Assembly: GCF_000473895.1 (NCBI RefSeq)
Contig: NZ_ASSJ01000047.1
Location: 1-64,000 of the forward strand
Length of the DNA: 64,000 bases
Direction of reading: 5' to 3'
Source: Rubidibacter lacunae KORDI 51-2
GTDB lineage: Bacteria; Cyanobacteriota; Cyanobacteriia; Cyanobacteriales; Rubidibacteraceae
Of this stretch, positions 1 to 64,000 are shown piece by piece. The notes beneath the pieces are model-generated. The model ran no database searches. It was not told where the DNA came from and worked only from the letters and a program-made list of their open reading frames with translations. Every line of letters starts with the position of its first letter. Within the stretch, counting starts at the first letter, position 1. The translations under genes and the position numbers were made by a program.

Positions 1-184
1 CGCGGGGCTTCCCGTCTAAAAGCTAAAAATCGGAATTTCAAAAAGCTGCCCGAGCACATTGTCAGGTACTGAAGAGCCGGTTCTAAGCAGTGGTGGCCTG
101 TGAGTGGGTGCGTTACGGGTGCGAGGAAGAGGGCAGCTTTGGATAAAAACACCGTGACCGGGCGGTTGCATCCCGCTCGTGTGG

Positions 185-560
185 TGAAGTTCTGGGGCAG
201 GTGCATTGGAGCTTCCAGGTGCTCTGGCTGTAAGGAGCGGTGGAGCCAAAAACGGGGGATAGCTGTTTCTGGGAGTTCAGCCATCTTGACAGTCATCGAG
301 AAATCCCTGGAGCAGTTTGCAGCGGAGCATCCGAGAGACGTGCACGTGATGCAGATAGATGGAGCGGGAGCGCGCCGAGCGGGAACGCCGCAAGTGCTGG
401 AGGACGTGAAACTTCTGTTACAGCCGGCTTACAATCCCCAGGTGAATCCAATCGAGCGGTGCTGGGATGGGTAAAGAGCGGACTGAACTGGCTGACCTGC
501 AGCGACTTCGAGAAACTACGAGAGAAGGTCAGGAAGTGATTGCAGAGGGCGGGACGAGAC
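185..560 (+). pseudogene. IS630-family transposase remnant (DDE_3 domain)
   Basis: Decayed C-terminal part of an IS630-type DDE transposase. One frame reads TGDSCFWEFSHLDS (about 252-293). Another frame (about 309-473) reads VHVMQIDGAGARRAG followed by LQPAYNPQVNPIERCW, the usual catalytic stretch of this family (D, then PxxNPIExxW). A further shift gives WVKSGLNWLTCSDFEKL (about 467-530). At least two frameshifts separate these blocks and no intact ORF joins them, so it cannot be functional. The N-terminal helix-turn-helix part is missing or unrecognisable. The family assignment rests on the PAYNPQVNPIER motif. No terminal inverted repeats were identified. The stretch from 561 to 815 shows nothing else I can support. 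Confidence 0.75.
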
Positions 561-815
561 CCCATCGCCTCCCAAACCGGGTAGCGGTGGCATATCGTTC
601 AGCTACTCGTATCAGGATTTTAGGGAATTTGCATGAGTCCCAAGACTCAGCAGATACGTGAGGCATTTGGAGACAACCCAGCACATCAATGTCAAGTATT
701 CGCGTTCGCTCGATCGTGATGCCATTGAGTCGTGCGGTGCGAAGAGTTCGATAATGAATTTACTCAATCCATGCCGGGCGCCTAAATGGCATTCTGTGCG
801 AGCCGATGCGACAAC

Positions 816-1388
816 TCAAAAGCGGCGGCGCAGGGTTACGGCAAGTTTTAAGCGACGTTGGTATTCGAGATCGGGGATTTCGTAAGCCCCGAAGCGCTCC
901 AAATGTGGGTTCTGCATCTGCACGTCGAAGAGCACAAACTCGCGAGATCTCAAATGCTCAACCAACTTCACCAGCGCCACCTTCGAGCCTTCGGGAATGC
1001 GGTAGAACATCGTCTCGCCGACGAACGCACCGCCGATCGCGATTCCCAACACGCCCCCCGCCAACTCGCCGTCCTGCCAAGCCTCGAAGCTGTGTGCCCA
1101 ACCGGCTGCGTGCAGCGACCGGTATATATCCTGTAACTCCGGCGAAATCCAGGTCGTCTCGCGATCGGCACAGCCCCGGCACACCGAATCGAAGTCGAGA
1201 TCGATCGCGGTGGCGAAACGCTTCTGATTTAATACGCGCTGGAGCGACTTGGGATAATGAAAGCGCCCGTCCAAGGGTAAAACCGCGCGCCGGCGACTGG
1301 AATACCACTGGAGGTCGCCGTCCTCACCTGCCATCAGGAACCAACCTCGCGCGTACCCCCCCACGATCGCCGAGACATCCACATCCAT
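816..1388 (-). CDS. aat: leucyl/phenylalanyl-tRNA--protein transferase
   Basis: Transfers Leu or Phe from aminoacyl-tRNA to the N-terminus of proteins with basic N-terminal residues, marking them for ClpS/Clp proteolysis (N-end rule); cytosolic. The 190-residue product shows the family hallmarks: GYARGWFLM at the N-terminus, WYSSRRRAVLPLDGRFHYPK, then GWAHSFEAWQDGELAGGVLG, and GETMFYRIPEGSKVALVKL, with the FVLFDVQMQNPHLERFGA block near the end. Length is slightly shorter than E. coli Aat, normal for cyanobacterial forms. The ATG at 1386-1388 is the only good start. It is divergent from the gene starting at 1525, with 136 bases between. Family identification is firm. Confidence 0.93.
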   Translation of the reverse strand: MDVDVSAIVGGYARGWFLMAGEDGDLQWYSSRRRAVLPLDGRFHYPKSLQRVLNQKRFATAIDLDFDSVCRGCADRETTWISPELQDIYRSLHAAGWAHSFEAWQDGELAGGVLGIAIGGAFVGETMFYRIPEGSKVALVKLVEHLRSREFVLFDVQMQNPHLERFGAYEIPDLEYQRRLKLAVTLRRRF

Positions 1389-1524
1389 GGCGTTGCTTGT
1401 TTGAGTCGTCCGTTAAATCGAGCTCGCCTGCTGCAGCCGAGGGACGGGGCACCAACAACCGGCAATTCACCCTAAGATCGAAATCCTGAGGGGGCGATCG
1501 CCCGAAAGACATCGCTAATAAATC

Positions 1525-1854
1525 ATGCCAGAACCCATTCCTCCCATCGTGCTCCCACCGCTCCGCGATCCCGACCGCGAAGGGCATTGGTTGCGCGACG
1601 CGCTGCACACCTGGCTGGACCGAGAGTTCCTACCTGAAGCGGTTAATGGCGATATAGCCGATCGAGCGTCTAAGATTTTCGTGCGCCAGCGCCTCGAAGG
1701 CGAAAACGACCTCGGCGCACTTGTCGTCGCAATCGTGACAGAAATGCAGGGCTTCGACTTCAGTCGCAGTTTCTACGGAGAATTTGCGATCGCCAACGCC
1801 GTCAGCGATCTCGTACTCGACAGCCTCGGGATCGACCGCTGCTGCGGCGAGTAG
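1525..1854 (+). CDS. conserved cyanobacterial hypothetical protein
   Basis: A 109-residue soluble, acidic protein without signal peptide or membrane segment. The internal run RQRLEGENDLGALVVAI and the C-terminal AIANAVSDLVLDSLGIDRC look like a conserved family I associate with cyanobacteria, but I cannot name a function. Codon use and HIP1 content match the neighbours, so it is probably a genuine core gene. It lies between divergent aat and convergent rpsN. The ATG at 1525 is preceded by a GATCGCCCGAAAGACATCGC stretch with no strong Shine-Dalgarno. Confidence 0.75.
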   Translation: MPEPIPPIVLPPLRDPDREGHWLRDALHTWLDREFLPEAVNGDIADRASKIFVRQRLEGENDLGALVVAIVTEMQGFDFSRSFYGEFAIANAVSDLVLDSLGIDRCCGE

Positions 1855-1912
1855 CCTAACGTCGCAGCAGCGGTTTACAACCCATCCGGTTGCGCTCCTA
1901 ACTGGGGAGGTG

Positions 1913-2215
1913 CTACCAGCTGGACTTAGTGACGCCCGGTAGCAAGCCCTCATGAGCCCATTCCCGCAACACATTGCGCGACAGACCGAAATCGCGATAA
2001 TAGCCGCGCGGACGCCCCGTGACTTTGCAGCGGTTGTGGAGGCGCGTGGGCGAACTGTTGCGCGGTAGGTTCTGCAGCTTGCGCCGCAGCTCAAAACGCT
2101 CCAGTGGCGTTTGTGCAGTCCGGATTTGCTCCTTGAGTTCCTCGCGCTTGGCGGAATATTTGGCGACGAGTTTCTCGCGCTTGCGCTCGCGCGCGATCAT
2201 GCTTTTCTTGGCCAT
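1913..2215 (-). CDS. rpsN: 30S ribosomal protein S14
   Basis: Ribosomal small-subunit head protein uS14, 100 residues. Begins [17 protein letters not shown] and ends with [18 protein letters not shown], both diagnostic for the long zinc-free S14 form of cyanobacteria and plastids. The middle carries [14 protein letters not shown] and [15 protein letters not shown], the rRNA-binding part. It lacks the CxxC zinc ribbon of the short S14 type. It stands alone here, outside the spc ribosomal protein operon, as is usual in cyanobacteria. The ATG at 2213-2215 is the start. Confidence 0.97.
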
Positions 2216-2387
2216 GGGGTCGGTAGTGTCTCGCTTGCGTGCGTTATTGATGGCAATAAAAGTCCAATTTTTATAATAGCGAATTGAGCCGAGCCTTTAC
2301 GTACTGCTTGCTCGGACCTCGCGCTCCTGCCTGCACGCTCGTTCTATCTCACCCTGGGTCGCTGCGCTAAGCGTTCGGGTGTTATCC

Positions 2388-3239
2388 CTACGGTAGGATG
2401 GCACCTTCGAGGTTTGCACCTCTAAAGTCGGCACGCTTGAAGTGACCTTCCACTAAGCGCGCACCGACCAAGTTCGCTCCCCTGAGATTGGCATCGCGAA
2501 AACTGGTTCCAGCCAGGTTGGCTGCTGCCAACACGGCCTCTTGCAAGTCGGCACCTGCTAAATTTGCTTGGGACAGATTCGCTCCGCGCAGATCGGCTCC
2601 TTTCATCTGCGTTCCTGCCAAAGTTGCACTGGCAAGGTTCGCGAAGGCCAGATTTGCTTCCTTCAACTGGGCTCCAGACAGATCGGCTGTATCGAGCTGC
2701 GCCCGTTGAAGGTTTGCACGCGCCAGATTGGCTCGGCGCAAATCGGTTGCGCTCAATGTTGCCTCGCTTAGGTTTGCTCCGTGTAGGTAGATGGCTTCGA
2801 GGTCGGCTCCGGGCATGTCCACGCCCTGCAGCGAAACGCCGCCTTCGTTTAGATCTTGCAGTGCTTGCACGCGCGCGTAACTCGTCGGCACACCAGCAGC
2901 GGCAGCATGGTCGATGACTTGCCAGGCTTCGTAGTATTTGCGCTTGCGGCGATCGCGCGCCTCGATAGCATACAGAAAGGCGACGACGATAATACTAAAA
3001 CTCTCAAGGTTTTCGACGGCAACCAATGCTCCTATATTGCGAGCTGTGCACCCGAGAAAACCCCGACAGTTCGGCTCCGGCGGTGGCAACAGGCGATCGA
3101 CACGATCGACCCCAATCAGTACGATATAAGCCGCAACAAGCACAAATAAGACTCGCAGCGGTAGCGAGCGGTCCAGCGATCGCACCACCACCTGACAACC
3201 TCGTCCGACCTTGGCTTTCAATTTGCTTATTGCCGCCAT
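2388..3239 (-). CDS. membrane-anchored pentapeptide-repeat protein
   Basis: A 283-residue protein with a basic N-terminus, a membrane segment at about residues 28-45 (VLFVLVAAYIVLIGV), a second hydrophobic segment at about 69-92, and a cytosolic linker starting RDRRKRKYYEAWQVID. From about residue 135 to the end it is an uninterrupted run of A(D/N)Lxx pentapeptides (GANLSEATL, RANLARANL and so on), which should fold as a right-handed quadrilateral beta-helix. The linker plus repeat arrangement is common in cyanobacteria; the repeats are thought to be protein-interaction platforms, and no precise role can be assigned. The repeat ends exactly at the stop, so it looks complete. Confidence 0.85.
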   Translation of the reverse strand: MAAISKLKAKVGRGCQVVVRSLDRSLPLRVLFVLVAAYIVLIGVDRVDRLLPPPEPNCRGFLGCTARNIGALVAVENLESFSIIVVAFLYAIEARDRRKRKYYEAWQVIDHAAAAGVPTSYARVQALQDLNEGGVSLQGVDMPGADLEAIYLHGANLSEATLSATDLRRANLARANLQRAQLDTADLSGAQLKEANLAFANLASATLAGTQMKGADLRGANLSQANLAGADLQEAVLAAANLAGTSFRDANLRGANLVGARLVEGHFKRADFRGANLEGAILP

Positions 3240-3356
3240 CTCTAGGATCCCTAGGAAAGCTCCGCGCTCCTAATAAATTGAGGCTAGCGGAACGGTCGAG
3301 TTCACGCTCGGATTGGGTCTGCCGATTGGATGAACCTATTGTCGGGGCGCGTGCAT

Positions 3357-3995
3357 CTATTCGTGGCGGGTGGTGGCGCGATCGCGTCCGATCGAGCTTT
3401 CCATCGCAGCGAGCACCGCTCTCGAAGCCGCAATGATGTCGCGTTCTTCGCCACCGAGATAAAGTCGACCGAAACTACCTACAGCCGACACTTGCAGGAT
3501 GTTAATCAATGCAGCTTTTTCGGCTTCGTTCGCCGCTAGTGCCGCATAGGCTGCCGGCTCTACTTCGAAAACATAGAGCGTTTGACCGGCAAGCAACATC
3601 TGACCGCGGCGGGTGCGGTTGACAAGTTGGGCTTGGTGCGAGTCGATGTTGCGGATGATCTGGCTTGACACGACGCGGGGTTTGAGTCCGTCGCCCCGGC
3701 TGGCACCCAAAGCATCTAAAATCGCGTGCCCGGCCGTGCGCACCTCCCCTTGGCTTGACGAATGAATTTCAAGCAGCCCGTATAGGCGCTCGACCACCTG
3801 CACGCCCGGCCGCACGGATGTTGATTTCAGCGCCACATCTGTAATGCGGTTGATTTCGATGCCGGGCGAGATTTCAACCCATAGCGATGCGTCGCCCGGA
3901 AGTGGGAGGAAGCCGATGGACACCGTGCCCATGTAGGCAGCATGCTGCGGTTGCAAATTATCGAGATAGACGTAGCTGCGAAGGTCGATCCCCAA
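3357..3995 (-). CDS. ccmP: tandem-BMC carboxysome shell protein CcmP
   Basis: A 212-residue tandem bacterial-microcompartment-domain protein. Such proteins form a trimeric, stacked shell tile with a large gated pore that may admit metabolites such as RuBP and 3-PGA. The two BMC halves are visible: residues about 1-100 ([37 protein letters not shown]) and about 105-205 ([50 protein letters not shown]). Length and these motifs match the CcmP family I know from Synechococcus PCC 7942, as opposed to CcmO, whose halves are closer to CcmK. No other ccm gene is nearby, so this is a satellite carboxysome locus. ATG at 3993-3995. Confidence 0.88.
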
Positions 3996-4159
3996 AGCCC
4001 GATGCTCTCCACGACGAACCGGGTAGTCGCGCGACTGCCCCTGCTAACCTTAACCCGGCTCGACCGGCTTTGAGCCGATCGATTCTGAACAGCGAGACCA
4101 GCTGGCAGATCCGATTCACAGATCCGTCTCGCAGATTCGACTCTACCGATTGCCGAATC

Positions 4160-4516
4160 CTAGCGCGCGGCGGCAGCCTTGCCGCCTGGCGTCCAAGCGA
4201 CGCGATCGCTCTCGCCCCAGAAGCCTTCGTACTTAGTGACGCGCACGTCGCCGAGAACCTTGGTTTGACAGGTAAGGCGCAAGCCGCGCTCGCGATTGTG
4301 TGGCGGCATTCCCAAACGCGCTTGTTCGCGCCATGCAGATTCCGAAACGTCGCCTTCGACCCATGCCGCACAGGTGCCGCAGGTGCCGAAACCGTGACAG
4401 TTAATTTGCTGCGCCGGTCCGTTATAGATGTCGATGTTATTCTCGAGCAAAACCTGACGCAGGTTTGCCCCGCGATCGCAAGCTACGACCTTCCCTTGAG
4501 CTGTTACCGTAGGCAT
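4160..4516 (-). CDS. 2Fe-2S ferredoxin-like protein
   Basis: A 118-residue single-domain 2Fe-2S protein, presumably a soluble electron carrier. The cluster ligands are visible in CHGFGTCGTC followed by a distant LTCQTKV cysteine, the CX5CX2C...C spacing of ferredoxins related to the adrenodoxin/Isc or cyanobacterial FdxE-like group. It is not the typical photosynthetic PetF, which has CX4CX2C. The start is placed at ATG 4514-4516 (MPTVTAQGK); an upstream in-frame codon at 4534 would add six non-conserved residues. It is divergent from cimA with 71 bases between starts, so the two promoters are in close contact. The physiological partner is unknown. Confidence 0.82.
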   Translation of the reverse strand: MPTVTAQGKVVACDRGANLRQVLLENNIDIYNGPAQQINCHGFGTCGTCAAWVEGDVSESAWREQARLGMPPHNRERGLRLTCQTKVLGDVRVTKYEGFWGESDRVAWTPGGKAAAAR

Positions 4517-4587
4517 TAGCAATCCGCTCCGCACGATACATTTCTTAACAAGAATTTAAAATCCGGTACGGCATCCGTCCTCACTCT

Positions 4588-6213
4588 ATGGCTGCAGATT
4601 CTTCTCCTCGCGTCTGGCTGTACGACACGACACTGCGCGATGGCGCACAGCGTGAAGGTATTGCGTTTTCAATAGAAGACAAGATCGAAATCGCCCACAA
4701 GCTGGACGCGCTAGGGATTCCGTTTATCGAGGGCGGCTGGCCGGGGGCGAATCCGAAAGACGTGCAGTTTTTTTGGCAGCTCCGAGAAGAGCCCCTACAA
4801 CAAGCCGAGATCGTGGCATTTTGCTCTACGCGCCGCCCGCACAAAGTTGCGGCAGACGATCCAATGTTGCAGGCAATCCTCGCTGCTGGAACCCGCTGGG
4901 TAACTCTTTTCGGGAAAACCTGGGATTTGCACGTCACTGAAGGACTGAAGACGACGCTCGATGAAAATCTGGCGATGATCCGCGACTCGATTCAGTATTT
5001 GCGGAGCCAAGGTCGCCACGTACTTTACGATGCCGAGCACGGTTTCGACGGCTACAAAGCCAATCCTGAATACGCATTGCAAACTTTGCGAGCGGCACAG
5101 GATGCCGGCGCAGATTGGTTGGTCTTGTGCGACACCAACGGCGGTACACTCCCCCAAGACATTGCCCGCATCGTCCGCGAGATCGTGGCGGAGTTGGGCC
5201 GCGATCTCACCGCGCAGATCGGCATCCACGCCCACAATGACTCGGGAACGGCAGTCGCAAATTCCTTGGCGGCAGTTCTGGAAGGTGCGGCGATGGTGCA
5301 GGGCACGATCAACGGCTACGGCGAACGCTGTGGGAACGTCGACCTATGTTCCGTGTTGCCCAATCTGCAGATAAAGCTCGGGTACGACTGCTTGCCGTCC
5401 GATCGCCTGGCACTGCTGAGTACGACCAGCCGCGCGATTGCGGAAATTGCCAACCTTGCTCCAGACGATCACGCACCGTTTGTAGGTCAGTCGGCGTTTG
5501 CCCACAAAGGCGGCATTCACGTTTCGGCTGTGGAGCGCAATCCCCTGACCTACGAGCACGTGCCGCCCGAAGCGATCGGCAACCAGCGGCGTATTGTGAT
5601 TTCCGAGCAGGCCGGCATCAGCAATATCGTCGCCAAGGCGCGCTCGTTCGGCATCCAGCTCGATAAAAAAGATCCGGCTTGTCGAGAGATCTTGCAAACG
5701 CTCAAAGACCTAGAGCATCGCGGCTATCAGTTTGAAGTGGCCGATGCAAGTTTCGAACTGTTGGTCCGAGCAGCCCTCGAACGCCGGCCGGAGCGCTTTC
5801 AATTGATGGGTTTTCAGGTGCACTGCGATATGTTGCGCGATGAAAAAACGCTGCTGAGCGACGCGATCGCCACGATTAAAGTCGCGGTTGACGGCGAGCA
5901 CATCCTCGAATCGGCAGAAGGCAACGGTCCGGTGTCGGCATTGGATGAAGCGTTGCGGAAGGCATTGGTGAAGTTTTACCCGGAAATCGCATCGTTCCAC
6001 CTCACCGATTACAAAGTCCGCATCCTCGACAGCACGGTTGGCACGGAAGCAGTGACGCGCGTGCTGGTCGAATCGAGCGACGGGGCACGGCGCTGGACGA
6101 CGATTGGCGTCTCGCCGAACATTCTGTCTGCATCCTATCAAGCCGTGGTGGACGGCATCGAGTACGGGCTGCTGCTCCAGTCCTCAGCTCGATCGGCTGC
6201 ATCGGTTGGATAG
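4588..6213 (+). CDS. cimA: citramalate synthase
   Basis: Condenses pyruvate with acetyl-CoA to (R)-citramalate, the first step of the threonine-independent isoleucine route. The 541-residue product has the DRE-TIM metallolyase start LYDTTLRDGAQREGIAFS (catalytic Arg 17, metal Asp 18), the metal site HAHNDSGTAVANS, the INGYGERCGNVDL block, and a C-terminal LeuA dimerisation/allosteric domain from about residue 390. It resembles the CimA/LeuA2 branch rather than true LeuA: LYDTTLRDGAQ with an early GWPGANPKD segment, and total length about 540. It probably supports isoleucine synthesis together with the usual ilv/leu genes elsewhere. Feedback inhibition through the C-terminal domain is likely from the family. 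The stop is followed by 270 bases without a recognisable gene. Confidence 0.9.
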   Translation: MAADSSPRVWLYDTTLRDGAQREGIAFSIEDKIEIAHKLDALGIPFIEGGWPGANPKDVQFFWQLREEPLQQAEIVAFCSTRRPHKVAADDPMLQAILAAGTRWVTLFGKTWDLHVTEGLKTTLDENLAMIRDSIQYLRSQGRHVLYDAEHGFDGYKANPEYALQTLRAAQDAGADWLVLCDTNGGTLPQDIARIVREIVAELGRDLTAQIGIHAHNDSGTAVANSLAAVLEGAAMVQGTINGYGERCGNVDLCSVLPNLQIKLGYDCLPSDRLALLSTTSRAIAEIANLAPDDHAPFVGQSAFAHKGGIHVSAVERNPLTYEHVPPEAIGNQRRIVISEQAGISNIVAKARSFGIQLDKKDPACREILQTLKDLEHRGYQFEVADASFELLVRAALERRPERFQLMGFQVHCDMLRDEKTLLSDAIATIKVAVDGEHILESAEGNGPVSALDEALRKALVKFYPEIASFHLTDYKVRILDSTVGTEAVTRVLVESSDGARRWTTIGVSPNILSASYQAVVDGIEYGLLLQSSARSAASVG

Positions 6214-6482
6214 TTCTCGTCCACCAGAGCTCACTGACTCGAACCGCGACCGACTGAAAAATGGTTCGAGCTGCGATCGGCTTTGTCATAAACTCTTCGG
6301 ATGTCTTCGAGCAGTGCGCAGCTGTCTTCTCTGCCACAAAAGTAGCCAGAATTGCCAAAGCAGTCGCGAATCCCAAGCGTCCCCTCAACAACTTTCGCAA
6401 AAACAATCGTTTGGTTATGCAGTTCCCCTGCCAAGCGATAGAGTTTTTCATCGCGCGCGGAAGTGCTATTTATCTTGAGGGA

Positions 6483-8939
6483 ATGGCGTCACAGTTCTTC
6501 ATAATGGGGACAAGCATTGCAATACCCCCCTTGATCCAAGCAGAAACCCTCAACTTGTTGGAGTGGCCGCGACTGTGTCAGCAGCTGGCTACTTTTGCCG
6601 CAACGAAGCTTGGTGCGATCGCCGCCCACCGCCTGCAGCCGCCCGACTCTCTGGCTGTCAGCTCGACATTGCTGGCTCAAACGCGCGAGGTCGTGGGTCT
6701 CGAAATTGGCTTGGTCGGTGCTTGGACGTTTGACGGGATCGAAGACATTGGCGATGCTCTCGAGCGCAGCGATCGCGGCGGCATGCTAAGCGGCAAGGAA
6801 CTGCTGGCGATCGCGACGACGCTAGCCGGAGTCAGGCGGTTGCGGCGTGCGATTGACGAGCGTGAAGAAGAAGTGCCGACCTTGGCAGCATTGGTCGCCA
6901 GCGCGCGGACCTATCCCGAACTCGAACAGGACATCCACCACTGTATCGACGAGCAGGGCAACGTCACCGATCGCGCCAGTTCCAAACTTGCCGACCTCCG
7001 CCATCAGATCAAGCAAACTCGCGATCGCATCTACCAAACCCTGCAGCGTTTGTTGCAGCGCTACGGCAACGCCGTTCAGCAGCCGACGATTACCCAGCGC
7101 GAGGGGCGCTTTGTTATCCCGGTTAAAGCCCCACAGAAAGACGCGATCCCCGGTATCGTCCACGATGCCTCCAGTTCCGGCGCAACGCTGTACGTAGAAC
7201 CCCAGGCTATCGTCGACTCCGGCAACCGCCTGCGCCAGCTGCAACGCCGCGAACTCGTCGAAGTTGAAGCCGTCTTGCGCGCCCTCAGTGAAAAAGTCGC
7301 CGCAGTCCGTGAAGATTTGGAAGCACTACTGGCGATCGCCACGGCGCTCGATCTAGCAACCGCCCGCGCGCGTTACAGCTTGTGGTTGGAGGCTAACGAA
7401 CCCCACTTCATCGACTGCAGCGCTGGCGAAACAACCACCCTGCGGGGTCTGCGCCATCCGCTTTTGGTCTGGCAACAGCGCCACGAGCAAGGGCATCCTG
7501 TCGTTCCGACCGACGTACAAGTGCGATCGCCGATCCGCGTCGTAGCAATTACCGGACCGAATACGGGCGGAAAAACCGTGACGCTGAAAACCATTGGGCT
7601 TGCCGCATTGATGGCTAAAGTCGGATTATTCGTCCCTGCCCGCGAACCCGTCGAGTTGCCGTGGTTCGATCGCATTTTGGCTGACATCGGCGACGAGCAA
7701 TCCATCGAGCAAAGTTTGTCCACGTTCTCCGGGCACGTGCGCCGCATCGCCCGCATCCTGGACGAGTTGCACGAGCGCGACCCCGATCGACCGGCATTAG
7801 TGCTGCTCGACGAAGTGGGTGCGGGGACCGATCCGGCTGAAGGCAGCGCACTGGCGATCGCGTTGCTGCAATACCTCGCAGCTCGCGTACAACTAACGAT
7901 CGCCACGACGCACTACGGCGAACTCAAGGCGCTGAAGTATCAAGACGAACGCTTCGAGAATGCCTCGGTGGAGTTCGACGAGGCAACGCTCTCGCCCACC
8001 TACCGTTTACTGTGGGGAATTCCCGGACGCTCCAATGCGCTGACCATCGCTCAGCGACTCGGGCTCGACGCCGCGATCGTCGAGCGCGCGCGCAACCAGC
8101 TCGGCGGGTTGTCCCAAGACGTGAACAAAACAATCGCTGGATTGGAAGCTCAACGCCGGCAACAAGAAGACAAAGCTCGCGAAGCCGGAGACTTATTGCG
8201 CCAAGCCGAGCGATTTTATCGAGAAGTTAGCGATCGCGCTGCTGCCCTGCAAGCTCGCGAGGACGACCTCAAGCGCCGTCAAGAACAAACCGTCGGGGAA
8301 GCGATCGCCGAAGCCAAAGGTGAAATTGCCCGCGTCATTCGCCAACTTCAACAAGGTCCGCAAACCGCTCAAAACGCTCAAAAGGCTTCCGAAGCCGTTG
8401 CTGGCGTCAGCGAGCGCTACCGACCGGAGCGGACCAAACCCGTCCGCAAACCGAGCTACAAACCCCAAATTGGCGAGCGCGTGCGCGTCCCGCGCCTGAA
8501 CCAAACTGCCGAAGTGCTCTCCCAACCCGACGCCGATGGCGAATTGACCGTGCGCTTCGGGTTAATGAAAATGACCGTGCCGCTCTCGGACATAGAATCC
8601 CTTGACGGGAAGAAAGCTGAAATGCCCGCGAAAGCAACGAAGTTTGCCGCTCCAGTCGAAAGCCCGACGGCGGCAAAACCCCTGCCCACCGTTCGCACCG
8701 AGCGCAACACTCTGGACGTCCGAGGCAGCCGCGTTGCCGATGCCGAACTCGCGATCGACCGCGCCCTCGCCGACCAAGTGACGCGATCGGGCGCGCTCTG
8801 GATAATCCATGGCAAAGGAACGGGTCGCTTGCGCCAAGGCATCCAAGCATATTTGCAGCACCACGGACTTGTGAAGTCGTACGAACTGGCAGCGCAGCAA
8901 GACGGCGGTGCAGGGGTTACGGTTGCATACTTGCAATAA
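6483..8939 (+). CDS. mutS2: MutS2-type ATPase/endonuclease
   Basis: A MutS paralogue lacking the mismatch-reading domain. In the family it has been linked to suppression of homologous recombination and to resolving collided ribosomes. Visible: core/clamp region to about residue 330 (counted from 6483), Walker A GPNTGGKTVTLKT, Walker B/signature LLDEVGAGTDPAEGSA, THYGELKALKY, a long coiled coil after the ATPase, and a C-terminal Smr nuclease domain (LDVRGSRVADAELAIDRAL, then WIIHGKGTGRLRQG). I chose ATG 6483 because GAGG lies just upstream and conserved residues (QAETLNLLEWPRLCQQLA) begin soon after; ATG 6504 is equally possible. The open frame continues upstream to 6261 but that part has no family resemblance. 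Confidence 0.92.
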   Translation: MASQFFIMGTSIAIPPLIQAETLNLLEWPRLCQQLATFAATKLGAIAAHRLQPPDSLAVSSTLLAQTREVVGLEIGLVGAWTFDGIEDIGDALERSDRGGMLSGKELLAIATTLAGVRRLRRAIDEREEEVPTLAALVASARTYPELEQDIHHCIDEQGNVTDRASSKLADLRHQIKQTRDRIYQTLQRLLQRYGNAVQQPTITQREGRFVIPVKAPQKDAIPGIVHDASSSGATLYVEPQAIVDSGNRLRQLQRRELVEVEAVLRALSEKVAAVREDLEALLAIATALDLATARARYSLWLEANEPHFIDCSAGETTTLRGLRHPLLVWQQRHEQGHPVVPTDVQVRSPIRVVAITGPNTGGKTVTLKTIGLAALMAKVGLFVPAREPVELPWFDRILADIGDEQSIEQSLSTFSGHVRRIARILDELHERDPDRPALVLLDEVGAGTDPAEGSALAIALLQYLAARVQLTIATTHYGELKALKYQDERFENASVEFDEATLSPTYRLLWGIPGRSNALTIAQRLGLDAAIVERARNQLGGLSQDVNKTIAGLEAQRRQQEDKAREAGDLLRQAERFYREVSDRAAALQAREDDLKRRQEQTVGEAIAEAKGEIARVIRQLQQGPQTAQNAQKASEAVAGVSERYRPERTKPVRKPSYKPQIGERVRVPRLNQTAEVLSQPDADGELTVRFGLMKMTVPLSDIESLDGKKAEMPAKATKFAAPVESPTAAKPLPTVRTERNTLDVRGSRVADAELAIDRALADQVTRSGALWIIHGKGTGRLRQGIQAYLQHHGLVKSYELAAQQDGGAGVTVAYLQ

Positions 8940-9462
8940 ATCCAACGCTTGAGCAAGTTGCAGGTGTTGAAAGCTAGCACTTGGGAGCAAAATTGTATGA
9001 AATTTTGCGCGACTGCTGCCTGTTTTACGCCTAGCAACTAAACGTTTCAAACCCTTGCCAGCGTTTCGGGTTGCAGCGAGATCGCAATCCGCTTTGCCCC
9101 CGCATCGATCGCGTTTTCGGTCAACTCGCGCTCTGCCGCCGCTTGCGAAGCGTTGACTTCCCCAGCAGCAATGCAATCGAACTCATCGCGCAGAAGCGGT
9201 CGGTAGGGAGGAGGAGATGTCGTCAAGGTGGTGAAGGTAAAGGGTGATGCTCTGTTGCGACGGGTGGCGCGCTCAACGGACCGGCGTCTATGTTTATCGT
9301 TCGCGATCGCGTCAAAATCACGCATGCAAGGGGTTGTACGGTGCTTAACAAGATGCTTCACGTATTGTTAAACTTCTTGTCAGTCGCGCTAGGAGCGCTT
9401 AAGGCGGGTGATAGCATCGCGATTACACGCAATTGCGAACACCCGACTTTCGAGAAACCGAT
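8940..9462. other. intergenic region around the mutL fragment
   Basis: Between mutS2 and psaD. Apart from the mutL-like remnant on the minus strand (9050-9214) I see no coding region. The last 100 bases (about 9360-9462) must hold the psaD promoter and leader, but no convincing -35/-10 pair stands out. Confidence 0.5.
9050..9214 (-). pseudogene. fragment of mutL (N-terminal GHKL ATPase region)
   Basis: On the minus strand the frame reads IAAGEVNASQAAAEREL followed by TENAIDAGAKRIAISLQPE, closely matching the start of the MutL GHKL ATPase (IAAGEV...RELVENAIDAGAT.I). The catalytic region 'ELVENAIDAGA' is recognisable, with the Val of ELVEN replaced by Thr. The match covers about 55 residues and stops at a TGA right after ETLARV, where MutL would continue with the ATP-lid motifs. 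The normal N-terminus is also missing, because upstream codons show no MutL similarity. The fragment sits next to mutS2. A functional mutL is presumably elsewhere. Confidence 0.72.
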
Positions 9463-9891
9463 ATGAGCGAAGAGCTGACGGGACAACTCCCTAAATTCGG
9501 CGGCAGCACGGGCGGCTTGCTTACGGCTGCAGAAACGGAAGAAAAGTACGTTATCACCTGGACCAGCAGTAAAGAGCAGGTCTTCGAGATGCCTACGGGC
9601 GGCGCGGCGATTATGAACCAGGGCGAGAACATTTGTTACTTCGCCCGCAAAGAGCAGTGCCTTGCACTCGGGACCCAGCTGCGCACCAAGTTCAAGCCGA
9701 AGATCGAAAGCTACAAAATCTGGCGCGTCTATGCCAACGGCGAAACTGAATATCTGCATCCCAAAGATGGCGTTTTCCCCGAAACCGTCAACGAAGGACG
9801 ACCCTTCGCAGGCAAGAACGACCGCCGCATCGGTGCTAACCCCGAGCCGGCAGCGCTGAAGTTCTCGGGCAAGGCTTCCTACGAAGTCTAG
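9463..9891 (+). CDS. psaD: photosystem I subunit II (ferredoxin-docking protein)
   Basis: Stromal/cytosolic extrinsic subunit of photosystem I. It forms the ferredoxin docking site and stabilises PsaC. The 142-residue product begins [20 protein letters not shown] and carries [37 protein letters not shown] and [18 protein letters not shown], and ends [10 protein letters not shown], all diagnostic. The ATG at 9463 gives the standard cyanobacterial length; upstream in-frame codons to 9433 are not conserved. trpE follows 188 bases downstream on the same strand, an arrangement I recall from Synechocystis (psaD-trpE). Confidence 0.98.
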
Positions 9892-10079
9892 ACCCTTGCA
9901 CGGCAGCACGTCATTCGGTTCGTGCCACCAAAAACGTTCGAAGATTCCCAACGATTTCCGTACGATGGGGAGAGCGAATGGCCGCAGTTACGCGGTTGTC
10001 GCCTCCCCATCGTCATATCGACCGATGCCGATTGCCTGTGCGCGATCGCGTTTTGGTTGCCTTACCGCACGTCCGAACT

Positions 10080-11609
10080 ATGAGCGCCGTCTTTCCTGAC
10101 TTCGACCGCTTCTGCGACCTCGCCCGCGACGGCAATTTCGTTCCGGTGTACCGCGAGCTTGTCGCCGACCTGGAAACACCAGTTTCGGCGTGGTATAAAG
10201 TCTGCGCCGGTCAGCCTTACAGCTTTTTACTCGAATCGGTTGAAGGCGGCGAACAGGTCGGGCGCTACAGTTTCCTCGGTTGCGATCCGGCCTGGGTGTT
10301 GCAAACCGATGGCGATCGGACCACGCGTACCTACCGCAACGGCAGCCAAGAAACCTTCACGGGCAACCCCTTCGACATCCTCGCTGGCTGCCTGGAGACG
10401 ATTGCGCCGGTCCATTTACCGGAGCTACCGTCGGGGATTGGCGGGCTGTTTGGTTTTTGGGGTTACGAGCTGATCCGCTGGATCGAACCGCGCGTGCCGG
10501 TCTATTCAGCGCAGCCAGAGGACTTGCCCGACGGCATCTGGATGCAGGCGGACAACTTACTGGTGTTCGACCAAGTCAAGCGCAAAATCTGGGCGATCGC
10601 TTACGCGGATCTGCGCGATACGGATTTACAAACGGCTTACAACCGCGCGGCCGCGCGCGCTAGTTTGCTGGCTCGGAAACTCCAGTCGCCGCTGCCCGAA
10701 GACGCGATCGCCTTGAGTTGGTCCGAGACGGATGCGCGCGATGGAGAGACCCTCGTCTATGACAGCAATACGCCGCGATCGCAGTTCTGCGCCAATGTTG
10801 AAACGGCCAAAGCTTATATCCGCGCGGGGGACATCTTCCAAGTTGTGTTGTCGCAACGTCTGTCAGCACACTACGCGGGCAAGCCCTTCGAGCTGTATCG
10901 CGCCTTACGCGTCATCAACCCGTCGCCTTACATGGGCTTCTATCAATTTGGCGACTGGCAGCTCGTCGGCTCGTCGCCAGAAGTGATGGTGAAAGCCGAG
11001 CACGATGCAGCGGGCAATCGCGTTGCTACCCTACGCCCGATCGCTGGTACCCGGCCGCGCGGCCGCACTCCGGCCGAAGATGCCGACTTCGCTACGGAAT
11101 TGTTGTCGGATCCAAAGGAAGTAGCCGAACACGTGATGCTCGTGGACTTAGGACGCAACGACCTCGGCCGGGTCTGCAAACTCGGAAGCGTGCGCGTGAA
11201 CGAGCGCATGACCATCGAGCGCTACTCTCATGTGATGCATATCGTCAGCAACGTCATCGGCGACCTCGACCCGAATCACACGACATGGGACTTGCTGCAA
11301 GCGACGTTCCCGGCCGGTACGGTCAGCGGCGCGCCCAAGATTCGTGCGATGGAGATTATCCACGAACTCGAGCCCGAGCGTCGCGGTCCTTATTCCGGTG
11401 CCTACGGCTACTACGACTTCACCGGTCAGCTCAACAGCGCGATCGCTATCCGCACCGCGATCGTCCGCCCTGAAGGCAGAGCCCACCGCGTCTACGTCCA
11501 AGCTGGAGCGGGCTTGGTAGCGGATTCCGTCCCCGAACGCGAGTACGAGGAAACCCTCAACAAGGCACGCGGCTTGCTCGAAGCTATGCGCCGACTGCAG
11601 CGCGGATAA
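10080..11609 (+). CDS. trpE: anthranilate synthase component I
   Basis: Converts chorismate and glutamine-derived ammonia (from TrpG) to anthranilate, the first committed step of tryptophan synthesis. The 509-residue product has the LLES feedback motif (YSFLLESVEGG) in the N-terminal domain, followed by the chorismate-binding domain: FQVVLSQRLSA, PSPYMGFYQFGDWQLVGSSPE, LRPIAGTRPRGRTP, EHVMLVDLGRNDLGRV, GTVSGAPKIRAMEII and VQAGAGLVADSVPEREYEE. The start is ATG 10080 (MSAVFPDFDRF). A longer frame back to 9978 exists but has no family support. It lies downstream of psaD and may be partly cotranscribed. Confidence 0.95.
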   Translation: MSAVFPDFDRFCDLARDGNFVPVYRELVADLETPVSAWYKVCAGQPYSFLLESVEGGEQVGRYSFLGCDPAWVLQTDGDRTTRTYRNGSQETFTGNPFDILAGCLETIAPVHLPELPSGIGGLFGFWGYELIRWIEPRVPVYSAQPEDLPDGIWMQADNLLVFDQVKRKIWAIAYADLRDTDLQTAYNRAAARASLLARKLQSPLPEDAIALSWSETDARDGETLVYDSNTPRSQFCANVETAKAYIRAGDIFQVVLSQRLSAHYAGKPFELYRALRVINPSPYMGFYQFGDWQLVGSSPEVMVKAEHDAAGNRVATLRPIAGTRPRGRTPAEDADFATELLSDPKEVAEHVMLVDLGRNDLGRVCKLGSVRVNERMTIERYSHVMHIVSNVIGDLDPNHTTWDLLQATFPAGTVSGAPKIRAMEIIHELEPERRGPYSGAYGYYDFTGQLNSAIAIRTAIVRPEGRAHRVYVQAGAGLVADSVPEREYEETLNKARGLLEAMRRLQRG

Positions 11610-11932
11610 CTAGTGGTGGGGGAGGCGATCGCTTATTCTTTGAGCAAGCCGGCTAGGCTACTGCATACTCCGACTTTTTGCCCTAGCAGGCTCTCGCACC
11701 GCTTAGTCCTCTTAGCCTTCAGCCGGAGTAGGTCGAAAAAATTGGGTTAGACGCTGTTTGTCACGGGTCCAGCCAGGTAAGAGTACCCTGAGTAATCCCG
11801 ATCCCCCTTAAAGTCATTTTCCTTCTCGCGAGACATGTGAACGGTTTCCCGCAACCGACTTTTCTACAAGCCTCTTACCTCAACTTCGCGTGTTAAAAAT
11901 GGGTTAGCTATTTTCGATCTGGAGAAAGACTA
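11610..11932. other. intergenic, no gene seen
   Basis: About 320 bases between trpE and the GIN-domain gene. I see no ORF, RNA gene or clear terminator. A ribosome binding site GGAGAAAG lies just before the ATG at 11933. Confidence 0.5.
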
Positions 11933-12784
11933 ATGATCAAAAATACGCTTTTTTCCGCAGCGCTAGTTATGTCCTCTTTGGCTTGTGAAGACATGAGTAC
12001 TTTTACTGATACTGTCACCGACACTGTGAGTAACTTGCAGGCTGATTTCGTGCAGGTGCTTGGCAGCGTCGATGTGAAAATTACCCAGGGCGATCGGACT
12101 GCGCTAGTGGTGCGTGGCAACCGCAATGACCTGGAGCGCCAGCCTTACTTTCTGGACGGTCGCACACTCGTGCTGGGCGCTAATGGGCCTCGCGACAACT
12201 ACAACTACGGTGAGTTGCATTACGAGCTCACCTTGCCGGAGCTGAATAGGGTATCCCTAAACGGCAGCGGCAATGTTCATATCAACCCAGTTGAGTTGGA
12301 CGAAATTGAGCTGAACGTGAATGGCTCAGGTGACATCCGCGCGTCTTCGATCGCTGCCGAAGAGATCGAGCTAAAAATCCAGGGTTCTGGCGCACTCGAG
12401 GTAACCGAAGCTAGGGTTCAGAACGTTAGTCTGTTGGTTGCCGGCTCGGGCAATATAAACCTGGGCGAGGTGGAACTGGATGTTGTCAAGTCCGCGATCG
12501 CAGGCTCCGGTGATATTTCAGTGAAATCTTCATTGGCACTGGCCTCAACTGTAAAGATGAGCATTCATGGTCAAGGGGGGATTGACATGACCCCGGTAGA
12601 GTTCGATAACGCCAAGATTGACATCCTCGGTTCCGGTAATGCCCAGGTCGGTGAAGTCAAGTCCATGGAAGTGAAGATCGTCGGCAGTGGCGATGTTCAC
12701 TACAGTGGCACTCCAGAAATCAATAGCAATGTACTGGGCTCCGGCAATCTTCACCGAAGAAACCGATCCAGAGACATCCCTTGA
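11933..12784 (+). CDS. GIN-domain (DUF2807) exported protein, probable lipoprotein
   Basis: A 283-residue protein with a short hydrophobic N-terminus ending ALVMSSLAC, which resembles a weak lipobox (Cys 18), so it is probably exported and lipid-anchored. The rest (from about residue 38) is the putative auto-transporter adhesin head GIN domain, a beta-solenoid made of short repeats: VSLNGSGNVHI, LNVNGSGDIRA, LKIQGSGALEV, LLVAGSGNINL, SAIAGSGDISV, KIDILGSGNAQV, VKIVGSGDVHY, VLGSGNLH. The regular GSG turns are striking. Members are common in Bacteroidetes and Proteobacteria and their role is unknown. SD GGAGAAAG precedes the ATG. The C-terminus ends in a basic tail. Confidence 0.85.
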   Translation: MIKNTLFSAALVMSSLACEDMSTFTDTVTDTVSNLQADFVQVLGSVDVKITQGDRTALVVRGNRNDLERQPYFLDGRTLVLGANGPRDNYNYGELHYELTLPELNRVSLNGSGNVHINPVELDEIELNVNGSGDIRASSIAAEEIELKIQGSGALEVTEARVQNVSLLVAGSGNINLGEVELDVVKSAIAGSGDISVKSSLALASTVKMSIHGQGGIDMTPVEFDNAKIDILGSGNAQVGEVKSMEVKIVGSGDVHYSGTPEINSNVLGSGNLHRRNRSRDIP

Positions 12785-13094
12785 TATCCGAATGAATTGA
12801 TAAATTACCATCTACCGCGAGCTCGTCGACCTGGAATCCGAGCTGATACTCGAGTCGTTGAAACTTCTTCTTCAGCGCGGTAATATTCCGCTGCTCGTTA
12901 GTGAGGTAGGATTTGGGGTCCCTCGCTGTCTTGGTTAGGGAAGCGATGCCACCTTGGACGAACTTGCGACGCCACCGTTGAGTTTTGTTGTGGGAGAACT
13001 TTTCGCTCTGGAGCAAAGTCCTGAGTTCACCGTGTTGGCAAGCATTGGCTTCCTGCACGATCGGAGAGCTCGTACTCGGCAATAAAGGAGCCAT
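12720..13094 (-). pseudogene. possible transposase N-terminal HTH fragment
   Basis: A 124-codon frame whose middle, TQRWRRKFVQGGIASLTK followed by a heptad-like ALKKKFQRLEYQL stretch, resembles the helix-turn-helix head and leucine-zipper region of IS3/IS481/IS630-type transposases. No catalytic domain follows and the frame overlaps the 3' end of the GIN gene. It is best seen as a degenerate remnant; it could also be chance. Between 13095 and 13402 I see nothing else. Confidence 0.35.
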
Positions 13095-13402
13095 GACTCC
13101 GCTTTTCGAGGGATTAATCGAGCTTGATTTGATTATCGGCCAAAGGGTCAGCGACTAGTTTTGTGGGAGGGTTTTCTCCTTGAGTAAACCTTCCCAAAAT
13201 CTTTGTTGTTTGCACCAGCTTTTGTCCGGTACCAGGTTGACACAGAGGGGATGTCAGATAATGTGCAACACAAGCCCGGACAGTCTTTGGGTTAGAGAAA
13301 TCCGAATTTCCTTAACCGCAGAACCATATACTTCATCTATCCCAGGCATCATGGAAATTTCTGCAAGGTGTTGAAGAGTTAACGTTCATAGCAACTTTCA
13401 CA

Positions 13403-15436
13403 CTACTTCAAAGCACCTTCTATTTTTACGATCTCCAATCTATTAAGACTCACCATATTCGAAAATTTTAGCAGACGATCGCCATCTATCCAACCAATGC
13501 TTAGGTAATAGTGCCCTGAAGGTATACTGTCGGGAATATCGAGATGTTGGATATCTTGTATAGTCGTTCCAGGCATAACTCTTTCCGGGGATAAGTAACC
13601 GCCGACTAACGGCGAATCCATGCGGTATACTACTTCCCCAGAGCGGTCTCGGAGTTCCAGGCGAATAAGAGCATTTGCTGGAAGCGGCGAAGCAAAGCGC
13701 CAGTAGAGTGTGACCGGAATTCGATTGTTGCTTTTGTCAACCTCGAAGAGGCTGGGACCGTAGCCGATTAATTCTACTTGCGTTCCCAAAGAAACGGCGG
13801 GTCGGACAGCCAGAGATTCCAGTCGGTCGGATGTGGGAACCGGCCCTGGATAGACAAGCGCATAGTTGATGCCATCAAACCGAACCGTATAAACAGGTTT
13901 TTGACTACTAATGTACGCGAGCAAGTCTGGGTCGGGAAGCTGTCGTTGTAGTTGATTTTGATAAAGAACAATATAATTAACGTTTAGCCAAAACGCATCT
14001 TCTAAGTAGAACCTATTGATTTCAGAGGTACGTCCGCGGAAATAGGTCGCCAGAGCATCTCGATACCAACTCGCGACAAGGATCTCCTTTGAATCGGGCT
14101 GATTGTTTAACCACCCAGCAACCTTCTCCAAACCTTCTCCCTGACCGATCGTCAAGATATTTTGAGCGGTTCGGGCACCGCCGAATACAGGGTTGAAAAA
14201 GGTGATATTGTAAGGAGATAAATAGGTAGTGAATGCAAGTTGGACTGCCAAAATTGTACCCAGGATCGCCGACTGGAATGTTTGCCCAATACTTTGCACC
14301 AAAATAGACCAACCCGTACCAGCTAGCAAAGCGAGTTCTGGGGTGACGAAATGAATATAGCGATCGATCTTACTGTCTGGTATGCTCATCAACACCAACA
14401 CCCAAAACGGCACGAGAGCAATCGCATATACCTCCACAAAATTTGGAACTTTCTTGCGCAGAGGTACGAATATCAGACAAATTAAACAGATTAATATACC
14501 TATTTGTAAAACGGGAGAAAGGCGATAAATTAGAACCAATGGGTAGAAGAGAGGGTTGGGGGCATCAGTTGTGTGTCCGAAAAAAAATAGAGAGCCGCGA
14601 TCGGCTTCATCTAGCAAGTCGGTTAAGAGGTTTTTTATGACCGATAGAGGGCGAACCCAAGTCGCCGGCCAGATTGCAATGACCGTTACTAGCCCGGTTG
14701 CTCCCCAAAAACTGAGCTCGCGGCATCTTTGTTGCCATCCAATTGTTGGAAATCTCGGTTCTAATTTGCCTTGCTCGATAAGAATCAACCAATGGATAAC
14801 CGCTGGTAATGCAAATAAAGCCGTAATCTTTGTAGCTACGGCAAGCCCAGCGAAAGTGCCGGAGATGAGGAGAGCTCGCCGAGTGCGATCGCCGCGCAGA
14901 TAAAGCAAGAGCATCAACAGTGCGAGGATACTGAAGCTGGCTTGTAAGGCATCCGTGCTGATATATCGTTGATATGCGACGAAAAATGGTTCGGTAACTA
15001 GTAAGCCGGTCCCAATCAAGGCTGGAAGGGGTCCGATAAGTTGTCGTGCTAGCACGTGCATGCCAACTAAGCATGTTGAAGTAACGAATGCTTGGAGTAG
15101 GCGCGGTGCAATATAGATACCGATCTCCGGTTCGTCGATGTTCAGACAAGAGCTAATGTGGGCTAATAACTCTGGATGGTGCCAATCCGCAAAAAATCTT
15201 TCTAGCCAACAACTACCGAGTAAACTAATGCCAATACTCCAACTATTTGTCACACCTGGATGGTGAGAAATGTATGTCTTTGCAAACTCCAAATTGATGA
15301 TGCTGTTGAGGAAGAATGCTCCTCTTTCGATCCACTTTACCTCGTCGATATTGAGCGGGATCTCAATTTCATTAAGGCGTAATCCAAGCGAGATCGAAAA
15401 AATTGCAGTAGACAAGAGTAATGATTTAAACTTCAT
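13403..15436 (-). CDS. GT39-like membrane glycosyltransferase
   Basis: A 677-residue polytopic membrane protein of the PMT/ArnT (GT-C fold) type, which transfers sugars from polyprenyl-phosphate donors at the outer face of the plasma membrane. The N-terminal TM helix is followed by a loop with IPLNIDEVKWIERG, where D31-E32 correspond to the catalytic acidic pair of GT39 enzymes. About ten further hydrophobic segments extend to about residue 430 (for example LALLAGTGWSILVQSI). The C-terminal part (about 440-677) is soluble and carries a beta-rich domain (VPVTLYWRFASPL-like segment near residue 590). AT content is somewhat higher than in neighbouring genes, and it stands alone. Substrate unknown. 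Confidence 0.72.
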   Translation of the reverse strand: MKFKSLLLSTAIFSISLGLRLNEIEIPLNIDEVKWIERGAFFLNSIINLEFAKTYISHHPGVTNSWSIGISLLGSCWLERFFADWHHPELLAHISSCLNIDEPEIGIYIAPRLLQAFVTSTCLVGMHVLARQLIGPLPALIGTGLLVTEPFFVAYQRYISTDALQASFSILALLMLLLYLRGDRTRRALLISGTFAGLAVATKITALFALPAVIHWLILIEQGKLEPRFPTIGWQQRCRELSFWGATGLVTVIAIWPATWVRPLSVIKNLLTDLLDEADRGSLFFFGHTTDAPNPLFYPLVLIYRLSPVLQIGILICLICLIFVPLRKKVPNFVEVYAIALVPFWVLVLMSIPDSKIDRYIHFVTPELALLAGTGWSILVQSIGQTFQSAILGTILAVQLAFTTYLSPYNITFFNPVFGGARTAQNILTIGQGEGLEKVAGWLNNQPDSKEILVASWYRDALATYFRGRTSEINRFYLEDAFWLNVNYIVLYQNQLQRQLPDPDLLAYISSQKPVYTVRFDGINYALVYPGPVPTSDRLESLAVRPAVSLGTQVELIGYGPSLFEVDKSNNRIPVTLYWRFASPLPANALIRLELRDRSGEVVYRMDSPLVGGYLSPERVMPGTTIQDIQHLDIPDSIPSGHYYLSIGWIDGDRLLKFSNMVSLNRLEIVKIEGALK

Positions 15437-15998
15437 GTGCCAGTAGCAGGTGAAAATTCTTCATTGTAACGACTACGATCTGTAAATCTGATTTGAGAAC
15501 CTTATTTGAAAGCTCTAGTAACGTTTATATTCTTACGTCAGCATCGCCCATCTTTTTGAAGTTGGCGCTATTTGATTTTTGACAAGTCACTTAGAAACTC
15601 GAATATTTAAGCTTCCGCAAGTACGCTCTGTGACGACTTTTTTTGATATTTCCTAGCCAACAAGTAATACCTCCTGACTGGGAAGCACCTTTAAGATGTT
15701 CCATAACATTCCTTCCCCCTACGGAAGACTATTGAACCTCTTTTGCTTGGTAGCAATACCCAACAGCAGTACCTAGACATCTAGGCACCGTTTCTTCTTC
15801 GAGGTTTCGTTCAGCAGTAGGACTCCGGCTTGACTATGTCTGGGACTCAGCGCGGTTCCCTCGGCAATGCCTCCCGTGCCAAGCTTCACTATGAAAAGGG
15901 CAACGTGCAAGGGCAATGCGATCGCCTCGACTCACGACAATCGGTTACCTGGAGATAGATTCGGTATACTGACGAGTTGAACTGCAGCCGAGCGCGCC
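15437..15998. other. intergenic, no gene seen
   Basis: About 560 bases between the divergent GT39-like gene and clpB. No ORF with coding character, no tRNA. No sigma32-like or CIRCE element (TTAGCACTC-N9-GAGTGCTAA) was seen upstream of clpB. Confidence 0.5.
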
Positions 15999-18866
15999 AT
16001 GCAACCAACCGACCCCGATCGCTTTAGCGATCGCGCCTGGGAAGCGATTGTTGATTCGCAGGAGATCGCCCGTCGCTACCACCATCAAAACCTCGAAGTC
16101 GAACACGTTGCGCTATCGCTGCTCGCTCGGGAAGGCTCGGTATGTCGCGTGCTCGAGGCACGCAATGCGGATGTGGCGGAGCTGAAGCGGCAACTCGAAA
16201 CCTTTGCCAATCGACAGCCGCCGTCGGCGCGTACCGAACAACTTTACCTCGGGCGCGGTTTGGATGCCTTGCTCGATCGCGCCGAAGCTTCACGCGAGAG
16301 CTGGCAAGACGAAACGATTTCGGTGGAACACCTTTTCTTGGGGTTCGCCGAGGACGAACGCATCGGCCGGCGCTTGCTGCGCGGGTTCCGCCTCGACCCG
16401 CAGGACATCGAGGCAACGATCAAGGCTTTTCGCAATGCTCGCGAGGAAGTCCGCCAACAGGAAGAGGCTGCTGCCGGTAGCGGCGAGCGCGCAGCTGGGC
16501 GCTCGAGCAAGCGCGGCGCACCACCGGAAGCGGACCCGCTCGAACGCTTCGGGCGCGATCTGACCGCTGCGGCCCGCGAAGGCAAACTCGACCCGGTCAT
16601 CGGTCGCGACGTGGAGATTCGGCGCACGATTCAGGTGCTGTCGCGGCGCTCGAAGAACAATCCCGTTCTCATTGGCGAGCCGGGTGTAGGCAAAACGGCG
16701 ATCGCAGAGGGGTTGGCGCAGCGGATCGTGAACGGGGACGTACCGGAGTCGTTGAAGGACCGCCGTCTGATCGGCTTGGATATGGGCAGTCTGATCGCTG
16801 GGGCAAAGTATCGCGGCGAGTTTGAAGACCGTTTGCGCGGCGTGCTGCACGCCGTAACTCATTCGGACGGTCAAATCGTACTCTTTATCGACGAATTACA
16901 AACCGTGGTCGGCGCGGGCAATGCCCAAGGCACGATGGACGCCAGCAATATCCTCAAGCCGATGTTGGCACGCGGCGAACTTCGCTGCATCGGCGCGACC
17001 ACGCTGGACGAATACCGCAAACATATTGAGAAAGATCCGGCTCTAGAACGCCGGTTTCAGCAGGTTTACATCAAGCAGCCGAGCGTGGAAGATGCGATTT
17101 CGATCCTACGCGGGCTCAAAGAACGCTATGAAGTTCACCACGGTGTCAAGATTACCGATTCGGCTCTTGTCGCCGCCGCCACGCTGTCCGATCGCTACAT
17201 CACCGAGCGCTTCTTACCGGACAAAGCGATCGACCTCGTGGATGAGGCGGCGGCACAACTGAAGATGGAGATCACCTCCAAGCCCACCGAACTCGAGACA
17301 ATCGACCGCCGCATCTTGCAACTACAGATGGAGATGCTGTCAATTAAGGGCGAAGCTGCCCGCACTGATGCGAGTTCGACCTTCTCGGCGCGGGAGCGAT
17401 CGGAGCGTATCGAAGAAGAGATTGCCACATTGCAGGAACGGCAACAGGAACTTTCATCGCGCTGGCAGCACGAGAAGCAACTGATCGACGACATCAACGC
17501 CCTCAAAGAAGAGGAAGACCGCTTGCGCGTGCAGGTCGAACAAGCGGAGCGTGCTTACGACCTCGACACGGCTGCGGAGTTGAAGTACGGCCGCCTCGGC
17601 ACGCTGCAGGAGGATCGCCAAGCCAAAGAGCAGCAACTACGGGACCTGCAAACCCAAGGTCGAGCGCTGCTGCGCGAAGAAGTAACAGAAGCCGACGTCG
17701 CCGACGTCGTCGCGAATTGGACGAACATTCCGGTCGCGCGCTTGATGGCCTCGGAGCGGCAGAAACTCCTCGAACTCGAAGGGCATTTGCACCAGCGCGT
17801 GATCGGTCAATCCGAAGCCGTTTCGGCAGTGTCCGCAGCGATCCGTCGCGCTCGCGCGGGGATGAAAGATCCCGGCCGTCCCATCGGCTCGTTTTTGTTC
17901 ATGGGTCCGACTGGCGTCGGGAAAACCGAGCTGGCACGAGCGATCGCGCAATTTCTCTTTGACAGCGAAGAAGCGATGGTGCGCATCGATATGTCCGAGT
18001 ACATGGAAAAGCACGCGGTATCGCGCTTGGTCGGTGCACCCCCGGGGTACGTCGGCTACGAAGAAGGCGGACAGCTTTCAGAGCAGGTTCGCCGCCGACC
18101 TTACTCGGTCGTGTTGCTCGATGAAGTAGAAAAAGCCCATCCGGACGTGTTCAATGTCCTTTTGCAGGTGCTCGATGACGGACGGATTACTGACTCCCAG
18201 GGTCGTACGATCGATTTCCGAAATACGATCGTGGTTATGACCAGCAACATCGGCGGGCGCGAAGTACTGAAAGTTGGCGATCGCGACGACAGTAACGGCA
18301 GCGAGAACGAGCTCGAAGATAGCGATCGCGACGCCGATCCAGATGCTAACTATGAAGAAATGCGCAAGCGAGTTTTGCAAGCACTTCGCAAGCATTTTCG
18401 CCCGGAATTTCTCAACCGCATCGACGATTTGATCATCTTCCACGCCCTACGCCGGGCTGAACTGCGCCGGATTGTGGATATTCAACTCCAGCGCATTCAA
18501 AAGTTGTTGAGCGATCAGAAGATCGCGATCGAACTCGGGGACGCGGCTAAGGATTTCATCGTCGCGGCCGGATACGATCCGATCTACGGCGCGCGACCGT
18601 TGAAGCGAGCAATTCAACGCGAATTAGAAAACCCGATTGCAACCAAGATCCTCGAAGGCGCGTTTGCCGAAGGCGACCGGATCGTTGTGGACTGTACCGA
18701 CAGCCAACTTTTATTTGGCAAGCAAGATACCGCGATCGCGTCTACCGCAGGTGTTGCCCCGGAGGATGGTATCGTACCCCCTGAAGATGACGCGTCTCCT
18801 GAAGATGAAGAGCCAACTGACGCGGCAGCCGATGCCAGTGCAACGCGCGACCCACAAGCCGTCTGA
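15999..18866 (+). CDS. clpB: ClpB-type disaggregase
   Basis: Hexameric AAA+ chaperone that threads aggregated proteins together with DnaK. Domains: N-domain about 1-145; NBD1 with Walker [16 protein letters not shown] and Walker [15 protein letters not shown] (family usually has DEIHT here); coiled-coil M-domain about 410-540; NBD2 with [30 protein letters not shown] and arginine-finger region FLNRIDD. At 955 residues it is longer than the usual 860-880. The excess is an acidic insertion after [11 protein letters not shown] ([18 protein letters not shown] and following) and an acidic, Ser/Ala-rich C-terminal tail of about 60 residues. The divergent N-domain suggests a secondary ClpB paralogue (ClpB2-like). 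It lacks the ClpC UVR motif. Confidence 0.9.
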
Positions 18867-18932
18867 GAAAAGCAATGCTGACACTACGCGCTCCTTAGGG
18901 CCGCGACCGGCAACGATCGCCGGACCGTCCGA

Positions 18933-19403
18933 TCAATTTGGCTGCTCACACGTCTGCGATCGCACCAGAGTATGCAACGACAGTTGCGTTTCATGAAAGC
19001 CCCACTTCGCGTAGAACTCCACGAGTTCAGGTCGGCAGTCCAGTTGGATGCGCTCCACCGACTGTAGCTGCGGGCAGCTCACAATCGCTTCGACCAAACG
19101 GCGCCCGAGCCCTGAGCCGCGGCAAGACTTGGCAACGATGACATCGTAGACAGTCGCGCGGTAAACGTAGTCGGTCAGCACGCGTGCAAAGGCAACCAAT
19201 CGCCCGGTCCGCGGCTCGCAAAACCCAAAAACTTCGTCTGAGTGGGCCAACATCCGGCAAATATCGTCCGGTTGTCGCCCCTGCGACCACCACTCGCGCT
19301 GATAAAGTTGGTACAACTCGTCAACTTGGGCGTCGCTCAACTGCGCGATCGCCGTAAAGTCTGCCGCCTGTCTCGACTCCCGAACAGCATCCTGAGAATC
19401 CAT
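18933..19403 (-). CDS. GNAT-family N-acetyltransferase
   Basis: A 156-residue acyl-CoA-dependent acetyltransferase. The GNAT fold is recognised by [21 protein letters not shown] (beta2-beta4) and by the acetyl-CoA loop [18 protein letters not shown] (R/Q-x-x-G-x-G/A). The C-terminal [17 protein letters not shown] is typical of a subgroup common in cyanobacteria. Substrate unknown. The start is set at ATG 19401-19403 ([10 protein letters not shown]); its start codon is one base from the divergent purE start, so the frame upstream of this point, which lies inside purE, is not credible. Confidence 0.85.
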
Positions 19404-19404
19404 C

Positions 19405-19938
19405 GTGTCTGCTAGCACTCCACTAATCGGCATCATCATGGGCAGCGATTCGGACCTGCCCGTCATGCAAGCCGCGATCGCCATTTGCGAAGATTTCGAC
19501 GTCCCTCATGAGATCGAAATTGTCTCTGCCCATCGTACGCCCGAGCGCATGGTCGATTATGCCAAAACCGCCACCGATCGGGGTTTGCGCGTCATCATCG
19601 CTGGCGCGGGGGGGGCAGCGCATCTGCCGGGTATGGTCGCCGCTCTGACGCCGCTGCCGGTTATCGGCGTACCCGTTCCCAGCCGCCATCTACAAGGCGT
19701 CGATTCCTTATATTCCATCGTGCAAATGCCCGCCGGCATTCCCGTTGCCACCGTTGCAATCGGTAACGCGAAAAATGCCGGATTGCTAGCCGTGCAGATT
19801 TTGGCTGCCGGCGATCGGGACCTCCTCGATCGCGTTCGGACCTACCGCCAGCAGCTTGCCGATACAGTCCTTGCCAAACAAGACCGCCTCGACGAACTCG
19901 GCTACCGAGAATACCTCGACCGACGCGATCGCTCTTAG
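19405..19938 (+). CDS. purE: N5-carboxyaminoimidazole ribonucleotide mutase
   Basis: Class I PurE. It rearranges N5-CAIR to CAIR in purine synthesis. The 177-residue protein has [28 protein letters not shown] (catalytic His) and [18 protein letters not shown], ending in the LLAVQILA helix. The start must be GTG 19405-19407, since only 12 residues precede the conserved MGSDSD and no upstream ATG is in frame. The 3' end overlaps the convergent gene at 19935 by four bases. Confidence 0.95.
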
Positions 19939-21089
19939 GCCGCTGTCGTAGTCGGGCGGCGGCGCTCGCCGATAATGTTTTCCAGTTCGTCTAATGCACT
20001 CTGCGTTTCCTGCGATCGCTTGACGAGCGATTTCGCAACCGACTCGCTTTCGCGGGCAACGTTCATCAGCTCCAAGATTTGGAAGCGGAAACGGCTGGCG
20101 ATCTGGTTGACCTGGTTGCTGGCTTCGAATGTCTGACTGCCGAGGCTGCCGATCTCGCGAGTGATGTGATTAAAGCCGGACAGGTGGCTGCTACTACCGT
20201 CGGGCTGCGAACGATTGACAATCAGAGCCGCCTGCATTGACAGGTGGCGCACTTGCTGACTGACCCGCTCGATAAGCTGGGTCGCTCCATTCACCGTCTC
20301 CAATTCGCCGCTCAGGGCACGACCGATTTCGAGGATGCGGTTCGTACTGCGACAGATGGCATCGACGCTCCGCATCATCTCGGCAAACGTCTGCTTGCCC
20401 TCTGAAGAAAGATGTTCGCCCACGCGTACGAAGCGCTCGTTGAGGTCGGTAATTTGATGAGTTTGCCGCGAAAGCTTGGCTCCTTGCAGCTCCAACATCT
20501 GGTTGCGGCGCTGTACCTCGAGCTGCTCGGTCTGCAGCTTGAGAGTGTACTCCTTCACTTTCGCTTGCTCTTGTTTGAGCCCATCAGCGTATTTGCGCGC
20601 CTCTTCTTTCTGGCGGTTGAGAGTCGTGTTGATCTGAGCGAAAATTTGCGACTGCGCGACCAACAACAAATGCATTTCCAATAAGCGCAGCGATCCATCC
20701 GGGTAGGTTACCGCAAGTGGCTCGTACAAAAGCTCAGGCGGTCGGGCGAGTGCCTGGCGAACGGCGCGATCGACGGCTGTGGTACTCGGCAATCGCAACC
20801 GATCTGCTTCCAAAACCTCCAGCAGTACCCGAATCGGACGGCGCAGATACAGCTCCAAGCTGTAAAGTTGGCTCATTTGCTCCAGGAACATACGCCGAGA
20901 CACGACACCAACGACGCTGCCGTCGCAATCCACGACGATAACTCCGGGTAGATCGGGACGCTCGTGAAACTGCGTTGAAACCACCTCACCAAACACGTCT
21001 GCGGCAACCTGGCAGTCGTGTGATGGCAGATCGGCTATCGTCGAATTCGGATCGACATTCAGGCTAGATCGCTGATTCCGAGCAAACAC
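19935..21089 (-). CDS. CBS-like domain protein with long coiled coil
   Basis: A 384-residue soluble protein. Residues about 20-140 look like a CBS-pair-type module ([43 protein letters not shown]). Residues about 145-215 are a charged coiled coil ([20 protein letters not shown] and following), and about 215-370 a helical region reminiscent of methyl-accepting/STAC-like signalling helices ([37 protein letters not shown]). No kinase or HAMP domain is present. This arrangement occurs in cyanobacterial sensory proteins that partner with histidine kinases; function unknown. The start is GTG 21087-21089. A Pho-box-like triple repeat lies 70 bases upstream in the same orientation. Confidence 0.75.
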
Positions 21090-21158
21090 TGTTGATATGC
21101 CAGAACGTTAAACAGCATCAAGCATAGTGCACGTGTATATACTTGGGGAAGCGCTTTG

Positions 21159-21188
21159 TGGTTAAGGTAAGGTTAATTCGAGCTCAAG
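21159..21188 (-). promoter_or_regulatory. Pho-box-like triple repeat (candidate SphR site)
   Basis: Read on the minus strand: CTTGAGCT-cga-ATTAACCT-tac-CTTAACCA. These are three 8-mers separated by 3 bases, matching the cyanobacterial Pho box (PyTTAAPyPyT/A, 11-base period) with two good copies and one degenerate copy. It sits 70 bases upstream of the minus-strand gene start at 21089 and about 570 bases upstream of the pst ORF. The orientation favours the minus-strand gene. Confidence 0.6.
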
Positions 21189-21488
21189 GAGTCTGTAAGC
21201 ATTGCAATATTCTGCAAGCATTGCAATGTGAATAGTATGAATTTTTGTTGGGCAACCCCGTAGCTCGTTTCAAGTCTGCTAGTGCTGTCGGACAGTATTC
21301 GCTTTTACCACGAACGAATTCCTGAGAATTTCTCTACAAGAACTCCTAACAAAGTCCGCTCAGCCTGCAAGAGTGATATCACGCAATTTTAATCGCAAAA
21401 CATTACTATGGATGCTTGCGTGAAATATCTGCTCCTTGGACAGTGAGGGATTACTACACGCATTCATAAGGGCAGAAATTTACCCAGC

Positions 21489-21544
21489 GTTAACGCAGCG
21501 GTAACCTTTTCTTTGTTTGACAATACGAGTGACGGGGGTAAAAT
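21489..21544 (+). promoter_or_regulatory. candidate pst promoter with weak Pho-box-like repeats
   Basis: A sigma70-type promoter: -35 TTGACA at 21517-21522, 16-base spacer, -10 TAAAAT at 21539-21544. Immediately upstream and overlapping the -35 are three 8-mers at 11-base spacing (GTTAACGC 21489, GGTAACCT 21500, CTTTGTTT 21511), weak matches to the Pho-box consensus in the direction of the pst genes. The transcript would have a leader of about 200 bases. Confidence 0.5.
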
Positions 21545-21756
21545 CCTGACACATTCCCCGTATATCGTACCTGTCAGCCTGCATGAAAGGCGGGCATGAA
21601 CTGGCAACTAGGATTTACTCCTTTTGCAGTGTTGAGGTGGTTACAAGCGGGCGCGGAGAGCGGTCTCACCTAGAGGTAGGGTTTCCCTCCATCGCAGTGA
21701 GTCACCACGGATATGGGGAGACGGTTTTGCGGAGGCAACGGCAGGCGTAGGACGGT

Positions 21757-23706
21757 ATGGAAGGCAAACTTGACGATGGAGTCGATGCAGCGCTATTAAG
21801 CGAGTCGCATTGGGAGCGAAGCCTCGGAGCGAGTTTACTGCAGGAACAGTGGCTGCGGCTCTTGTTGACTGTGCTCGCTTCGGTACCGATACTGATCGCT
21901 CTGTCGATCGTCATCACGCTGCTGTTCGAGTCGGTCTCATTTTTCGCGGACATACCGCTGTGGCACTTTTTGGTTGACACCGATTGGACGCCGCAGATGC
22001 AGGCTGGCAACGCCCAATACGGCATTATCGTATTAGTCACTGCTACGTTGATGGTGACGGTCATTGCTATGTTCGTAGCGATTCCCGTCGGCTTAATGGG
22101 GGCCATTTATCTGGCAGAGTATGCTGGAGCGAATGTGCGGCGATTTCTAAAACCAGCATTGGAATCGTTGAGCGGCGTACCCACGGTGATCTTCGGTTAC
22201 TTCGCCTTGCTGTTCCTCACACCCTTATTTCGAAATACCATCTTTCCAGGTATTTCGGGATTCAATGCTTTAAGTGCGGGGATCGCAATCGGCATTTTGG
22301 TAGCCCCGACGATCTCGTCTTTAAGCGAAGAGGCATTGCGTAGGATTCCGAACGAGCTGCGTGCAGGTGCCCTAGCATTGGGCATGACCAAGAGCGAGTC
22401 GATCGTGCGCGTGCTGCTGCCGGGAGCGCTTCCAGGGGTGATGGCAGCGATCGCGCTGGCGTTGTCCTTGGCGTTAGGGGATACGATGATTGCGGCGATC
22501 GCAGCGGGTCAGCGTCCGGTGCTGACGCTCAATCCGTTTGTTCCAATCGAGACGATGACAGCATTTATTGTCTCGGTTAGCCTGGGCACGGTCGAGTTTG
22601 GCTCGATTGTCTTCAAGGCAATTTTTACGGTTGGGATGGTGTTGTTTGTAATAACCTTGGCGCTCAATCTGCTGAGCAGCTGGTTGACGCGCCGCGGTGA
22701 GGAGCGAGCAACTAGAATGCTGTTGCCGGCTCGGGAGCTGAAGAAGAGCAGTGACGTGGGGGCGGCGCAGCCGGGTCAATTGCTGACGGAACCACCGATG
22801 GCGGTGTCGAACCTTCCAAAGCTACAGTTTCCCGAACCAGCATCGCGGCGATTCTGGTTCGAGCGAGGGTTTCGCATGCTGGCGACGTTCGCGGCGTTCA
22901 CCGGTATCGTAGTCCTGATGGTGCTATTTTTGGACTTGGTTGTGGCAGGATTTCCGCGCCTGAGTTGGGACTTCTTGACAAGTTTCTCGTCTCGGCGGCC
23001 GCTGGAATCGGGGATATACGCACCGCTGGTAGGCTCGCTGTGGATGCTGGCCATTGTCTTGGTATTAGTCGTACCAATTGGGGTCGGGACCGCAATTTAT
23101 CTGGAAGAGTATTATCCAGATAACTTGATTAACCGCGCCATTTCCACCAGCATTGCTAACTTGGCAGCAGTACCGTCAATTATTTACGGTTTGCTGGGGT
23201 TGGAACTATTCGTGCGCGTGTTGCGCCCAATCACCGGCGGCTACAGCATTCTTTCCGCAGGGCTTACACTTTCTGTTATCGTGCTGCCGGTGACCATCAT
23301 TGCCAGCCGCTCGGCACTGGCAGCCGTTCCCAAAAGCTTGCGGCGCGGGGGCTACGCGCTCGGGATGACGAAGGAACAAGTGTTACGCACGATCGCCGTG
23401 CCGACGGCACTGCCGGGCATTCTCACTGGGGTGATTCAATCGGTATCCCGAGCGTTGGGCGAGACGGCTGCGTTGGTAGCAGTTGGAGCCCTGGCGTCGA
23501 TACGCTTTTTGCCATCGCTTTCTCTGGACGGGTTGCGCAGCCAATACACGGTATTGCCGGTACAGATTTTCTACTGGCTTCAGGAGTCCGATGAAGCCGT
23601 TCAGGCAAATGCGGCGGCGGCGACGATCGTGCTGGTGTCAATTGTGCTTGTCTTGAATGTAGGAGGCGTTCTGTTGCGCGATTATTCCTCCCGCCGCTTT
23701 ACCTAA
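21757..23706 (+). CDS. fused phosphate ABC permease PstC-PstA
   Basis: Inner-membrane permease of the high-affinity phosphate transporter, with the two normally separate subunits in one 649-residue ORF. Residues about 1-310 are PstC-like (LFESVSFFADIPLWHFLVDTD; AEYAGANVRRFLKPALESL; EAA loop AGALALGMTKSES). About 310-365 is a hydrophilic linker (SSWLTRRGEERATRMLLP onward). About 366-649 are PstA-like (TSFSSRRPLESGIYAPLVGS; IYLEEYYPD; EAA loop GGYALGMTKEQ; GETAALVAVGAL). Each half has about six membrane helices. pstB follows; no pstS/sphX phosphate-binding protein is nearby. ATG 21757 follows a weak TAGGACGG. Because the linker is read through without a stop, the fusion appears genuine rather than a missed stop, but a sequencing error cannot be excluded. 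Confidence 0.9.
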   Translation: MEGKLDDGVDAALLSESHWERSLGASLLQEQWLRLLLTVLASVPILIALSIVITLLFESVSFFADIPLWHFLVDTDWTPQMQAGNAQYGIIVLVTATLMVTVIAMFVAIPVGLMGAIYLAEYAGANVRRFLKPALESLSGVPTVIFGYFALLFLTPLFRNTIFPGISGFNALSAGIAIGILVAPTISSLSEEALRRIPNELRAGALALGMTKSESIVRVLLPGALPGVMAAIALALSLALGDTMIAAIAAGQRPVLTLNPFVPIETMTAFIVSVSLGTVEFGSIVFKAIFTVGMVLFVITLALNLLSSWLTRRGEERATRMLLPARELKKSSDVGAAQPGQLLTEPPMAVSNLPKLQFPEPASRRFWFERGFRMLATFAAFTGIVVLMVLFLDLVVAGFPRLSWDFLTSFSSRRPLESGIYAPLVGSLWMLAIVLVLVVPIGVGTAIYLEEYYPDNLINRAISTSIANLAAVPSIIYGLLGLELFVRVLRPITGGYSILSAGLTLSVIVLPVTIIASRSALAAVPKSLRRGGYALGMTKEQVLRTIAVPTALPGILTGVIQSVSRALGETAALVAVGALASIRFLPSLSLDGLRSQYTVLPVQIFYWLQESDEAVQANAAAATIVLVSIVLVLNVGGVLLRDYSSRRFT

Positions 23707-23799
23707 TGACTCGTTTGCTCCCGCGTCGATCGCGTCCATCGCTGCTGGGCGATCTCGCCAACGCACTCGCAAATCCACCCACACGCAACAGGTCAGATC

Positions 23800-24624
23800 G
23801 TGCAATCTCCATCGACGTTCGCAGGTTCGAGCAGCTCCGGCAAAATCATTCTTAAAGCCGAAAATCTTTCAGTCTACTACGGTGGCACGCCGGCTTTACG
23901 GAATGTCACCCTACCGCTTTTACGCAACCACATCACGGGTTTGATCGGACCCTCTGGCTGCGGCAAGAGCACGTTACTGCGCTGCTTCAATCGCCTCAAC
24001 GACCTAATTAAAGGCGCGCAAGTCAAAGGGCGCGTGTTCCTGGACGGACGGGATCTCTACGACGTGGGCGTGCATCCGGTAGAAATCCGGCGGCGCGTGG
24101 GCATGGTGTTCCAGCGACCGAATCCATTTCCGAAGTCAATTTATAACAATATTGCCGTCGGGTTACGCGTGAATGGTTTTCGCGGCGACATCGACGGGCT
24201 CGTGGAACAATCGCTGCGACAGGTAGGACTGTGGAATGAGGTTAAGGACAACCTGCGCAAAAACGCACTGTCGCTGTCGGGGGGTCAGCAGCAGCGGTTG
24301 TGTATCGCCCGTGCGATCGCCTTGCAGCCGGAGGTGATTTTGATGGACGAACCGTGTTCGGCTCTGGACCCAATTTCCACCGCGCGCATCGAAGAGCTTT
24401 TGCGGGAGCTGAAGCAAAAATACACGATCGCGATCGTTACCCACAACCTCAAGCAAGCATCGTTGGTGTCGGATCGAGTGGCCTTCTTTGACGCGGTTAT
24501 TGGCGAAGGTGGAAACCGCGTCGGCCGCCTAGTGGAATACGATCGCACAGAAGTGATTTTTCAGCGACCGAATAACCCGGCAACGCGAGATTATGTAACG
24601 GGTCGCCGCCTGCAAGCCCTCTAG
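23800..24624 (+). CDS. pstB: phosphate ABC transporter ATP-binding protein
   Basis: ATPase subunit of the phosphate importer. Walker [21 protein letters not shown]-loop [16 protein letters not shown], signature [16 protein letters not shown], Walker [17 protein letters not shown], and switch His in IVTHN. FNRLND and QRPNPFPKS are specific for PstB among ABC ATPases. The 274-residue frame starts at GTG 23800 and has about 18 extra N-terminal residues before the conserved KAENLSVYY. Same strand as the PstC-PstA fusion, 93 bases downstream, so probably an operon. Confidence 0.95.
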
Positions 24625-24835
24625 GCGAGGAAGGCTTAGGTCCAATCCTTATCCAAATTCCGGGAACTCTTGTTAGGACTAGCGCAATCGAATCGATGCG
24701 CGCTGGAATTGATGAGTAGTCCGTGCACAAGTTGCATTCGGGCACTGGCTTTTGGAGCGGACGGTTTGCTGCATGAGGTCCGATGAAAGGAACTGGCTGT
24801 CGACCCGCCATCTACCCCAGTCCGAATCTCGGACG

Positions 24836-25804
24836 TTACGACACGACGGACGACTTGCCAAGGTAAAGCGCTTGTACCCACTCCCATTCGCGGGCGAGTC
24901 CATCGGCTAGGGACACCTGGGGTTGATAGCCTAGCAGTTGCTTAGCTTTGGTGACGTCAGCACTAGTATGGCGGGCGTCCCCCATCGCACGGTCCTGGTA
25001 AGTGCGGCGTATCGAGTGCTCGACGATCGCTTCCATCGTGTCGAGGACGTCGTTAAGGACGACACGGGACCCGCCACCAATATTGAACACTTGTCCGATC
25101 GCCTCGGGCACTGCGGCAGCGGCAAGATTAGCCGCGATCGCATCGCTCACGAAGGTGAAGTCGCGGGTTTGCTGACCGTCCCCGTAAATCGGGATAGCCT
25201 CTTCGGCGATCGCGGCCTTGAAGAACTTGTGGAAAGCCATATCCGGGCGCTGGCGTGGACCGTAGACCGTGAAGTAGCGCAAGGCAGTGACGGGCACGTC
25301 GAAGTTGCGTTGGTAGAGCCAGCACATGCGCTCGGCAGCCAGCTTGGTGATGCCGTAGGGGGAGACGGGCTGCGGGCAGATTGTTTCGGGGGTCGGCATG
25401 GTCTCGGCATTACCGTACACCGATGACGTCGATGCGTAAACCAAGCGCTGCAGTGATGAAGTCTTGGCTGCCTCAAGGATGACCTGGGTGGCATTAATAT
25501 TGCGTTCGGTGTAGTCGCGGAAGCCTTGTCCCCAACTAGCGCGAACTCCAGCTTGGGCGGCCTGATGGAAAACCACCGAAACGCCAGTGAGGAGTGCCGG
25601 CCAGTCGAGGTGCTGGATATCGCCCTCGATCGACTCAAAATTAGGGTTGTCGGCAAACGCGGCAACGTTTCTGCGTTTGAGTGCCGGATCGTAGTAGTTG
25701 TTAAATTGATCGATGCCGATGACGCGATCTCCACGCGCAAGCAGCGCCTCGACAAGGTGCGATCCAATAAAGCCTGCGGCTCCAGTGACGATGTGCGTTG
25801 CCAT
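24836..25804 (-). CDS. NAD-dependent sugar-nucleotide epimerase (UDP-glucuronate 4-epimerase-like)
   Basis: Extended short-chain dehydrogenase, 322 residues. Rossmann motif TGAAGFIGSHLVEALL, catalytic YGITK (Y-x-x-x-K) with upstream STSSVYG, and ALRYFTVYGPRQRPDMA, which is the signature of the UDP-glucuronate/UDP-glucose 4-epimerase and CapI-like group. It also has GIDQFNNYYDPALKRRN, the NYYD motif typical of UDP-glucuronate epimerases. It probably supplies UDP-galacturonate or a related sugar for exopolysaccharide or LPS; the exact substrate is not determinable. It stands alone, convergent with pstB. Between 24625 and 24835 I see no gene. Confidence 0.88.
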   Translation of the reverse strand: MATHIVTGAAGFIGSHLVEALLARGDRVIGIDQFNNYYDPALKRRNVAAFADNPNFESIEGDIQHLDWPALLTGVSVVFHQAAQAGVRASWGQGFRDYTERNINATQVILEAAKTSSLQRLVYASTSSVYGNAETMPTPETICPQPVSPYGITKLAAERMCWLYQRNFDVPVTALRYFTVYGPRQRPDMAFHKFFKAAIAEEAIPIYGDGQQTRDFTFVSDAIAANLAAAAVPEAIGQVFNIGGGSRVVLNDVLDTMEAIVEHSIRRTYQDRAMGDARHTSADVTKAKQLLGYQPQVSLADGLAREWEWVQALYLGKSSVVS

Positions 25805-26059
25805 GAATTCCTCAAGCGCGATTCGGCTCTCGTTAGTTTACCCCAGACAGGATCGCGACTCTTGCTGCTCTCAGGCGGCGCATGGAGAGCAGCTACTATC
25901 CGCACTGAAGGCTGCAAGCCCCACTGTACCAAAGCAATACGTTAGGCTGAGGGCGATCGCGACTGGGCTGCCCGGTCGCGCTGGCGTCGCGCTCGTTCGC
26001 ACGTTAAATTTGCACGATGACACATCGACCTGCACGGTCGATACCTGGGAGGAAATTCC

Positions 26060-26566
26060 GTGAGCGAAAAGCTGGTTGCGGCAATCGAAACGAATAAAGG
26101 AACGATACGCCTCGAATTGTTTCCCGACAAGGCGCCCGTAACGGTGGCGAATTTTGTCAATTTGAGCAAACGCGGGTACTACAACGGATTGAAATTTCAT
26201 CGCGTCATCCCCGACTTTATGATTCAGGGTGGTTGTCCCAACGGTGACGGTCGTGGCGGCCCCGGCTATCGCTTTGAAGACGAATTCGATCCGGAACTGC
26301 GACACGATCGCCCAGGTGTTTTGTCAATGGCAAATGCCGGTCCCCGCACCAACGGCAGCCAGTTTTTTATCACTCACGTCCCGACACCGTGGCTAGACGG
26401 AAAGCACTCGGTTTTCGGTACAGTGGAAAGCAGTGCCGACCAGGATATCGTCAATGCGATCGCCGGCGGTGACAAGATTGCTAGCATCAAAATCGAAGGG
26501 GACGCGACTGAGCTCGAAGCCCAATGTGCGGACCGCATAGCCGAGTGGAACGCCAAACTCGGTTAA
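26060..26566 (+). CDS. cyclophilin-type peptidyl-prolyl isomerase
   Basis: Cytosolic PpiB-like cyclophilin of 168 residues; isomerises X-Pro bonds. The fold is clear from [40 protein letters not shown] (active-site R and F), [30 protein letters not shown] and HSVFGTVE. There is no signal peptide. GTG start 26060 with a strong SD, GGGAGG, 7 bases upstream. Confidence 0.93.
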
Positions 26567-26933
26567 GCCAGGAATAAGATTGTTAGTAGTCTTGTGACTC
26601 GAGATGCGAAGCGAGTGACAATCGGTTGATACTTGCTTCGCAAATAGCAAGGTTTGGACAATGAGTAAACCGGCTACTTGTATGTCCGGCTCATTTCGCG
26701 AAAAAGTTCCTGTGGATTGTTCGCACCCGGCAATACCGTCAGTCCTAGAGTGTTGCTAAAGCGGGGCGAGCGATTCTTCCCCTTCATAAGTCTAGGATCG
26801 ACGGTGGTTACAGCGCCTTCGAGTAAGGGAAGCACGCCACCTGTCGTTATCGGCGAATAAGTCGCCGAAATGCGAGGTTGCTACAATCCTACAAGAGTTT
26901 GCGCGTGGAGCACGGCTCCCTACCTTCACAAGC
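26567..26933. other. intergenic, no gene seen
   Basis: About 370 bases between the cyclophilin gene and lepB. Several short frames are present but none has coding character. No terminator with a clear U-run was recognised. Confidence 0.5.
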
Positions 26934-27581
26934 ATGGTGCAAAAATCCGAGCACGTCGAGCCAGTCGACTCTCTAGAGGAAGGCGATCGCGTCGAGCAGC
27001 CGCCAGAAAGCTTCTGGACCGAACTGTTGCGGACCCTCGGCATAGCAGTCGTTTTGGCGATGGGTATTCGTACTTTTATTGCCGAAGCCCGCTGGATTCC
27101 TTCGGAATCAATGATTCCGACCCTGGAGGTCAACGATCGCTTAATCGTTGAGAAAGTTGGCTACTACTTCCACGAACCCGATCGCGGTGACGTAGTAGTT
27201 TTTCAACCCACTGATGCCCTCAAACGCAACAACTACCGTGAAGCGTTTATCAAACGCATCATCGGGCTACCAGGCGAGGAAGTAGTCGTGCGCAACGGTC
27301 GAGTCTTCGTCAACGGCGAGGCGCTCTCGGAGGACTACATCGAAGAAGCACCGCTATACACCTATGGACCGAAGAGCGTTCCAGAAGGTCAGTATTTCGT
27401 TCTCGGCGACAACCGCAATGCCAGTTACGACTCCCATGCGTGGGGCTTCGTCCCGCGGGAAAACATCATCGGCCGCGCGGCCGTGCGCTTCTGGCCCCTG
27501 GGTCGTCTCGGCGGTCTCGAAAGCAGCGGTAACCGCCCGTTGCTCAACGACGATTCTTTGCAACCGACAGCCGGCCGGTAG
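26934..27581 (+). CDS. lepB: signal peptidase I
   Basis: Membrane-bound serine protease that removes Sec/Tat signal peptides. A single N-terminal TM helix (TLGIAVVLAMGIRTFIAEA) anchors it. The catalytic Ser lies in IPSESMIPTLEVNDRL, the general-base Lys in AFIKRIIGLPGEEV, and the C-terminal GDNRNASYDSHAWG box is typical. Length (215 residues) is normal for cyanobacterial LepB. ATG 26934 has no clear SD. It is followed by two terminator hairpins. Confidence 0.95.
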   Translation: MVQKSEHVEPVDSLEEGDRVEQPPESFWTELLRTLGIAVVLAMGIRTFIAEARWIPSESMIPTLEVNDRLIVEKVGYYFHEPDRGDVVVFQPTDALKRNNYREAFIKRIIGLPGEEVVVRNGRVFVNGEALSEDYIEEAPLYTYGPKSVPEGQYFVLGDNRNASYDSHAWGFVPRENIIGRAAVRFWPLGRLGGLESSGNRPLLNDDSLQPTAGR

Positions 27582-27602
27582 TTTCCCCAGCTACCGGTTT
27601 TT
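27575..27602 (+). terminator. rho-independent terminator of lepB
   Basis: Inverted repeat CCGGTAG (27575-27581, including the lepB stop codon TAG) and CTACCGG (27591-27597) with a 9-base loop, followed by TTTTT. It is positioned directly at the lepB stop. Confidence 0.7.
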
Positions 27603-27657
27603 CCGTTGATATACCAGTATATTTTCAAATCGATCTCGGTCCATCAGTCGGTCCATC

Positions 27658-27695
27658 AAAAAGAAAGCGAGTCGATACCGACTCGCTTTCTTTTT
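27658..27695 (+). terminator. 17-bp perfect hairpin, bidirectional terminator
   Basis: A perfect 17-bp inverted repeat (arms 27658-27674 and 27679-27695) with a 4-base loop. Arms begin with an A-run on the left and end with a T-run on the right, so it could terminate transcription in both directions: lepB from the left and the minus-strand gene at 27812-28003 from the right. It is preceded by a tandem TCGGTCCATCA repeat (27636-27658). Confidence 0.85.
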
Positions 27696-27811
27696 GGCTT
27701 GGGTAGTTTTGGCGAATACGAACAACTGCAACTAGCAAGCTGTATTGCTGCAAACATATCGCGACTATCTCCTCATCCAACTCCTCGAACCCGAATCGTT
27801 AGCAAACGCGC

Positions 27812-28003
27812 CTACGCTCGCTCGAGCCAATCGTAAATTCGGTCGAGTTGGTCGAGTGTGACAAGACCATACTGCCACAGGATCATTGGTAAGGGGCCCG
27901 GGTTAAGTCGCACATGCCGTTCGGCCGTAGCAATTGCGTCGTCAGGAATGGCCAACTCATCCTGTAAAAAGCGCAAGAAGCGCTCGTACGTGAGTGGGGA
28001 CAT
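27812..28003 (-). CDS. DUF2949 family cyanobacterial protein
   Basis: A 63-residue protein of a family found in cyanobacteria: FLRFLQDELAIPDDAIATA, then GPLPMILWQYGLVTLDQLDRI and a final DWLERA. Function unknown. The start is ATG 28001-28003: on the minus strand an AGGAGGTGAT Shine-Dalgarno lies 7 bases upstream, and a GTG that would extend the frame to 28015 is itself part of this SD, so it is excluded. Confidence 0.85.
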   Translation of the reverse strand: MSPLTYERFLRFLQDELAIPDDAIATAERHVRLNPGPLPMILWQYGLVTLDQLDRIYDWLERA

Positions 28004-28717
28004 CTGGAAAATCACCTCCTGGGAATGGCGTTAATCGTGGTTTTTGACTGAGAAAGGCTTTTCTGGAATTCCAATGAACACCAGCCGAACTATGGATAAA
28101 GTTAATTAAGTCCGGCAGCCGACACCGAGCGTTAACAACATTAAGAAAATGTAACGGTTGCGAACCCAAGTAAGCCTCTCCCGCTTGGAAGAACGCTCGC
28201 GAGGGCGCGTAGTTACCTATCGGTAGGAGTAGATCGAATATGCCGAACCGATGCTTAGGGAGCATCAAGTACCGAACTAAGCGATCTCAAGCACATTATC
28301 TTAACGGAACGATCTTAAACAGACACTGCTGCAGCCAGAGCTTACTAAAGCCTCAGAAACAGAGTTGTCAAGCGCGGTTCGTAACTATAGCACGTCGACC
28401 TGAGCTTCTGCAACCAAGACAATGGCTTTTTTGTAAGTAAAGTGATTATAACCACAAAGTCGGGGATCGCGATCCCCGGCAACACGATCGCAAACATTCG
28501 AGCTCGAGACCGTAAGTGCGGACTTTTTCTCGCTTGCCTGGCTTGGATGGTAAAGCGGGCAATTGAGGGGTACCACCTTGCAAATAGGCGATTCAATTCC
28601 TGCAGTTTGTTGCGAGCGCTGCCTGCGATGAAAAAGCGCGCGATAGGATCGAGCCGTCCCGATCGCACCAACTTGGGACATCAGACTTGAATTGCTGTCG
28701 GTAAAGGGGAGGTTCCC
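28004..28717. other. intergenic, no gene seen
   Basis: About 710 bases between DUF2949 and DUF2839 genes, with upstream regions of both. No ORF with coding character, no tRNA or repeat of note. Confidence 0.5.
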
Positions 28718-28927
28718 ATGGGTGAGGCGAAGCGCCGCAAGGCTCAACTCGGAGAGGAGTACGGTCGCGAGAAGACGATGTTCTTCGGGCTGACAAAGGC
28801 ACAGACCCAGCAGCTCAATAAATGGGTTACGCGCGCTACGTGGGCGGGAATCGTGGCAATGGTGACGTTATGGCTGACGGTTCGCTTCATCGGACCTGCA
28901 TTTGGCTGGTGGGAGCTAGCCGGCTGA
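28718..28927 (+). CDS. DUF2839 family small membrane protein
   Basis: A 69-residue protein. Hydrophilic basic N-terminus MGEAKRRKAQLGEEYG, then a membrane helix (AGIVAMVTLWLTVRFIGPAFGWW) at about residues 42-64. The MGEAKRRK start and the LTVRFIGPAFGWW end are diagnostic for this cyanobacterial family, whose function is unknown. It has an SD, GGGGAGG, upstream of ATG 28718. Confidence 0.88.
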   Translation: MGEAKRRKAQLGEEYGREKTMFFGLTKAQTQQLNKWVTRATWAGIVAMVTLWLTVRFIGPAFGWWELAG

Positions 28928-29060
28928 GGAAGCTGAGTGTGGGACGCGCTCCCGGACTGCGGAAATCGTAGTCCAGATGTGTGATGCTCGCGTTGGGTTG
29001 GGAACATGGGAGCAGGTTCTGCACCTGCAACACTCTCACCGTGCAGGACTACCTGGCAAT

Positions 29061-29402
29061 CTATGCAACGGATTCGAGCGAGGCGATCGCGTCGGGGATC
29101 GCAGCGCATGGGGCAACGAAGCTGCCGGCGATCACGTACTCCAACCGAAGCTTCAGCCAGTTCGCAAAGTCGAGGTCGGTCGTCACGATTGCGACGGGTG
29201 GCTCTGGACACCGAGCTTTAGCATCGGCAAATTCTGGTGCCTCAAGAAAGGCCGGTTGCTTGACCGGCCAGAAATCGATGTCCTTCCCATGTTCTTCGTA
29301 ATAGCGGTAGCGTTCCTCCAGCACTTCCTCGAAAGGCTCTTCTTCAAAAAGGAAACGCTGGCTGGTCAGGACGAAATGATAAGTGGTGGGCTCTGCAGTC
29401 AT
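29061..29402 (-). CDS. ycf54: Ycf54 (Mg-protoporphyrin IX ester cyclase partner)
   Basis: Accessory subunit of the aerobic oxidative cyclase (AcsF/CycI) that closes the chlorophyll E-ring. The 113-residue product has YHFVLTSQRFLFEEEPFEEV, DIDFWPVKQPAFLEAPEF, and ANWLKLRLEYVIAGSF, which match the DUF2488/Ycf54 family closely. Start at ATG 29400-29402 (MTAEPTTYHF); the open frame upstream to 29543 is Arg-rich and not conserved. pdxJ lies upstream on the same strand with 323 bases between, a neighbourhood I recall from Synechocystis (slr1779-slr1780). Confidence 0.93.
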   Translation of the reverse strand: MTAEPTTYHFVLTSQRFLFEEEPFEEVLEERYRYYEEHGKDIDFWPVKQPAFLEAPEFADAKARCPEPPVAIVTTDLDFANWLKLRLEYVIAGSFVAPCAAIPDAIASLESVA

Positions 29403-29725
29403 GGGTTGTATTTGAAATTGCTGACAAGCAATTGAAATCTGCGATCGATGGTTGCGCGACTGTATCGTTGCACGACTTTGCCGACGCCTGCGCCGCTCAG
29501 TTGGTGAGTAGTCTACAGACTGGTGGGTAGTCTGCAGCCGCATTTTAACCCCGATGGTTGCGGAGACAAGCAGTCGCTGCGTCGCACACGGGGCGCGCTC
29601 GCACTCGATGGCAATCGTAGGCCATCTGACCCGAACCTGCTGCGCGAACTCGTTACGATCGATTGTAAAGTTTAAAACCTATTCCCGGCCGCCGCTCGCC
29701 GTTGCAGCGAGGCTGCTGCCGGGAC
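29403..29725. other. spacer between pdxJ and ycf54
   Basis: 323 bases. No ORF, RNA gene or terminator that I can support; presumably holds the ycf54 promoter. Confidence 0.5.
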
Positions 29726-30472
29726 CTAGAACTCGCCGCGCATGGCAAGCTTCATTTCTCGGATGGCGCGATCGAGCCCGACCAGAACCGCGCGGCTGAT
29801 GATGCTGTGCCCGATGTTGAGCTCTTCCATGCCAGGAAGTTCGGCAACGGGGAGGACGTTCCAGTAAGTCAGCCCGTGACCGGCGTTGACGCGCAATCCA
29901 CCAGCGATCGCTCGCTCGCTGGCGGCGGCAAGGACGGCTAGTTCGCGCTGGCTCTCGCTATCTCCTCGAGCCTCGGCGTATTTGCCAGTATGCAACTCGA
30001 TGAAGGCCGCTCCGGTGTTGGCGGCAGCGTCGATTTGCGTTGAGTCGGCGTCGATAAACCAGCTCACAGGAATGCTGGCATTCTTAAGAGTCTCGACGAT
30101 CTGTCTCATACGCGGCAGCGCGCCGGCCACGTCAAGACCGCCCTCGGTAGTGACTTCTTCGCGGCGCTCGGGGACGATCGTGACGTAGTCGGGACGAATG
30201 TCGAGGGCGATCGCTACCATCTCGTCAGTAGGAGCCATCTCCAGGTTCAGGTGCGTGCGGACCGTTTGTCGCAGCAATTTTACGTCGCGGTCCTGGATGT
30301 GGCGGCGGTCTTCGCGCAGATGAACCGTGATGCCGTCAGCTCCGGCGAGCTCGGCGATCGCAGCAGCACCGACTGGATCGGGTTCGACGGTGCGGCGTGC
30401 TTGCCGGATGGTGGCAACGTGGTCGATATTGACACCGAGGGTAAGTCGGCGAGGAAGCAAAGCGTCTGTCAT
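29726..30472 (-). CDS. pdxJ: pyridoxine 5'-phosphate synthase
   Basis: Condenses 1-deoxyxylulose 5-phosphate with 3-amino-1-hydroxyacetone phosphate to pyridoxine 5'-phosphate (DXP-dependent vitamin B6 pathway). The 248-residue TIM barrel shows [77 protein letters not shown] and [12 protein letters not shown]. Active-site Glu and His residues are all present. ATG 30470-30472. Confidence 0.96.
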
Positions 30473-30759
30473 ACGGTAGGGTCGGGGTCGCGCGGGGCGT
30501 TCCTATATTCTGTGAATTTTTTCTAGGGCAACGCCTATTGCAGTTGCATCTGGTGTTTAACAGTCCGATTTTACCAAGCAACCCGTAGGACTTCTGGCGA
30601 GATGGAGATTGCTTTAGTGGTGCAAAGCAATCTGGATAACAGAACACCTTAAGCCATGCATACCGTCACTAGCGGTTTTCTGAAGTGAGACTCCGAGCAC
30701 TGAGAGCATATCTCCGCCACCCCACTTCTTTACTGCCAACTCTTCACGTAGTTCAACAG

Positions 30760-31830
30760 CACTGCTGCTAAAAAAACCGAGCTACCTCGTTACCTTGGCT
30801 GGATGGTTTTAGGTCTCATCGGCTACGAAAACCTGAGCCTTACAGTTGGGAAGCTGACATTCGCAGTCGCGCTAACCAGGCTCAGAACAGACAGCGACAC
30901 TGGGAGCGCTTCTTGATTAATCCAAACATTCACTTGCAAGCTCTATGTAACCCTGTTGCTTGGAGTGCTGCACTATGGGCAAGGTCGGCGTCTTTCCCAG
31001 AGCAGGAGATGACTGTGTTTTGCAATCGGTTCTTCGTAGCGCACCTCTCTGAGGTCTGCTTTAGGCAACCCGTTCCGTTGTCGTGGAAACTGCTCGAGCT
31101 CAACAGTCCTGTTGTTGCTTTTCCGGCTTATCGCGGCTAGCTGCCCCTTGCCGCGGGCTTTCTGACCTCCTTCTACCCGGACGTCTTGCTGACAAACGAC
31201 CGGGGCTTCGCCAACCAAGAAATGTTGCACTGGATGCAGCAAAGCACTTGGCATTATTGCCTGCGATTACCCACCGAAGTGACCATCCCAGGTCCAGACC
31301 GATATCCCAATGATGTGCAGCAGCTTTGACCCGGGAAAGGTGAGGCCAATATGCTGAAGCATCTTCGTCTAGTGAGCCAAGGCATTTACCACAGTCAGCT
31401 CATCCCAGCCAGCGTACCCGGCGCCAGCGAACCCTAAGCGGTCATTTCGTAAGAATCTTCCTCTTTGCAGACCTTTGAACAATACAGTCTGCGCTTTGCA
31501 GTGGAGGACCTATTTCTCGACAGAATATCTGGGCTTTACAGCTGGTGGGTGTGCATCTGCGGCCGGTCCGTGCGCAAAGCATTTGTATTTCGGGGTTGCC
31601 GTCGCGCTGCTGTGGTCCACCTGCCAGGGTTTACCCGTGGACAGGGTGGATTATGTTGTCAGGTGACCCGCTTGATGTCGGGGTTTGAGCTACCTGAAAA
31701 TTGGCATAGCTTGGTAGCAAGGAGTCGTGGCGTATGGACGCCAATTGCTTAAAGCTTAAACGGTTTCAGCAGTTGAGCCGGAACCCTGCTTTACTGCGAA
31801 GAATGCTCGAGCCAAACATGACAATCGACT
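30760..31830 (+). pseudogene. decayed IS4-like transposase
   Basis: Degenerate transposase, no intact frame. The first block (about 30870-31140) reads FLINPNIHLQALCNPV and CNRFFVAHLSEVCFRQPVPL and ends at TAG 31138-31140. The second block (about 31140-31330) reads DVLLTNDRGFANQEMLHW followed by WHYCLRLPTEVTI. The third (about 31465-31530) reads QTFEQYSLRFAVEDLFLDR, containing the family's C-terminal E region. The last, frameshifted (to about 31830) reads GVAVALLWSTCQGLPVD and DANCLKLKRFQQLSRNP. This order matches DDE transposases of the IS4-like type frequent in cyanobacteria. Multiple stops and frameshifts make it non-functional. No terminal repeats were identified. Confidence 0.75.
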
Positions 31831-31935
31831 CTTTTTTTTCGCATGCGCTCTCTGCGCTTCCATGCATGACTGATGCAATTTTCAGAGATAAGGTTTTCAG
31901 CAAGGCACTGCCGCGTTGCCCCAACTCGCGACACC

Positions 31936-31976
31936 ATTGCAAAATGTGGTTGTGGTATTGCAAAATGTGGTTGTGG
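31936..31976 (+). repeat. two-copy tandem repeat, 21-base period
   Basis: ATTGCAAAATGTGGTTGTGG occurs at 31936-31955 and again at 31957-31976, separated by one T. It lies just downstream of the transposase remnant. Confidence 0.9.
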
Positions 31977-32053
31977 CAAAGACTTTTAGCTCAGCAACAA
32001 ACTACCGATTTCGCAGTGTTTGAATGCGCTAGCTTCCTGAAATATCCGTAGTT

Positions 32054-32149
32054 TTACTCGGCGCTGATGGTGAAACGCGACTGCTTTTCGAGAGCTGTTT
32101 CGGCCATGACCTGGTTTTCGAGCAAGAGATCGGTGGCAGGCTTAGGCAT
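32054..32149 (-). CDS. putative 31-residue peptide
   Basis: A short frame with an AGGAG Shine-Dalgarno 8 bases before ATG 32147-32149. It encodes MPKPATDLLLENQV followed by MAETALEKQSRFTISAE and a TAA stop. The composition (acidic, with a hydrophobic LLL) is compatible with a small regulatory or precursor peptide, but I do not recognise a family and no modification enzyme is nearby. It may be a chance frame. Confidence 0.3.
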   Translation of the reverse strand: MPKPATDLLLENQVMAETALEKQSRFTISAE

Positions 32150-32409
32150 GGGGGTTTTCTCCTGAAGTTACCTGACGTCAAACCATGCTATTTGCGAAAG
32201 TGTCTGACTAGAACCAGCTTCACACAGAGTGCTTGCGCGATCGCCTTGACTATCAAGTTGGTTCGAGTCACCCGAGAAGCCGGACAACGCCTTGAAATTT
32301 TTTATATTTCTTAGTAGTACCCCCCTTATATATAGATTTTACGGATTTGCCCATGCTATTCTAATGAAAAGTTAAACCTTCTCAAATGATTTGATTAGGA
32401 GAAAAATCC

Positions 32410-33066
32410 GTGCCATCTTGTATCCTAAGACTTGAAAAAGTAAAAATCCATAAGAAGTTCGAACCGTTGCCATTTGACAAAGCAGAGGTGAAATTTTATA
32501 GTTTCGTAGCGGATGAGAGCCTGTCCATTCCTGAATTAGATGTTCTTTTGGCTTCTACCGATCCAAGCACAGTCCGCGCACAAATCAAAGATGTCTCGAA
32601 GGCTATCCTCGATCGCTGGGAAAGCGTGTTAATTGAAAATGTCAAGAAAAATCACGTCTTTACTTTTGGCGATACAGGTAAGGTGATTTATCGTTCGACG
32701 ACGATTCCCGAGTCTTTGGATTGGTTGATGTTGGTTGTAGAGATCGATCGCGATATTCAAAACTTGAGCGATCGTATTGACGAGATATTGCCCGAAGCAA
32801 GCGCTGACAAATTGGCTGAAAACCTTGCTCCCCTTGCTGAACTAGAAGCTTTACCTCAACTTGATGCAGCCAGAGCGATTTCCAAATTCCTCTTGCGATC
32901 GGTCACTACTTTTATGAAGAATAATAAGAACGATCAAATCGGTCTCATTGAACAATCCTTTGTAAGGAAGTTTGATTATCCAGATGGTCGCCGCGAAGGT
33001 GACGAAATCCAAGACTTGACTGGAAACATGTGGTACACGTACAAGCTGTTTGCAGATGCAGATTGA
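32410..33066 (+). CDS. hypothetical protein (AT-rich orphan)
   Basis: A 218-residue soluble acidic protein that I do not recognise. Charged N-terminal part (LRLEKVKIHKKFEPLPFDKA), a middle AQIKDVSKAILDRWESVLIEN, and a C-terminal part ending EIQDLTGNMWYTYKLFADAD. No signal peptide, membrane helix or known catalytic motif. Base composition is clearly more AT-rich than the core genes and only one HIP1-like site is present, consistent with acquisition by transfer. GTG start 32410, preceded by TTAGGAG at 8 bases. It lies in an accessory stretch beside a transposase remnant. Confidence 0.7.
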   Translation: MPSCILRLEKVKIHKKFEPLPFDKAEVKFYSFVADESLSIPELDVLLASTDPSTVRAQIKDVSKAILDRWESVLIENVKKNHVFTFGDTGKVIYRSTTIPESLDWLMLVVEIDRDIQNLSDRIDEILPEASADKLAENLAPLAELEALPQLDAARAISKFLLRSVTTFMKNNKNDQIGLIEQSFVRKFDYPDGRREGDEIQDLTGNMWYTYKLFADAD

Positions 33067-33726
33067 AATGCTCCTGGATTTTCAACGTGCCTTTAACAAT
33101 CTCGTGAATTGACATTGAAGGGGAGGTCTCGAAAAGGTTACCCACTCAACTGAAAGTAAAGGTAAACTATAGTGATCTTCTGTTGATAGAAGAAGTAGGT
33201 CTCGAAAAGCTTTCAACATCCAGAGCAGCGCTTCTGGGTCTACAACTGGAGCGATCGCTGCGGCGCGCGCTGGGTCACGCGCAGTCGTTAGGTGCCGCGC
33301 GATTGACAAATGTCGTGCGGCGGGCGATCGCACAGGGTCAGCCGGCGGCGGCGATCGCTTGGACTCATTCCCTTAGGAGTCCGCGCTGCCGTTTGTATCA
33401 GTAGAATTCGGATATTCTTTCCAGTCTAAGCTCTTGACATCTGACCAATCCTCTTGCACCAAGGGGTACGGCTTTTGTCAGTGACATTCTTGGCTGGCTC
33501 TGCCTAGCCTGGATTATTCATGAACTCTTATGCGGAGACCCTTAACCTTTTGCAGTGCAATGCTTGCAGTCTTCTTCGCTCAATGACAACGCGTTTCTAC
33601 ACACGTAGATTGGAGACTAGTCAGAGCAAGGGTTTGAGGCTTCGTCAATATCTTCGTGAATAATCCAGGCTAGAGGATTCAGCGAGATGGGCTGGGTGCC
33701 CTCAGAGGATAGGACCTGCCGCTAGC
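33067..33726. other. intergenic, no gene seen
   Basis: About 660 bases. Contains a 13-base direct repeat AGGTCTCGAAAAG (33124-33136 and 33197-33209). Short frames exist but have no coding character. Confidence 0.5.
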
Positions 33727-34326
33727 TTAGTTGGAAGTCAGCCTTCGTATTCTTTTCTCGTTGAATGCAGCAACAATCTCTGGCCGCACAACCGTGGTCT
33801 TAAGTGTGAAATCTGGAATTGGGTTTGGCGCTTTGCCCATTTCTGGAAATTCCCTTAAAGCCGCGTATGTAATGATATTGGCGATTAAAAACTCGGCATC
33901 ACTTCGCCAGTCACCGTCCAGTAGCTCTACGCTGGACGGCGTGGGTTCCACGGTGTTGAGATTAACCTTGTCAGCTTTGCCAGCAACACCGAACACTGAG
34001 CCAGCTATAGCTATAATCTTCCCAGCTGTTTCAAACCAGTCCGATAGTGTATCGATGCTCGACTTTACGTTGATTTCGAGGTCAGACACATCCCCGGTAG
34101 CACTCACTTTACATTTATAGAAAAGCTGATCGTCAGGGCGAAACCGTAGCCGATGTGAAATGTGATGTCCGTCAGTCCCATCAACGATCAGTCCACTGCT
34201 AGTTTTCGTAATGCGAGCCTTCTTGACGTTGAAGTCATGACCGTTTTTTGTCCATTCCACATCCTTGAGCTCCGGACCATCGAGCGCTGCTTTCAGCGCT
34301 TTTCTGAAATTGTTTTGGATAATCAT
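33727..34326 (-). CDS. hypothetical protein (AT-rich orphan)
   Basis: A 199-residue protein with no family that I recognise. The N-terminal half reads as beta-rich (VEWTKNGHDFNVKKARITK; RLRFRPDDQLFYKCKVSATG). One hydrophobic stretch (AGKIIAIAGSVFGVAGKA, about residues 100-117) could be a membrane or colicin-like helix hairpin. No HIP1 sites. Start at ATG 34324-34326 with CGGAG 7 bases upstream; a TTG at 34332 is the only alternative. Its position next to a MITE and a toxin-antitoxin pair suggests a mobile or defence-related region; no function assigned. Confidence 0.65.
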   Translation of the reverse strand: MIIQNNFRKALKAALDGPELKDVEWTKNGHDFNVKKARITKTSSGLIVDGTDGHHISHRLRFRPDDQLFYKCKVSATGDVSDLEINVKSSIDTLSDWFETAGKIIAIAGSVFGVAGKADKVNLNTVEPTPSSVELLDGDWRSDAEFLIANIITYAALREFPEMGKAPNPIPDFTLKTTVVRPEIVAAFNEKRIRRLTSN

Positions 34327-34667
34327 GTGCAACTCCGGCGGGCTGCTTGCCCTGCTAAAAGTTAATTCCTGAGCGATTTTTAGTAGAACCCAGACAGTAA
34401 TGATGGGTTTTCCAGGGTGTCCCTGAAGCTATTCAGGTCTTTCAATGCCTGGGTGTCCTACCTGCCAAGCTCGACGAGGATACGTCAAATCACAATCTGT
34501 CAAAATTGATGTGCTCCTGTCATGAAAAACGTGAGTAACTTCATTACGTTAGTGCTCCTATTCGATGTGTGTCGTACGCCTGCGCAGTGGCATTTTCTGA
34601 GTCACTCGAGAGGGTGCGCTCCCAGCTACCCCTCCCGTTGTCCTCTCCCTGAGGAGCAGCCATTTGA
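34327..34667. other. intergenic, no gene seen
   Basis: About 340 bases between the orphan gene and the MITE target duplication. Nothing supported. Confidence 0.45.
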
Positions 34668-34673
34668 TACTTA

Positions 34674-34884
34674 GGGTTTGCTGAAAAAGTCCAAAAAACG
34701 AATTTAAGGGGGCAGAGAGCTTATGAAAGCAGGCTTTTACCATCTAGCCCCAGGTTTTTCCCTGGGATTCTCGGCCCAAGTGCAAGGGTTTTGGTGCTCT
34801 GGTGCCTGTAACCTTGCACTTTTCTGGGATAGAAAACGCTGAGATCTTTTCATTGCTGTCATTCCAGCCTTTTTCAGCAAGCCC
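34674..34884. mobile_element. 211-bp MITE with 6-bp target duplication
   Basis: Ends are imperfect terminal inverted repeats: left GGGTTTGCTGAAAAAGTCC, right (reverse complement) GGGCTTGCTGAAAAAGGCT, 15 of the first 16 bases identical. The element is flanked on both sides by TACTTA (34668-34673 and 34885-34890), a 6-bp target-site duplication. It has no transposase ORF. Internally it carries AAGTGCAAGG (34778-34787) with its inverse CCTTGCACTT (34812-34821), and a CCCAGG/CCTGGG hairpin. It must be mobilised in trans by a transposase recognising GGGYTTGCTGAAAAAG; no copy of that is in the window. Confidence 0.85.
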
Positions 34885-34887
34885 TAC

Positions 34888-35088
34888 TTATGCTTCCATA
34901 ACGAACTCCCGCCCCAGTTTGTGAAAGATCGCTTGCCTGTTTTCTTCTAAGAAACCCCAAGCGCGAGAGATCTCCTGGCGTTTAGCAAAGAGCCAGAGCG
35001 ATCGCGACAAACCAACTGCTCTTTCGCGGGCGGGGGTCGCCGTTGGTCCATCCAGCGCAGATCGAACAAGGCGAGCGTTCGAGTACAT
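34888..35088 (-). CDS. small hypothetical protein or gene fragment
   Basis: A 66-codon frame. The last 45 residues (ERAVGLSRSLWLFAKRQEIS, then FLEENRQAIFHKLGREFVMEA) look like a genuine conserved C-terminus, whereas the first 20 are low complexity. It follows higA closely on the same strand. Its TAA stop lies inside the MITE target duplication, so the MITE landed right after the stop without changing the protein. It could be the tail of a truncated gene. Function unknown. Confidence 0.4.
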   Translation of the reverse strand: MYSNARLVRSALDGPTATPARERAVGLSRSLWLFAKRQEISRAWGFLEENRQAIFHKLGREFVMEA

Positions 35089-35095
35089 TTACAGG

Positions 35096-35377
35096 TTAGG
35101 CAACGTATAACCGCCCGATCTCAATGTTGCAAATTGCCTGCTCTGCATACCAAAGATCGTATTGCATTTGCTGGTTGAGCCAGCTCTCAGGAGTTGTATC
35201 AAAAGCTTTGCTTAACCGAATAGCCATTTCAGGGCTAATACCTGCTCTCCCATTCAAAATAGCGGATAGAGTCTTACGACTTACCCCTAACGCTTCAGCA
35301 GCCTCAGTTACAGTCAAATTCAATGGTTCGAGGCAAAGCTCCTTTAGAACTTCACCAGGATGTGGTGGATTATGCAT
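35096..35377 (-). CDS. higA: HigA-type antitoxin
   Basis: A 93-residue XRE/Cro-type antitoxin. It starts [19 protein letters not shown], the HigA signature, followed by a helix-turn-helix ([21 protein letters not shown], residues about 23-43) and [20 protein letters not shown]. It should bind and neutralise HigB and repress the operon. It is immediately downstream of higB with 5 bases between, the typical toxin-first HigBA order. Confidence 0.92.
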
Positions 35378-35382
35378 TTTGT

Positions 35383-35662
35383 TCAGTGGTAATCCTCAAG
35401 ATCGACATTGCACGCATCAACCCCGCCAAAGCTAAACGAAATACGCCAACTCCCAGATACCCTCACAGACCAAGTTCCTTTGCGTTGCCCAGTTAGAACA
35501 TAAAGTACCAGTCCAGGCAAATTCATGACTTGCGGAGAAGTTGCTGCACTTAGGCGAGCTAAGATTATACGAATTTGTTTTGCATGCGTAGCCTGAATGC
35601 CTCGGGGTGTCCCTGATTCATAGAATCCCTGTAGTCCCCCGATGCTTAAAACTCGCAATCAT
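35383..35662 (-). pseudogene. higB: HigB-type toxin with 1-nt frameshift
   Basis: RelE-superfamily ribosome-dependent mRNA interferase. The main frame (35383-about 35640) reads GLQGFYESGTPRGIQATHA, then LPGLVLYVLTGQRKGTWSVR and [20 protein letters not shown], clearly HigB. The canonical N-terminus MIASFKHRG, with ATG at 35660-35662, is present but in a different frame. Removing one G from the G5 run (35636-35640, C5 on the plus strand) joins them into a perfect 92-residue HigB. As it stands, only a TTG at 35658 could initiate the toxin frame, giving a wrong N-terminus. Either the toxin is inactivated, the tract is phase-variable, or the sequence has an error. Confidence 0.85.
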
Positions 35663-35821
35663 ATATAAATTTTAACCTGTAACGTTTCAGGTTACACACT
35701 CCTTCAAGGTAGCGATCGCGCATTCTCGACGATACGTTTTTCTGCATCAGGCGATCGGTTGCTTGAACTTACATTCGGGCTGGGAAGTCTGGCTAAAGTA
35801 GAGTGCGAATTGGTTGGGTAA

Positions 35822-38023
35822 ATGGCATTGCGTGAGATCGTGAAGCAGCAGTCTCAGCGGCAGAGGCAACACCACCCCGCAAACCGCTGGTGCATCGGAA
35901 CGGGCATCGTCCTCGCGACGCTCCTCAGCATTTTGGCATGTGGCGAGCGTGGAACCCGCCAAGAAACCGGTAGTTCCGTCAAGCCCGCTCGCGAAACCGT
36001 CCTACCGTTAGAACCGGAACAATCGTTAATCTCGGTAGTTTTACCCCAAGACTTGGCCTCGCCAGATAACCTAGCTGCTGCTGGCGATCGCCTCAGCGAC
36101 GGCCGCATTCGCTACCGCCTGGCCGTTGAAGCGATCGCGCGCGGCGACGGCGACACCGCCCTCGTTTATCTCGACCAACTCGCAACCGACTACCCAGAAC
36201 TCGCCGACTACGCAAGACTTCAGCGGGCGATCGCCCTCAATCTAACTGGCGATCGCGCGCGCGCAAGGGCGTTACTGGTGGCGATGGTCCGCGCTCCGGA
36301 TACCCCCGTCCTAGCCGAAGCCTTCTATCAGCTCGGACGGCTCGGCGACGAGACCGCCCACGACAAACTGCTCGCGCGCTTTCCCCACTCCCCCCGCGCG
36401 ATCGCTATCGCCCGCGAACGGTTGAGCGCAGAGCCCAATTCCTTTCAATTGCAGTTGTTGCTCGCTACCTACGACCCCGCTGCAGCCGACGTCGCCGCGA
36501 TTCGCGATCGCTTAGCCCGCGACTTCGCCGAGCGCTTGATGCCCGCTGACTGGGAAGCAATCGCTGACGGGTACTGGGCACGCTGGCAGTACGGTCAAGC
36601 TGGCAATGCCTACCCCAATGCACCGACGACACCGCGCAATCTCTATCGCGCCGCCCGCGGCAAACACATTGCCGGGCAAACCACTGCTGCGATCGCCGCG
36701 TATCAACGCCTGTTTGCCGAATTCCCAACCGCCGAGATTACCGGCTTCGGACGCCGACGCTACGCGCTGTTGTTGCCGGTCGGTGAGGCGATCGCCCAAC
36801 TCGACCTTGCCATCGCCGAATTTCCCAAGGAAGCACCCGCAGCCCTGCGCCAGAAAGCCGATTTGCTTGACAATGCGGGCGATACTGCTAGGGCCGATGT
36901 GCTCCGCGATCGCCTTCTTAGCGACTATCCCGAGTCCGATGCTGCGGCTGAGCTGCGCTGGGAGCGCGCGCAACAACATTGGCAAAGCGGCGACCTCGCC
37001 AATGCCCAGCTCCAGGCTCAAGCGATCTTCGACATCAATTTCGATAACTCAATTGCACCCAAAGCCGGCTATTGGTTTGGCAAGTGGAGCGCGCAGCGCG
37101 GCGATCGCGATCGTGCCCGGTGGGCTTTCGAAACCGTTCTCGCGCGGTATCCTGAGTCCTATTATGCTTGGCGCTCGGCCGTTCAGCTCGGCTGGGATGT
37201 AGGCACCTTCGAAACCCTCCGCGCCCGCATTCCCGAGATCGTGAAACCCGACGAGCACCTGTTACCGCCAGCCGGGTCGATTGAAGTCCAAGAACTGTAT
37301 CGCCTCGGGTTCGTTGAAGACGCTTGGCGGCATTGGAAAACTGCCACGGGCGATCGCGCGGACCTCTCGGTCAGCGAACAATTCACCGACGGCATGCTCG
37401 ACCTCGCCGTCGGCAACTACCTGCGCGGAATCCAACAAGTCGGCGACCTCCGCGATCGAGACGAACCCGGCGATCGCGACCAGTGGCAATTACTCCGCGC
37501 CCATCCCGGCTACTGGCACGTACTGTTCCCGTTTCCCTACGAAATACCGGTCCGCACTTGGTCGAAAACGCGCCAGCTTAATCCGCTGCTCGTCCTCGGA
37601 CTGATCCGTCAGGAGTCGGCTTTTGAAGCCGATATTGCTTCATCTGCCGGGGCACAGGGCTTGATGCAAATCATCCCCAGCACCGGGAAGTGGGTTGCCG
37701 ACAAAATCGATCTCAAGACCTATTCATTGAGCGATCCCGAAGACAACATCCGTCTCGGCACGTGGTATTTGCGCTACACGCACCGGGAATACGACGATCG
37801 CTCGGTGCTCGCTGTCGCCAGCTACAATGCCGGACCGGGGAATGTCGCGAAGTGGGTGCGGCGCTATGGGTACAACGATCCCGATGTCTTCGTCGAGAAC
37901 ATTCCGTTCTCCGAAACCAAAGGTTACGTTGAATCGGTGTTGGGGAACTATTGGAACTACCTACGCCTGTACGATCCGACAGTCGCCCAAAAGCTCGCTC
38001 GACACCGCAATAGCGAGTTATAG
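35822..38023 (+). CDS. slt: soluble lytic murein transglycosylase (Slt family)
   Basis: Cleaves peptidoglycan glycan strands to 1,6-anhydro ends. The N-terminus has a hydrophobic segment ending LATLLSILAC (Cys 40), a likely lipobox, so it is probably a periplasmic lipoprotein. Residues about 80-560 are helical repeats forming the U-shaped superhelical domain of Slt70. The C-terminal SLT catalytic domain (about 585-720) has LIRQESAFEADIASSAGAQG (catalytic Glu in QES), LMQIIPSTGKW, and SVLAVASYNAGPGNV. The 733-residue length is normal. It contains at least 12 exact GCGATCGC (HIP1) sites, unusually dense. It stands alone; CmoB ends convergently 140 bases further on. Confidence 0.93.
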   Translation: MALREIVKQQSQRQRQHHPANRWCIGTGIVLATLLSILACGERGTRQETGSSVKPARETVLPLEPEQSLISVVLPQDLASPDNLAAAGDRLSDGRIRYRLAVEAIARGDGDTALVYLDQLATDYPELADYARLQRAIALNLTGDRARARALLVAMVRAPDTPVLAEAFYQLGRLGDETAHDKLLARFPHSPRAIAIARERLSAEPNSFQLQLLLATYDPAAADVAAIRDRLARDFAERLMPADWEAIADGYWARWQYGQAGNAYPNAPTTPRNLYRAARGKHIAGQTTAAIAAYQRLFAEFPTAEITGFGRRRYALLLPVGEAIAQLDLAIAEFPKEAPAALRQKADLLDNAGDTARADVLRDRLLSDYPESDAAAELRWERAQQHWQSGDLANAQLQAQAIFDINFDNSIAPKAGYWFGKWSAQRGDRDRARWAFETVLARYPESYYAWRSAVQLGWDVGTFETLRARIPEIVKPDEHLLPPAGSIEVQELYRLGFVEDAWRHWKTATGDRADLSVSEQFTDGMLDLAVGNYLRGIQQVGDLRDRDEPGDRDQWQLLRAHPGYWHVLFPFPYEIPVRTWSKTRQLNPLLVLGLIRQESAFEADIASSAGAQGLMQIIPSTGKWVADKIDLKTYSLSDPEDNIRLGTWYLRYTHREYDDRSVLAVASYNAGPGNVAKWVRRYGYNDPDVFVENIPFSETKGYVESVLGNYWNYLRLYDPTVAQKLARHRNSEL

Positions 38024-38164
38024 CGGGAAGTCAACCGCAATTGCAGTGCGGGTGCAGCGTGCCATAGCGCCATTCAGGCAACCTTGGGCTGACGCCGGTT
38101 TCGGTAAACCGAGAGATGTTGTATTTCGATCGCGCGCGTTGTGTTTGGAGCAAGCCTGCCGCAT

Positions 38165-39151
38165 TTAGGGCAGGCGAGCGATCGCGATCGCTCGTATGGG
38201 AGCGGGATACCCTTCAACGGTTTTCCTTGCATCGCGCGGGTCGAGAAAATCTGCCAGCGAATGAAAGGTCATCCATTCAGTTTGGCGCTGTTCCTCAGTT
38301 GTCGTTGGGGTGATGTTGATAATACGAGCATCGACAAAATTGCTCTGTCGTAACCAAGTCAATAACAGCTTGCACGACGGAATTGCCCATACGTTCCGCA
38401 TTTGGGCGTAGCGTTTCTCCGGCACGAGTAAGTCCCCGAACTGCTCGTCAACGATCAGCGTTTCTAACACCAACTCGCCACCAGAGCGCAGCGCCCCATG
38501 GAGTTCTCGCAAGTGCTCGAGGGGCGATCGCCGATGGTAGAGCACGCCCATCGAAAAAACCGTGTCGAAGGCATGGAGCTCGGGCGCGATCGCCTCGACG
38601 CCCAGCGGCAACACGAACGCATCCTGCTCGGTCAGATAGCGCCGCACGGCCGCGTGCTGCATTGCAAACAGCGGCGACGGATCCACGCCAACAACAAACG
38701 CCGCTCCCGCCCCCAGCATGCGCCAAGCGTAGTAACCGTTCCCACACCCCACATCGAGGACGCGGCGACCGGCAAGGGGCGAGATCGTGCCGGCCAGTCG
38801 GTTCCATTTCCAGTCCGAACGCCATTCAGCGTCGATGTGGATGCCGAAGAGATCGAACGGGCCTTTGCGCCACGGATGTAGTTCGTGCAATCCCCTGGCG
38901 AGCGCTTGCATCGAAGCAGGGTCGGCATCTGCCGCGCGCCCGACGCGCACGCCCGTGCGAAGATCCATCGCGCTCGGCCGGATATCGGGCAAATTCGCAA
39001 CGGTTGCATCCCAGTTTGCCAAGCGTCCGTGGCGCTCCAGTTGCAGTGCGGCCCAAGTCTGTTGGGGCAAGGTTTCTAGCCACGGTCGTGCGGGCGTTGC
39101 TAGCAGCAATTCGTAGAGGCGATCGTAGTTAAGGAACGGCGCTGCTAGCAT
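38165..39151 (-). CDS. cmoB: tRNA U34 carboxymethyltransferase CmoB
   Basis: Transfers the carboxymethyl group of carboxy-SAM to 5-hydroxyuridine at tRNA position 34, forming uridine-5-oxyacetic acid (cmo5U). The 328-residue product matches the Gammaproteobacterial enzyme closely: LHPWRKGPFDLFGIHIDAEW (including the Cx-SAM-binding Lys), WRSDWKWNRL, VLDVGCGNGYYAWRMLGAGA, FDTVFSMGVLYHRRSPLEHL, and TTTEEQRQTEWM through FLDPRDARKTVEGYPAP. It is divergent from cmoA with 52-58 bases between starts. ATG 39149-39151. Confidence 0.93.
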   Translation of the reverse strand: MLAAPFLNYDRLYELLLATPARPWLETLPQQTWAALQLERHGRLANWDATVANLPDIRPSAMDLRTGVRVGRAADADPASMQALARGLHELHPWRKGPFDLFGIHIDAEWRSDWKWNRLAGTISPLAGRRVLDVGCGNGYYAWRMLGAGAAFVVGVDPSPLFAMQHAAVRRYLTEQDAFVLPLGVEAIAPELHAFDTVFSMGVLYHRRSPLEHLRELHGALRSGGELVLETLIVDEQFGDLLVPEKRYAQMRNVWAIPSCKLLLTWLRQSNFVDARIINITPTTTEEQRQTEWMTFHSLADFLDPRDARKTVEGYPAPIRAIAIARLP

Positions 39152-39203
39152 GAGAACGGTCGGTTAAACGATCGCGTAACGGCACGGTTCGCGCGGGAGG
39201 AAA

Positions 39204-39956
39204 TTGGAATTGACGTCCGATTTGGCACCAGAATCGGCCTCAAAATTCGCCGATGTTGGCGATTGCATCGAAGCGGCAAATGCCAGCTGGTCCTTTGGTA
39301 ATGTCAGCGGAGATCGCTTCGATCGACACGTCCAAAATTCTATCCCGCTGTATGCGATCGGCCACGAATTAGTCGAGGCGATTTCCGACTTTTTCCTGAC
39401 CGACGACTCTCGACTTTACGACCTCGGCTGTTCGACAGGCGCGCTCCTCGAATCGCTCGCGCGGCGTCACGCCACCAAGCGCATTCGCCTCATCGGCATC
39501 GATGCTGAGCCCGACATGATCGACTGCGCGCGATCGCGCTGTCACGCTTTTCCCAACATCGAACTCCGTCACGAGAACCTCATCGACAGCGACTTAGAGG
39601 CAGCAGACTTGATCGTTGCCTACTACACGCTCCAGTTCGTGCGTCCGAAGCACCGACAAGCATTGTTCGATCGCATTTATTCTGCATTAAATTGGGGCGG
39701 CAGCTTTTTACTTTTTGAAAAAGTGCGCGCTCCCGACGCCCGGTTCCAGGACATGATGACGTCAATTTACACCGACTTCAAGCGCGATCGCGGCTATTCC
39801 AGCGATGCCATCCTAGCTAAAGCGCGCAGCCTCAAAGGCGTACTCGAACCGTTCTCGACTGCAGGCAATCTCGGCTTGCTTCAGCGCGCGGGCTTCGTGG
39901 ATATTACGACAGTGATGAAGTACGTTTGCTTTGAGGGATTTCTAGCCATTAAGTAG
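39204..39956 (+). CDS. cmoA: carboxy-SAM synthase CmoA
   Basis: Makes carboxy-S-adenosyl-methionine from SAM and prephenate. Visible: NASWSFGNVSGDRFDRHVQ, SIPLYAIGHELVEAISDFF, YDLGCSTGALLESLA (SAM-binding loop), LIGIDAEPDMIDCA, and TLQFVRPKHRQALFDRIY, which together are specific to CmoA among methyltransferases. The 250-residue length is as expected. There is no ATG near the start: TTG 39204 or TTG 39210 must be used, with GGGAGG at 39195-39200 upstream; the second gives better SD spacing. trhO follows on the same strand, 22 bases downstream. Confidence 0.92.
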   Translation: MELTSDLAPESASKFADVGDCIEAANASWSFGNVSGDRFDRHVQNSIPLYAIGHELVEAISDFFLTDDSRLYDLGCSTGALLESLARRHATKRIRLIGIDAEPDMIDCARSRCHAFPNIELRHENLIDSDLEAADLIVAYYTLQFVRPKHRQALFDRIYSALNWGGSFLLFEKVRAPDARFQDMMTSIYTDFKRDRGYSSDAILAKARSLKGVLEPFSTAGNLGLLQRAGFVDITTVMKYVCFEGFLAIK

Positions 39957-39978
39957 ACAATTAGCAACCGACGGGCAA

Positions 39979-41004
39979 ATGACCGCCATCGATCCCGGCA
40001 AAGATACCCCCCATCCCGCCAACGCTTCTAAGCGAGCGCGCGGCAACATCGTCATAGCGGCTTTTTATAAGTTCGTGCGGTTGTCTGGCTGCGATGAGGT
40101 GCGATCGCGTCTGCTCGACTTCTGCAAACTTCAACAGCTCAAAGGCACAATCCTGCTAGCCTCCGAAGGCATTAACGGCACGGTTGCCGGCTCGTCCGAG
40201 GCGATCGCCGGGCTCCAAGAATTTTTGCAAACTGATGAGCGCTTTGCCGAGATTGCCTTCAAACTCAGCTACGCGGACGAGACGCCCTTTCGCCGCTTGT
40301 ACGTGCGCGTGCGAGCGGAAATTGTCACCCTCGGTCTGTCCGACGTCGATCCGCTGCAACTGACCGGTACGCGCGTTGCCCCTGAAGAGTGGAATACGTT
40401 GCTTGACGATCCGGAGACACTCGCGATCGACACGCGCAATCAATTCGAATACGAGGTGGGGACATTTGCCGGTGCGATCTCGCCGCAAACCGATGCCTTT
40501 CACGAATTCCCTCAATTCGTGCGCGATCGCCTCGATCCACAAAAACATCGCAAAATTGCCATGTTCTGCACGGGCGGCATCCGCTGTGAAAAAGCCAGCG
40601 CCTATCTGCTTCAACAAGGTTTTGCGGCCGTCTATCAACTCGATGGCGGCATTCTACGCTATTTGGAAGTCACCGAACCAGAACAGTCGCGCTGGGACGG
40701 CGAATGCTTCGTATTCGACACGCGCGTCAGCGTCGATTGCGACCTCAATCCCGGCAGCTACGAACAGTGCTTTGCCTGTCGCCGACCGCTGTCGGACGCC
40801 GAACGCCAGTCGGACAAATACCAACCGGGACTTGCCTGCCCGCATTGTTATGACGAGCTCACCCCCGAGCAGCGAGCGAGCTTCCTCGAACGCCGCCGTC
40901 AGGTAGAGCTGGCCGCACAACGCGATCGCGACCACGTTGGTGCGGATATGTCCGAGCGCAAAGCCGAAAAACAACAGCAGAAGGCATCCGAGCGCCAGCG
41001 TTGA
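39979..41004 (+). CDS. trhO: tRNA U34 hydroxylase TrhO (rhodanese-type)
   Basis: Oxygen-dependent tRNA uridine(34) hydroxylase (YceA family). It makes ho5U34, the precursor of cmo5U. An N-terminal acylphosphatase-like domain (about 20-120: LLASEGINGTVAGSSEAI; LSYADETPFRRLYVRVRAEIV) is followed by a rhodanese domain (about 140-250) with the catalytic loop CTGGIRCEKASAYL (Cys 197), and a C-terminal zinc ribbon (CFACRRPLSD..., CPHCYDELT). The C-terminus is a Lys/Gln-rich tail. It is probably cotranscribed with cmoA, so the cluster encodes all three steps from U34 to cmo5U34. ATG 39979. Confidence 0.93.
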   Translation: MTAIDPGKDTPHPANASKRARGNIVIAAFYKFVRLSGCDEVRSRLLDFCKLQQLKGTILLASEGINGTVAGSSEAIAGLQEFLQTDERFAEIAFKLSYADETPFRRLYVRVRAEIVTLGLSDVDPLQLTGTRVAPEEWNTLLDDPETLAIDTRNQFEYEVGTFAGAISPQTDAFHEFPQFVRDRLDPQKHRKIAMFCTGGIRCEKASAYLLQQGFAAVYQLDGGILRYLEVTEPEQSRWDGECFVFDTRVSVDCDLNPGSYEQCFACRRPLSDAERQSDKYQPGLACPHCYDELTPEQRASFLERRRQVELAAQRDRDHVGADMSERKAEKQQQKASERQR

Positions 41005-41054
41005 CCCGGCGATCGCGCCCCCGATGCTCCAGGTTTTAGTTCGCAGCAAGCGCG

Positions 41055-41831
41055 CTAAGAACTGGTCGCGATACTCTGCAGAACATGTGTCGCAGTTTGG
41101 ATTTGGCGGGCACTGAATCCGGCACGTTCGAGATGGATTAAATAACCGCGATGGCGATACCGACCGTCCAACGCGATCGCCCGTCGATAGGTTTGCCGCG
41201 CTGCCTCGACGTCACCGCGACTCCATTGCGCGATCGCCAGGGCAACCAGTGGATGTGGATTGCTTGGCTCCAAGGCGATCGCCCGTTCTGCATGGGTAAT
41301 TGCTTGTTCGAATTGTGTCTGTCGCTGAAAGGCAAGGGAGAGATTGTAGTGCGCGATTTCGTTCTCCGGTGCCAACGCGATTGCCTCAGAGTGCGTGGCG
41401 ATTGCGCGGTCGAGATCGCCGCTGACGAGGTACGCAATGCCAAGTGCGTTCAGCGTTGGCACGTCCTTGGAATCGCGATCGCGCGCCGCTGTCAGCACCT
41501 CAACTGCTTCCATAGTTCGACCGTCTAGATGCAAGGTCCAACCGAGCAACACGCGTCCGGATTGTTGGGTGGGATCGAGGGCAACCGCTGCGCGCATGGC
41601 CGCGATCGCAGCCGTAAAGTCTCCAGCTTGCCGTGCTTCCAATCCGCGCAACCGCAAGCTTGCCGACTGTTGGCGCTCGGCCGCTGTCGGTGGCGGCGGG
41701 GCAACTTCGACCGATAGCATCGCCACAAACGTCGGCGCGAGCATCTCGACCGGCGCGATCGCGGGCGCTGACTGACAGGCAACGCCGAGTGCCCCGCAAA
41801 CCCAAGCGATTTTCCAATAGCGCCCGTTCAT
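41055..41831 (-). CDS. TPR-repeat probable lipoprotein
   Basis: A 258-residue protein. N-terminal signal WKIAWVCGALGVACQSAPAIA with a lipobox-like LGVAC (Cys 19). Residues about 65-230 are tetratricopeptide repeats (GDFTAAIAAMRAAVALDPTQ; GDLDRAIATHSEAIALAPEN; QFEQAITHAERAIALEPSN; GDVEAARQTYRRAIALD). It presumably works as a scaffold in the periplasm. Its ATG at 41829-41831 overlaps the stop of the aldo/keto reductase upstream (ATGA overlap), so the two are translationally coupled. Confidence 0.85.
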   Translation of the reverse strand: MNGRYWKIAWVCGALGVACQSAPAIAPVEMLAPTFVAMLSVEVAPPPPTAAERQQSASLRLRGLEARQAGDFTAAIAAMRAAVALDPTQQSGRVLLGWTLHLDGRTMEAVEVLTAARDRDSKDVPTLNALGIAYLVSGDLDRAIATHSEAIALAPENEIAHYNLSLAFQRQTQFEQAITHAERAIALEPSNPHPLVALAIAQWSRGDVEAARQTYRRAIALDGRYRHRGYLIHLERAGFSARQIQTATHVLQSIATSS

Positions 41832-42778
41832 TTGCGTTCGTAGGAATAGATATCGCCTGGTTGTTGCAGTAACTGTGCCGATCGCTCTGAGAGGAACTCC
41901 AGATCGGCCGGCGCGATCTCCGACTTCAGAGCAGACACATTTTGCTCGATCTGCTGGCGGTGTTGAGTAAAGCCCACCACGGGTGCGAGTACGCCTGGCT
42001 GTTGCGCCACCCATTTGAGTGCCACCTGCGCGATTGTCAGCTCGTACTTGCGTGCCACCTGCGCGATCGCGTGCAGCAGCTCTTGCAAGGGCGGCCAACC
42101 GCCATGGGCTGCCACCATACTGCTGTAGTAAAAACCCCGCGCGTGGGAGCTTTCTGGCGGCGGCGTTGCCATGCTCAGAAACTTATCCGACAAAAAACCA
42201 CCGGCTAGGGGACCGTAAGGCAATAACCCAATACCGAACTCTTGGCACAAGGCCGCCATGCCGTTTTCAACACGGCGATCCACGAGGCTGTACTGTACCT
42301 GATGGGTCGCGATCGGAGCGTACTCCAACGCTCGTTTTAGCATCGGAACGTCGAAGTTAGTCGCGCCGAGCTGCCGGATTTTGCCCTCATCTTGGAATTT
42401 GGTCAGCAGCTCTAAGGTCTGAGCAAAGTCGATCTGCGGATCGTGCCAGTGAACTTGGACGCAGTCGAGGCAATCGCGTTGCAACTGGCGTAGGGAGTTT
42501 TCAATTTTGCCGCGCACCTGATTCGGTGTTGGTTCGCTTCCAAAAAAGACGGCTTTCGTGAGCAACGTGCAGTCGCTGCGGTCTTTGAGGATCTGACCCA
42601 ATAAACGCTCGCTTCGTCCGTAGATATCGGCAGTATCGAAATGAGCGATTCCCCAAGCCAAGTAGGTATCGATCGTGCGCTCGACGTCGTTGGCGGGTAT
42701 TGCCGTCCAACTGCGGTCGTCAAGCTGCCAGCACCCGACTATAAGTGGGGCAGAAATAACGGTTTGCTTTGCCTTCAT
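41828..42778 (-). CDS. aldo/keto reductase
   Basis: NADPH-dependent oxidoreductase of the AKR superfamily, 316 residues from ATG 42776-42778 (MKAKQTVISAPL); an ATG at 42802 would add eight unconserved residues. Catalytic tetrad regions are visible: FDTADIYGRSE (Asp, Tyr), TKAVFFGSE (Lys) and VQVHWHDPQ (His). Further motifs are GKIRQLGATNFDV and LPYGPLAGGFLSDKF. It ends TGA overlapping the next gene. Substrate unknown. Confidence 0.9.
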   Translation of the reverse strand: MKAKQTVISAPLIVGCWQLDDRSWTAIPANDVERTIDTYLAWGIAHFDTADIYGRSERLLGQILKDRSDCTLLTKAVFFGSEPTPNQVRGKIENSLRQLQRDCLDCVQVHWHDPQIDFAQTLELLTKFQDEGKIRQLGATNFDVPMLKRALEYAPIATHQVQYSLVDRRVENGMAALCQEFGIGLLPYGPLAGGFLSDKFLSMATPPPESSHARGFYYSSMVAAHGGWPPLQELLHAIAQVARKYELTIAQVALKWVAQQPGVLAPVVGFTQHRQQIEQNVSALKSEIAPADLEFLSERSAQLLQQPGDIYSYERK

Positions 42779-42950
42779 ATTGGCTGTTGGGTTGCTTCCC
42801 AACAGGCGATCGCGCCACTGACCGGCGCGGGAGGAACTGATGAGGGTTGCTCCTTAGGTCCTCCACGTAAGGAACGGACGGAATAGGTAGCACCCGAGAT
42901 TGTATATCGTATCACCGCAGCGTCGGGTGCTCGCGCTCGCTATGTATACG

Positions 42951-43733
42951 CTAAATCTCAAATTTTGCAAAAACCGGAAAGTGATCTGACGGCAGTAAAT
43001 CGAGCCAGCGCTTATTCTCTACCCACGCCGAAGTCAACTGCCAACGATTGTCGTAGTAGATCGTATCGATCGCGGTGTCGCCGATGCCCGTGTAGCGGTG
43101 CATGGATTTTTGCCGGGGGGGAGGAAGAGAGGCGATCGCATCGTCCAACCGGCGATCGCCCGAAAACGGCTCCAGGAAGGTCGCGCGCGGGGCTGATTCG
43201 GGTTCGTCGTTGAAGTCGCCACTGAGCAGCCAGAAATCCCGAGCGTCGGTATGGCTCGCGAGGCGATCGCGTATCAACGCCGCCCCGTTTTTGCGAGCGA
43301 TCTCGCTTTCATGGTCCAGGTGCGTGTTGCAAAAAACGATCCGCCCGTCAAAGCGGTTGAGGGCAAACGTTGCCAGCGTGGCCATGCGGGGCATACGCGT
43401 GCTCCAACTCGAAGTCATGCTGCCAATTGCGTCGGGGGTATCGCTCAGGGCAAAGTCAGTAGCACTGAGGCACCGCAGGCGATCGCGGCGGAAAAAAATC
43501 GCGCAGTGCTCGTCTTTGCCTGTGTTGGCGCGATCGCAGCCGACACTTTGGTACTCCGGCAGCATCCGATGCAGGTCCAACAGCTGATTGGCCTTGCCTT
43601 CTTGGGTACCGATCGCGTCGGGACGGTGATGTTTCAGCAGCGCGACGACCGCTGGGCAACGGACGCGCCAATCGCGATCGTCGGGATCCGGTCTATCGTG
43701 CCGCAGGTTGAAGCTGGCGATCGTCAATTGCAT
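42951..43733 (-). CDS. endonuclease/exonuclease/phosphatase family protein
   Basis: A 260-residue metal-dependent hydrolase of the EEP fold. It has the family's sequential motifs: MQLTIASFNLRHD (N-terminal Asn), TQEGKANQLLDL (Glu), NTHLDHESEIARK (Asp/His), LLSGDFNDEPES (Asn/Asp), TAIDTIYYD and the C-terminal SDHFPVFAKF (Asp-His). Typical substrates are sphingomyelin, phosphoesters, or DNA; none can be chosen. No signal peptide. ATG 43731-43733. Confidence 0.9.
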   Translation of the reverse strand: MQLTIASFNLRHDRPDPDDRDWRVRCPAVVALLKHHRPDAIGTQEGKANQLLDLHRMLPEYQSVGCDRANTGKDEHCAIFFRRDRLRCLSATDFALSDTPDAIGSMTSSWSTRMPRMATLATFALNRFDGRIVFCNTHLDHESEIARKNGAALIRDRLASHTDARDFWLLSGDFNDEPESAPRATFLEPFSGDRRLDDAIASLPPPRQKSMHRYTGIGDTAIDTIYYDNRWQLTSAWVENKRWLDLLPSDHFPVFAKFEI

Positions 43734-43931
43734 GAGTGGTTTGGTTGGGAAACGTAGCAGGAAAAAGCATTGGATCGAGCGATCGACAGCCTTCTCGAAC
43801 CCCTTGCAAGCGAGGGCAACCCGACTCGGACGACAGGCGATCGCGTCGGGTTCGATCGCCCTGAAGTGCGCTCCAAAGATGGCATACTTGGTTATGCGGT
43901 GGTCGATCCACGGGCGATCGCGCCTGACGCC

Positions 43932-45392
43932 CTATTCGCCGATGCCAAACGCTTTTACGATAAACCGCAATGCGAACACGACGGCAAGCATCCAGATGGC
44001 AATTGGAATTTCTCGACCCTTACCCTGAAATGCCTTAATTAGGGGGTAGGTGATGAAACCCATTGCCAGCCCCTCAGCAATGCTAAAACTCAGCGGTATC
44101 AACACCAAGGTCAGAAACGACGGCACCGCCTCTGCCGGGTCGTCCCAGCGAATCGCGCGAACGTTGCCCATCATCAGCACGCCGACGATGACTAACGCTG
44201 GCGCCGTGGCAAACGCTGGAATCGCTGCGATCAGCGGGATAAAAAAGATCGACAACAGGAATAACCCCGCCACCGTCAAGGCCGTCAGTCCCGTCCGGCC
44301 GCCCACGGCAATGCCCGACGCCGATTCGATGTACGACGTTACTGTCGAGGTACCCAACACTGCGCCAACCGTCGTCCCGATCGCGTCTGCCATCAGTGCC
44401 TGATTGACGTTGGGCAGTTCTCCCCGCTCGTCGATGTATCCTGCTTGCGTGCCGATGCCCGCCAGCGTTCCGACCGTATCGAACAGGTCCACGAACAGAA
44501 ACACGAACATTACTGCCAGAAAATCCCACAGCGGCACAGTACCTAGCGACCCCAACCCGGCAAACGCTTGCCCGAGCAAGTCTGCCGGCCAGGTGGGTAG
44601 CGCTAGGATCGCGCGGGGCGGCGGAGCCACTTGCAAGATCCAGCCCAAAGCGGCTGTCGCCAAGATCCCCCACAAGAGCGCCCCGTGCACGCGCCGTGCC
44701 AGAAAAGACGCCGCGATTAAAATTCCCGCGATCGCTACTAGGGTTGCTGGGTTGCTCAAGTCGCCAAGCGTCGTTGTGGTCGCTGCGCTTGGCACGATTA
44801 ACCCAGCTCCCCCCTGCTCTGGATTGCCTGTTAGCGCGATGTAGGCAATAAAAAGCCCGATGCCGGCAGCCGTTGCGTGCTTGAGGCAGCTGGGAATCGC
44901 GCGCACGATCTGCCGGCGCACGTCGGTCAAGGTTAGGACAATGAAGAGAACACCTTCCAGAAACACCGCTGCCAGCGCCACGCGCCAGTCGATACCCAAC
45001 CCCAATACCACCGAAAATGCAAAGAAGGCATTCAATCCCATTCCCGGCGCGAGCGCAAACGGATAATTTGCTGATAGACCCATCGCTGCTGTAGCGATCG
45101 CAGCCGCAACCGCCGTTGCGATCGCCAACTCGCCAAAGAGATCCTGCGGCTGGTCGAGAAAGATCGCGTTGGAGAGAATTGCCGGATTGACCGCCAAGAT
45201 ATACGCCATTGTCACGAAGGTGGTTGCCCCGGCAAGCAGTTCGGTGCGGACGGTCGTGCCCTTAGCGCGCAGTTGGAAGAAGGCAGCCAGTCTCGACTCG
45301 GCTGGCAATCCGGGTGGCGGCGAGTTGGGTATTGGGTCGGGTGCGTTCGGCTCGGATGGGGTGGGCTCGGGTACGGTTGGGTCGCGTTCCAT
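43932..45392 (-). CDS. NCS2 purine permease (AzgA/PbuG-like)
   Basis: Proton-coupled hypoxanthine/guanine (or adenine) transporter of 486 residues with about 12-14 membrane segments. Diagnostic pieces: ELLAGATTFVTMAYILAVNP, ALAPGMGLNAFFAFSV, AIPSCLKHATAAGIGLFIAY, DLFDTVGTLAGIGTQAG, and GTSTVTSYIESASGIAVGGR. A proline-rich hydrophilic N-terminal leader of about 35 residues precedes the core. ATG 45390-45392 with GGAGGAATT as SD. Substrate within the purines not determinable. Confidence 0.9.
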   Translation of the reverse strand: MERDPTVPEPTPSEPNAPDPIPNSPPPGLPAESRLAAFFQLRAKGTTVRTELLAGATTFVTMAYILAVNPAILSNAIFLDQPQDLFGELAIATAVAAAIATAAMGLSANYPFALAPGMGLNAFFAFSVVLGLGIDWRVALAAVFLEGVLFIVLTLTDVRRQIVRAIPSCLKHATAAGIGLFIAYIALTGNPEQGGAGLIVPSAATTTTLGDLSNPATLVAIAGILIAASFLARRVHGALLWGILATAALGWILQVAPPPRAILALPTWPADLLGQAFAGLGSLGTVPLWDFLAVMFVFLFVDLFDTVGTLAGIGTQAGYIDERGELPNVNQALMADAIGTTVGAVLGTSTVTSYIESASGIAVGGRTGLTALTVAGLFLLSIFFIPLIAAIPAFATAPALVIVGVLMMGNVRAIRWDDPAEAVPSFLTLVLIPLSFSIAEGLAMGFITYPLIKAFQGKGREIPIAIWMLAVVFALRFIVKAFGIGE

Positions 45393-45498
45393 AATTCCTC
45401 CTCGCACGTGGCTGAGCAATCACCCAGGCTGGCGGTGTCGCGATCGCCCTCTGAGGTTAAACGACACCCGTTCGGATAGTTGAAGCAAACTTTACTGT

Positions 45499-46053
45499 AT
45501 GCCTATGCTGGAAGGCATCGAGCCGATTTTTGCCCCAGCCATGCAGCGATCGCAACCCACCCCCTCCCGAGTGCCGCGCTCCTGGCGCGTTCGCTGGCAT
45601 CGCCGCCTGCGCTACCTCTATTTGCGGGTGATTCGCCTGCAAAGTTCCACGCCCGCGATCGCGCGCGGGATGGCAATCGGCGTGTTTGCCGGCTGGTTCC
45701 CATTCTTCGGTCTCCAAACTATTCTCAGCGTCGTGTTGGCAGCTCTGGTTCGGGGTAACAAGCTGGTAGCAGCCGCAGCAACGTGGGTGAGCAACCCGCT
45801 AACCTACGTACCGATCTATGCGTTCAACTTCCAGGTGGGCTGTTGGTTACTGGGCTGGAACGGGCGCTCGCTAGCCGAAGTGAACTGGCGCTCGTGGTCG
45901 GAGATGTCGGCAATGGGCTCGGCATTCGTCACGCGCATACTGTCCGGAAGCTTCGTAGCCGGCGTCTTTGCAGCGATCGCGGCTTACCTTCTGAGCTTGT
46001 GGCTGATCCCGCGCGTGCGCGCTTCAGTAGGGTCTGTCCGCAATCGGGTTTAG
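45499..46053 (+). CDS. DUF2062 membrane protein
   Basis: A 184-residue protein with basic N-terminus (RSWRVRWHRRLRYLYLRVIRL), followed by IARGMAIGVFAGWFPFFGLQT, VAAAATWVSNPLTYVPIY and a C-terminal TM helix (AGVFAAIAAYLLSLWLIPRV). These are the hallmarks of DUF2062, an inner-membrane family of unknown function. ATG 45499; a second Met at 45505 is possible. Confidence 0.85.
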   Translation: MPMLEGIEPIFAPAMQRSQPTPSRVPRSWRVRWHRRLRYLYLRVIRLQSSTPAIARGMAIGVFAGWFPFFGLQTILSVVLAALVRGNKLVAAAATWVSNPLTYVPIYAFNFQVGCWLLGWNGRSLAEVNWRSWSEMSAMGSAFVTRILSGSFVAGVFAAIAAYLLSLWLIPRVRASVGSVRNRV

Positions 46054-46124
46054 AGAACCGCAAACGCAATCGCGATCGCTCTGGATCCTGAGGTCAGCGA
46101 GCTTTGGAAAGATGGTCCGATCGG

Positions 46125-47043
46125 TTAGCAAAAACGTGGCGCCAGCCAGACTCTAGCATGCTTTCGAGCGAGCGTATTGTCTGTCATATTTTTTGCTAGC
46201 GCATCATCTGACATGCGTCGAACAATCTGAACGAAATCCCGGTCTACATTGAAGGCCAAAATCGGCAAGAAAACTGGTGCTAGAAAACGTGGTTTGGGAG
46301 TAAGTTCCCACCACACCATCACTTCAGAACCTGTGCCAGCTGACTTAATCTCCCACCCTCCGATCATCGTACTGGCTGGGAAAGGGAAATCCGGTGCCTC
46401 CGAGACAAAGCGGAATGTAAACGAACGGGAGCCTGGATTAAAGGCAACACACTCTTCTGACCAGCACCTGCCAGGATTGGTCCGCGCAACGCCGTACTGC
46501 TCCAATTCCAGGCGCTTTGCCATTTAGAATCTCTGACTTGACGAGTGATGGGGAGTATTTCTGTATCGCACCCAGACGACTGATAACCTCCCACATGTTG
46601 ACTGGGGTGGCTTCGGCATGAACAACCAGACAATGACGATGCAGGGCTGGATTTTCTGCCCGGTGGGCGCGATCGATCCCCCACATCTGCCAAACACCAA
46701 AGATCGGCACTACCCCAGCAACAGCTAGCACTACTGCCACCCCAGTCTCGGAAAACAGCCTTGAGAACAATAGCAGTCCTAGTAATGAGCTAATTACCCA
46801 AAGAAAATCCGCACCACTGGCATAGAGTGCCCGCCAAGTCTCCAACCGCGGCCGTGTGGCTTGATGGAGGAGATCGGCAGCAAATAGCAGAAGCCCGCAT
46901 CCTATTAAACGGAAAACCAAGAGCGCTTGTAGACCAATAAGAGTGCCGAAAAACTCAGGACAGGCAAACATTATTAGCCCACAGATTGTAGAAAAAACAG
47001 CATTTGCAAACAAGGCTGTACGCAGGGGAAGAGTAGCCTTCAT
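46125..47043 (-). pseudogene. 4-TM/SRPBCC two-domain protein, frameshifted
   Basis: The N-terminal part (47043-about 46474) has four membrane segments (FANAVFSTICGLIMFACPEF, FRLIGCGLLLFAADLLH, FLWVISSLLGLLLFSRLFS, AVVLAVAGVVPIFGVWQMWG), then begins a polyketide-cyclase/SRPBCC domain (VHAEATPVNMWEVISRLGAI; KAPGIGAVRRCADQS). The domain continues in another frame, CWSEECVAFNPGSRSFTFRF, then TMIGGWEIKSAGTGSEVMVW and AFNVDRDFVQIVRRM, to the stop at 46125. One extra base around 46473 separates the frames; without it the protein would be about 305 residues. As it stands the first frame ends about 14 residues later, at 46438. ATG 47041-47043 with GGAGG upstream. A MarR regulator is divergent. A sequencing error is an alternative. 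Confidence 0.85.
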
Positions 47044-47092
47044 ATCAACCTCCAACGCAGAATAACAAGCATGGCAATTCAGCGATATGGTT

Positions 47093-47149
47093 GTAAACTC
47101 AGTTGACATAAGCATAGAATGACTCCAGTTTTATGTCAACCCAGTTTAC
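47093..47149. promoter_or_regulatory. 19-bp inverted repeat operator between divergent genes
   Basis: Left arm 47093-47111 and right arm 47131-47149 match in 17 of 19 positions as inverted repeats (GTAAACT..GTTGACATAA), separated by 19 bases. On the minus strand the arm holds -35 TTGACA, and after 17 bases -10 TATGCT, pointing at the membrane-SRPBCC gene. This placement is what a MarR autoregulatory operator would have. The repeat covers the ATG at 47133, supporting the later start for marR. Confidence 0.75.
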
Positions 47150-47165
47150 AAGGCGCGGTGTCCCA

Positions 47166-47642
47166 ATGGCGGATAGCCAATCCCTAAAGCTAGTATTTGC
47201 TTCTGCTCTTCTCCATACCCAGTTGCTTGAGTATGTAGCTAAAAATCTACATTTCATGGGCTTTGAGGCTATCTCTCCTTCCCGGCTTGAATTCCTTGGC
47301 GCACTCGACTGTGGCGTTAACTACGGAGCTGAGATCGCTCGCCAGTTAAGGGTGTCTCGGCAGATGGTGGCCAAAACGGTCAAGGAGCTCTGCCAGGCTG
47401 GGTATCTGGAGCAGACAGAGGGAGTGGGTAAGCAAAAACAGATCCTGTTCACCGAGCAAGGCGAACATTTGATATCTGCAGCAAGAACAGTATTAGCAGA
47501 TTTAGACCGGGTATTTGTGAACCGCTTTGGTGAAGCGCAGGTAGAAAAAATTGCTTTGCAACTAGAGGCATTCACCTGGCTGACTGACAGATCTCTGAAA
47601 ACCTCGGTCAGTCAGCAAGCTCGCAGGGTGCCAGGAAGTTGA
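47166..47642 (+). CDS. MarR-family transcriptional regulator
   Basis: A 158-residue winged-helix regulator. Dimerisation helices flank a wHTH (residues about 50-110): YGAEIARQLRVSRQMVAKTV is the recognition region and GVGKQKQILFTEQGEHLI the wing. I start it at ATG 47166 (MADSQSLKLV), since the upstream ATG 47133 lies inside the inverted repeat. It is divergent to the membrane-SRPBCC gene, so it probably represses that gene and itself through the palindrome. Ligand unknown. Confidence 0.85.
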   Translation: MADSQSLKLVFASALLHTQLLEYVAKNLHFMGFEAISPSRLEFLGALDCGVNYGAEIARQLRVSRQMVAKTVKELCQAGYLEQTEGVGKQKQILFTEQGEHLISAARTVLADLDRVFVNRFGEAQVEKIALQLEAFTWLTDRSLKTSVSQQARRVPGS

Positions 47643-48434
47643 ACTATTTGCTGTTGTCGTCTGTTGTCATGCTAAATCGCGTAACTGACCCGCACGCGTG
47701 TTGAAAACGTAACCGACGGTTTCATACCCAACGATGGACCCTTGCTTTTTTCACTGTTTGCGCACGGTTCAAACCGCACGTGTTCGACGCGGATACCGTC
47801 TTGGGTAGTGGATAGGGATGCCCTTTCCACCGCCAATCTTGAAGACGACCGTTAAAAAAATGTCCAGCTCGAGCATTCACAAAGTAGCGAAGGCCTTTTT
47901 CCGAAGTGAGTAAACCAGTTTACGGTGGGACAAGTCGTGCCGAATTGGTTGGACGCGCTCGGTTGATTGCTTCGTTTTCGGCAATGCTCTCGGGAGTAAT
48001 GGCTAAGTTGAAGGTAAAAGTAAAACCTTCAGGAGTTTAAAGATTGCAGCCCTTTTAGTTGTTGATACCAATTCGTATAATACCTACGACAGATGAGGAG
48101 GACAATCCATGGAGTATGGGCTCTCGATCTGCCATCTGTCGCAGCACTTCCAAGAGTTGGTATGACACCGTCAATTCGATCGAGATAAAAATTGCAGCAA
48201 GCCAGTTTTCGTACGCGACGCGATCGCTACCTACAACCAACTTCTCGATCGCGAAGGCCGCTACAGTTTGCAAGAGTGAGAACTGTGGAATTCGAACACT
48301 AGGGAAAAAGTCACGCTCGATTCGCAGACCAATCAACACCAACTCGTTTCAACGACGCGATCTCTCCGAGCCTTCAGCGCACCAAAGTATTTTGTAGCCT
48401 TAAAGAGTACCGCTGCACTTGCAGGGGGCGTTCG
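47643..48434. other. intergenic, no gene seen
   Basis: About 790 bases between the MarR gene and thrC. Two overlapping short frames (about 48055-48397) on opposite strands show no coding character. No RNA gene recognised. Confidence 0.45.
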
Positions 48435-49541
48435 CTAAAATCCCAATGCGGCAGCAACGGACTCGAGATTTGGAGTAATGCCTTTTTTAAGCGTTGCTTT
48501 ACTGTGGTCGATCGCGCTTTGCGGGTCCTTGAGTCCGTTTCCGGTCAATACGCAAACCACTGTTGCTTCGTCAGGGACGCGCGCCTGTACTTTCAGCAGG
48601 CCGGCAACGGAAGTCGCACTTGCGGGCTCGCAGAAAACTCCTTCTGCGCCGAGCAAGCGATAAGCGTGCAAAATATCCTCATCCGTCACCGCATCGAACG
48701 CGCCTTGCGATGCATCGCGAACGGCGATCGCGCGCTCCCAGTTGGCCGGGTTGCCGATGCGAATCGCAGTTGCTACCGTTTGCGGTTCGGCAACCGGGCA
48801 ATTGTTGAGGAGCGGTGCCGAACCGGCCGCTTGGAATCCCATCATGCGGGGTAAGCGATCGCAGCGCCCGTACTGTCGGTATTGGCAAAACCCCATCCAA
48901 TAGGCAGAAATATTGCCTGCATTACCGACCGGAATGAACAACCAATCCGGCGCGTCGCCGAGTTCGTCGACGACTTCAAAAGCAGCTGTCTTCTGACCTT
49001 CCAACCGATACGGGTTGACGGAGTTGACCAGCGTGACTGGATAGCGTTCCGATAGCGCCCGGACGATCTCCATACAGACATCAAAGTTGTCTTCGATCGC
49101 AATGACCTCAGCACCATACATCAGTGCCTGCGCTAACTTGCCTAACGCCACATACCCGTCTGGGATAATCACGAAGGCGCGCATTCCCGCCCGTCGTGCG
49201 TAGGCCGCTGCCGCCGCCGAGGTGTTGCCCGTACTTGCACAGACCACCGCTTGGGCTCCGGCTTCCTTTGCTTTGGAGATCGCCATCGTCATGCCGCGAT
49301 CCTTAAAGCTACCCGTAGGATTGAGCCCGTCGAACTTGGCATAAACCCGCACGCCGCGGCCGATCTGCTGGGCGATCGACTCCAGCGGAATGAGCGGTGT
49401 ATTGCCTTCATGCAACGTCACAACCGGTGTTGAATCGGTCACCGGTAGATAAGCACGGTAAGCCTCGATCAACCCAGGCCAACCGGCTTGATACGCGGGT
49501 CGGATTTTACTTTTCACTTCGCTCGGCAATCGGACAATCAC
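48435..49541 (-). CDS. thrC: threonine synthase
   Basis: PLP enzyme converting O-phosphohomoserine to threonine. The 368-residue product has [31 protein letters not shown] (PLP-binding Lys in SFKDRG), [34 protein letters not shown], and [13 protein letters not shown]. It is the short bacterial/archaeal-type ThrC. GTG 49539-49541 start; no ATG is available before the first conserved residues. Between 49542 and 49795 no other gene is seen. Confidence 0.95.
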
Positions 49542-49795
49542 GGTTCACTGTAAACCAGACAATTTAGCAACCCGACGTAGCAGACCGAGATACATCAGAA
49601 GCGACTATTTCACCCCGGTCCTGTAACGGAGAATCTGTATCGATTTTACCCGCCGCAGTGGGGGGGCAGCCCAGTTGCATCTGAGCTTAAACTACCCCAA
49701 CTACGGGCGCTGGCGCGCTCCGAACTCACCCTGAAAGTCGAGCGCGCTCGATCGATTGCCCGCACGGGACACTCAAGTGGGTTAGCGAGGGCGGG

Positions 49796-51196
49796 TTACT
49801 TTCCGGCGTTGAGGCGCTCGCGACCGCGAACATCGCGCAGGCGAGGCTTCTCCCGCGGCGGGCGCGGGCGCGACGATTGCTCGAGATCCTCCAAGCTGGG
49901 GATATCTCGGCGATTCTGGTCGTAGACGAGTTGCAGAGCCGCTGCCGCGATCGCATGAGGATCGTATTCGTCGCTCAAGGAGTTGACGACCGGCAAGAAC
50001 GAGGCGATGCGTTCGCCACCCAGAGCACCCTGAAGCTGCTCGCGCAGTCGTTCCAATCGGCGGGCTTCGATCTGGGCGCGGTTGGGAAGATTCCGCACCT
50101 CCAGGGTCTGCCGCACTTTGTACTCGATCTGGCGTAACATGCGGCGATCGCTGAACTGACTGAGCGTAATTGCTACGCCGGTTTTACCCGCTCGCCCCGT
50201 CCGCCCAATGCGGTGGATATAGGTCTCGACGCTATCGGGGAGGTCGTAATTGATCACGTGGCTGAGATCGGCTACGTCTAAACCGCGGGCAGCGATGTCG
50301 GTAGCAACAACAATCTTGACCTGACCGCTACGGAAGCGCTGTACCAAACGCTCGCGCTGGTGCTGGCTGAGGTCGCCGTGGTATTCATCGACGCCGTACC
50401 CAGCTGCCTGAAGCTTCTGAGCGACTTCTGCAGCGGAACGCTTCGTGCGCACGAAGATCAATGCCGACTCGGGATCTTCAAGCTCGAGTAAAGGCTGGAG
50501 CGCGCGGATTTTGTGACAGCCGCGCGGCACCTTGTAGATACGCTGTTCGATGCGGCTGGGGGTCTCCTGCGGCCGCTCGACTTTCAGTGCAATCGGATCG
50601 TTAAGCAGCGTAGCAATCAGATCGCGCACGCCGCGTGGCATCGTTGCCGAGAAAAATGCCGTCTGCCGGTTGTCCGGTGTCTGACCCACGATCTTCTTGA
50701 CGTCATCCACAAAGCCCATGCTCAGCATCTCATCGGCTTCGTCGAGTACGACCCAACTTACGGTCCCCAGGTGGAGTTTGCCGCGTTCGAGCAAATCGAT
50801 GATTCGCCCCGGCGTGCCGACAACGATCTGCGCGCCGCGCTCTAGGGAGCGGATTTGCCGGTCCATCGACTGACCGCCGTACACCGTCGCCACCTGTTGG
50901 CGGCGATCGCAGGCAAATGCTGTCATTGCCTTCGCCACCTGCTGGGCAAGCTCGCGCGTGGGGGTCAGTACCAGCGCTTGCACGGTTGGATTCTCGAGAT
51001 CGATGCATTCCAAGAGCGGCAGGGAGAAGGCTGCTGTTTTGCCCGTCCCAGTCTGAGATTGTCCGACTACGTCGCGCCCTTGCAAAAGGTAGGGGATTGC
51101 TTGCGCCTGCACCTCGGTGGGCGCTTCGAAGCCGAGCTTCTCAAGCTGCTCGACGCGAGCGTCTGACAATCCCAAAGCCGCAAAAGAATTCACCAT
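49796..51196 (-). CDS. DEAD-box RNA helicase (CrhR/DeaD-like)
   Basis: ATP-dependent RNA unwinding enzyme of 466 residues. Motifs: Q-motif FEAPTEVQAQAIPYLL, I GQSQTGTGKTAAF, Ia PTRELAQQV, II VVLDEADEML, III FFSATMPRGV, V VATDIAARGLDVADL, VI YIHRIGRTGRAG. The C-terminal extension (about 370-466) is basic and ends with SRPRPPREKPRLRDVRGRER. Resembles the cyanobacterial CrhR/CsdA group, which responds to redox and cold. A leader of about 160 bases separates it from rimO. ATG 51194-51196. Confidence 0.92.
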   Translation of the reverse strand: MVNSFAALGLSDARVEQLEKLGFEAPTEVQAQAIPYLLQGRDVVGQSQTGTGKTAAFSLPLLECIDLENPTVQALVLTPTRELAQQVAKAMTAFACDRRQQVATVYGGQSMDRQIRSLERGAQIVVGTPGRIIDLLERGKLHLGTVSWVVLDEADEMLSMGFVDDVKKIVGQTPDNRQTAFFSATMPRGVRDLIATLLNDPIALKVERPQETPSRIEQRIYKVPRGCHKIRALQPLLELEDPESALIFVRTKRSAAEVAQKLQAAGYGVDEYHGDLSQHQRERLVQRFRSGQVKIVVATDIAARGLDVADLSHVINYDLPDSVETYIHRIGRTGRAGKTGVAITLSQFSDRRMLRQIEYKVRQTLEVRNLPNRAQIEARRLERLREQLQGALGGERIASFLPVVNSLSDEYDPHAIAAAALQLVYDQNRRDIPSLEDLEQSSRPRPPREKPRLRDVRGRERLNAGK

Positions 51197-51358
51197 CTTT
51201 AATTTTTTGTTACCTTCCTTGAAGTTTACGGCAACTCGCGCGTTTTTGGTGATTTTTACCTAATTTTAGTTGCGCGGTTGCAAGCGATCCTGCCGGGTTG
51301 CACCGTAGAATGTCGGGCTGCAGCGGATAATGTGGTTTCTAGCGCTGGGGCGAGTACC

Positions 51359-52681
51359 TCAGTCTCCCGTGACAACCCGTCCGTACAAGTCGTAGACTTC
51401 GGAGTCCTCGATCGCGACGGGTACGATCGTACCGAGGGTCGCCGTACCGCGGGCATAGACCAAGCCATCTACCTCAGGCGCAAAGCGCGCGGCGCGTCCG
51501 ACAAGCTCGCCCGTCCGCGGATTTTCTTGTTCCACCAACACGTCTAGCACTTGCCCTACGCAGGCACGATTCCGGCGTGCGGCAATCGGTTGCTGCAGTT
51601 GCATGAGTTCGTCCCGACGGGCATCCATCAACGCTTGTGGCACGCGATCCGGCAAGTCGAACGCGGGGGTTCCCTCCTCCGGCGAGAAGGTAAAGACTCC
51701 CACATGATCGAATTCGTGGCGAGCGACGAATTCCAGTAGGTGATTGTGGTGCGCCTCGGTTTCGCCGGGGAAGCCGACGATAAATGTCGTCCGCAGAACG
51801 GCTGCGGGCAATGCGGCTTTGATTCGCTCGACGATCGCGTCGTTGACGTGCCCATGCCAAGGACGATTCATGGCGCGCAGAAGGTCGGGATGAGAATGCT
51901 GCAGCGGCAGATCTAGGTATGGCAGCACATTAGGTGTCTCGCGAATAGCGGCGATGACAGTCTCGGTCAAACCCGTAGGATAGGCATAGTGGATGCGGAT
52001 CCAAGGAACATCTACCGTGCCGAGAGCGCGCAGCAGTTCTGCCAGCATCGGTTTGCCATAGAGGTCTAAACCATAGTTGGTCGAAATCTGCGAGATCAAG
52101 ACCAGTTCGCTAACGCCTTGGTCGGCGAGCTGTTGGGCTTCCGCCACAATCGATTCGATGGAGCGCGATCGCTGCTTGCCGCGCAGGTGCGGGATGATGC
52201 AGAAGGCACAGCGATAGTCGCAGCCTTCGGCAACGCGCAGATAGGCAACGCCTTCGGTGGTCGTTCGGTAGCGCGGAACGGTTTCGTCGGCAATGTAGGT
52301 GGGTTGAGCGCTGACGGCGCGGACGCGATCGCCGCGTTCGGCCCGCTCGATTACATCGACGATTTTGTGATAATCTCCCGTACCGACAACGGCAACTGCT
52401 TCGGGCAATTCGTCGAGAAGTTCTTGATGAAAATGTTGGGCGAGACAGCCTGCAATCGCGATCTTCTTTCCAGCTTCAGCAAGCTCGACCAGAGTACGGA
52501 CCGACTCTTCGCGCGCGTCCTGGATGAAACTACAAGTGTTTACGATTACGTAGTCGGCGCTTTCTTCATCGGCACCGACATCGTAGCCGGCCTGGGCGAG
52601 CAACCCGAGCATGTGCTCGGAATCGATACGATTTTTCTCGCAGCCGAGATGGGTAATGGCGATCGCGGGCTTGCTAATCAT
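51359..52681 (-). CDS. rimO: ribosomal protein S12 methylthiotransferase
   Basis: Radical-SAM enzyme adding a methylthio group to Asp88 of ribosomal protein S12. The 440-residue product has the N-terminal UPF0004 domain with three cluster cysteines ([42 protein letters not shown]), the radical-SAM motif [20 protein letters not shown] (CX3CX2C), [20 protein letters not shown], and a C-terminal TRAM domain ([15 protein letters not shown] onwards). HLGCEKN and LRGKQRSRS distinguish RimO from MiaB. Confidence 0.93.
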
Positions 52682-52952
52682 AAATGAATGAAATAAATGA
52701 ATGAATAAATGAGGCTTTCGTGAATTCAGTTAAGAATGGGCTTTTCAAGTGCCCGCCAACATCATTGACTGAAAGCTTACGCGCAGGCACAGCTTACTAT
52801 CATAACGAATCCACTGGCAGAGACAAGGGTTCCACTGCCGCCTAGAATGTGTGAAGATCGAATTTGCGCTTTCTTGAGCGCGCAACTGCGGCAAGCAATG
52901 CGAGCTGCGCAGACAAAAATTCGGTTGCGGTGGTGCAGCGACTTAGAACCCG

Positions 52953-53801
52953 GTGAATTTAGAGCAGCTATTTGAGACTCCCAAGCCCGTCATCGGTGTC
53001 GTACACCTGTTGCCTTTGCCAGCATCGGCGCGCTGGGGGAGCGACTTGGAGGCGATCCTCGAACGGGCCGAGCAGGAAGCATCGGCACTGGCAGCAGGTG
53101 GTGCGGACGGTATCATTATCGAAAATTTCCACGACGCGCCCTTCCCGAAGAATTCAGCCGACCCGGCAACAGTTAGCGCTATAACGCTAGCCGTACATCG
53201 CATCAAGCAGATTGTCGTTCTCCCCATCGGCATTAACGTGCTGCGCAATGATGCGCGCAGCGCCCTGGCGATCGCGGCCTGTACGGGGGCGCAATTCGTG
53301 CGCGTCAACGTACTTACTGGCGTGATGGCGACCGATCAGGGATTGATTGAAGGGCAGGCGCATCACCTACTGCGCTACCGGCGCGAACTGGGAGCGGATG
53401 TGGCGATTTTCGCCGATGTATTGGTTAAGCACGCGCGACCGCTTAACTCACCTCACTTAACGGCTGCGGTGAGCGAGACGATCGAGCGCGGGCTGGCAGA
53501 TGCCGCGATTTTATCGGGGTGGGCAACGGGTGAAGCGCCGAGTTACGAAGACCTCGAAGTCGCCAAGGCCGCAGCCGGTGATACCCCGATTCTGGTCGGC
53601 AGTGGGACAACCTGGGATAACATCGCCCAACTGCTCCAGGCAGCCGACGGTGCGATCGCGGCGAGTTCGCTCAAACGCAACGGTCGTCTCAGCGAGCCGA
53701 TCGACCCGACGCGGGTCCGGCAGTTCGTCGAAGCTGCGCGCCTGGAACCTATCGCGCCGGTTCCCCCATCGACCCCTACCCGCGAACTTTCGTCTTTATA
53801 A
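52953..53801 (+). CDS. btpA: BtpA family photosystem I biogenesis protein
   Basis: Peripheral thylakoid protein that stabilises the PSI reaction-centre subunits PsaA/PsaB in cyanobacteria. The 282-residue TIM-barrel-like protein has GVVHLLPLPASARWGSDLEA, GGADGIIIENFHDAPFPKN, VLPIGINVLRNDARSALAIA, FVRVNVLTGVMATDQGLIEG, and SGWATGEAPSYEDL, all characteristic. The start is GTG 52953; no ATG is available before the conserved N-terminus. The VKOR-Trx gene follows 215 bases downstream. Confidence 0.93.
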   Translation: MNLEQLFETPKPVIGVVHLLPLPASARWGSDLEAILERAEQEASALAAGGADGIIIENFHDAPFPKNSADPATVSAITLAVHRIKQIVVLPIGINVLRNDARSALAIAACTGAQFVRVNVLTGVMATDQGLIEGQAHHLLRYRRELGADVAIFADVLVKHARPLNSPHLTAAVSETIERGLADAAILSGWATGEAPSYEDLEVAKAAAGDTPILVGSGTTWDNIAQLLQAADGAIAASSLKRNGRLSEPIDPTRVRQFVEAARLEPIAPVPPSTPTRELSSL

Positions 53802-54016
53802 CTCGTCCTGAGTACCGAAGATTGCCGTTGCTTCGTTCTCGGTTGCGATGCGGCATCATTGATGAGTGACTCGCTTTGTGCGGTGCTGTTCGACGGCTAC
53901 TTCGAGAGCGGATTGGGGCGATCCGCCCAGCAACCGCTGCGACCCCGATGCTGTCAGCAGTTCTCCCGCACGAGTCCTTTGGTATCTGCAGTCAAGCTAA
54001 ATTCCGAGCACGACCC

Positions 54017-54991
54017 ATGAGCCGCCGACGCAAGCAACTCCCCTGGATTCAGATCTGGTCGCGCCCGCTGATCGGGGCAATCGCCATTCTCGGCGCGATC
54101 TTAACCGCTTACCTGACCGTCTCCGCGCTGTCTGGCGCATCTGTTGCCTGTACGGCCGAAGCCGCAGGCAGCGGTTGTAATAACGTTCTCTCCAGTTCCT
54201 ACGCCAAGGTATTCGGGCTGCCGCTGAGCTTATTCGGCCTCCTGGCTTATCTCAGCATGGCAACGTTCTCGCTCGGTCCGCTCGCCGTGGATCGCGAGCA
54301 GCAGCGTTCGCTGCGTAACAAGCTGGAAAACTGGACGTGGCTGCTGTTGCTGGCAGGTGCCACGTCAATGACGGTGTTCAGCGGTTACTTGATGTACGTG
54401 TTGGCAACGGAGCTGCAAACGGCTTGTCCCTATTGCATCGGATCGGCGGCGTTTGCGGTCAGTATGCTGATCCTCGTTTTGCTCGGTCGCGAGTGGGAAG
54501 ATTCCGGACAGGTCATATTCACCGGTATTGTTGTCGGTCTGGTCACGTTGGTCGGGACACTCGGCGTTTACTCTGAAAAACCCGTCGTGGCTCAAGGCGA
54601 TCGCATTGTCATCACCCAGCCGACATCGCCGCCAACACCAGGCAAAGGATGGCAGATCGACACGCAGTCGGGTGAGGCGGAGATCGCCTTAGCCGAGCAC
54701 CTAACAGCAGTTGGCGCGAAGAAATACGGTGCGTTCTGGTGCCCGCATTGTCACGAGCAAAAGCAGTTGTTCGGTAAGGAAGCGTTCCAGAAGATCGACT
54801 ACATCGAATGTGCCGACCCGGGCACCAACGTTCAGAGTCCGGCCTGCAAGACAGCGGGGGTTCGCTCGTATCCATCCTGGGAAATCGACGGCGAGCTTTA
54901 TCCGGGACTCCAGACTCCTGAGGAATTAGCCGCTCTGAGCGGATATGAGGGTCCGAGCAACTTCAAGTATTTACTGCCGGGTCGCAGTTAG
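54017..54991 (+). CDS. VKOR-thioredoxin fusion (disulfide-forming enzyme)
   Basis: Forms disulfides in exported or lumenal proteins by coupling a quinone-reducing VKOR domain to a thioredoxin-like domain. The 324-residue protein has five membrane helices at residues about 15-200, with the cysteine pair in VACTAEAAGSGCNNV and the active CxxC in ACPYCIGSAAF. The Trx-like domain (about 215-320) has GAFWCPHCHEQK as redox centre and a further cysteine pair (IECADPG; SPACKTAG). This domain order is standard for cyanobacteria and plants. The start is ATG 54017 (MSRRRKQLPW); the frame back to 53876 is unconserved. Confidence 0.93.
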   Translation: MSRRRKQLPWIQIWSRPLIGAIAILGAILTAYLTVSALSGASVACTAEAAGSGCNNVLSSSYAKVFGLPLSLFGLLAYLSMATFSLGPLAVDREQQRSLRNKLENWTWLLLLAGATSMTVFSGYLMYVLATELQTACPYCIGSAAFAVSMLILVLLGREWEDSGQVIFTGIVVGLVTLVGTLGVYSEKPVVAQGDRIVITQPTSPPTPGKGWQIDTQSGEAEIALAEHLTAVGAKKYGAFWCPHCHEQKQLFGKEAFQKIDYIECADPGTNVQSPACKTAGVRSYPSWEIDGELYPGLQTPEELAALSGYEGPSNFKYLLPGRS

Positions 54992-55123
54992 GGCGCGTCA
55001 AACGTCCGAGTAGTTTGTGTGGCAAGCTCCAAGCCGCATCGGTTCTGAGCGCGACCGCTCTCCGGAGGCGATCGGCGAGCGCGCGAGCTGCTGCATCCGT
55101 TTCTGCGCCTGCAGTCTTCTCGG

Positions 55124-56464
55124 TCAGTCCTCTGTCTCGGCAACTGGTTCGGCCGTGTCGGTGGCTGGAGCAGATGCGGATGTCTCGGGCGATCGCGTCC
55201 AGGACTCGCGGCGTTGGAGCACGCAGACGCATTCGAGGTGTTTGGTTTGCGGAAATAGATCGATACCGACGATGTCTTGGAGCTGGAAGGTTTCGCGACA
55301 CAACTTGTTGAGATTGCGCGCGAGGCTTTCTGGATTGCAGCTCACGTAGACGAGATGCTGGGGCGGACAGCGCAGGATTTGCTTGAGGACTTTCTTAGGC
55401 AACCCGCTGCGCGGCGGATCGACGATCAGGCTCGTGCGTTCGGGTGCCTCGGCCAGCAGAGCTTCGAGGCGGTTTTCGGTCTTGTCGTGAATTATCTCCC
55501 AGTTGGGCAGCTGCAAGTGGGTTTGGTTGCGGCGCGCGGCCTCGATCGCGAGCGGATGGTCTTCTACGCCGATGACGCGTGCGGCGAAGGGCGCGCTCAT
55601 GATGCCGAATAAGCCCATGCCGCAGTAGGTTTCAATGAGTAACTCGGGCGCGAAGTCCCGTATCGGACGGACGGCTTCCTCGATCAAGCGCGGCAGCATC
55701 GGCGTACTGCCCTGCCAAAACGCATGAGCGGGGACGACTAGTTGCAAGCTTTCCTCAGTCAGCGGATGGGCGATCGCCTCGGTTAGCCAAGCGACTTCAT
55801 CGGCTTTGGGTTGTTCGGGACCGAGGTAGGTGTCACCAATGCTGGTCGCGCGAATGAGAATGTTGAGAACGTTACGATCGACGAACTCTTGAAATCCGGA
55901 TTCTCGCTGTTGTTTGAGGCTATCTTCAACTTCGCTCACGCAAATCGGACACTCGCGATTGCGAAGCATGTCGATGCCTTTGACCTGCCAGAATCCCGGC
56001 TCGCCAGGACCGTGGACTTTAATGCTGTTGCGATATGCGTATGGGTGCGTTGAGCCAATAATCCCGCGTAATGGGAGCGGCTGTACGGGATGTTCGGGTT
56101 CGAAGAAACTCTCCAAACGCGATCGCTTAATTACGAGCTGTTCGGCATAATCGACATGCTGGAATTGACAACCCGCACAGAGTGCAAAGTGCTGGCAGTG
56201 GGGTTCGACGCGGCGCGGATCGGGAGTCAAAATCTCAACCGGGCGCAACACCAAACAGCGCTTCCAATTGCGCAGTACTTGCCCGCGAATGGTTTCTCCC
56301 GGCAGCGAGCCCGGCACGAGTAGGGTTTTGCCCTGCAAACGGGTTTCGCCGAGATACTTACTGTCGAAGCGATCTACTGTTACGGTTAGCCAATCACCCG
56401 GTCGCAATTGTTTGAGGTCGATCGCAGCTGAATTTACCTCTGTCGTTGGCGCGTCTGTTCCCAT
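55124..56464 (-). CDS. 23S rRNA/tRNA uracil-C5 methyltransferase (RlmD/TrmA-type)
   Basis: SAM-dependent 5-methyluridine methyltransferase of 446 residues. N-terminal TRAM domain (about 20-75), a 4Fe-4S-type cysteine motif CQHFALCAGCQFQHVDY, SAM-binding LLIETYCGMGLFGI (DxxCGxG equivalent), IGVEDHPLAIEAAR, DPPRSGLPKKVL, and catalytic Cys in YVSCNPESLARNL. The C-terminal tail of about 30 residues is Thr/Ala/Glu-rich. The exact site (rRNA U747, U1939 or tRNA U54) is not decided by sequence inspection. ATG 56462-56464; an ATG-less frame continues upstream to 56497. Confidence 0.88.
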   Translation of the reverse strand: MGTDAPTTEVNSAAIDLKQLRPGDWLTVTVDRFDSKYLGETRLQGKTLLVPGSLPGETIRGQVLRNWKRCLVLRPVEILTPDPRRVEPHCQHFALCAGCQFQHVDYAEQLVIKRSRLESFFEPEHPVQPLPLRGIIGSTHPYAYRNSIKVHGPGEPGFWQVKGIDMLRNRECPICVSEVEDSLKQQRESGFQEFVDRNVLNILIRATSIGDTYLGPEQPKADEVAWLTEAIAHPLTEESLQLVVPAHAFWQGSTPMLPRLIEEAVRPIRDFAPELLIETYCGMGLFGIMSAPFAARVIGVEDHPLAIEAARRNQTHLQLPNWEIIHDKTENRLEALLAEAPERTSLIVDPPRSGLPKKVLKQILRCPPQHLVYVSCNPESLARNLNKLCRETFQLQDIVGIDLFPQTKHLECVCVLQRRESWTRSPETSASAPATDTAEPVAETED

Positions 56465-56615
56465 GCTTGCCGCTCGTATCAACCGAAGCTCCAGCATAGC
56501 AACCGCTAGAATGGCGATTGGTTAACCCACCGATACACCCGGTCTGTGCAATCGCCCGACCGCGCAATTACCCGTCTATGACCGATCTGGCTTGATGAGC
56601 GACTTAGCACGTTAC

Positions 56616-57746
56616 TTAGCAAGTTGTAGCTGTAGACGCCGATCGAGCTCGCTGCAGGAAGCGAGGTAAGTCGAGTACGCTATCGAGAATGACATTGCAA
56701 CCGAGTCCGCTTAGCAACGCTCGCTTTTGCTCCACGGCATTGGCAATTGCAAACCCAGTTAATACTCCAATCGAGAGGCACCCAGCGCGTTGGGCTGCGA
56801 CCACATCGCTGCCAGCATCTCCGATGTAGGCGATCGCATCAGCACTATCGAGTCGGAATTCTTCCGAGCACAGCATCGCAACATCTACCTCCGGTCGAGC
56901 AGCTTTATAGATAACAAACGGATGCGGTTTGCCGAGTTTGATCGAGTTATCCAAAACCGATTCAGCAGCGAGGACTTCATCGTAAGTGACGATGCGATCG
57001 CGATCGAAATACTGCAGTAGTCCTAGATCGGTTAGCACGGGCACCGTTTCCAGTTTCGGCCTGCCTGTAGCAACTGCGAGGGTAAACGTTTGGCTCAGTC
57101 GGGCCAGCGTTGAGGCGATCGCGTCTGTCGGCACTACCGTCTCGTCACCCGGTAGCACGTACCCTTTCTTCCCTTCGTACCACGCCTGAAAGTTTTCGTA
57201 GCAAAGCTGCCACAACTCACTGCGAGTGTCGAAGCAACGCACCTCGCGACCGAGGGTGCGAGTCGCAAATTCGCCAACGAAATCGAGGACATCTGCTCCG
57301 CGCAGCGATCGCGTTTCCTGCCAGAAGCGATCGATAACGTCCGCACTGCCGCGAGCGGTAATGTCGCGACCTTGTAACTCGCGACCGAGGGCTTGGAAAT
57401 TATCGGCAAGGGAGCGATCGCGGTTCAGGATATCGATGCTGTCGGGATGAGCGGCAAGGATACCGATCAGTTGCAAGCAGAAAACGAAGAACGTCAAATC
57501 CCAGTTGGAGTTGACCGCGCGGCTCTTGAGTTGGTAGACAAATTCCTCGGAGATGACGCGATCGCCGACGGACTGCAAACGCGTTTCGACGCGATCGCCA
57601 CCGCCGAAGTAGTTGACCAGTCCCAAGTAATCCCCACTGCACAGCAACTCCCACACGGTCAGCCGTGCGATGTTCCAATACTTCTGCTCGCTCGTAATGA
57701 CGCCGTCGAGGTCGAACACGAGCAGCTTTAACTTGTCCCGATTCAT
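56616..57746 (-). CDS. HAD-superfamily hydrolase
   Basis: A 376-residue phosphatase-type protein. HAD motif I VFDLDGVITSEQKYWN at the N-terminus, motif II ATGRP, motif III around LGKPHPFVIYKAA, motif IV YIGDAGSDVVAAQRAGC. A large helical cap (about residues 30-200) sits between motifs I and II, longer than in standard phosphoglycolate phosphatases. Substrate unknown. It lies just upstream of the APH-like gene on the same strand order (57779-59026), 32 bases apart, so an operon is likely. ATG 57744-57746. Confidence 0.85.
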   Translation of the reverse strand: MNRDKLKLLVFDLDGVITSEQKYWNIARLTVWELLCSGDYLGLVNYFGGGDRVETRLQSVGDRVISEEFVYQLKSRAVNSNWDLTFFVFCLQLIGILAAHPDSIDILNRDRSLADNFQALGRELQGRDITARGSADVIDRFWQETRSLRGADVLDFVGEFATRTLGREVRCFDTRSELWQLCYENFQAWYEGKKGYVLPGDETVVPTDAIASTLARLSQTFTLAVATGRPKLETVPVLTDLGLLQYFDRDRIVTYDEVLAAESVLDNSIKLGKPHPFVIYKAARPEVDVAMLCSEEFRLDSADAIAYIGDAGSDVVAAQRAGCLSIGVLTGFAIANAVEQKRALLSGLGCNVILDSVLDLPRFLQRARSASTATTC

Positions 57747-57778
57747 CGGAGGCTACCTGTCTGAGACTGACTGAACGG

Positions 57779-59026
57779 TTAGGACCGATTGTCCCCGATC
57801 CCGAGGCGATCGAGTTCGGTATCGAGCCGGCTCGGTGGCTCGCTTACAGCGGCCATTTCCATAGCGATCGCCAAACCGAGCAGTGCGATCTCCGGCGGAA
57901 ACTTCTGCGAATCGGCGAGGTTCATGGTCAAAAACGGGCAACAGAATAGCGCGAGCTTCAAGTCATCGCGCCAGTTTGGATCGAGCCAGCCCCGCAATCG
58001 CAACTCAAATAGGAGCGGTTTGAGAACGTGCTCCAGCTTCGATCGCAGGAAACCGATACGCAGCTCGGACGGCACGAAGTCGTGCTCTACAACCAGCGTT
58101 TCGCCCTGTAGTTCCCACCGAATCTCGAGTTCGGCAGCGATTTCGCGCGGGAAGTACATCCAAATTGCAAAGACGTTGTGAAAAAGTGGTTTCGCGAGAT
58201 CCAAAAACGGCGAGTGGCGCCCGGCAAAGGCGGGGTCGAAGTAGATCAACTCGCCCGATTCGCCCCGATCGCCGTCCCAAAAGACGTTGCCGTTGTGCGC
58301 GTCGCCATGCCCGATAATTGCCGGAACGTCAGCGCGGGTTGGGTTCAGCCGGGCGATCGCGCGATCGATGACGGCAGCTAGGGGTTCGGAGTAGGCGCGA
58401 TCGTTGATGCGCCACTGCCAGCTGGCAATGCGCTCGAAGTCAAATTCCGCGCCGGGGAATGCAATCTGCTTGCCGCAGTAAAATTCTGCATAGCGTCCGC
58501 CTGTCAAACGATGGAAAAACAGCTGGTGAACGGGCGATCGCGCGTGCTCTTCTGCAGATAACCAGCTCAGGGTTTGTCGATAGATGTCCCACAAGCAATC
58601 GTCGGCGTGCTGCTGGGCGGCGAGGACGCGATCGGCGTCGTAGCGTTTGCCGAGTTCGATTTCCCGCGATACGTCAAACAAAGACGGCGCGCTGAAGTAA
58701 TCGTAAATTAGCAGTTGTTTGCCCCATTCCGTCGAGCTGTAGATCGGTTGAATGACCGGATAGCCTGCTTCGGCCAGAATCGTCGAGTTGTAGTACTCGT
58801 GGATGATGCTCTGTGGCTCGACGTGGGTTTTAAAAAACTGCCGATCGCCATCCGCCGTCGTTAGGAACCCGTTGATCGAATTCAGCGAGACTGCTTGCGG
58901 GCGCACGGTCACGTCCGCGATCGCAAACGGCAGCGTTTCGTTCAGGAATTCCTTCAGCAACTGGCTGGCTCGGGCGCGATCGCGAAACTGCAGTTGCTGG
59001 ATCTCAAATAATGTCCGATCCGACAC
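57779..59026 (-). CDS. APH-like small-molecule kinase family protein
   Basis: A 415-residue protein of the aminoglycoside phosphotransferase/choline kinase-like fold. The catalytic loop IIGHGDAHNGNVFW (HGDxHxxN) and the downstream LIYFDPAFAGRHSPFLDLAK (metal-binding DxD-like) are clear. The N-terminal lobe (about 20-110) contains GFLTTADGDRQFFKTHV, a likely ATP-binding Lys. It is not a resistance gene type that I can name; substrate unknown. The start is GTG 59024-59026, with GAGGT upstream; the open frame continues into hisD in another phase but that is not coding. hisD precedes it by 32 bases. Confidence 0.8.
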   Translation of the reverse strand: MSDRTLFEIQQLQFRDRARASQLLKEFLNETLPFAIADVTVRPQAVSLNSINGFLTTADGDRQFFKTHVEPQSIIHEYYNSTILAEAGYPVIQPIYSSTEWGKQLLIYDYFSAPSLFDVSREIELGKRYDADRVLAAQQHADDCLWDIYRQTLSWLSAEEHARSPVHQLFFHRLTGGRYAEFYCGKQIAFPGAEFDFERIASWQWRINDRAYSEPLAAVIDRAIARLNPTRADVPAIIGHGDAHNGNVFWDGDRGESGELIYFDPAFAGRHSPFLDLAKPLFHNVFAIWMYFPREIAAELEIRWELQGETLVVEHDFVPSELRIGFLRSKLEHVLKPLLFELRLRGWLDPNWRDDLKLALFCCPFLTMNLADSQKFPPEIALLGLAIAMEMAAVSEPPSRLDTELDRLGIGDNRS

Positions 59027-59058
59027 GATCGCTACCTCACTGCGGCGTTTCGATACAG

Positions 59059-60387
59059 CTACTTGCTTTGTGCTCGATCTCGGGTCTGCAGCCAGGCATC
59101 GCGTTCGCGGATCGCCATCGCGTGGGCCGGGAAGCCTTCGTAATCGGCCAGGGTTTGGGTCGTGTGCTTGAGGCGATCGAAGCCCTCGCGGGTGAGGTAA
59201 CCCAGGCTCGCCCGCTTGAGGAATTCGTGGACCGAGACAGCAGAATACGATCGCGCGAAGCCACCGGTTGGCAAGATGGCGTTGACGCCGATGCAGTAGT
59301 TTGCCGTGGGAATGGGCGTGTAGGGACCGAGCAAAATCTCGCCCGCGTGCTGAATTGCCCCGAGCAAGCTCATTGGATCGGCGGTCAAGATTTCCATGTG
59401 CTCGGGCGCATATTCGTTGACGAAGTCGATCGACTGCTGCAAACTCTCCGTCAGCAGGATGCCCCCGTGGGTCGAAAGTCCGGTGCTGCAGAACTGACGC
59501 CGCCATTCGGGCAGTTGTTTGAGATATTCCGAGGCGTTTTCGGCTGCCTTCAAGCCCACGGCTTCGCTGTGGGTGACCAGTAATGCTGCCGAATCGGGAC
59601 CGTGCTCGGCTTCCACCAACAAGTCCAGCGCCGCCAAGCGCGGGTCGGTGGTTTCGTCAGCCAAAATAATCGATTCGCTAGGGCCGGCTGGCAACCCGAC
59701 GTTCGTCGTGCCGTAGAGCAACCGCTTCGCTGCCGAGCCGTAAACGTTACACGGTCCGGTGATCTTGTCGATTTTCGGCACCGTCTCGGTCCCCAGTGCC
59801 ATTGCCGCGATCGCCTGAATGCCCCCGAGCTTATAAATCTCCGAGACGCCGGCCATCTCTGCGGCTACCAGCGATGCGGGTTCGACCGAGCCGTCTTTCC
59901 CCGGCGGCGTGCAGACGATGATGCGCTTGACGCCGGCCACGACTGCCGGAACGGCGAGCATCAGCATGACCGATGGAAACGCACCTTTACCGCGCGGCAC
60001 GTACAACCCGGCACTGGCGATTGGAGAAACTTTCTCGCCGGCAAACACGCCGGGAGCGATTTCGCCGAGCTGGATTTCCTCGGGAAGCTGCCGCTGGTGT
60101 ACCTCACGAATGTTGGCGCAAGCATGGGCGATCGCCGCTTTCAACTCCGGCGCGATCGCCTCGCGAGCGAACGCAAACTCGGCTTCCGTAACCTTAAGAT
60201 TGCCGGTCTCTGCACCCGGGAAGTCAAACTTGCGCGCGTATTCCAGCACGCCTTCATCTCCATGCTGCCGGATCTTGGCGATCGCCTCACCCGCCACCGA
60301 GAGTGCCTGCTCGATATCGACTTCAGCACGGCGCTTGAGCGCACTCAGCTCGTTTGCAGACAGCTCGGCTAGCCGGAGAATTCTCAT
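59059..60387 (-). CDS. hisD: histidinol dehydrogenase
   Basis: Zinc-dependent NAD oxidoreductase catalysing the last two steps of histidine synthesis. The 442-residue product has VPRGKGAFPSVMLMLAVPA, ITGPCNVYGSAAKRLLYG, GLPAGPSESIILADETTD, LVEAEHGPDSAALLVTHSE (zinc/catalytic Glu-His), EYAPEHMEIL and the C-terminal VHEFLKRASLGYLTREGF. The alternative start is clear from ATG 60385-60387. Followed by the APH-like and HAD genes in the same orientation, with 32-base spacings. Confidence 0.95.
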   Translation of the reverse strand: MRILRLAELSANELSALKRRAEVDIEQALSVAGEAIAKIRQHGDEGVLEYARKFDFPGAETGNLKVTEAEFAFAREAIAPELKAAIAHACANIREVHQRQLPEEIQLGEIAPGVFAGEKVSPIASAGLYVPRGKGAFPSVMLMLAVPAVVAGVKRIIVCTPPGKDGSVEPASLVAAEMAGVSEIYKLGGIQAIAAMALGTETVPKIDKITGPCNVYGSAAKRLLYGTTNVGLPAGPSESIILADETTDPRLAALDLLVEAEHGPDSAALLVTHSEAVGLKAAENASEYLKQLPEWRRQFCSTGLSTHGGILLTESLQQSIDFVNEYAPEHMEILTADPMSLLGAIQHAGEILLGPYTPIPTANYCIGVNAILPTGGFARSYSAVSVHEFLKRASLGYLTREGFDRLKHTTQTLADYEGFPAHAMAIRERDAWLQTRDRAQSK

Positions 60388-60658
60388 TGCTTCCTTTTAA
60401 GGGTTTCCCGTATATCCAACTCTTGGGATCGCAAAGATTATGGTAGCAAGTTCGCCCGACTGCACGGGATGAAGCCTCAATGTTAATCTCCCCCCTGAAA
60501 TTCTCCCGAGCGACTAGAACTTAAGCTTTCGTTCGCAGCCAAGCTGTCAGCATCTCGATTCCGGGCTCATCATTCGAACTCACTACAATAGTTTGAGCAG
60601 CTCTGCTGGATCGATCGAGCTGCCTAACCACCCGAGAGTACCTAGGAACGCGCGACGC

Positions 60659-61444
60659 ATGGGCAGCGAAACTATTACCCTGCTTTCCAAACGCGAAATC
60701 GAGAAGATGCGCCAAGCCGGACGCATGGCTGCTGAGTTACTCGATACCCTTACGCCGCTGGTCAAGCCTGGCGTCAGTACTCTCGAGCTCAATGACATTG
60801 CCGAACAGTGGACGCGCGATCGCGGCTATGTCAGCGCGCCCCTGGGCTATCACGGCTTTCCTAAGTCAATTTGCACCAGCGTCAATGAGGTTATCTGCCA
60901 CGGTATTCCCAACGCCAAGGAAATTCTCAGAGACGGCGACATCATTAACATCGATGTAACGCCGATCGTGGACGGCTACCACGGCGACACCTCGCGCATG
61001 TTCTGCGTTGGAACACCCTCTCCGGTCGCGCAGAAACTGGTTGACGTCACCGAGGAATGTTTGCGGCGCGGCATCATGGCTGTCAAGGCGGGCGCTCGTA
61101 TCGGCGACATCGGAGCTGCCATTCAGGACTATGCCGAATCGATGGGATTTTCCGTCGTTCGTGACTTTGTCGGGCATGGTGTCAGCCGTACATTTCATAC
61201 CGCCCCGCAAGTTCCTCACTACGGCACGCGCGGTAAGGGCAAGCGCCTGCGGCCGGGCATGGTGTTCACCATCGAGCCGATGATCAACGAAGGGACCTGG
61301 GAAGCTGAAATCCAGGACGACGGCTGGACGGCTTTAACCAAAGACCGCAAACTTTCGGCACAATTCGAGCACACGATCGCAGTGACCCCAGACGGAGCTG
61401 ACATTCTTACGCTCAGCGATCGCAACCCGATCGCGATTCCATAG
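60659..61444 (+). CDS. map: methionine aminopeptidase
   Basis: Removes the initiator Met cotranslationally. The 261-residue product has all five metal ligands of the pita-bread fold: IDVTPIVDGYHGDTSRMF (two Asp), GHGVSRTFHT (His), FTIEPMI (Glu), and QFEHTIAVT (Glu). Starts MGSETITLLSKREIEKMRQA at ATG 60659; an upstream in-frame start at 60593 has no support. Divergent from hisD with about 270 bases between, in which no other gene is seen. Confidence 0.95.
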   Translation: MGSETITLLSKREIEKMRQAGRMAAELLDTLTPLVKPGVSTLELNDIAEQWTRDRGYVSAPLGYHGFPKSICTSVNEVICHGIPNAKEILRDGDIINIDVTPIVDGYHGDTSRMFCVGTPSPVAQKLVDVTEECLRRGIMAVKAGARIGDIGAAIQDYAESMGFSVVRDFVGHGVSRTFHTAPQVPHYGTRGKGKRLRPGMVFTIEPMINEGTWEAEIQDDGWTALTKDRKLSAQFEHTIAVTPDGADILTLSDRNPIAIP

Positions 61445-62016
61445 CTCTGGTAGCGTTTGCAACTCAGCTCCTCTGGCGCCGACCGTGTAGCTTTTTCGAA
61501 GCCTTTGTCACTCTGGTCGCTACCGACGAGCGCCTAGTAGTGTTAACAACAGGCGTTAGATCGCGTGCCACGCCAGCACGTCTCCGCATCCGCGTCGAGT
61601 TTCCTGTCGCCGGTCTGAACCTGGCAATCTTCTGCCAGAACGTCGAACCCCAACCCGAGTTTGCCAATTCGCGGGGCAGTGGACTGAGCCCGTGTTTGGA
61701 TGTGCCCGACCTCGAAGCAGGCATCGCCCGACCTGGCTGCCTCGGTGATTCGGTACCGAACGAACCTCTCGACTGCGCGGTGTTATGCATTCGCGGCTGC
61801 AAGCTTGTGCGGTGTACTCAGCATCCGCGCGAACTGGGTCAAGGAGGAGGAGTATTTGCGATTTTTGGCCGAGAGCCAGCAACTGCAAGACGCCGAGCAG
61901 CCGGTCGTGCGCCAACGCGGCACCGACTCGGCCGGATAGGACGCCGGCGGCGGGGACTGGTCGGTATAAAAACGGTCGCACGTCGGGAATATATCCCCCG
62001 CTTATGTTCTGAGAGG
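61445..62016. other. gap between map and intI
   Basis: About 570 bases convergent to intI. Several overlapping GC-rich frames exist but none has recognisable similarity. One GTTAGAT (61555-61561) matches the attC core consensus GTTRRRY but no partner site is seen. This side of intI does not look like a cassette array. Confidence 0.45.
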
Positions 62017-63021
62017 TTAGAGGTCCAGCGGACTGCGTACGCCCATTCCCCCTCGGTTGAGGACGTGGGTGTAAATCATCGTGGTTTTGACATCTTTGTG
62101 ACCGAGGAGTTCTTGGACCGTGCGGATGTCGTAGCCGGTCTGCAGCAGGTGGGTGGCAAAGCTGTGGCGTAAGGTGTGGCAGCTGACTCGCTTGGGGATT
62201 TCGGCTTGGCGGGCGGCAGTCTTGAGCGATCGCTGCAGGACACTGTCGTCGAGGTGGTGTCGCCGCACTTCGTTGCTGCGCGGGTCGATTGTCCGTCGCT
62301 TGGCGGGGAAGGCGTATTGCCAAATCCATGCCTGCGGAGCGTTTGGGTATTTGCGCGCCAGGGCGTGGGGCAAGTAGACAGCTCCGAAGCCTTGGGCGAG
62401 GTCGTCAGCATGCAGTTGCTTGACTTGGACCAGGTGCGCTTGCAGCAGCTCGGTCAGGCTGTCGGGCAGGATGGTGAGGCGATCGCGGTTGCCCTTGGCG
62501 TCGCGCACGACGATTTGCGTTTGGGCGAAGTCGATATCTTTCACGCGCAGGCGCAGGGCTTCTTTAACTCGCAAGCCGGAGCCATAAAGGAGCTTGGCAA
62601 GGAGTTGGTGAGTGCCGCTTAGGCACTGCAGCAAGCGTCGCGTTTCGTCGACCGACAGGACGGTGGGGAGGTGCTTGGATTGTCTGGCGCGAACGGAGTC
62701 AATGGCGTCGTCGGTCAGGGGTTGTTTGAGGACGTGGCGATAGAGAAAGAGCAGGGCGCTAAGGGCTTGATTCTGGGTCGAGGCGGAGACGTTACCTACG
62801 ACGGCGAGGTGGGTCAGAAATGCTTCGACTTCGGGCGCGCCTATGTCTTTGGGATGGCGTTTGCCGTGGAAGATGATGAAGCGGCGAATCCACTGCAGGT
62901 ATGTTTCTTCAGTGCGGTAGGCGTAGTGCTTGACGCGCCGGGTGTCGCGGAAGCGATCGAGCAGCTTGGGGGGCTTGGTGGCGGAGTCGGTCCTGGCTAG
63001 TGGCAAATGGCGATACCCCAA
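62017..63021 (-). CDS. intI: integron integrase (IntI-type tyrosine recombinase)
   Basis: A 334-residue site-specific tyrosine recombinase. N-terminal SAM-like domain ([21 protein letters not shown]) and catalytic domain with [14 protein letters not shown] (Arg 151), [13 protein letters not shown] (His 282, Arg 285), LGHKDVKTT (His 308) and TTMIYTHV (Tyr 317). The insertion [19 protein letters not shown] plus [18 protein letters not shown] (about 209-257) is the IntI-specific patch that separates integron integrases from XerC/D. It ends [16 protein letters not shown], also typical of IntI. No ATG is available; TTG 63021 or TTG 63006 must serve. The gene reads away from the promoter and cassette at 63276-64000, the normal integron layout. 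Confidence 0.93.
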
Positions 63022-63050
63022 GTCTATACGGGATAAATGCAGCCTAAGTA
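63021..63050. repeat. 30-base direct repeat, copy A
   Basis: AGTCTATACGGGATAAATGC followed by AGCCTAAGTA. Copy B at 63156-63185 matches in 27 of 30 positions (differences at positions 12-14). The two are 135 bases apart, and weaker similarity (GCTAGAA) continues about 20 bases beyond. Copy A starts at the intI 5' end. Confidence 0.9.
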
Positions 63051-63155
63051 ACTCGCGATCGCGCAGCTAGAATGGTTGCGAAATCTATGCTGTAGGGGGC
63101 TCGCGCTTGGCGAAGTTAGTTTCTAAATCCGCTATTGGTGAAGGGTGGTGACCAG

Positions 63156-63185
63156 AGTCTATACGGAGCAAATGCAGCCTAAGTA
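63156..63185. repeat. 30-base direct repeat, copy B
   Basis: Second copy of the repeat at the intI 5' end (see copy A at 63021-63050). Read on the minus strand both copies contain CTTAGGC, one base from the integron core site GTTAGGC at 63475. Confidence 0.9.
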
Positions 63186-63278
63186 CAGCGAAATCGGGCT
63201 GCTAGAAGGCTAGAGTTCATATCCCACAAAGGATTTGCAGTTTACGATATCGGTTTCTATATCCGCATCATGCAGGAA

Positions 63279-63307
63279 TTGACATCTAGACATGTGCATG
63301 CTAAATT
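63279..63307 (+). promoter_or_regulatory. candidate integron cassette promoter (Pc)
   Basis: -35 TTGACA (63279-63284, consensus), 17-base spacer, -10 TAAATT (63302-63307). It points toward the TIR-GTPase ORF and away from intI, the position and orientation expected of Pc. The start of transcription would be near 63314 and the leader about 170 bases to the ORF. Confidence 0.65.
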
Positions 63308-63474
63308 CTAAATAATATTAGTATCTTTGGCTCACAGCGATGGGGAAACTCTTGCTCAGGAGAGGCTTTAGGCTCCGGAATGAGCACTAATTATATTTAT
63401 CATGGTATCTTATCTGGCATATATATCTCGTGATAGTATCCTCAGTTTTAGAGCAGCAATAAAATTTTCTTACA

Positions 63475-63481
63475 GTTAGGC
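63475..63481 (+). other. candidate attI/cassette junction core site GTTAGGC
   Basis: GTTAGGC fits the integron core consensus GTTRRRY; recombination occurs between G and TT. It lies 454 bases from the intI start and only 2 bases before the TIR-GTPase start codon. This is the position expected for the first cassette boundary. No L-box partner with confident match is seen upstream, so assignment is tentative. Confidence 0.55.
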
Positions 63482-63482
63482 T

Positions 63483-64000
63483 ATGAGAGTTTTTGTAAGC
63501 TACTCCTCATCCGATCAAAGTCACGTCAATGATGTTGAGCAAGTCTTGAAGACTGTTGGAGTTGAATATTTTCTTGACAAGCGAGATATGCACTGGGGAG
63601 ATGATATTTCTGCAAGAATAGTGACAGAAATATTGTCCTCTGATGCGTTGCTTGTCTTAGTTTCTCAGTCTAGCTTAAAATCACCTTGGGTACAATTTGA
63701 AATTGGTGCTGCTTCCGGGATGGACAAACAGATTCTTCCTTTTCTTGCTGAAGGAGATCTGGATGTTCCCGATTACATTCGGCAATATCACTATGCAACT
63801 AACCTCGACGATATAGCCAAATATTTCTCGGATCTAAAAGACGATGAGTCTAACTCCGATGGATGGACAGAGGAACAATTTTCGCGCTTCCAAGAGATCA
63901 AAGAACAAATAAAGTTCACAGATAAGTGGAGATTTACATTCTTAATGACTGGAAGGACGGGAGTAGGGAAATCTAGTACTATCAATTCTCTAATGGGTGA
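63483..64000 (+). CDS. TIR-domain/GTPase protein, 3' end beyond window
   Basis: Partial gene, 172 full codons visible and no stop in the window. N-terminal TIR domain (about 1-115): MRVFVSYSSSDQSHVNDVEQ, then FLDKRDMHWGDDISARIV, SSDALLVLVSQSSLKSPWV, QFEIGAASGMDKQILPFLAE. Glu 73 in the SPWVQFE block is at the position of the catalytic NADase Glu of TIR domains. A charged helical linker follows (about 116-148), then a P-loop GTPase domain starting RFTFLMTGRTGVGKSSTINS (Walker A, 157-165). Such a pairing suggests a GTPase sensor or assembly module coupled to NAD hydrolysis. No SD; ATG 63483 follows the core site directly. Base composition is much more AT-rich than the genome. Confidence 0.85.
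   Translation, partial: MRVFVSYSSSDQSHVNDVEQVLKTVGVEYFLDKRDMHWGDDISARIVTEILSSDALLVLVSQSSLKSPWVQFEIGAASGMDKQILPFLAEGDLDVPDYIRQYHYATNLDDIAKYFSDLKDDESNSDGWTEEQFSRFQEIKEQIKFTDKWRFTFLMTGRTGVGKSSTINSLMG

Follow-up and report, generated by a model that had tools for sequence, protein, structure and literature searches.

A TIR–AIG1 GTPase fusion beside a cyanobacterial integron looks like a predicted GTP-switched bacterial immune sensor

Introduction

At its right-hand edge, the stretch of DNA analysed here (the window: 64,000 nucleotides, positions 1-64000 of contig C47 in a 4.15-Mb genome of 99 contigs) carries an open reading frame that starts with an ATG at position 63483 of the forward strand and is still open, after 172 residues, where the window ends. 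The original prediction read this frame as a TIR domain joined to a P-loop GTPase, carried as an integron cassette and acting against phages. What does the complete gene encode, how did it come to stand here and could it serve immunity? The observation behind the prediction is confirmed, and its interpretation is partly supported. As judged from its sequence, the protein looks like a predicted GTP-switched bacterial immune sensor, and we favour, with moderate confidence, a single-gene TIR effector that would act as a putative GTP-gated NADase in abortive infection. Contig numbering beyond the window carries on from that of the window, and positions in the extended locus L009 equal window positions minus 61999.

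Results

A complete TIR–AIG1 gene of foreign composition

Instead of stopping shortly past the window edge, the frame, of which 63483..64000 (+) lies in the window, runs on in the same contig to a full-length gene of 422 codons and a stop (63483-64751; L009:1484-2752). A Pfam search with the 422-residue protein placed both TIR_2 and AIG1 above their cut-offs, such that the predicted union of a TIR domain and a P-loop GTPase in a single ORF holds for the entire gene. The AT-richness and the lack of HIP1 sites that had caught attention were borne out as well. HIP1 density is a cyanobacterial mark; the ORF contains 0 HIP1 sites as compared to 2.16 per kb in the window, and its G+C content is 39.0% as compared to 55.8% window-wide. 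The gene is of foreign composition. That the host is a cyanobacterium follows from the HIP1 density and from four relatives in genomes of its order, each with a protein identical to one from a named cyanobacterium (L014 to L058, L018 to L036, L019 to L043 and L022 to L057).

The TIR domain retains the invariant glutamate

The TIR domain comprises residues 3-106 (63489..63800, +) and matched TIR_2 at 8.5e-19 in the full protein (68.7 bits vs a cut-off of 28) and at 1.9e-19 in the window part alone. The ThsB_TIR family also exceeded its cut-off (31.4 vs 21.2 bits), but TIR_2 was the best match. A S-P-W-V-Q-F-E block, residues 67-73, ends in E73 (63699-63701). When we aligned 30 TIR rows, consisting of 28 stretches from loci of 13 other genomes, the query and the AAA-TIR protein of the same array, E73 was the sole invariant column (30/30), while S6 was conserved in 25/30 and D11 in 26/30 rows; since the stretches had been picked up through their similarity to the query, the search itself favours such conservation. 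S6 and D11 had themselves appeared invariant with 15 of the 28 stretches, a status that was gone with all 28. The best matches of a TIR profile built from 17 stretches (A2) were 7uxr, 7uwg and the NAD+ hydrolase AbTIR (9.1e-27), aligned through the W-x-x-x-E block, whose glutamate is catalytic in AbTIR. E73 thus falls opposite the TIR glutamate, as had been claimed. Among 292 genomes of the phylum, the nearest TIR shared 38% identity over residues 2-87. A structural model of the window part (128 residues, one sequence) reached a pLDDT of 64.5, was unreliable and was set aside. Foldseek found no counterpart for this model at E <= 0.001 and listed unrelated synthetases at the top; the TIR fold assignment rests on sequence.

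The GTPase domain is kin to the Toc34 import receptors

Within the window, the second domain is represented by its start (63939..64000, +), including the P-loop residues K163 and S164, whereas the domain as a whole (residues 153-294) reaches contig position 64364 and its residue R245 lies past the window. AIG1 scored just 0.0024 in the window part and 1.9e-20 in the full protein (73.5 bits vs a cut-off of 27). The GTPase claim therefore needed sequence past the window edge, and with it the guess made from the P-loop proved right. The closest solved sequences of the query were Toc34 and Toc33 (2.2e-14), followed by GIMAP7 (2.6e-7), and the top NCBIfam matches were Toc86/159 (TIGR00993, 3.4e-21) and Toc34 (TIGR00991, 1.1e-18). 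The scores lie far below the curated family cut-offs (67.4 of 421.55 bits for TIGR00991, 75.2 of 660.7 bits for TIGR00993), and we therefore regard the query as kin of Toc34 and Toc86/159, not as a member. A profile built from 34 bacterial relatives matched Toc33/Toc34 with up to 117.8 bits vs 70.4 bits for GIMAP7. For L026, the closest relative, AlphaFold modelled the C-terminal part with 34 sequences (pLDDT 82.7); in a Foldseek search, Toc33/Toc34 chains took rows 1-15 (4.4e-15), with GIMAP2 in row 16 (1.2e-9).

An alignment of 51 rows, the query and 50 relatives, revealed that K163, S164, T185, D204, P206 and G207 are conserved in 50/51 rows, L062 having a gap there, and that T274 is likewise conserved in 50/51. 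R245 had seemed invariant with 36/50 relatives; with all 50 it is conserved in 49/51 rows (K in L016, T in L072), and this lack of universality counts against the favoured effector reading. In the sequence alignment, R245 stands opposite R133 of pea Toc34, the arginine finger of the homodimer, whose replacement lowered the dimer share of one construct from 40.7% in the wild type to 16.3% in R133A (PMC12973003, partial text). An R finger of this kind is treated as a probable ancestral feature of the septins, of Toc34/Toc159 and of AIG1/GIMAP (PMC11238149, partial text). With regard to the C-terminal tail, the greatest mean hydropathy was 0.06 in the query, -0.19 in L026 and 0.23 in L027, and 1.25, 1.74 and 1.81 in L016, L018 and L052, respectively. 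The helical moment was much the same in most of these 6 tails and failed to separate the groups (query 0.59, hydrophobic-tailed L052 0.61), which counts against the favoured reading; its p values carry a bias, as the best segment had been selected first.

Relatives share the GTPase and differ in their N-termini

The original prediction had called for homologues combining a TIR domain and a GTPase. Relatives of the GTPase part were found, but a second TIR + AIG1 fusion was seen neither in a scan of 115 loci that include overlaps and repeats (ORFs of at least 90 residues, both parts at the thresholds used), nor in overlapping sets of 60 related genomes and 386 genomes of the phylum. The full-protein query matched its own genome and 2 others in the former set and its own and 9 others in the latter, with at most 4 candidates scored per genome; in the phylum of L027, 1/201 genomes matched, being that of L027 itself. 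Apart from the query's own gene, none of the matches in the 60-, 386- and 201-genome searches starts before residue 109. Five genomes chosen for having a match all matched (5/5), and in two of them, G415 and G417, the TIR-like match and the GTPase are on separate contigs. Used as a single query, the whole protein found no relative in genome contigs or viral contigs. No close homologue of the whole protein emerged from these searches, which, like its long branch, counts against the effector reading that we favour. The GTPase family alignment retrieved at least 78 loci, many remote (best 80 of 94), from genome contigs and one remote locus from viral contigs; the TIR alignment found none in viral contigs, the phage search found none and the plasmid search yielded a single match, to the GTPase part only, in Calothrix.

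A tree of 37 rows grouped the query with L026 (99/88) and the chloroflexotal L027 (100/94). Two Scytonema proteins branched beside them (96/85), and the 26 remaining cyanobacterial rows lay elsewhere, though the branch of the query is long (0.9). A single GTPase clade thus carries differing N-termini, namely a TIR domain in the query and LRR-Roc-COR in L026 (L026:828-4499), a 1224-residue LRR-Roc-COR-AIG1 protein from an acidobacterium (Blastocatellia bin). Two different types of GTPase switch are combined in the L026 protein. Another relative, L029, has an acyl-carrier-like stretch at its N-terminus. A second, shorter AIG1-type ORF lies beside the first in 15/92 loci, and the query is without one. 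Such tandem pairs of a long and a short gene (L016, L017, L031, L032, L037-L041, L044, L046, L050, L051, L056 and L065) recall the Toc34/Toc159 pairing.

In line with the remark that no characterised system is known to have this exact arrangement, no paper on a fusion of TIR with AIG, GTPase or GIMAP was found in the literature searched, which was mostly without subscription papers. The fusion is undescribed in the available portions of PMC7159879, PMC8195603, PMC13064858 and PMC11249213, and the main text of PMC13092281 contains none of TIR, GTPase, AIG1, GIMAP or integron as whole words.

The gene follows an integron platform

There is an integron beside the TIR–GTPase gene. Divergent from the cassette genes, an integrase gene, intI, encodes 334 residues (62017..63021, -) and matched TIGR02249 at 1.9e-140 (467.7 bits vs a cut-off of 265), in addition to Phage_integrase and a SAM-like domain; intI is present in 16/292 genomes of the phylum, the query's own included. 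Adjoining it, the attI/leader platform (63001..63395, +) contains two direct copies of a 72-nt repeat (63001-63072 and 63136-63207, 74%). Over 419 bp it shares 85% identity with the second platform of the genome, on contig C36, a likeness that stops at window position 63395, past which C36 continues into GCTAGGC and an ORF-less element. Position 63395 is the edge between the platform and the variable part. A promoter-like TTGACA-17-TAAATT with a TG before the second hexamer (63279..63307, +) points toward the cassettes as a candidate Pc. The C36 platform has TTGATA and TAAATT in the equivalent position, and such promoter-like matches are not above chance (2 vs 1.4 expected).

As predicted, the ORF stands directly behind a core site, GTTAGGC at 63475..63481 (+), located 1 nt upstream of its ATG. 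This heptamer alone means little, because its 6 occurrences in the whole window are close to the 5.15 expected. On the + strand of the 19-kb stretch from intI on there are 7 copies, as compared to an expected 1.11, and on the - strand there are 3. Upstream of the core site there is no hairpin (96/200 shuffles reach it), as for attI. The 79 bp between the end of the platform likeness and the core site (63396-63474) count against the favoured effector reading.

Regarding attC hairpins, 4 of the 12 places scored on L009 (6298-6388, 14078-14166, 14269-14354 and 14915-14989) were reached by 0/200 shuffles each, and by 0, 1, 0 and 0 of 100 shuffles in a second scoring. The L009 places starting at 4493 and 4689 were middling (52 and 64 of 200; 4 and 2 of 100), and 6487-6577 was weak (97/200; 14/100), in contrast to the strong hairpin of its close copy at 14269. 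Among the 9 places scored on L010, one was reached by 0/200 and one by 2/200 shuffles. An active attC behind the TIR–GTPase gene, expected by eye, was unsupported by free folding and by anchored and free-spacer complementarity. Of the attC predicted there, the core site GTTAGGC is present, but the hairpin (L009:2955-3043; contig 64954-65042) is not significant, being reached by 147/200 and 30/100 shuffles. The proposal of an integron cassette accordingly stands with respect to integrase and platform and is borne out in part with respect to an attC directly behind the gene; the gene, in first position behind the platform, is a candidate mobile cassette. A non-significant attC place and a broken first gene in the next cassette suggest that the array is possibly decaying at its start, which counts against the favoured effector reading.

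Two further features of these arrays are worth recording. The C36 locus (L010, ~2350-10490) contains, besides the second platform, a truncated intI (Pfam match over 3-85 of 172) and small cassette-like ORFs, one of them glyoxalase-like by eye. Moreover, an ORF-less element of ~200 bp lies between cassettes at L009:4564-4771 and 6367-6574 (87% alike), with a whole copy on L010 after the attI core and its attC-like end again at L009:14269-14354; it is perhaps an empty or promoter cassette.

The downstream genes are of defence type

A defence-type context is found downstream, with a caspase-like and an AAA-TIR gene by PADLOC and HsdR and HsdS by Pfam. The Pfam search took in six neighbours, all on one side except intI, and the PADLOC neighbour search took in intI, the caspase-like and the AAA-TIR gene. 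From contig position 65084, the first gene downstream is a stop-broken TIR gene, ThsB-like by eye. It is followed by the caspase-like gene (65508-66482; Peptidase_C14 5.4e-20; PADLOC caspase 1.6e-24), which shows GHG and DSCHSG motifs by eye. Together, the broken ThsB-like TIR and the caspase-like gene (L009:3085-4483) may be what is left of a type IV Thoeris-like pair. Further on, the 496-residue AAA-TIR gene (66795-68285; L009:4796-6286; PADLOC PDC-S59 2.6e-19) encodes an AAA ATPase with a C-terminal TIR, that is, a second TIR–NTPase fusion with reversed domain order, and the first of the strong attC sites lies 3' of it (68297-68387). HsdR, HsdS and an AAA_13 gene follow at 68721-74381 (Pfam), and an HsdM-like frame, seen by eye, extends to about 76018. 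These type I restriction genes, with AAA_13 after HsdS (L009:6722-14016 on), lie among attC sites and are large for a cassette. G+C contents are 38.2% in the TIR–GTPase cassette, 38.1% in the caspase cassette, 48.9% in AAA-TIR and 55.4% in the restriction genes, with HIP1 counts of 0, 0, 0 and 6, respectively.

This order of genes suggests an alternative, which we consider unlikely, in which the TIR domain would make a cyclic ADP-ribose signal for the caspase-like protease of the next cassette, replacing the broken ThsB-like TIR in a GTP-gated type IV Thoeris-like pair. The caspase-like protease of type IV Thoeris is turned on by N7-cADPR, and the genes of that system share one operon (PMC12847820, partial text). 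Here, the caspase-like gene begins 0.76 kb downstream on the same strand, and the TIR gene immediately before it is the stop-broken one; yet a core site separates the caspase-like gene from the TIR–GTPase gene, and the best match of the query is TIR_2, not ThsB_TIR. Moreover, the broken gene reached 0.027 with ThsB_TIR, below cut-off, with nothing from PADLOC, and the caspase-like protein is nearest an EACC1-associated kind, itself below cut-off (96.5/140 bits).

Discussion

A putative GTP-gated NADase

In the reading that we favour, a single-gene effector, we infer membrane contact, GTP gating, NAD+ cleavage, a phage trigger and abortive infection. At rest, the TIR–AIG1 protein would be in one nucleotide state, perhaps held at a membrane via a C-terminal tail that is basic and amphipathic. 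A cue from the phage, be it a ligand, a membrane change or a nucleotide shift, would alter the GTPase dimer or oligomer through contact across the nucleotide face, with R245 taking part. This rearrangement would gather the TIR domains into a composite active site with E73, which might then hydrolyse or cyclise NAD+ and thereby stop the cell before phage release. In the simplest view, the Toc34-like domain would oligomerise the TIR domain via nucleotide-governed dimerisation. There is precedent for such an arrangement, as oligomerising added domains turn on the TIR NADase in STING-TIR, SAVED-TIR, Pycsar, SARM1 and NLRs (PMC12847820, partial text). The state that switches the protein may be the reverse of the one usually assumed, given that GDP favours the Toc34 dimer and GTP analogues loosen it (PMC12973003, partial text).

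The kinship with import receptors, the nearest solved GTPases, might instead point to a TIR domain serving as scaffold, not enzyme, for a GTPase that acts in membrane traffic, in stress or in cell death and has no link to phages. We judge this quite unlikely, considering the conserved E73 and a foreign composition and place behind an integron platform that speak against housekeeping. Distinctly improbable, too, is a silent or decaying passenger, captured and unused: the missing significant attC, the broken gene adjoining and the long branch would fit, but 422 codons are open, the GTPase motifs and the TIR glutamate are intact and the gene is first behind the platform's promoter-like site. Very unlikely, finally, is an Eleos-like GTPase that remodels membranes in defence with the TIR as mere adaptor. 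In its favour, PADLOC matched the query to LeoBC (5.6e-8, residues 115-258), and 6/6 relatives put through PADLOC matched LeoBC or LeoA. Against it, the match of the query covers 148/601 profile positions only, a weak and partial G-domain likeness to Eleos (LeoA/LeoBC), and no Leo protein is among the three neighbours searched by PADLOC.

A wider role for the GTPase family

Many oligomerising partners are known to switch on TIR enzymes; if the GTP gating of the favoured effector holds, the Toc34/GIMAP-type GTPase would add another type of switch, and the finding would tie bacterial immunity to the Toc34/GIMAP GTPase family. Going beyond this, the protein could be the first of a GTP-gated class of TIR immune receptors, in which a bacterial Toc34-like GTPase is a portable, membrane-linked switch that takes various N-termini (TIR; acidobacterial LRR-Roc-COR) and is the ancestor of Toc34/Toc159 and of plant and animal AIG1/GIMAP, a proposal that we regard as conceivable, though doubtful. 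The origin of the family is described as an open question in a 2026 paper that cites earlier reports of its absence from prokaryotes (PMC12845241, partial text), while AIG GTPases were considered ultimately bacterial by Kaur 2021 (PMC8195603, partial text). The relatives in 9 other genomes of the 386 in the phylum bear on the reported prokaryotic absence. By profile and modelled fold, the bacterial AIG1 family (alignment A5) is nearer Toc33/Toc34 than the GIMAPs, which bears on the origin of chloroplast import receptors. With respect to the genomic setting, integrons have been described as stores of defence genes (Darracq 2025, as cited in PMC13064858, partial text), an idea that would extend to a cyanobacterium if the defence role is true.

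Comparison with known systems

Thoeris pairs the TIR protein ThsB with an effector of ThsA type in a single operon. The locus of the query differs from it in that the six Pfam-searched neighbours are without SIR2, macro and SLOG families; a type IV pairing with the caspase-like gene is the unlikely alternative considered above. AIG-subfamily GTPases occur as effectors in a predicted bacterial conflict system, the iSTAND ternary systems (Kaur 2020, PMC7159879, partial text). The query shares such a GTPase with the iSTAND/MoxR-vWA ternary systems but lacks vWA, MoxR and iSTAND genes among the same six neighbours. GIMAP/AIG1 immune GTPases are paraseptins with an R finger (PMC11238149, partial text); the query matches Pfam AIG1 above cut-off and is less alike in sequence to GIMAP than to Toc34. 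With Toc33/Toc34 (and Toc159), the likeness lies in the G domain and is the best by sequence, by family profile and by the modelled fold of L026, with R245 aligned to R133. Whereas Toc34 has one membrane helix (PMC12973003, partial text), the query's tail is without a hydrophobic transmembrane-like stretch, and the query is a bacterial protein with an N-terminal TIR domain encoded beside an integron. What it has in common with the TIR NADases AbTIR, SpbK, Cat1, SAVED-TIR and Thoeris ThsB is a TIR domain with its glutamate and a potentially oligomerising fused domain; in contrast to all of these, the partner domain of the query is a GTPase.
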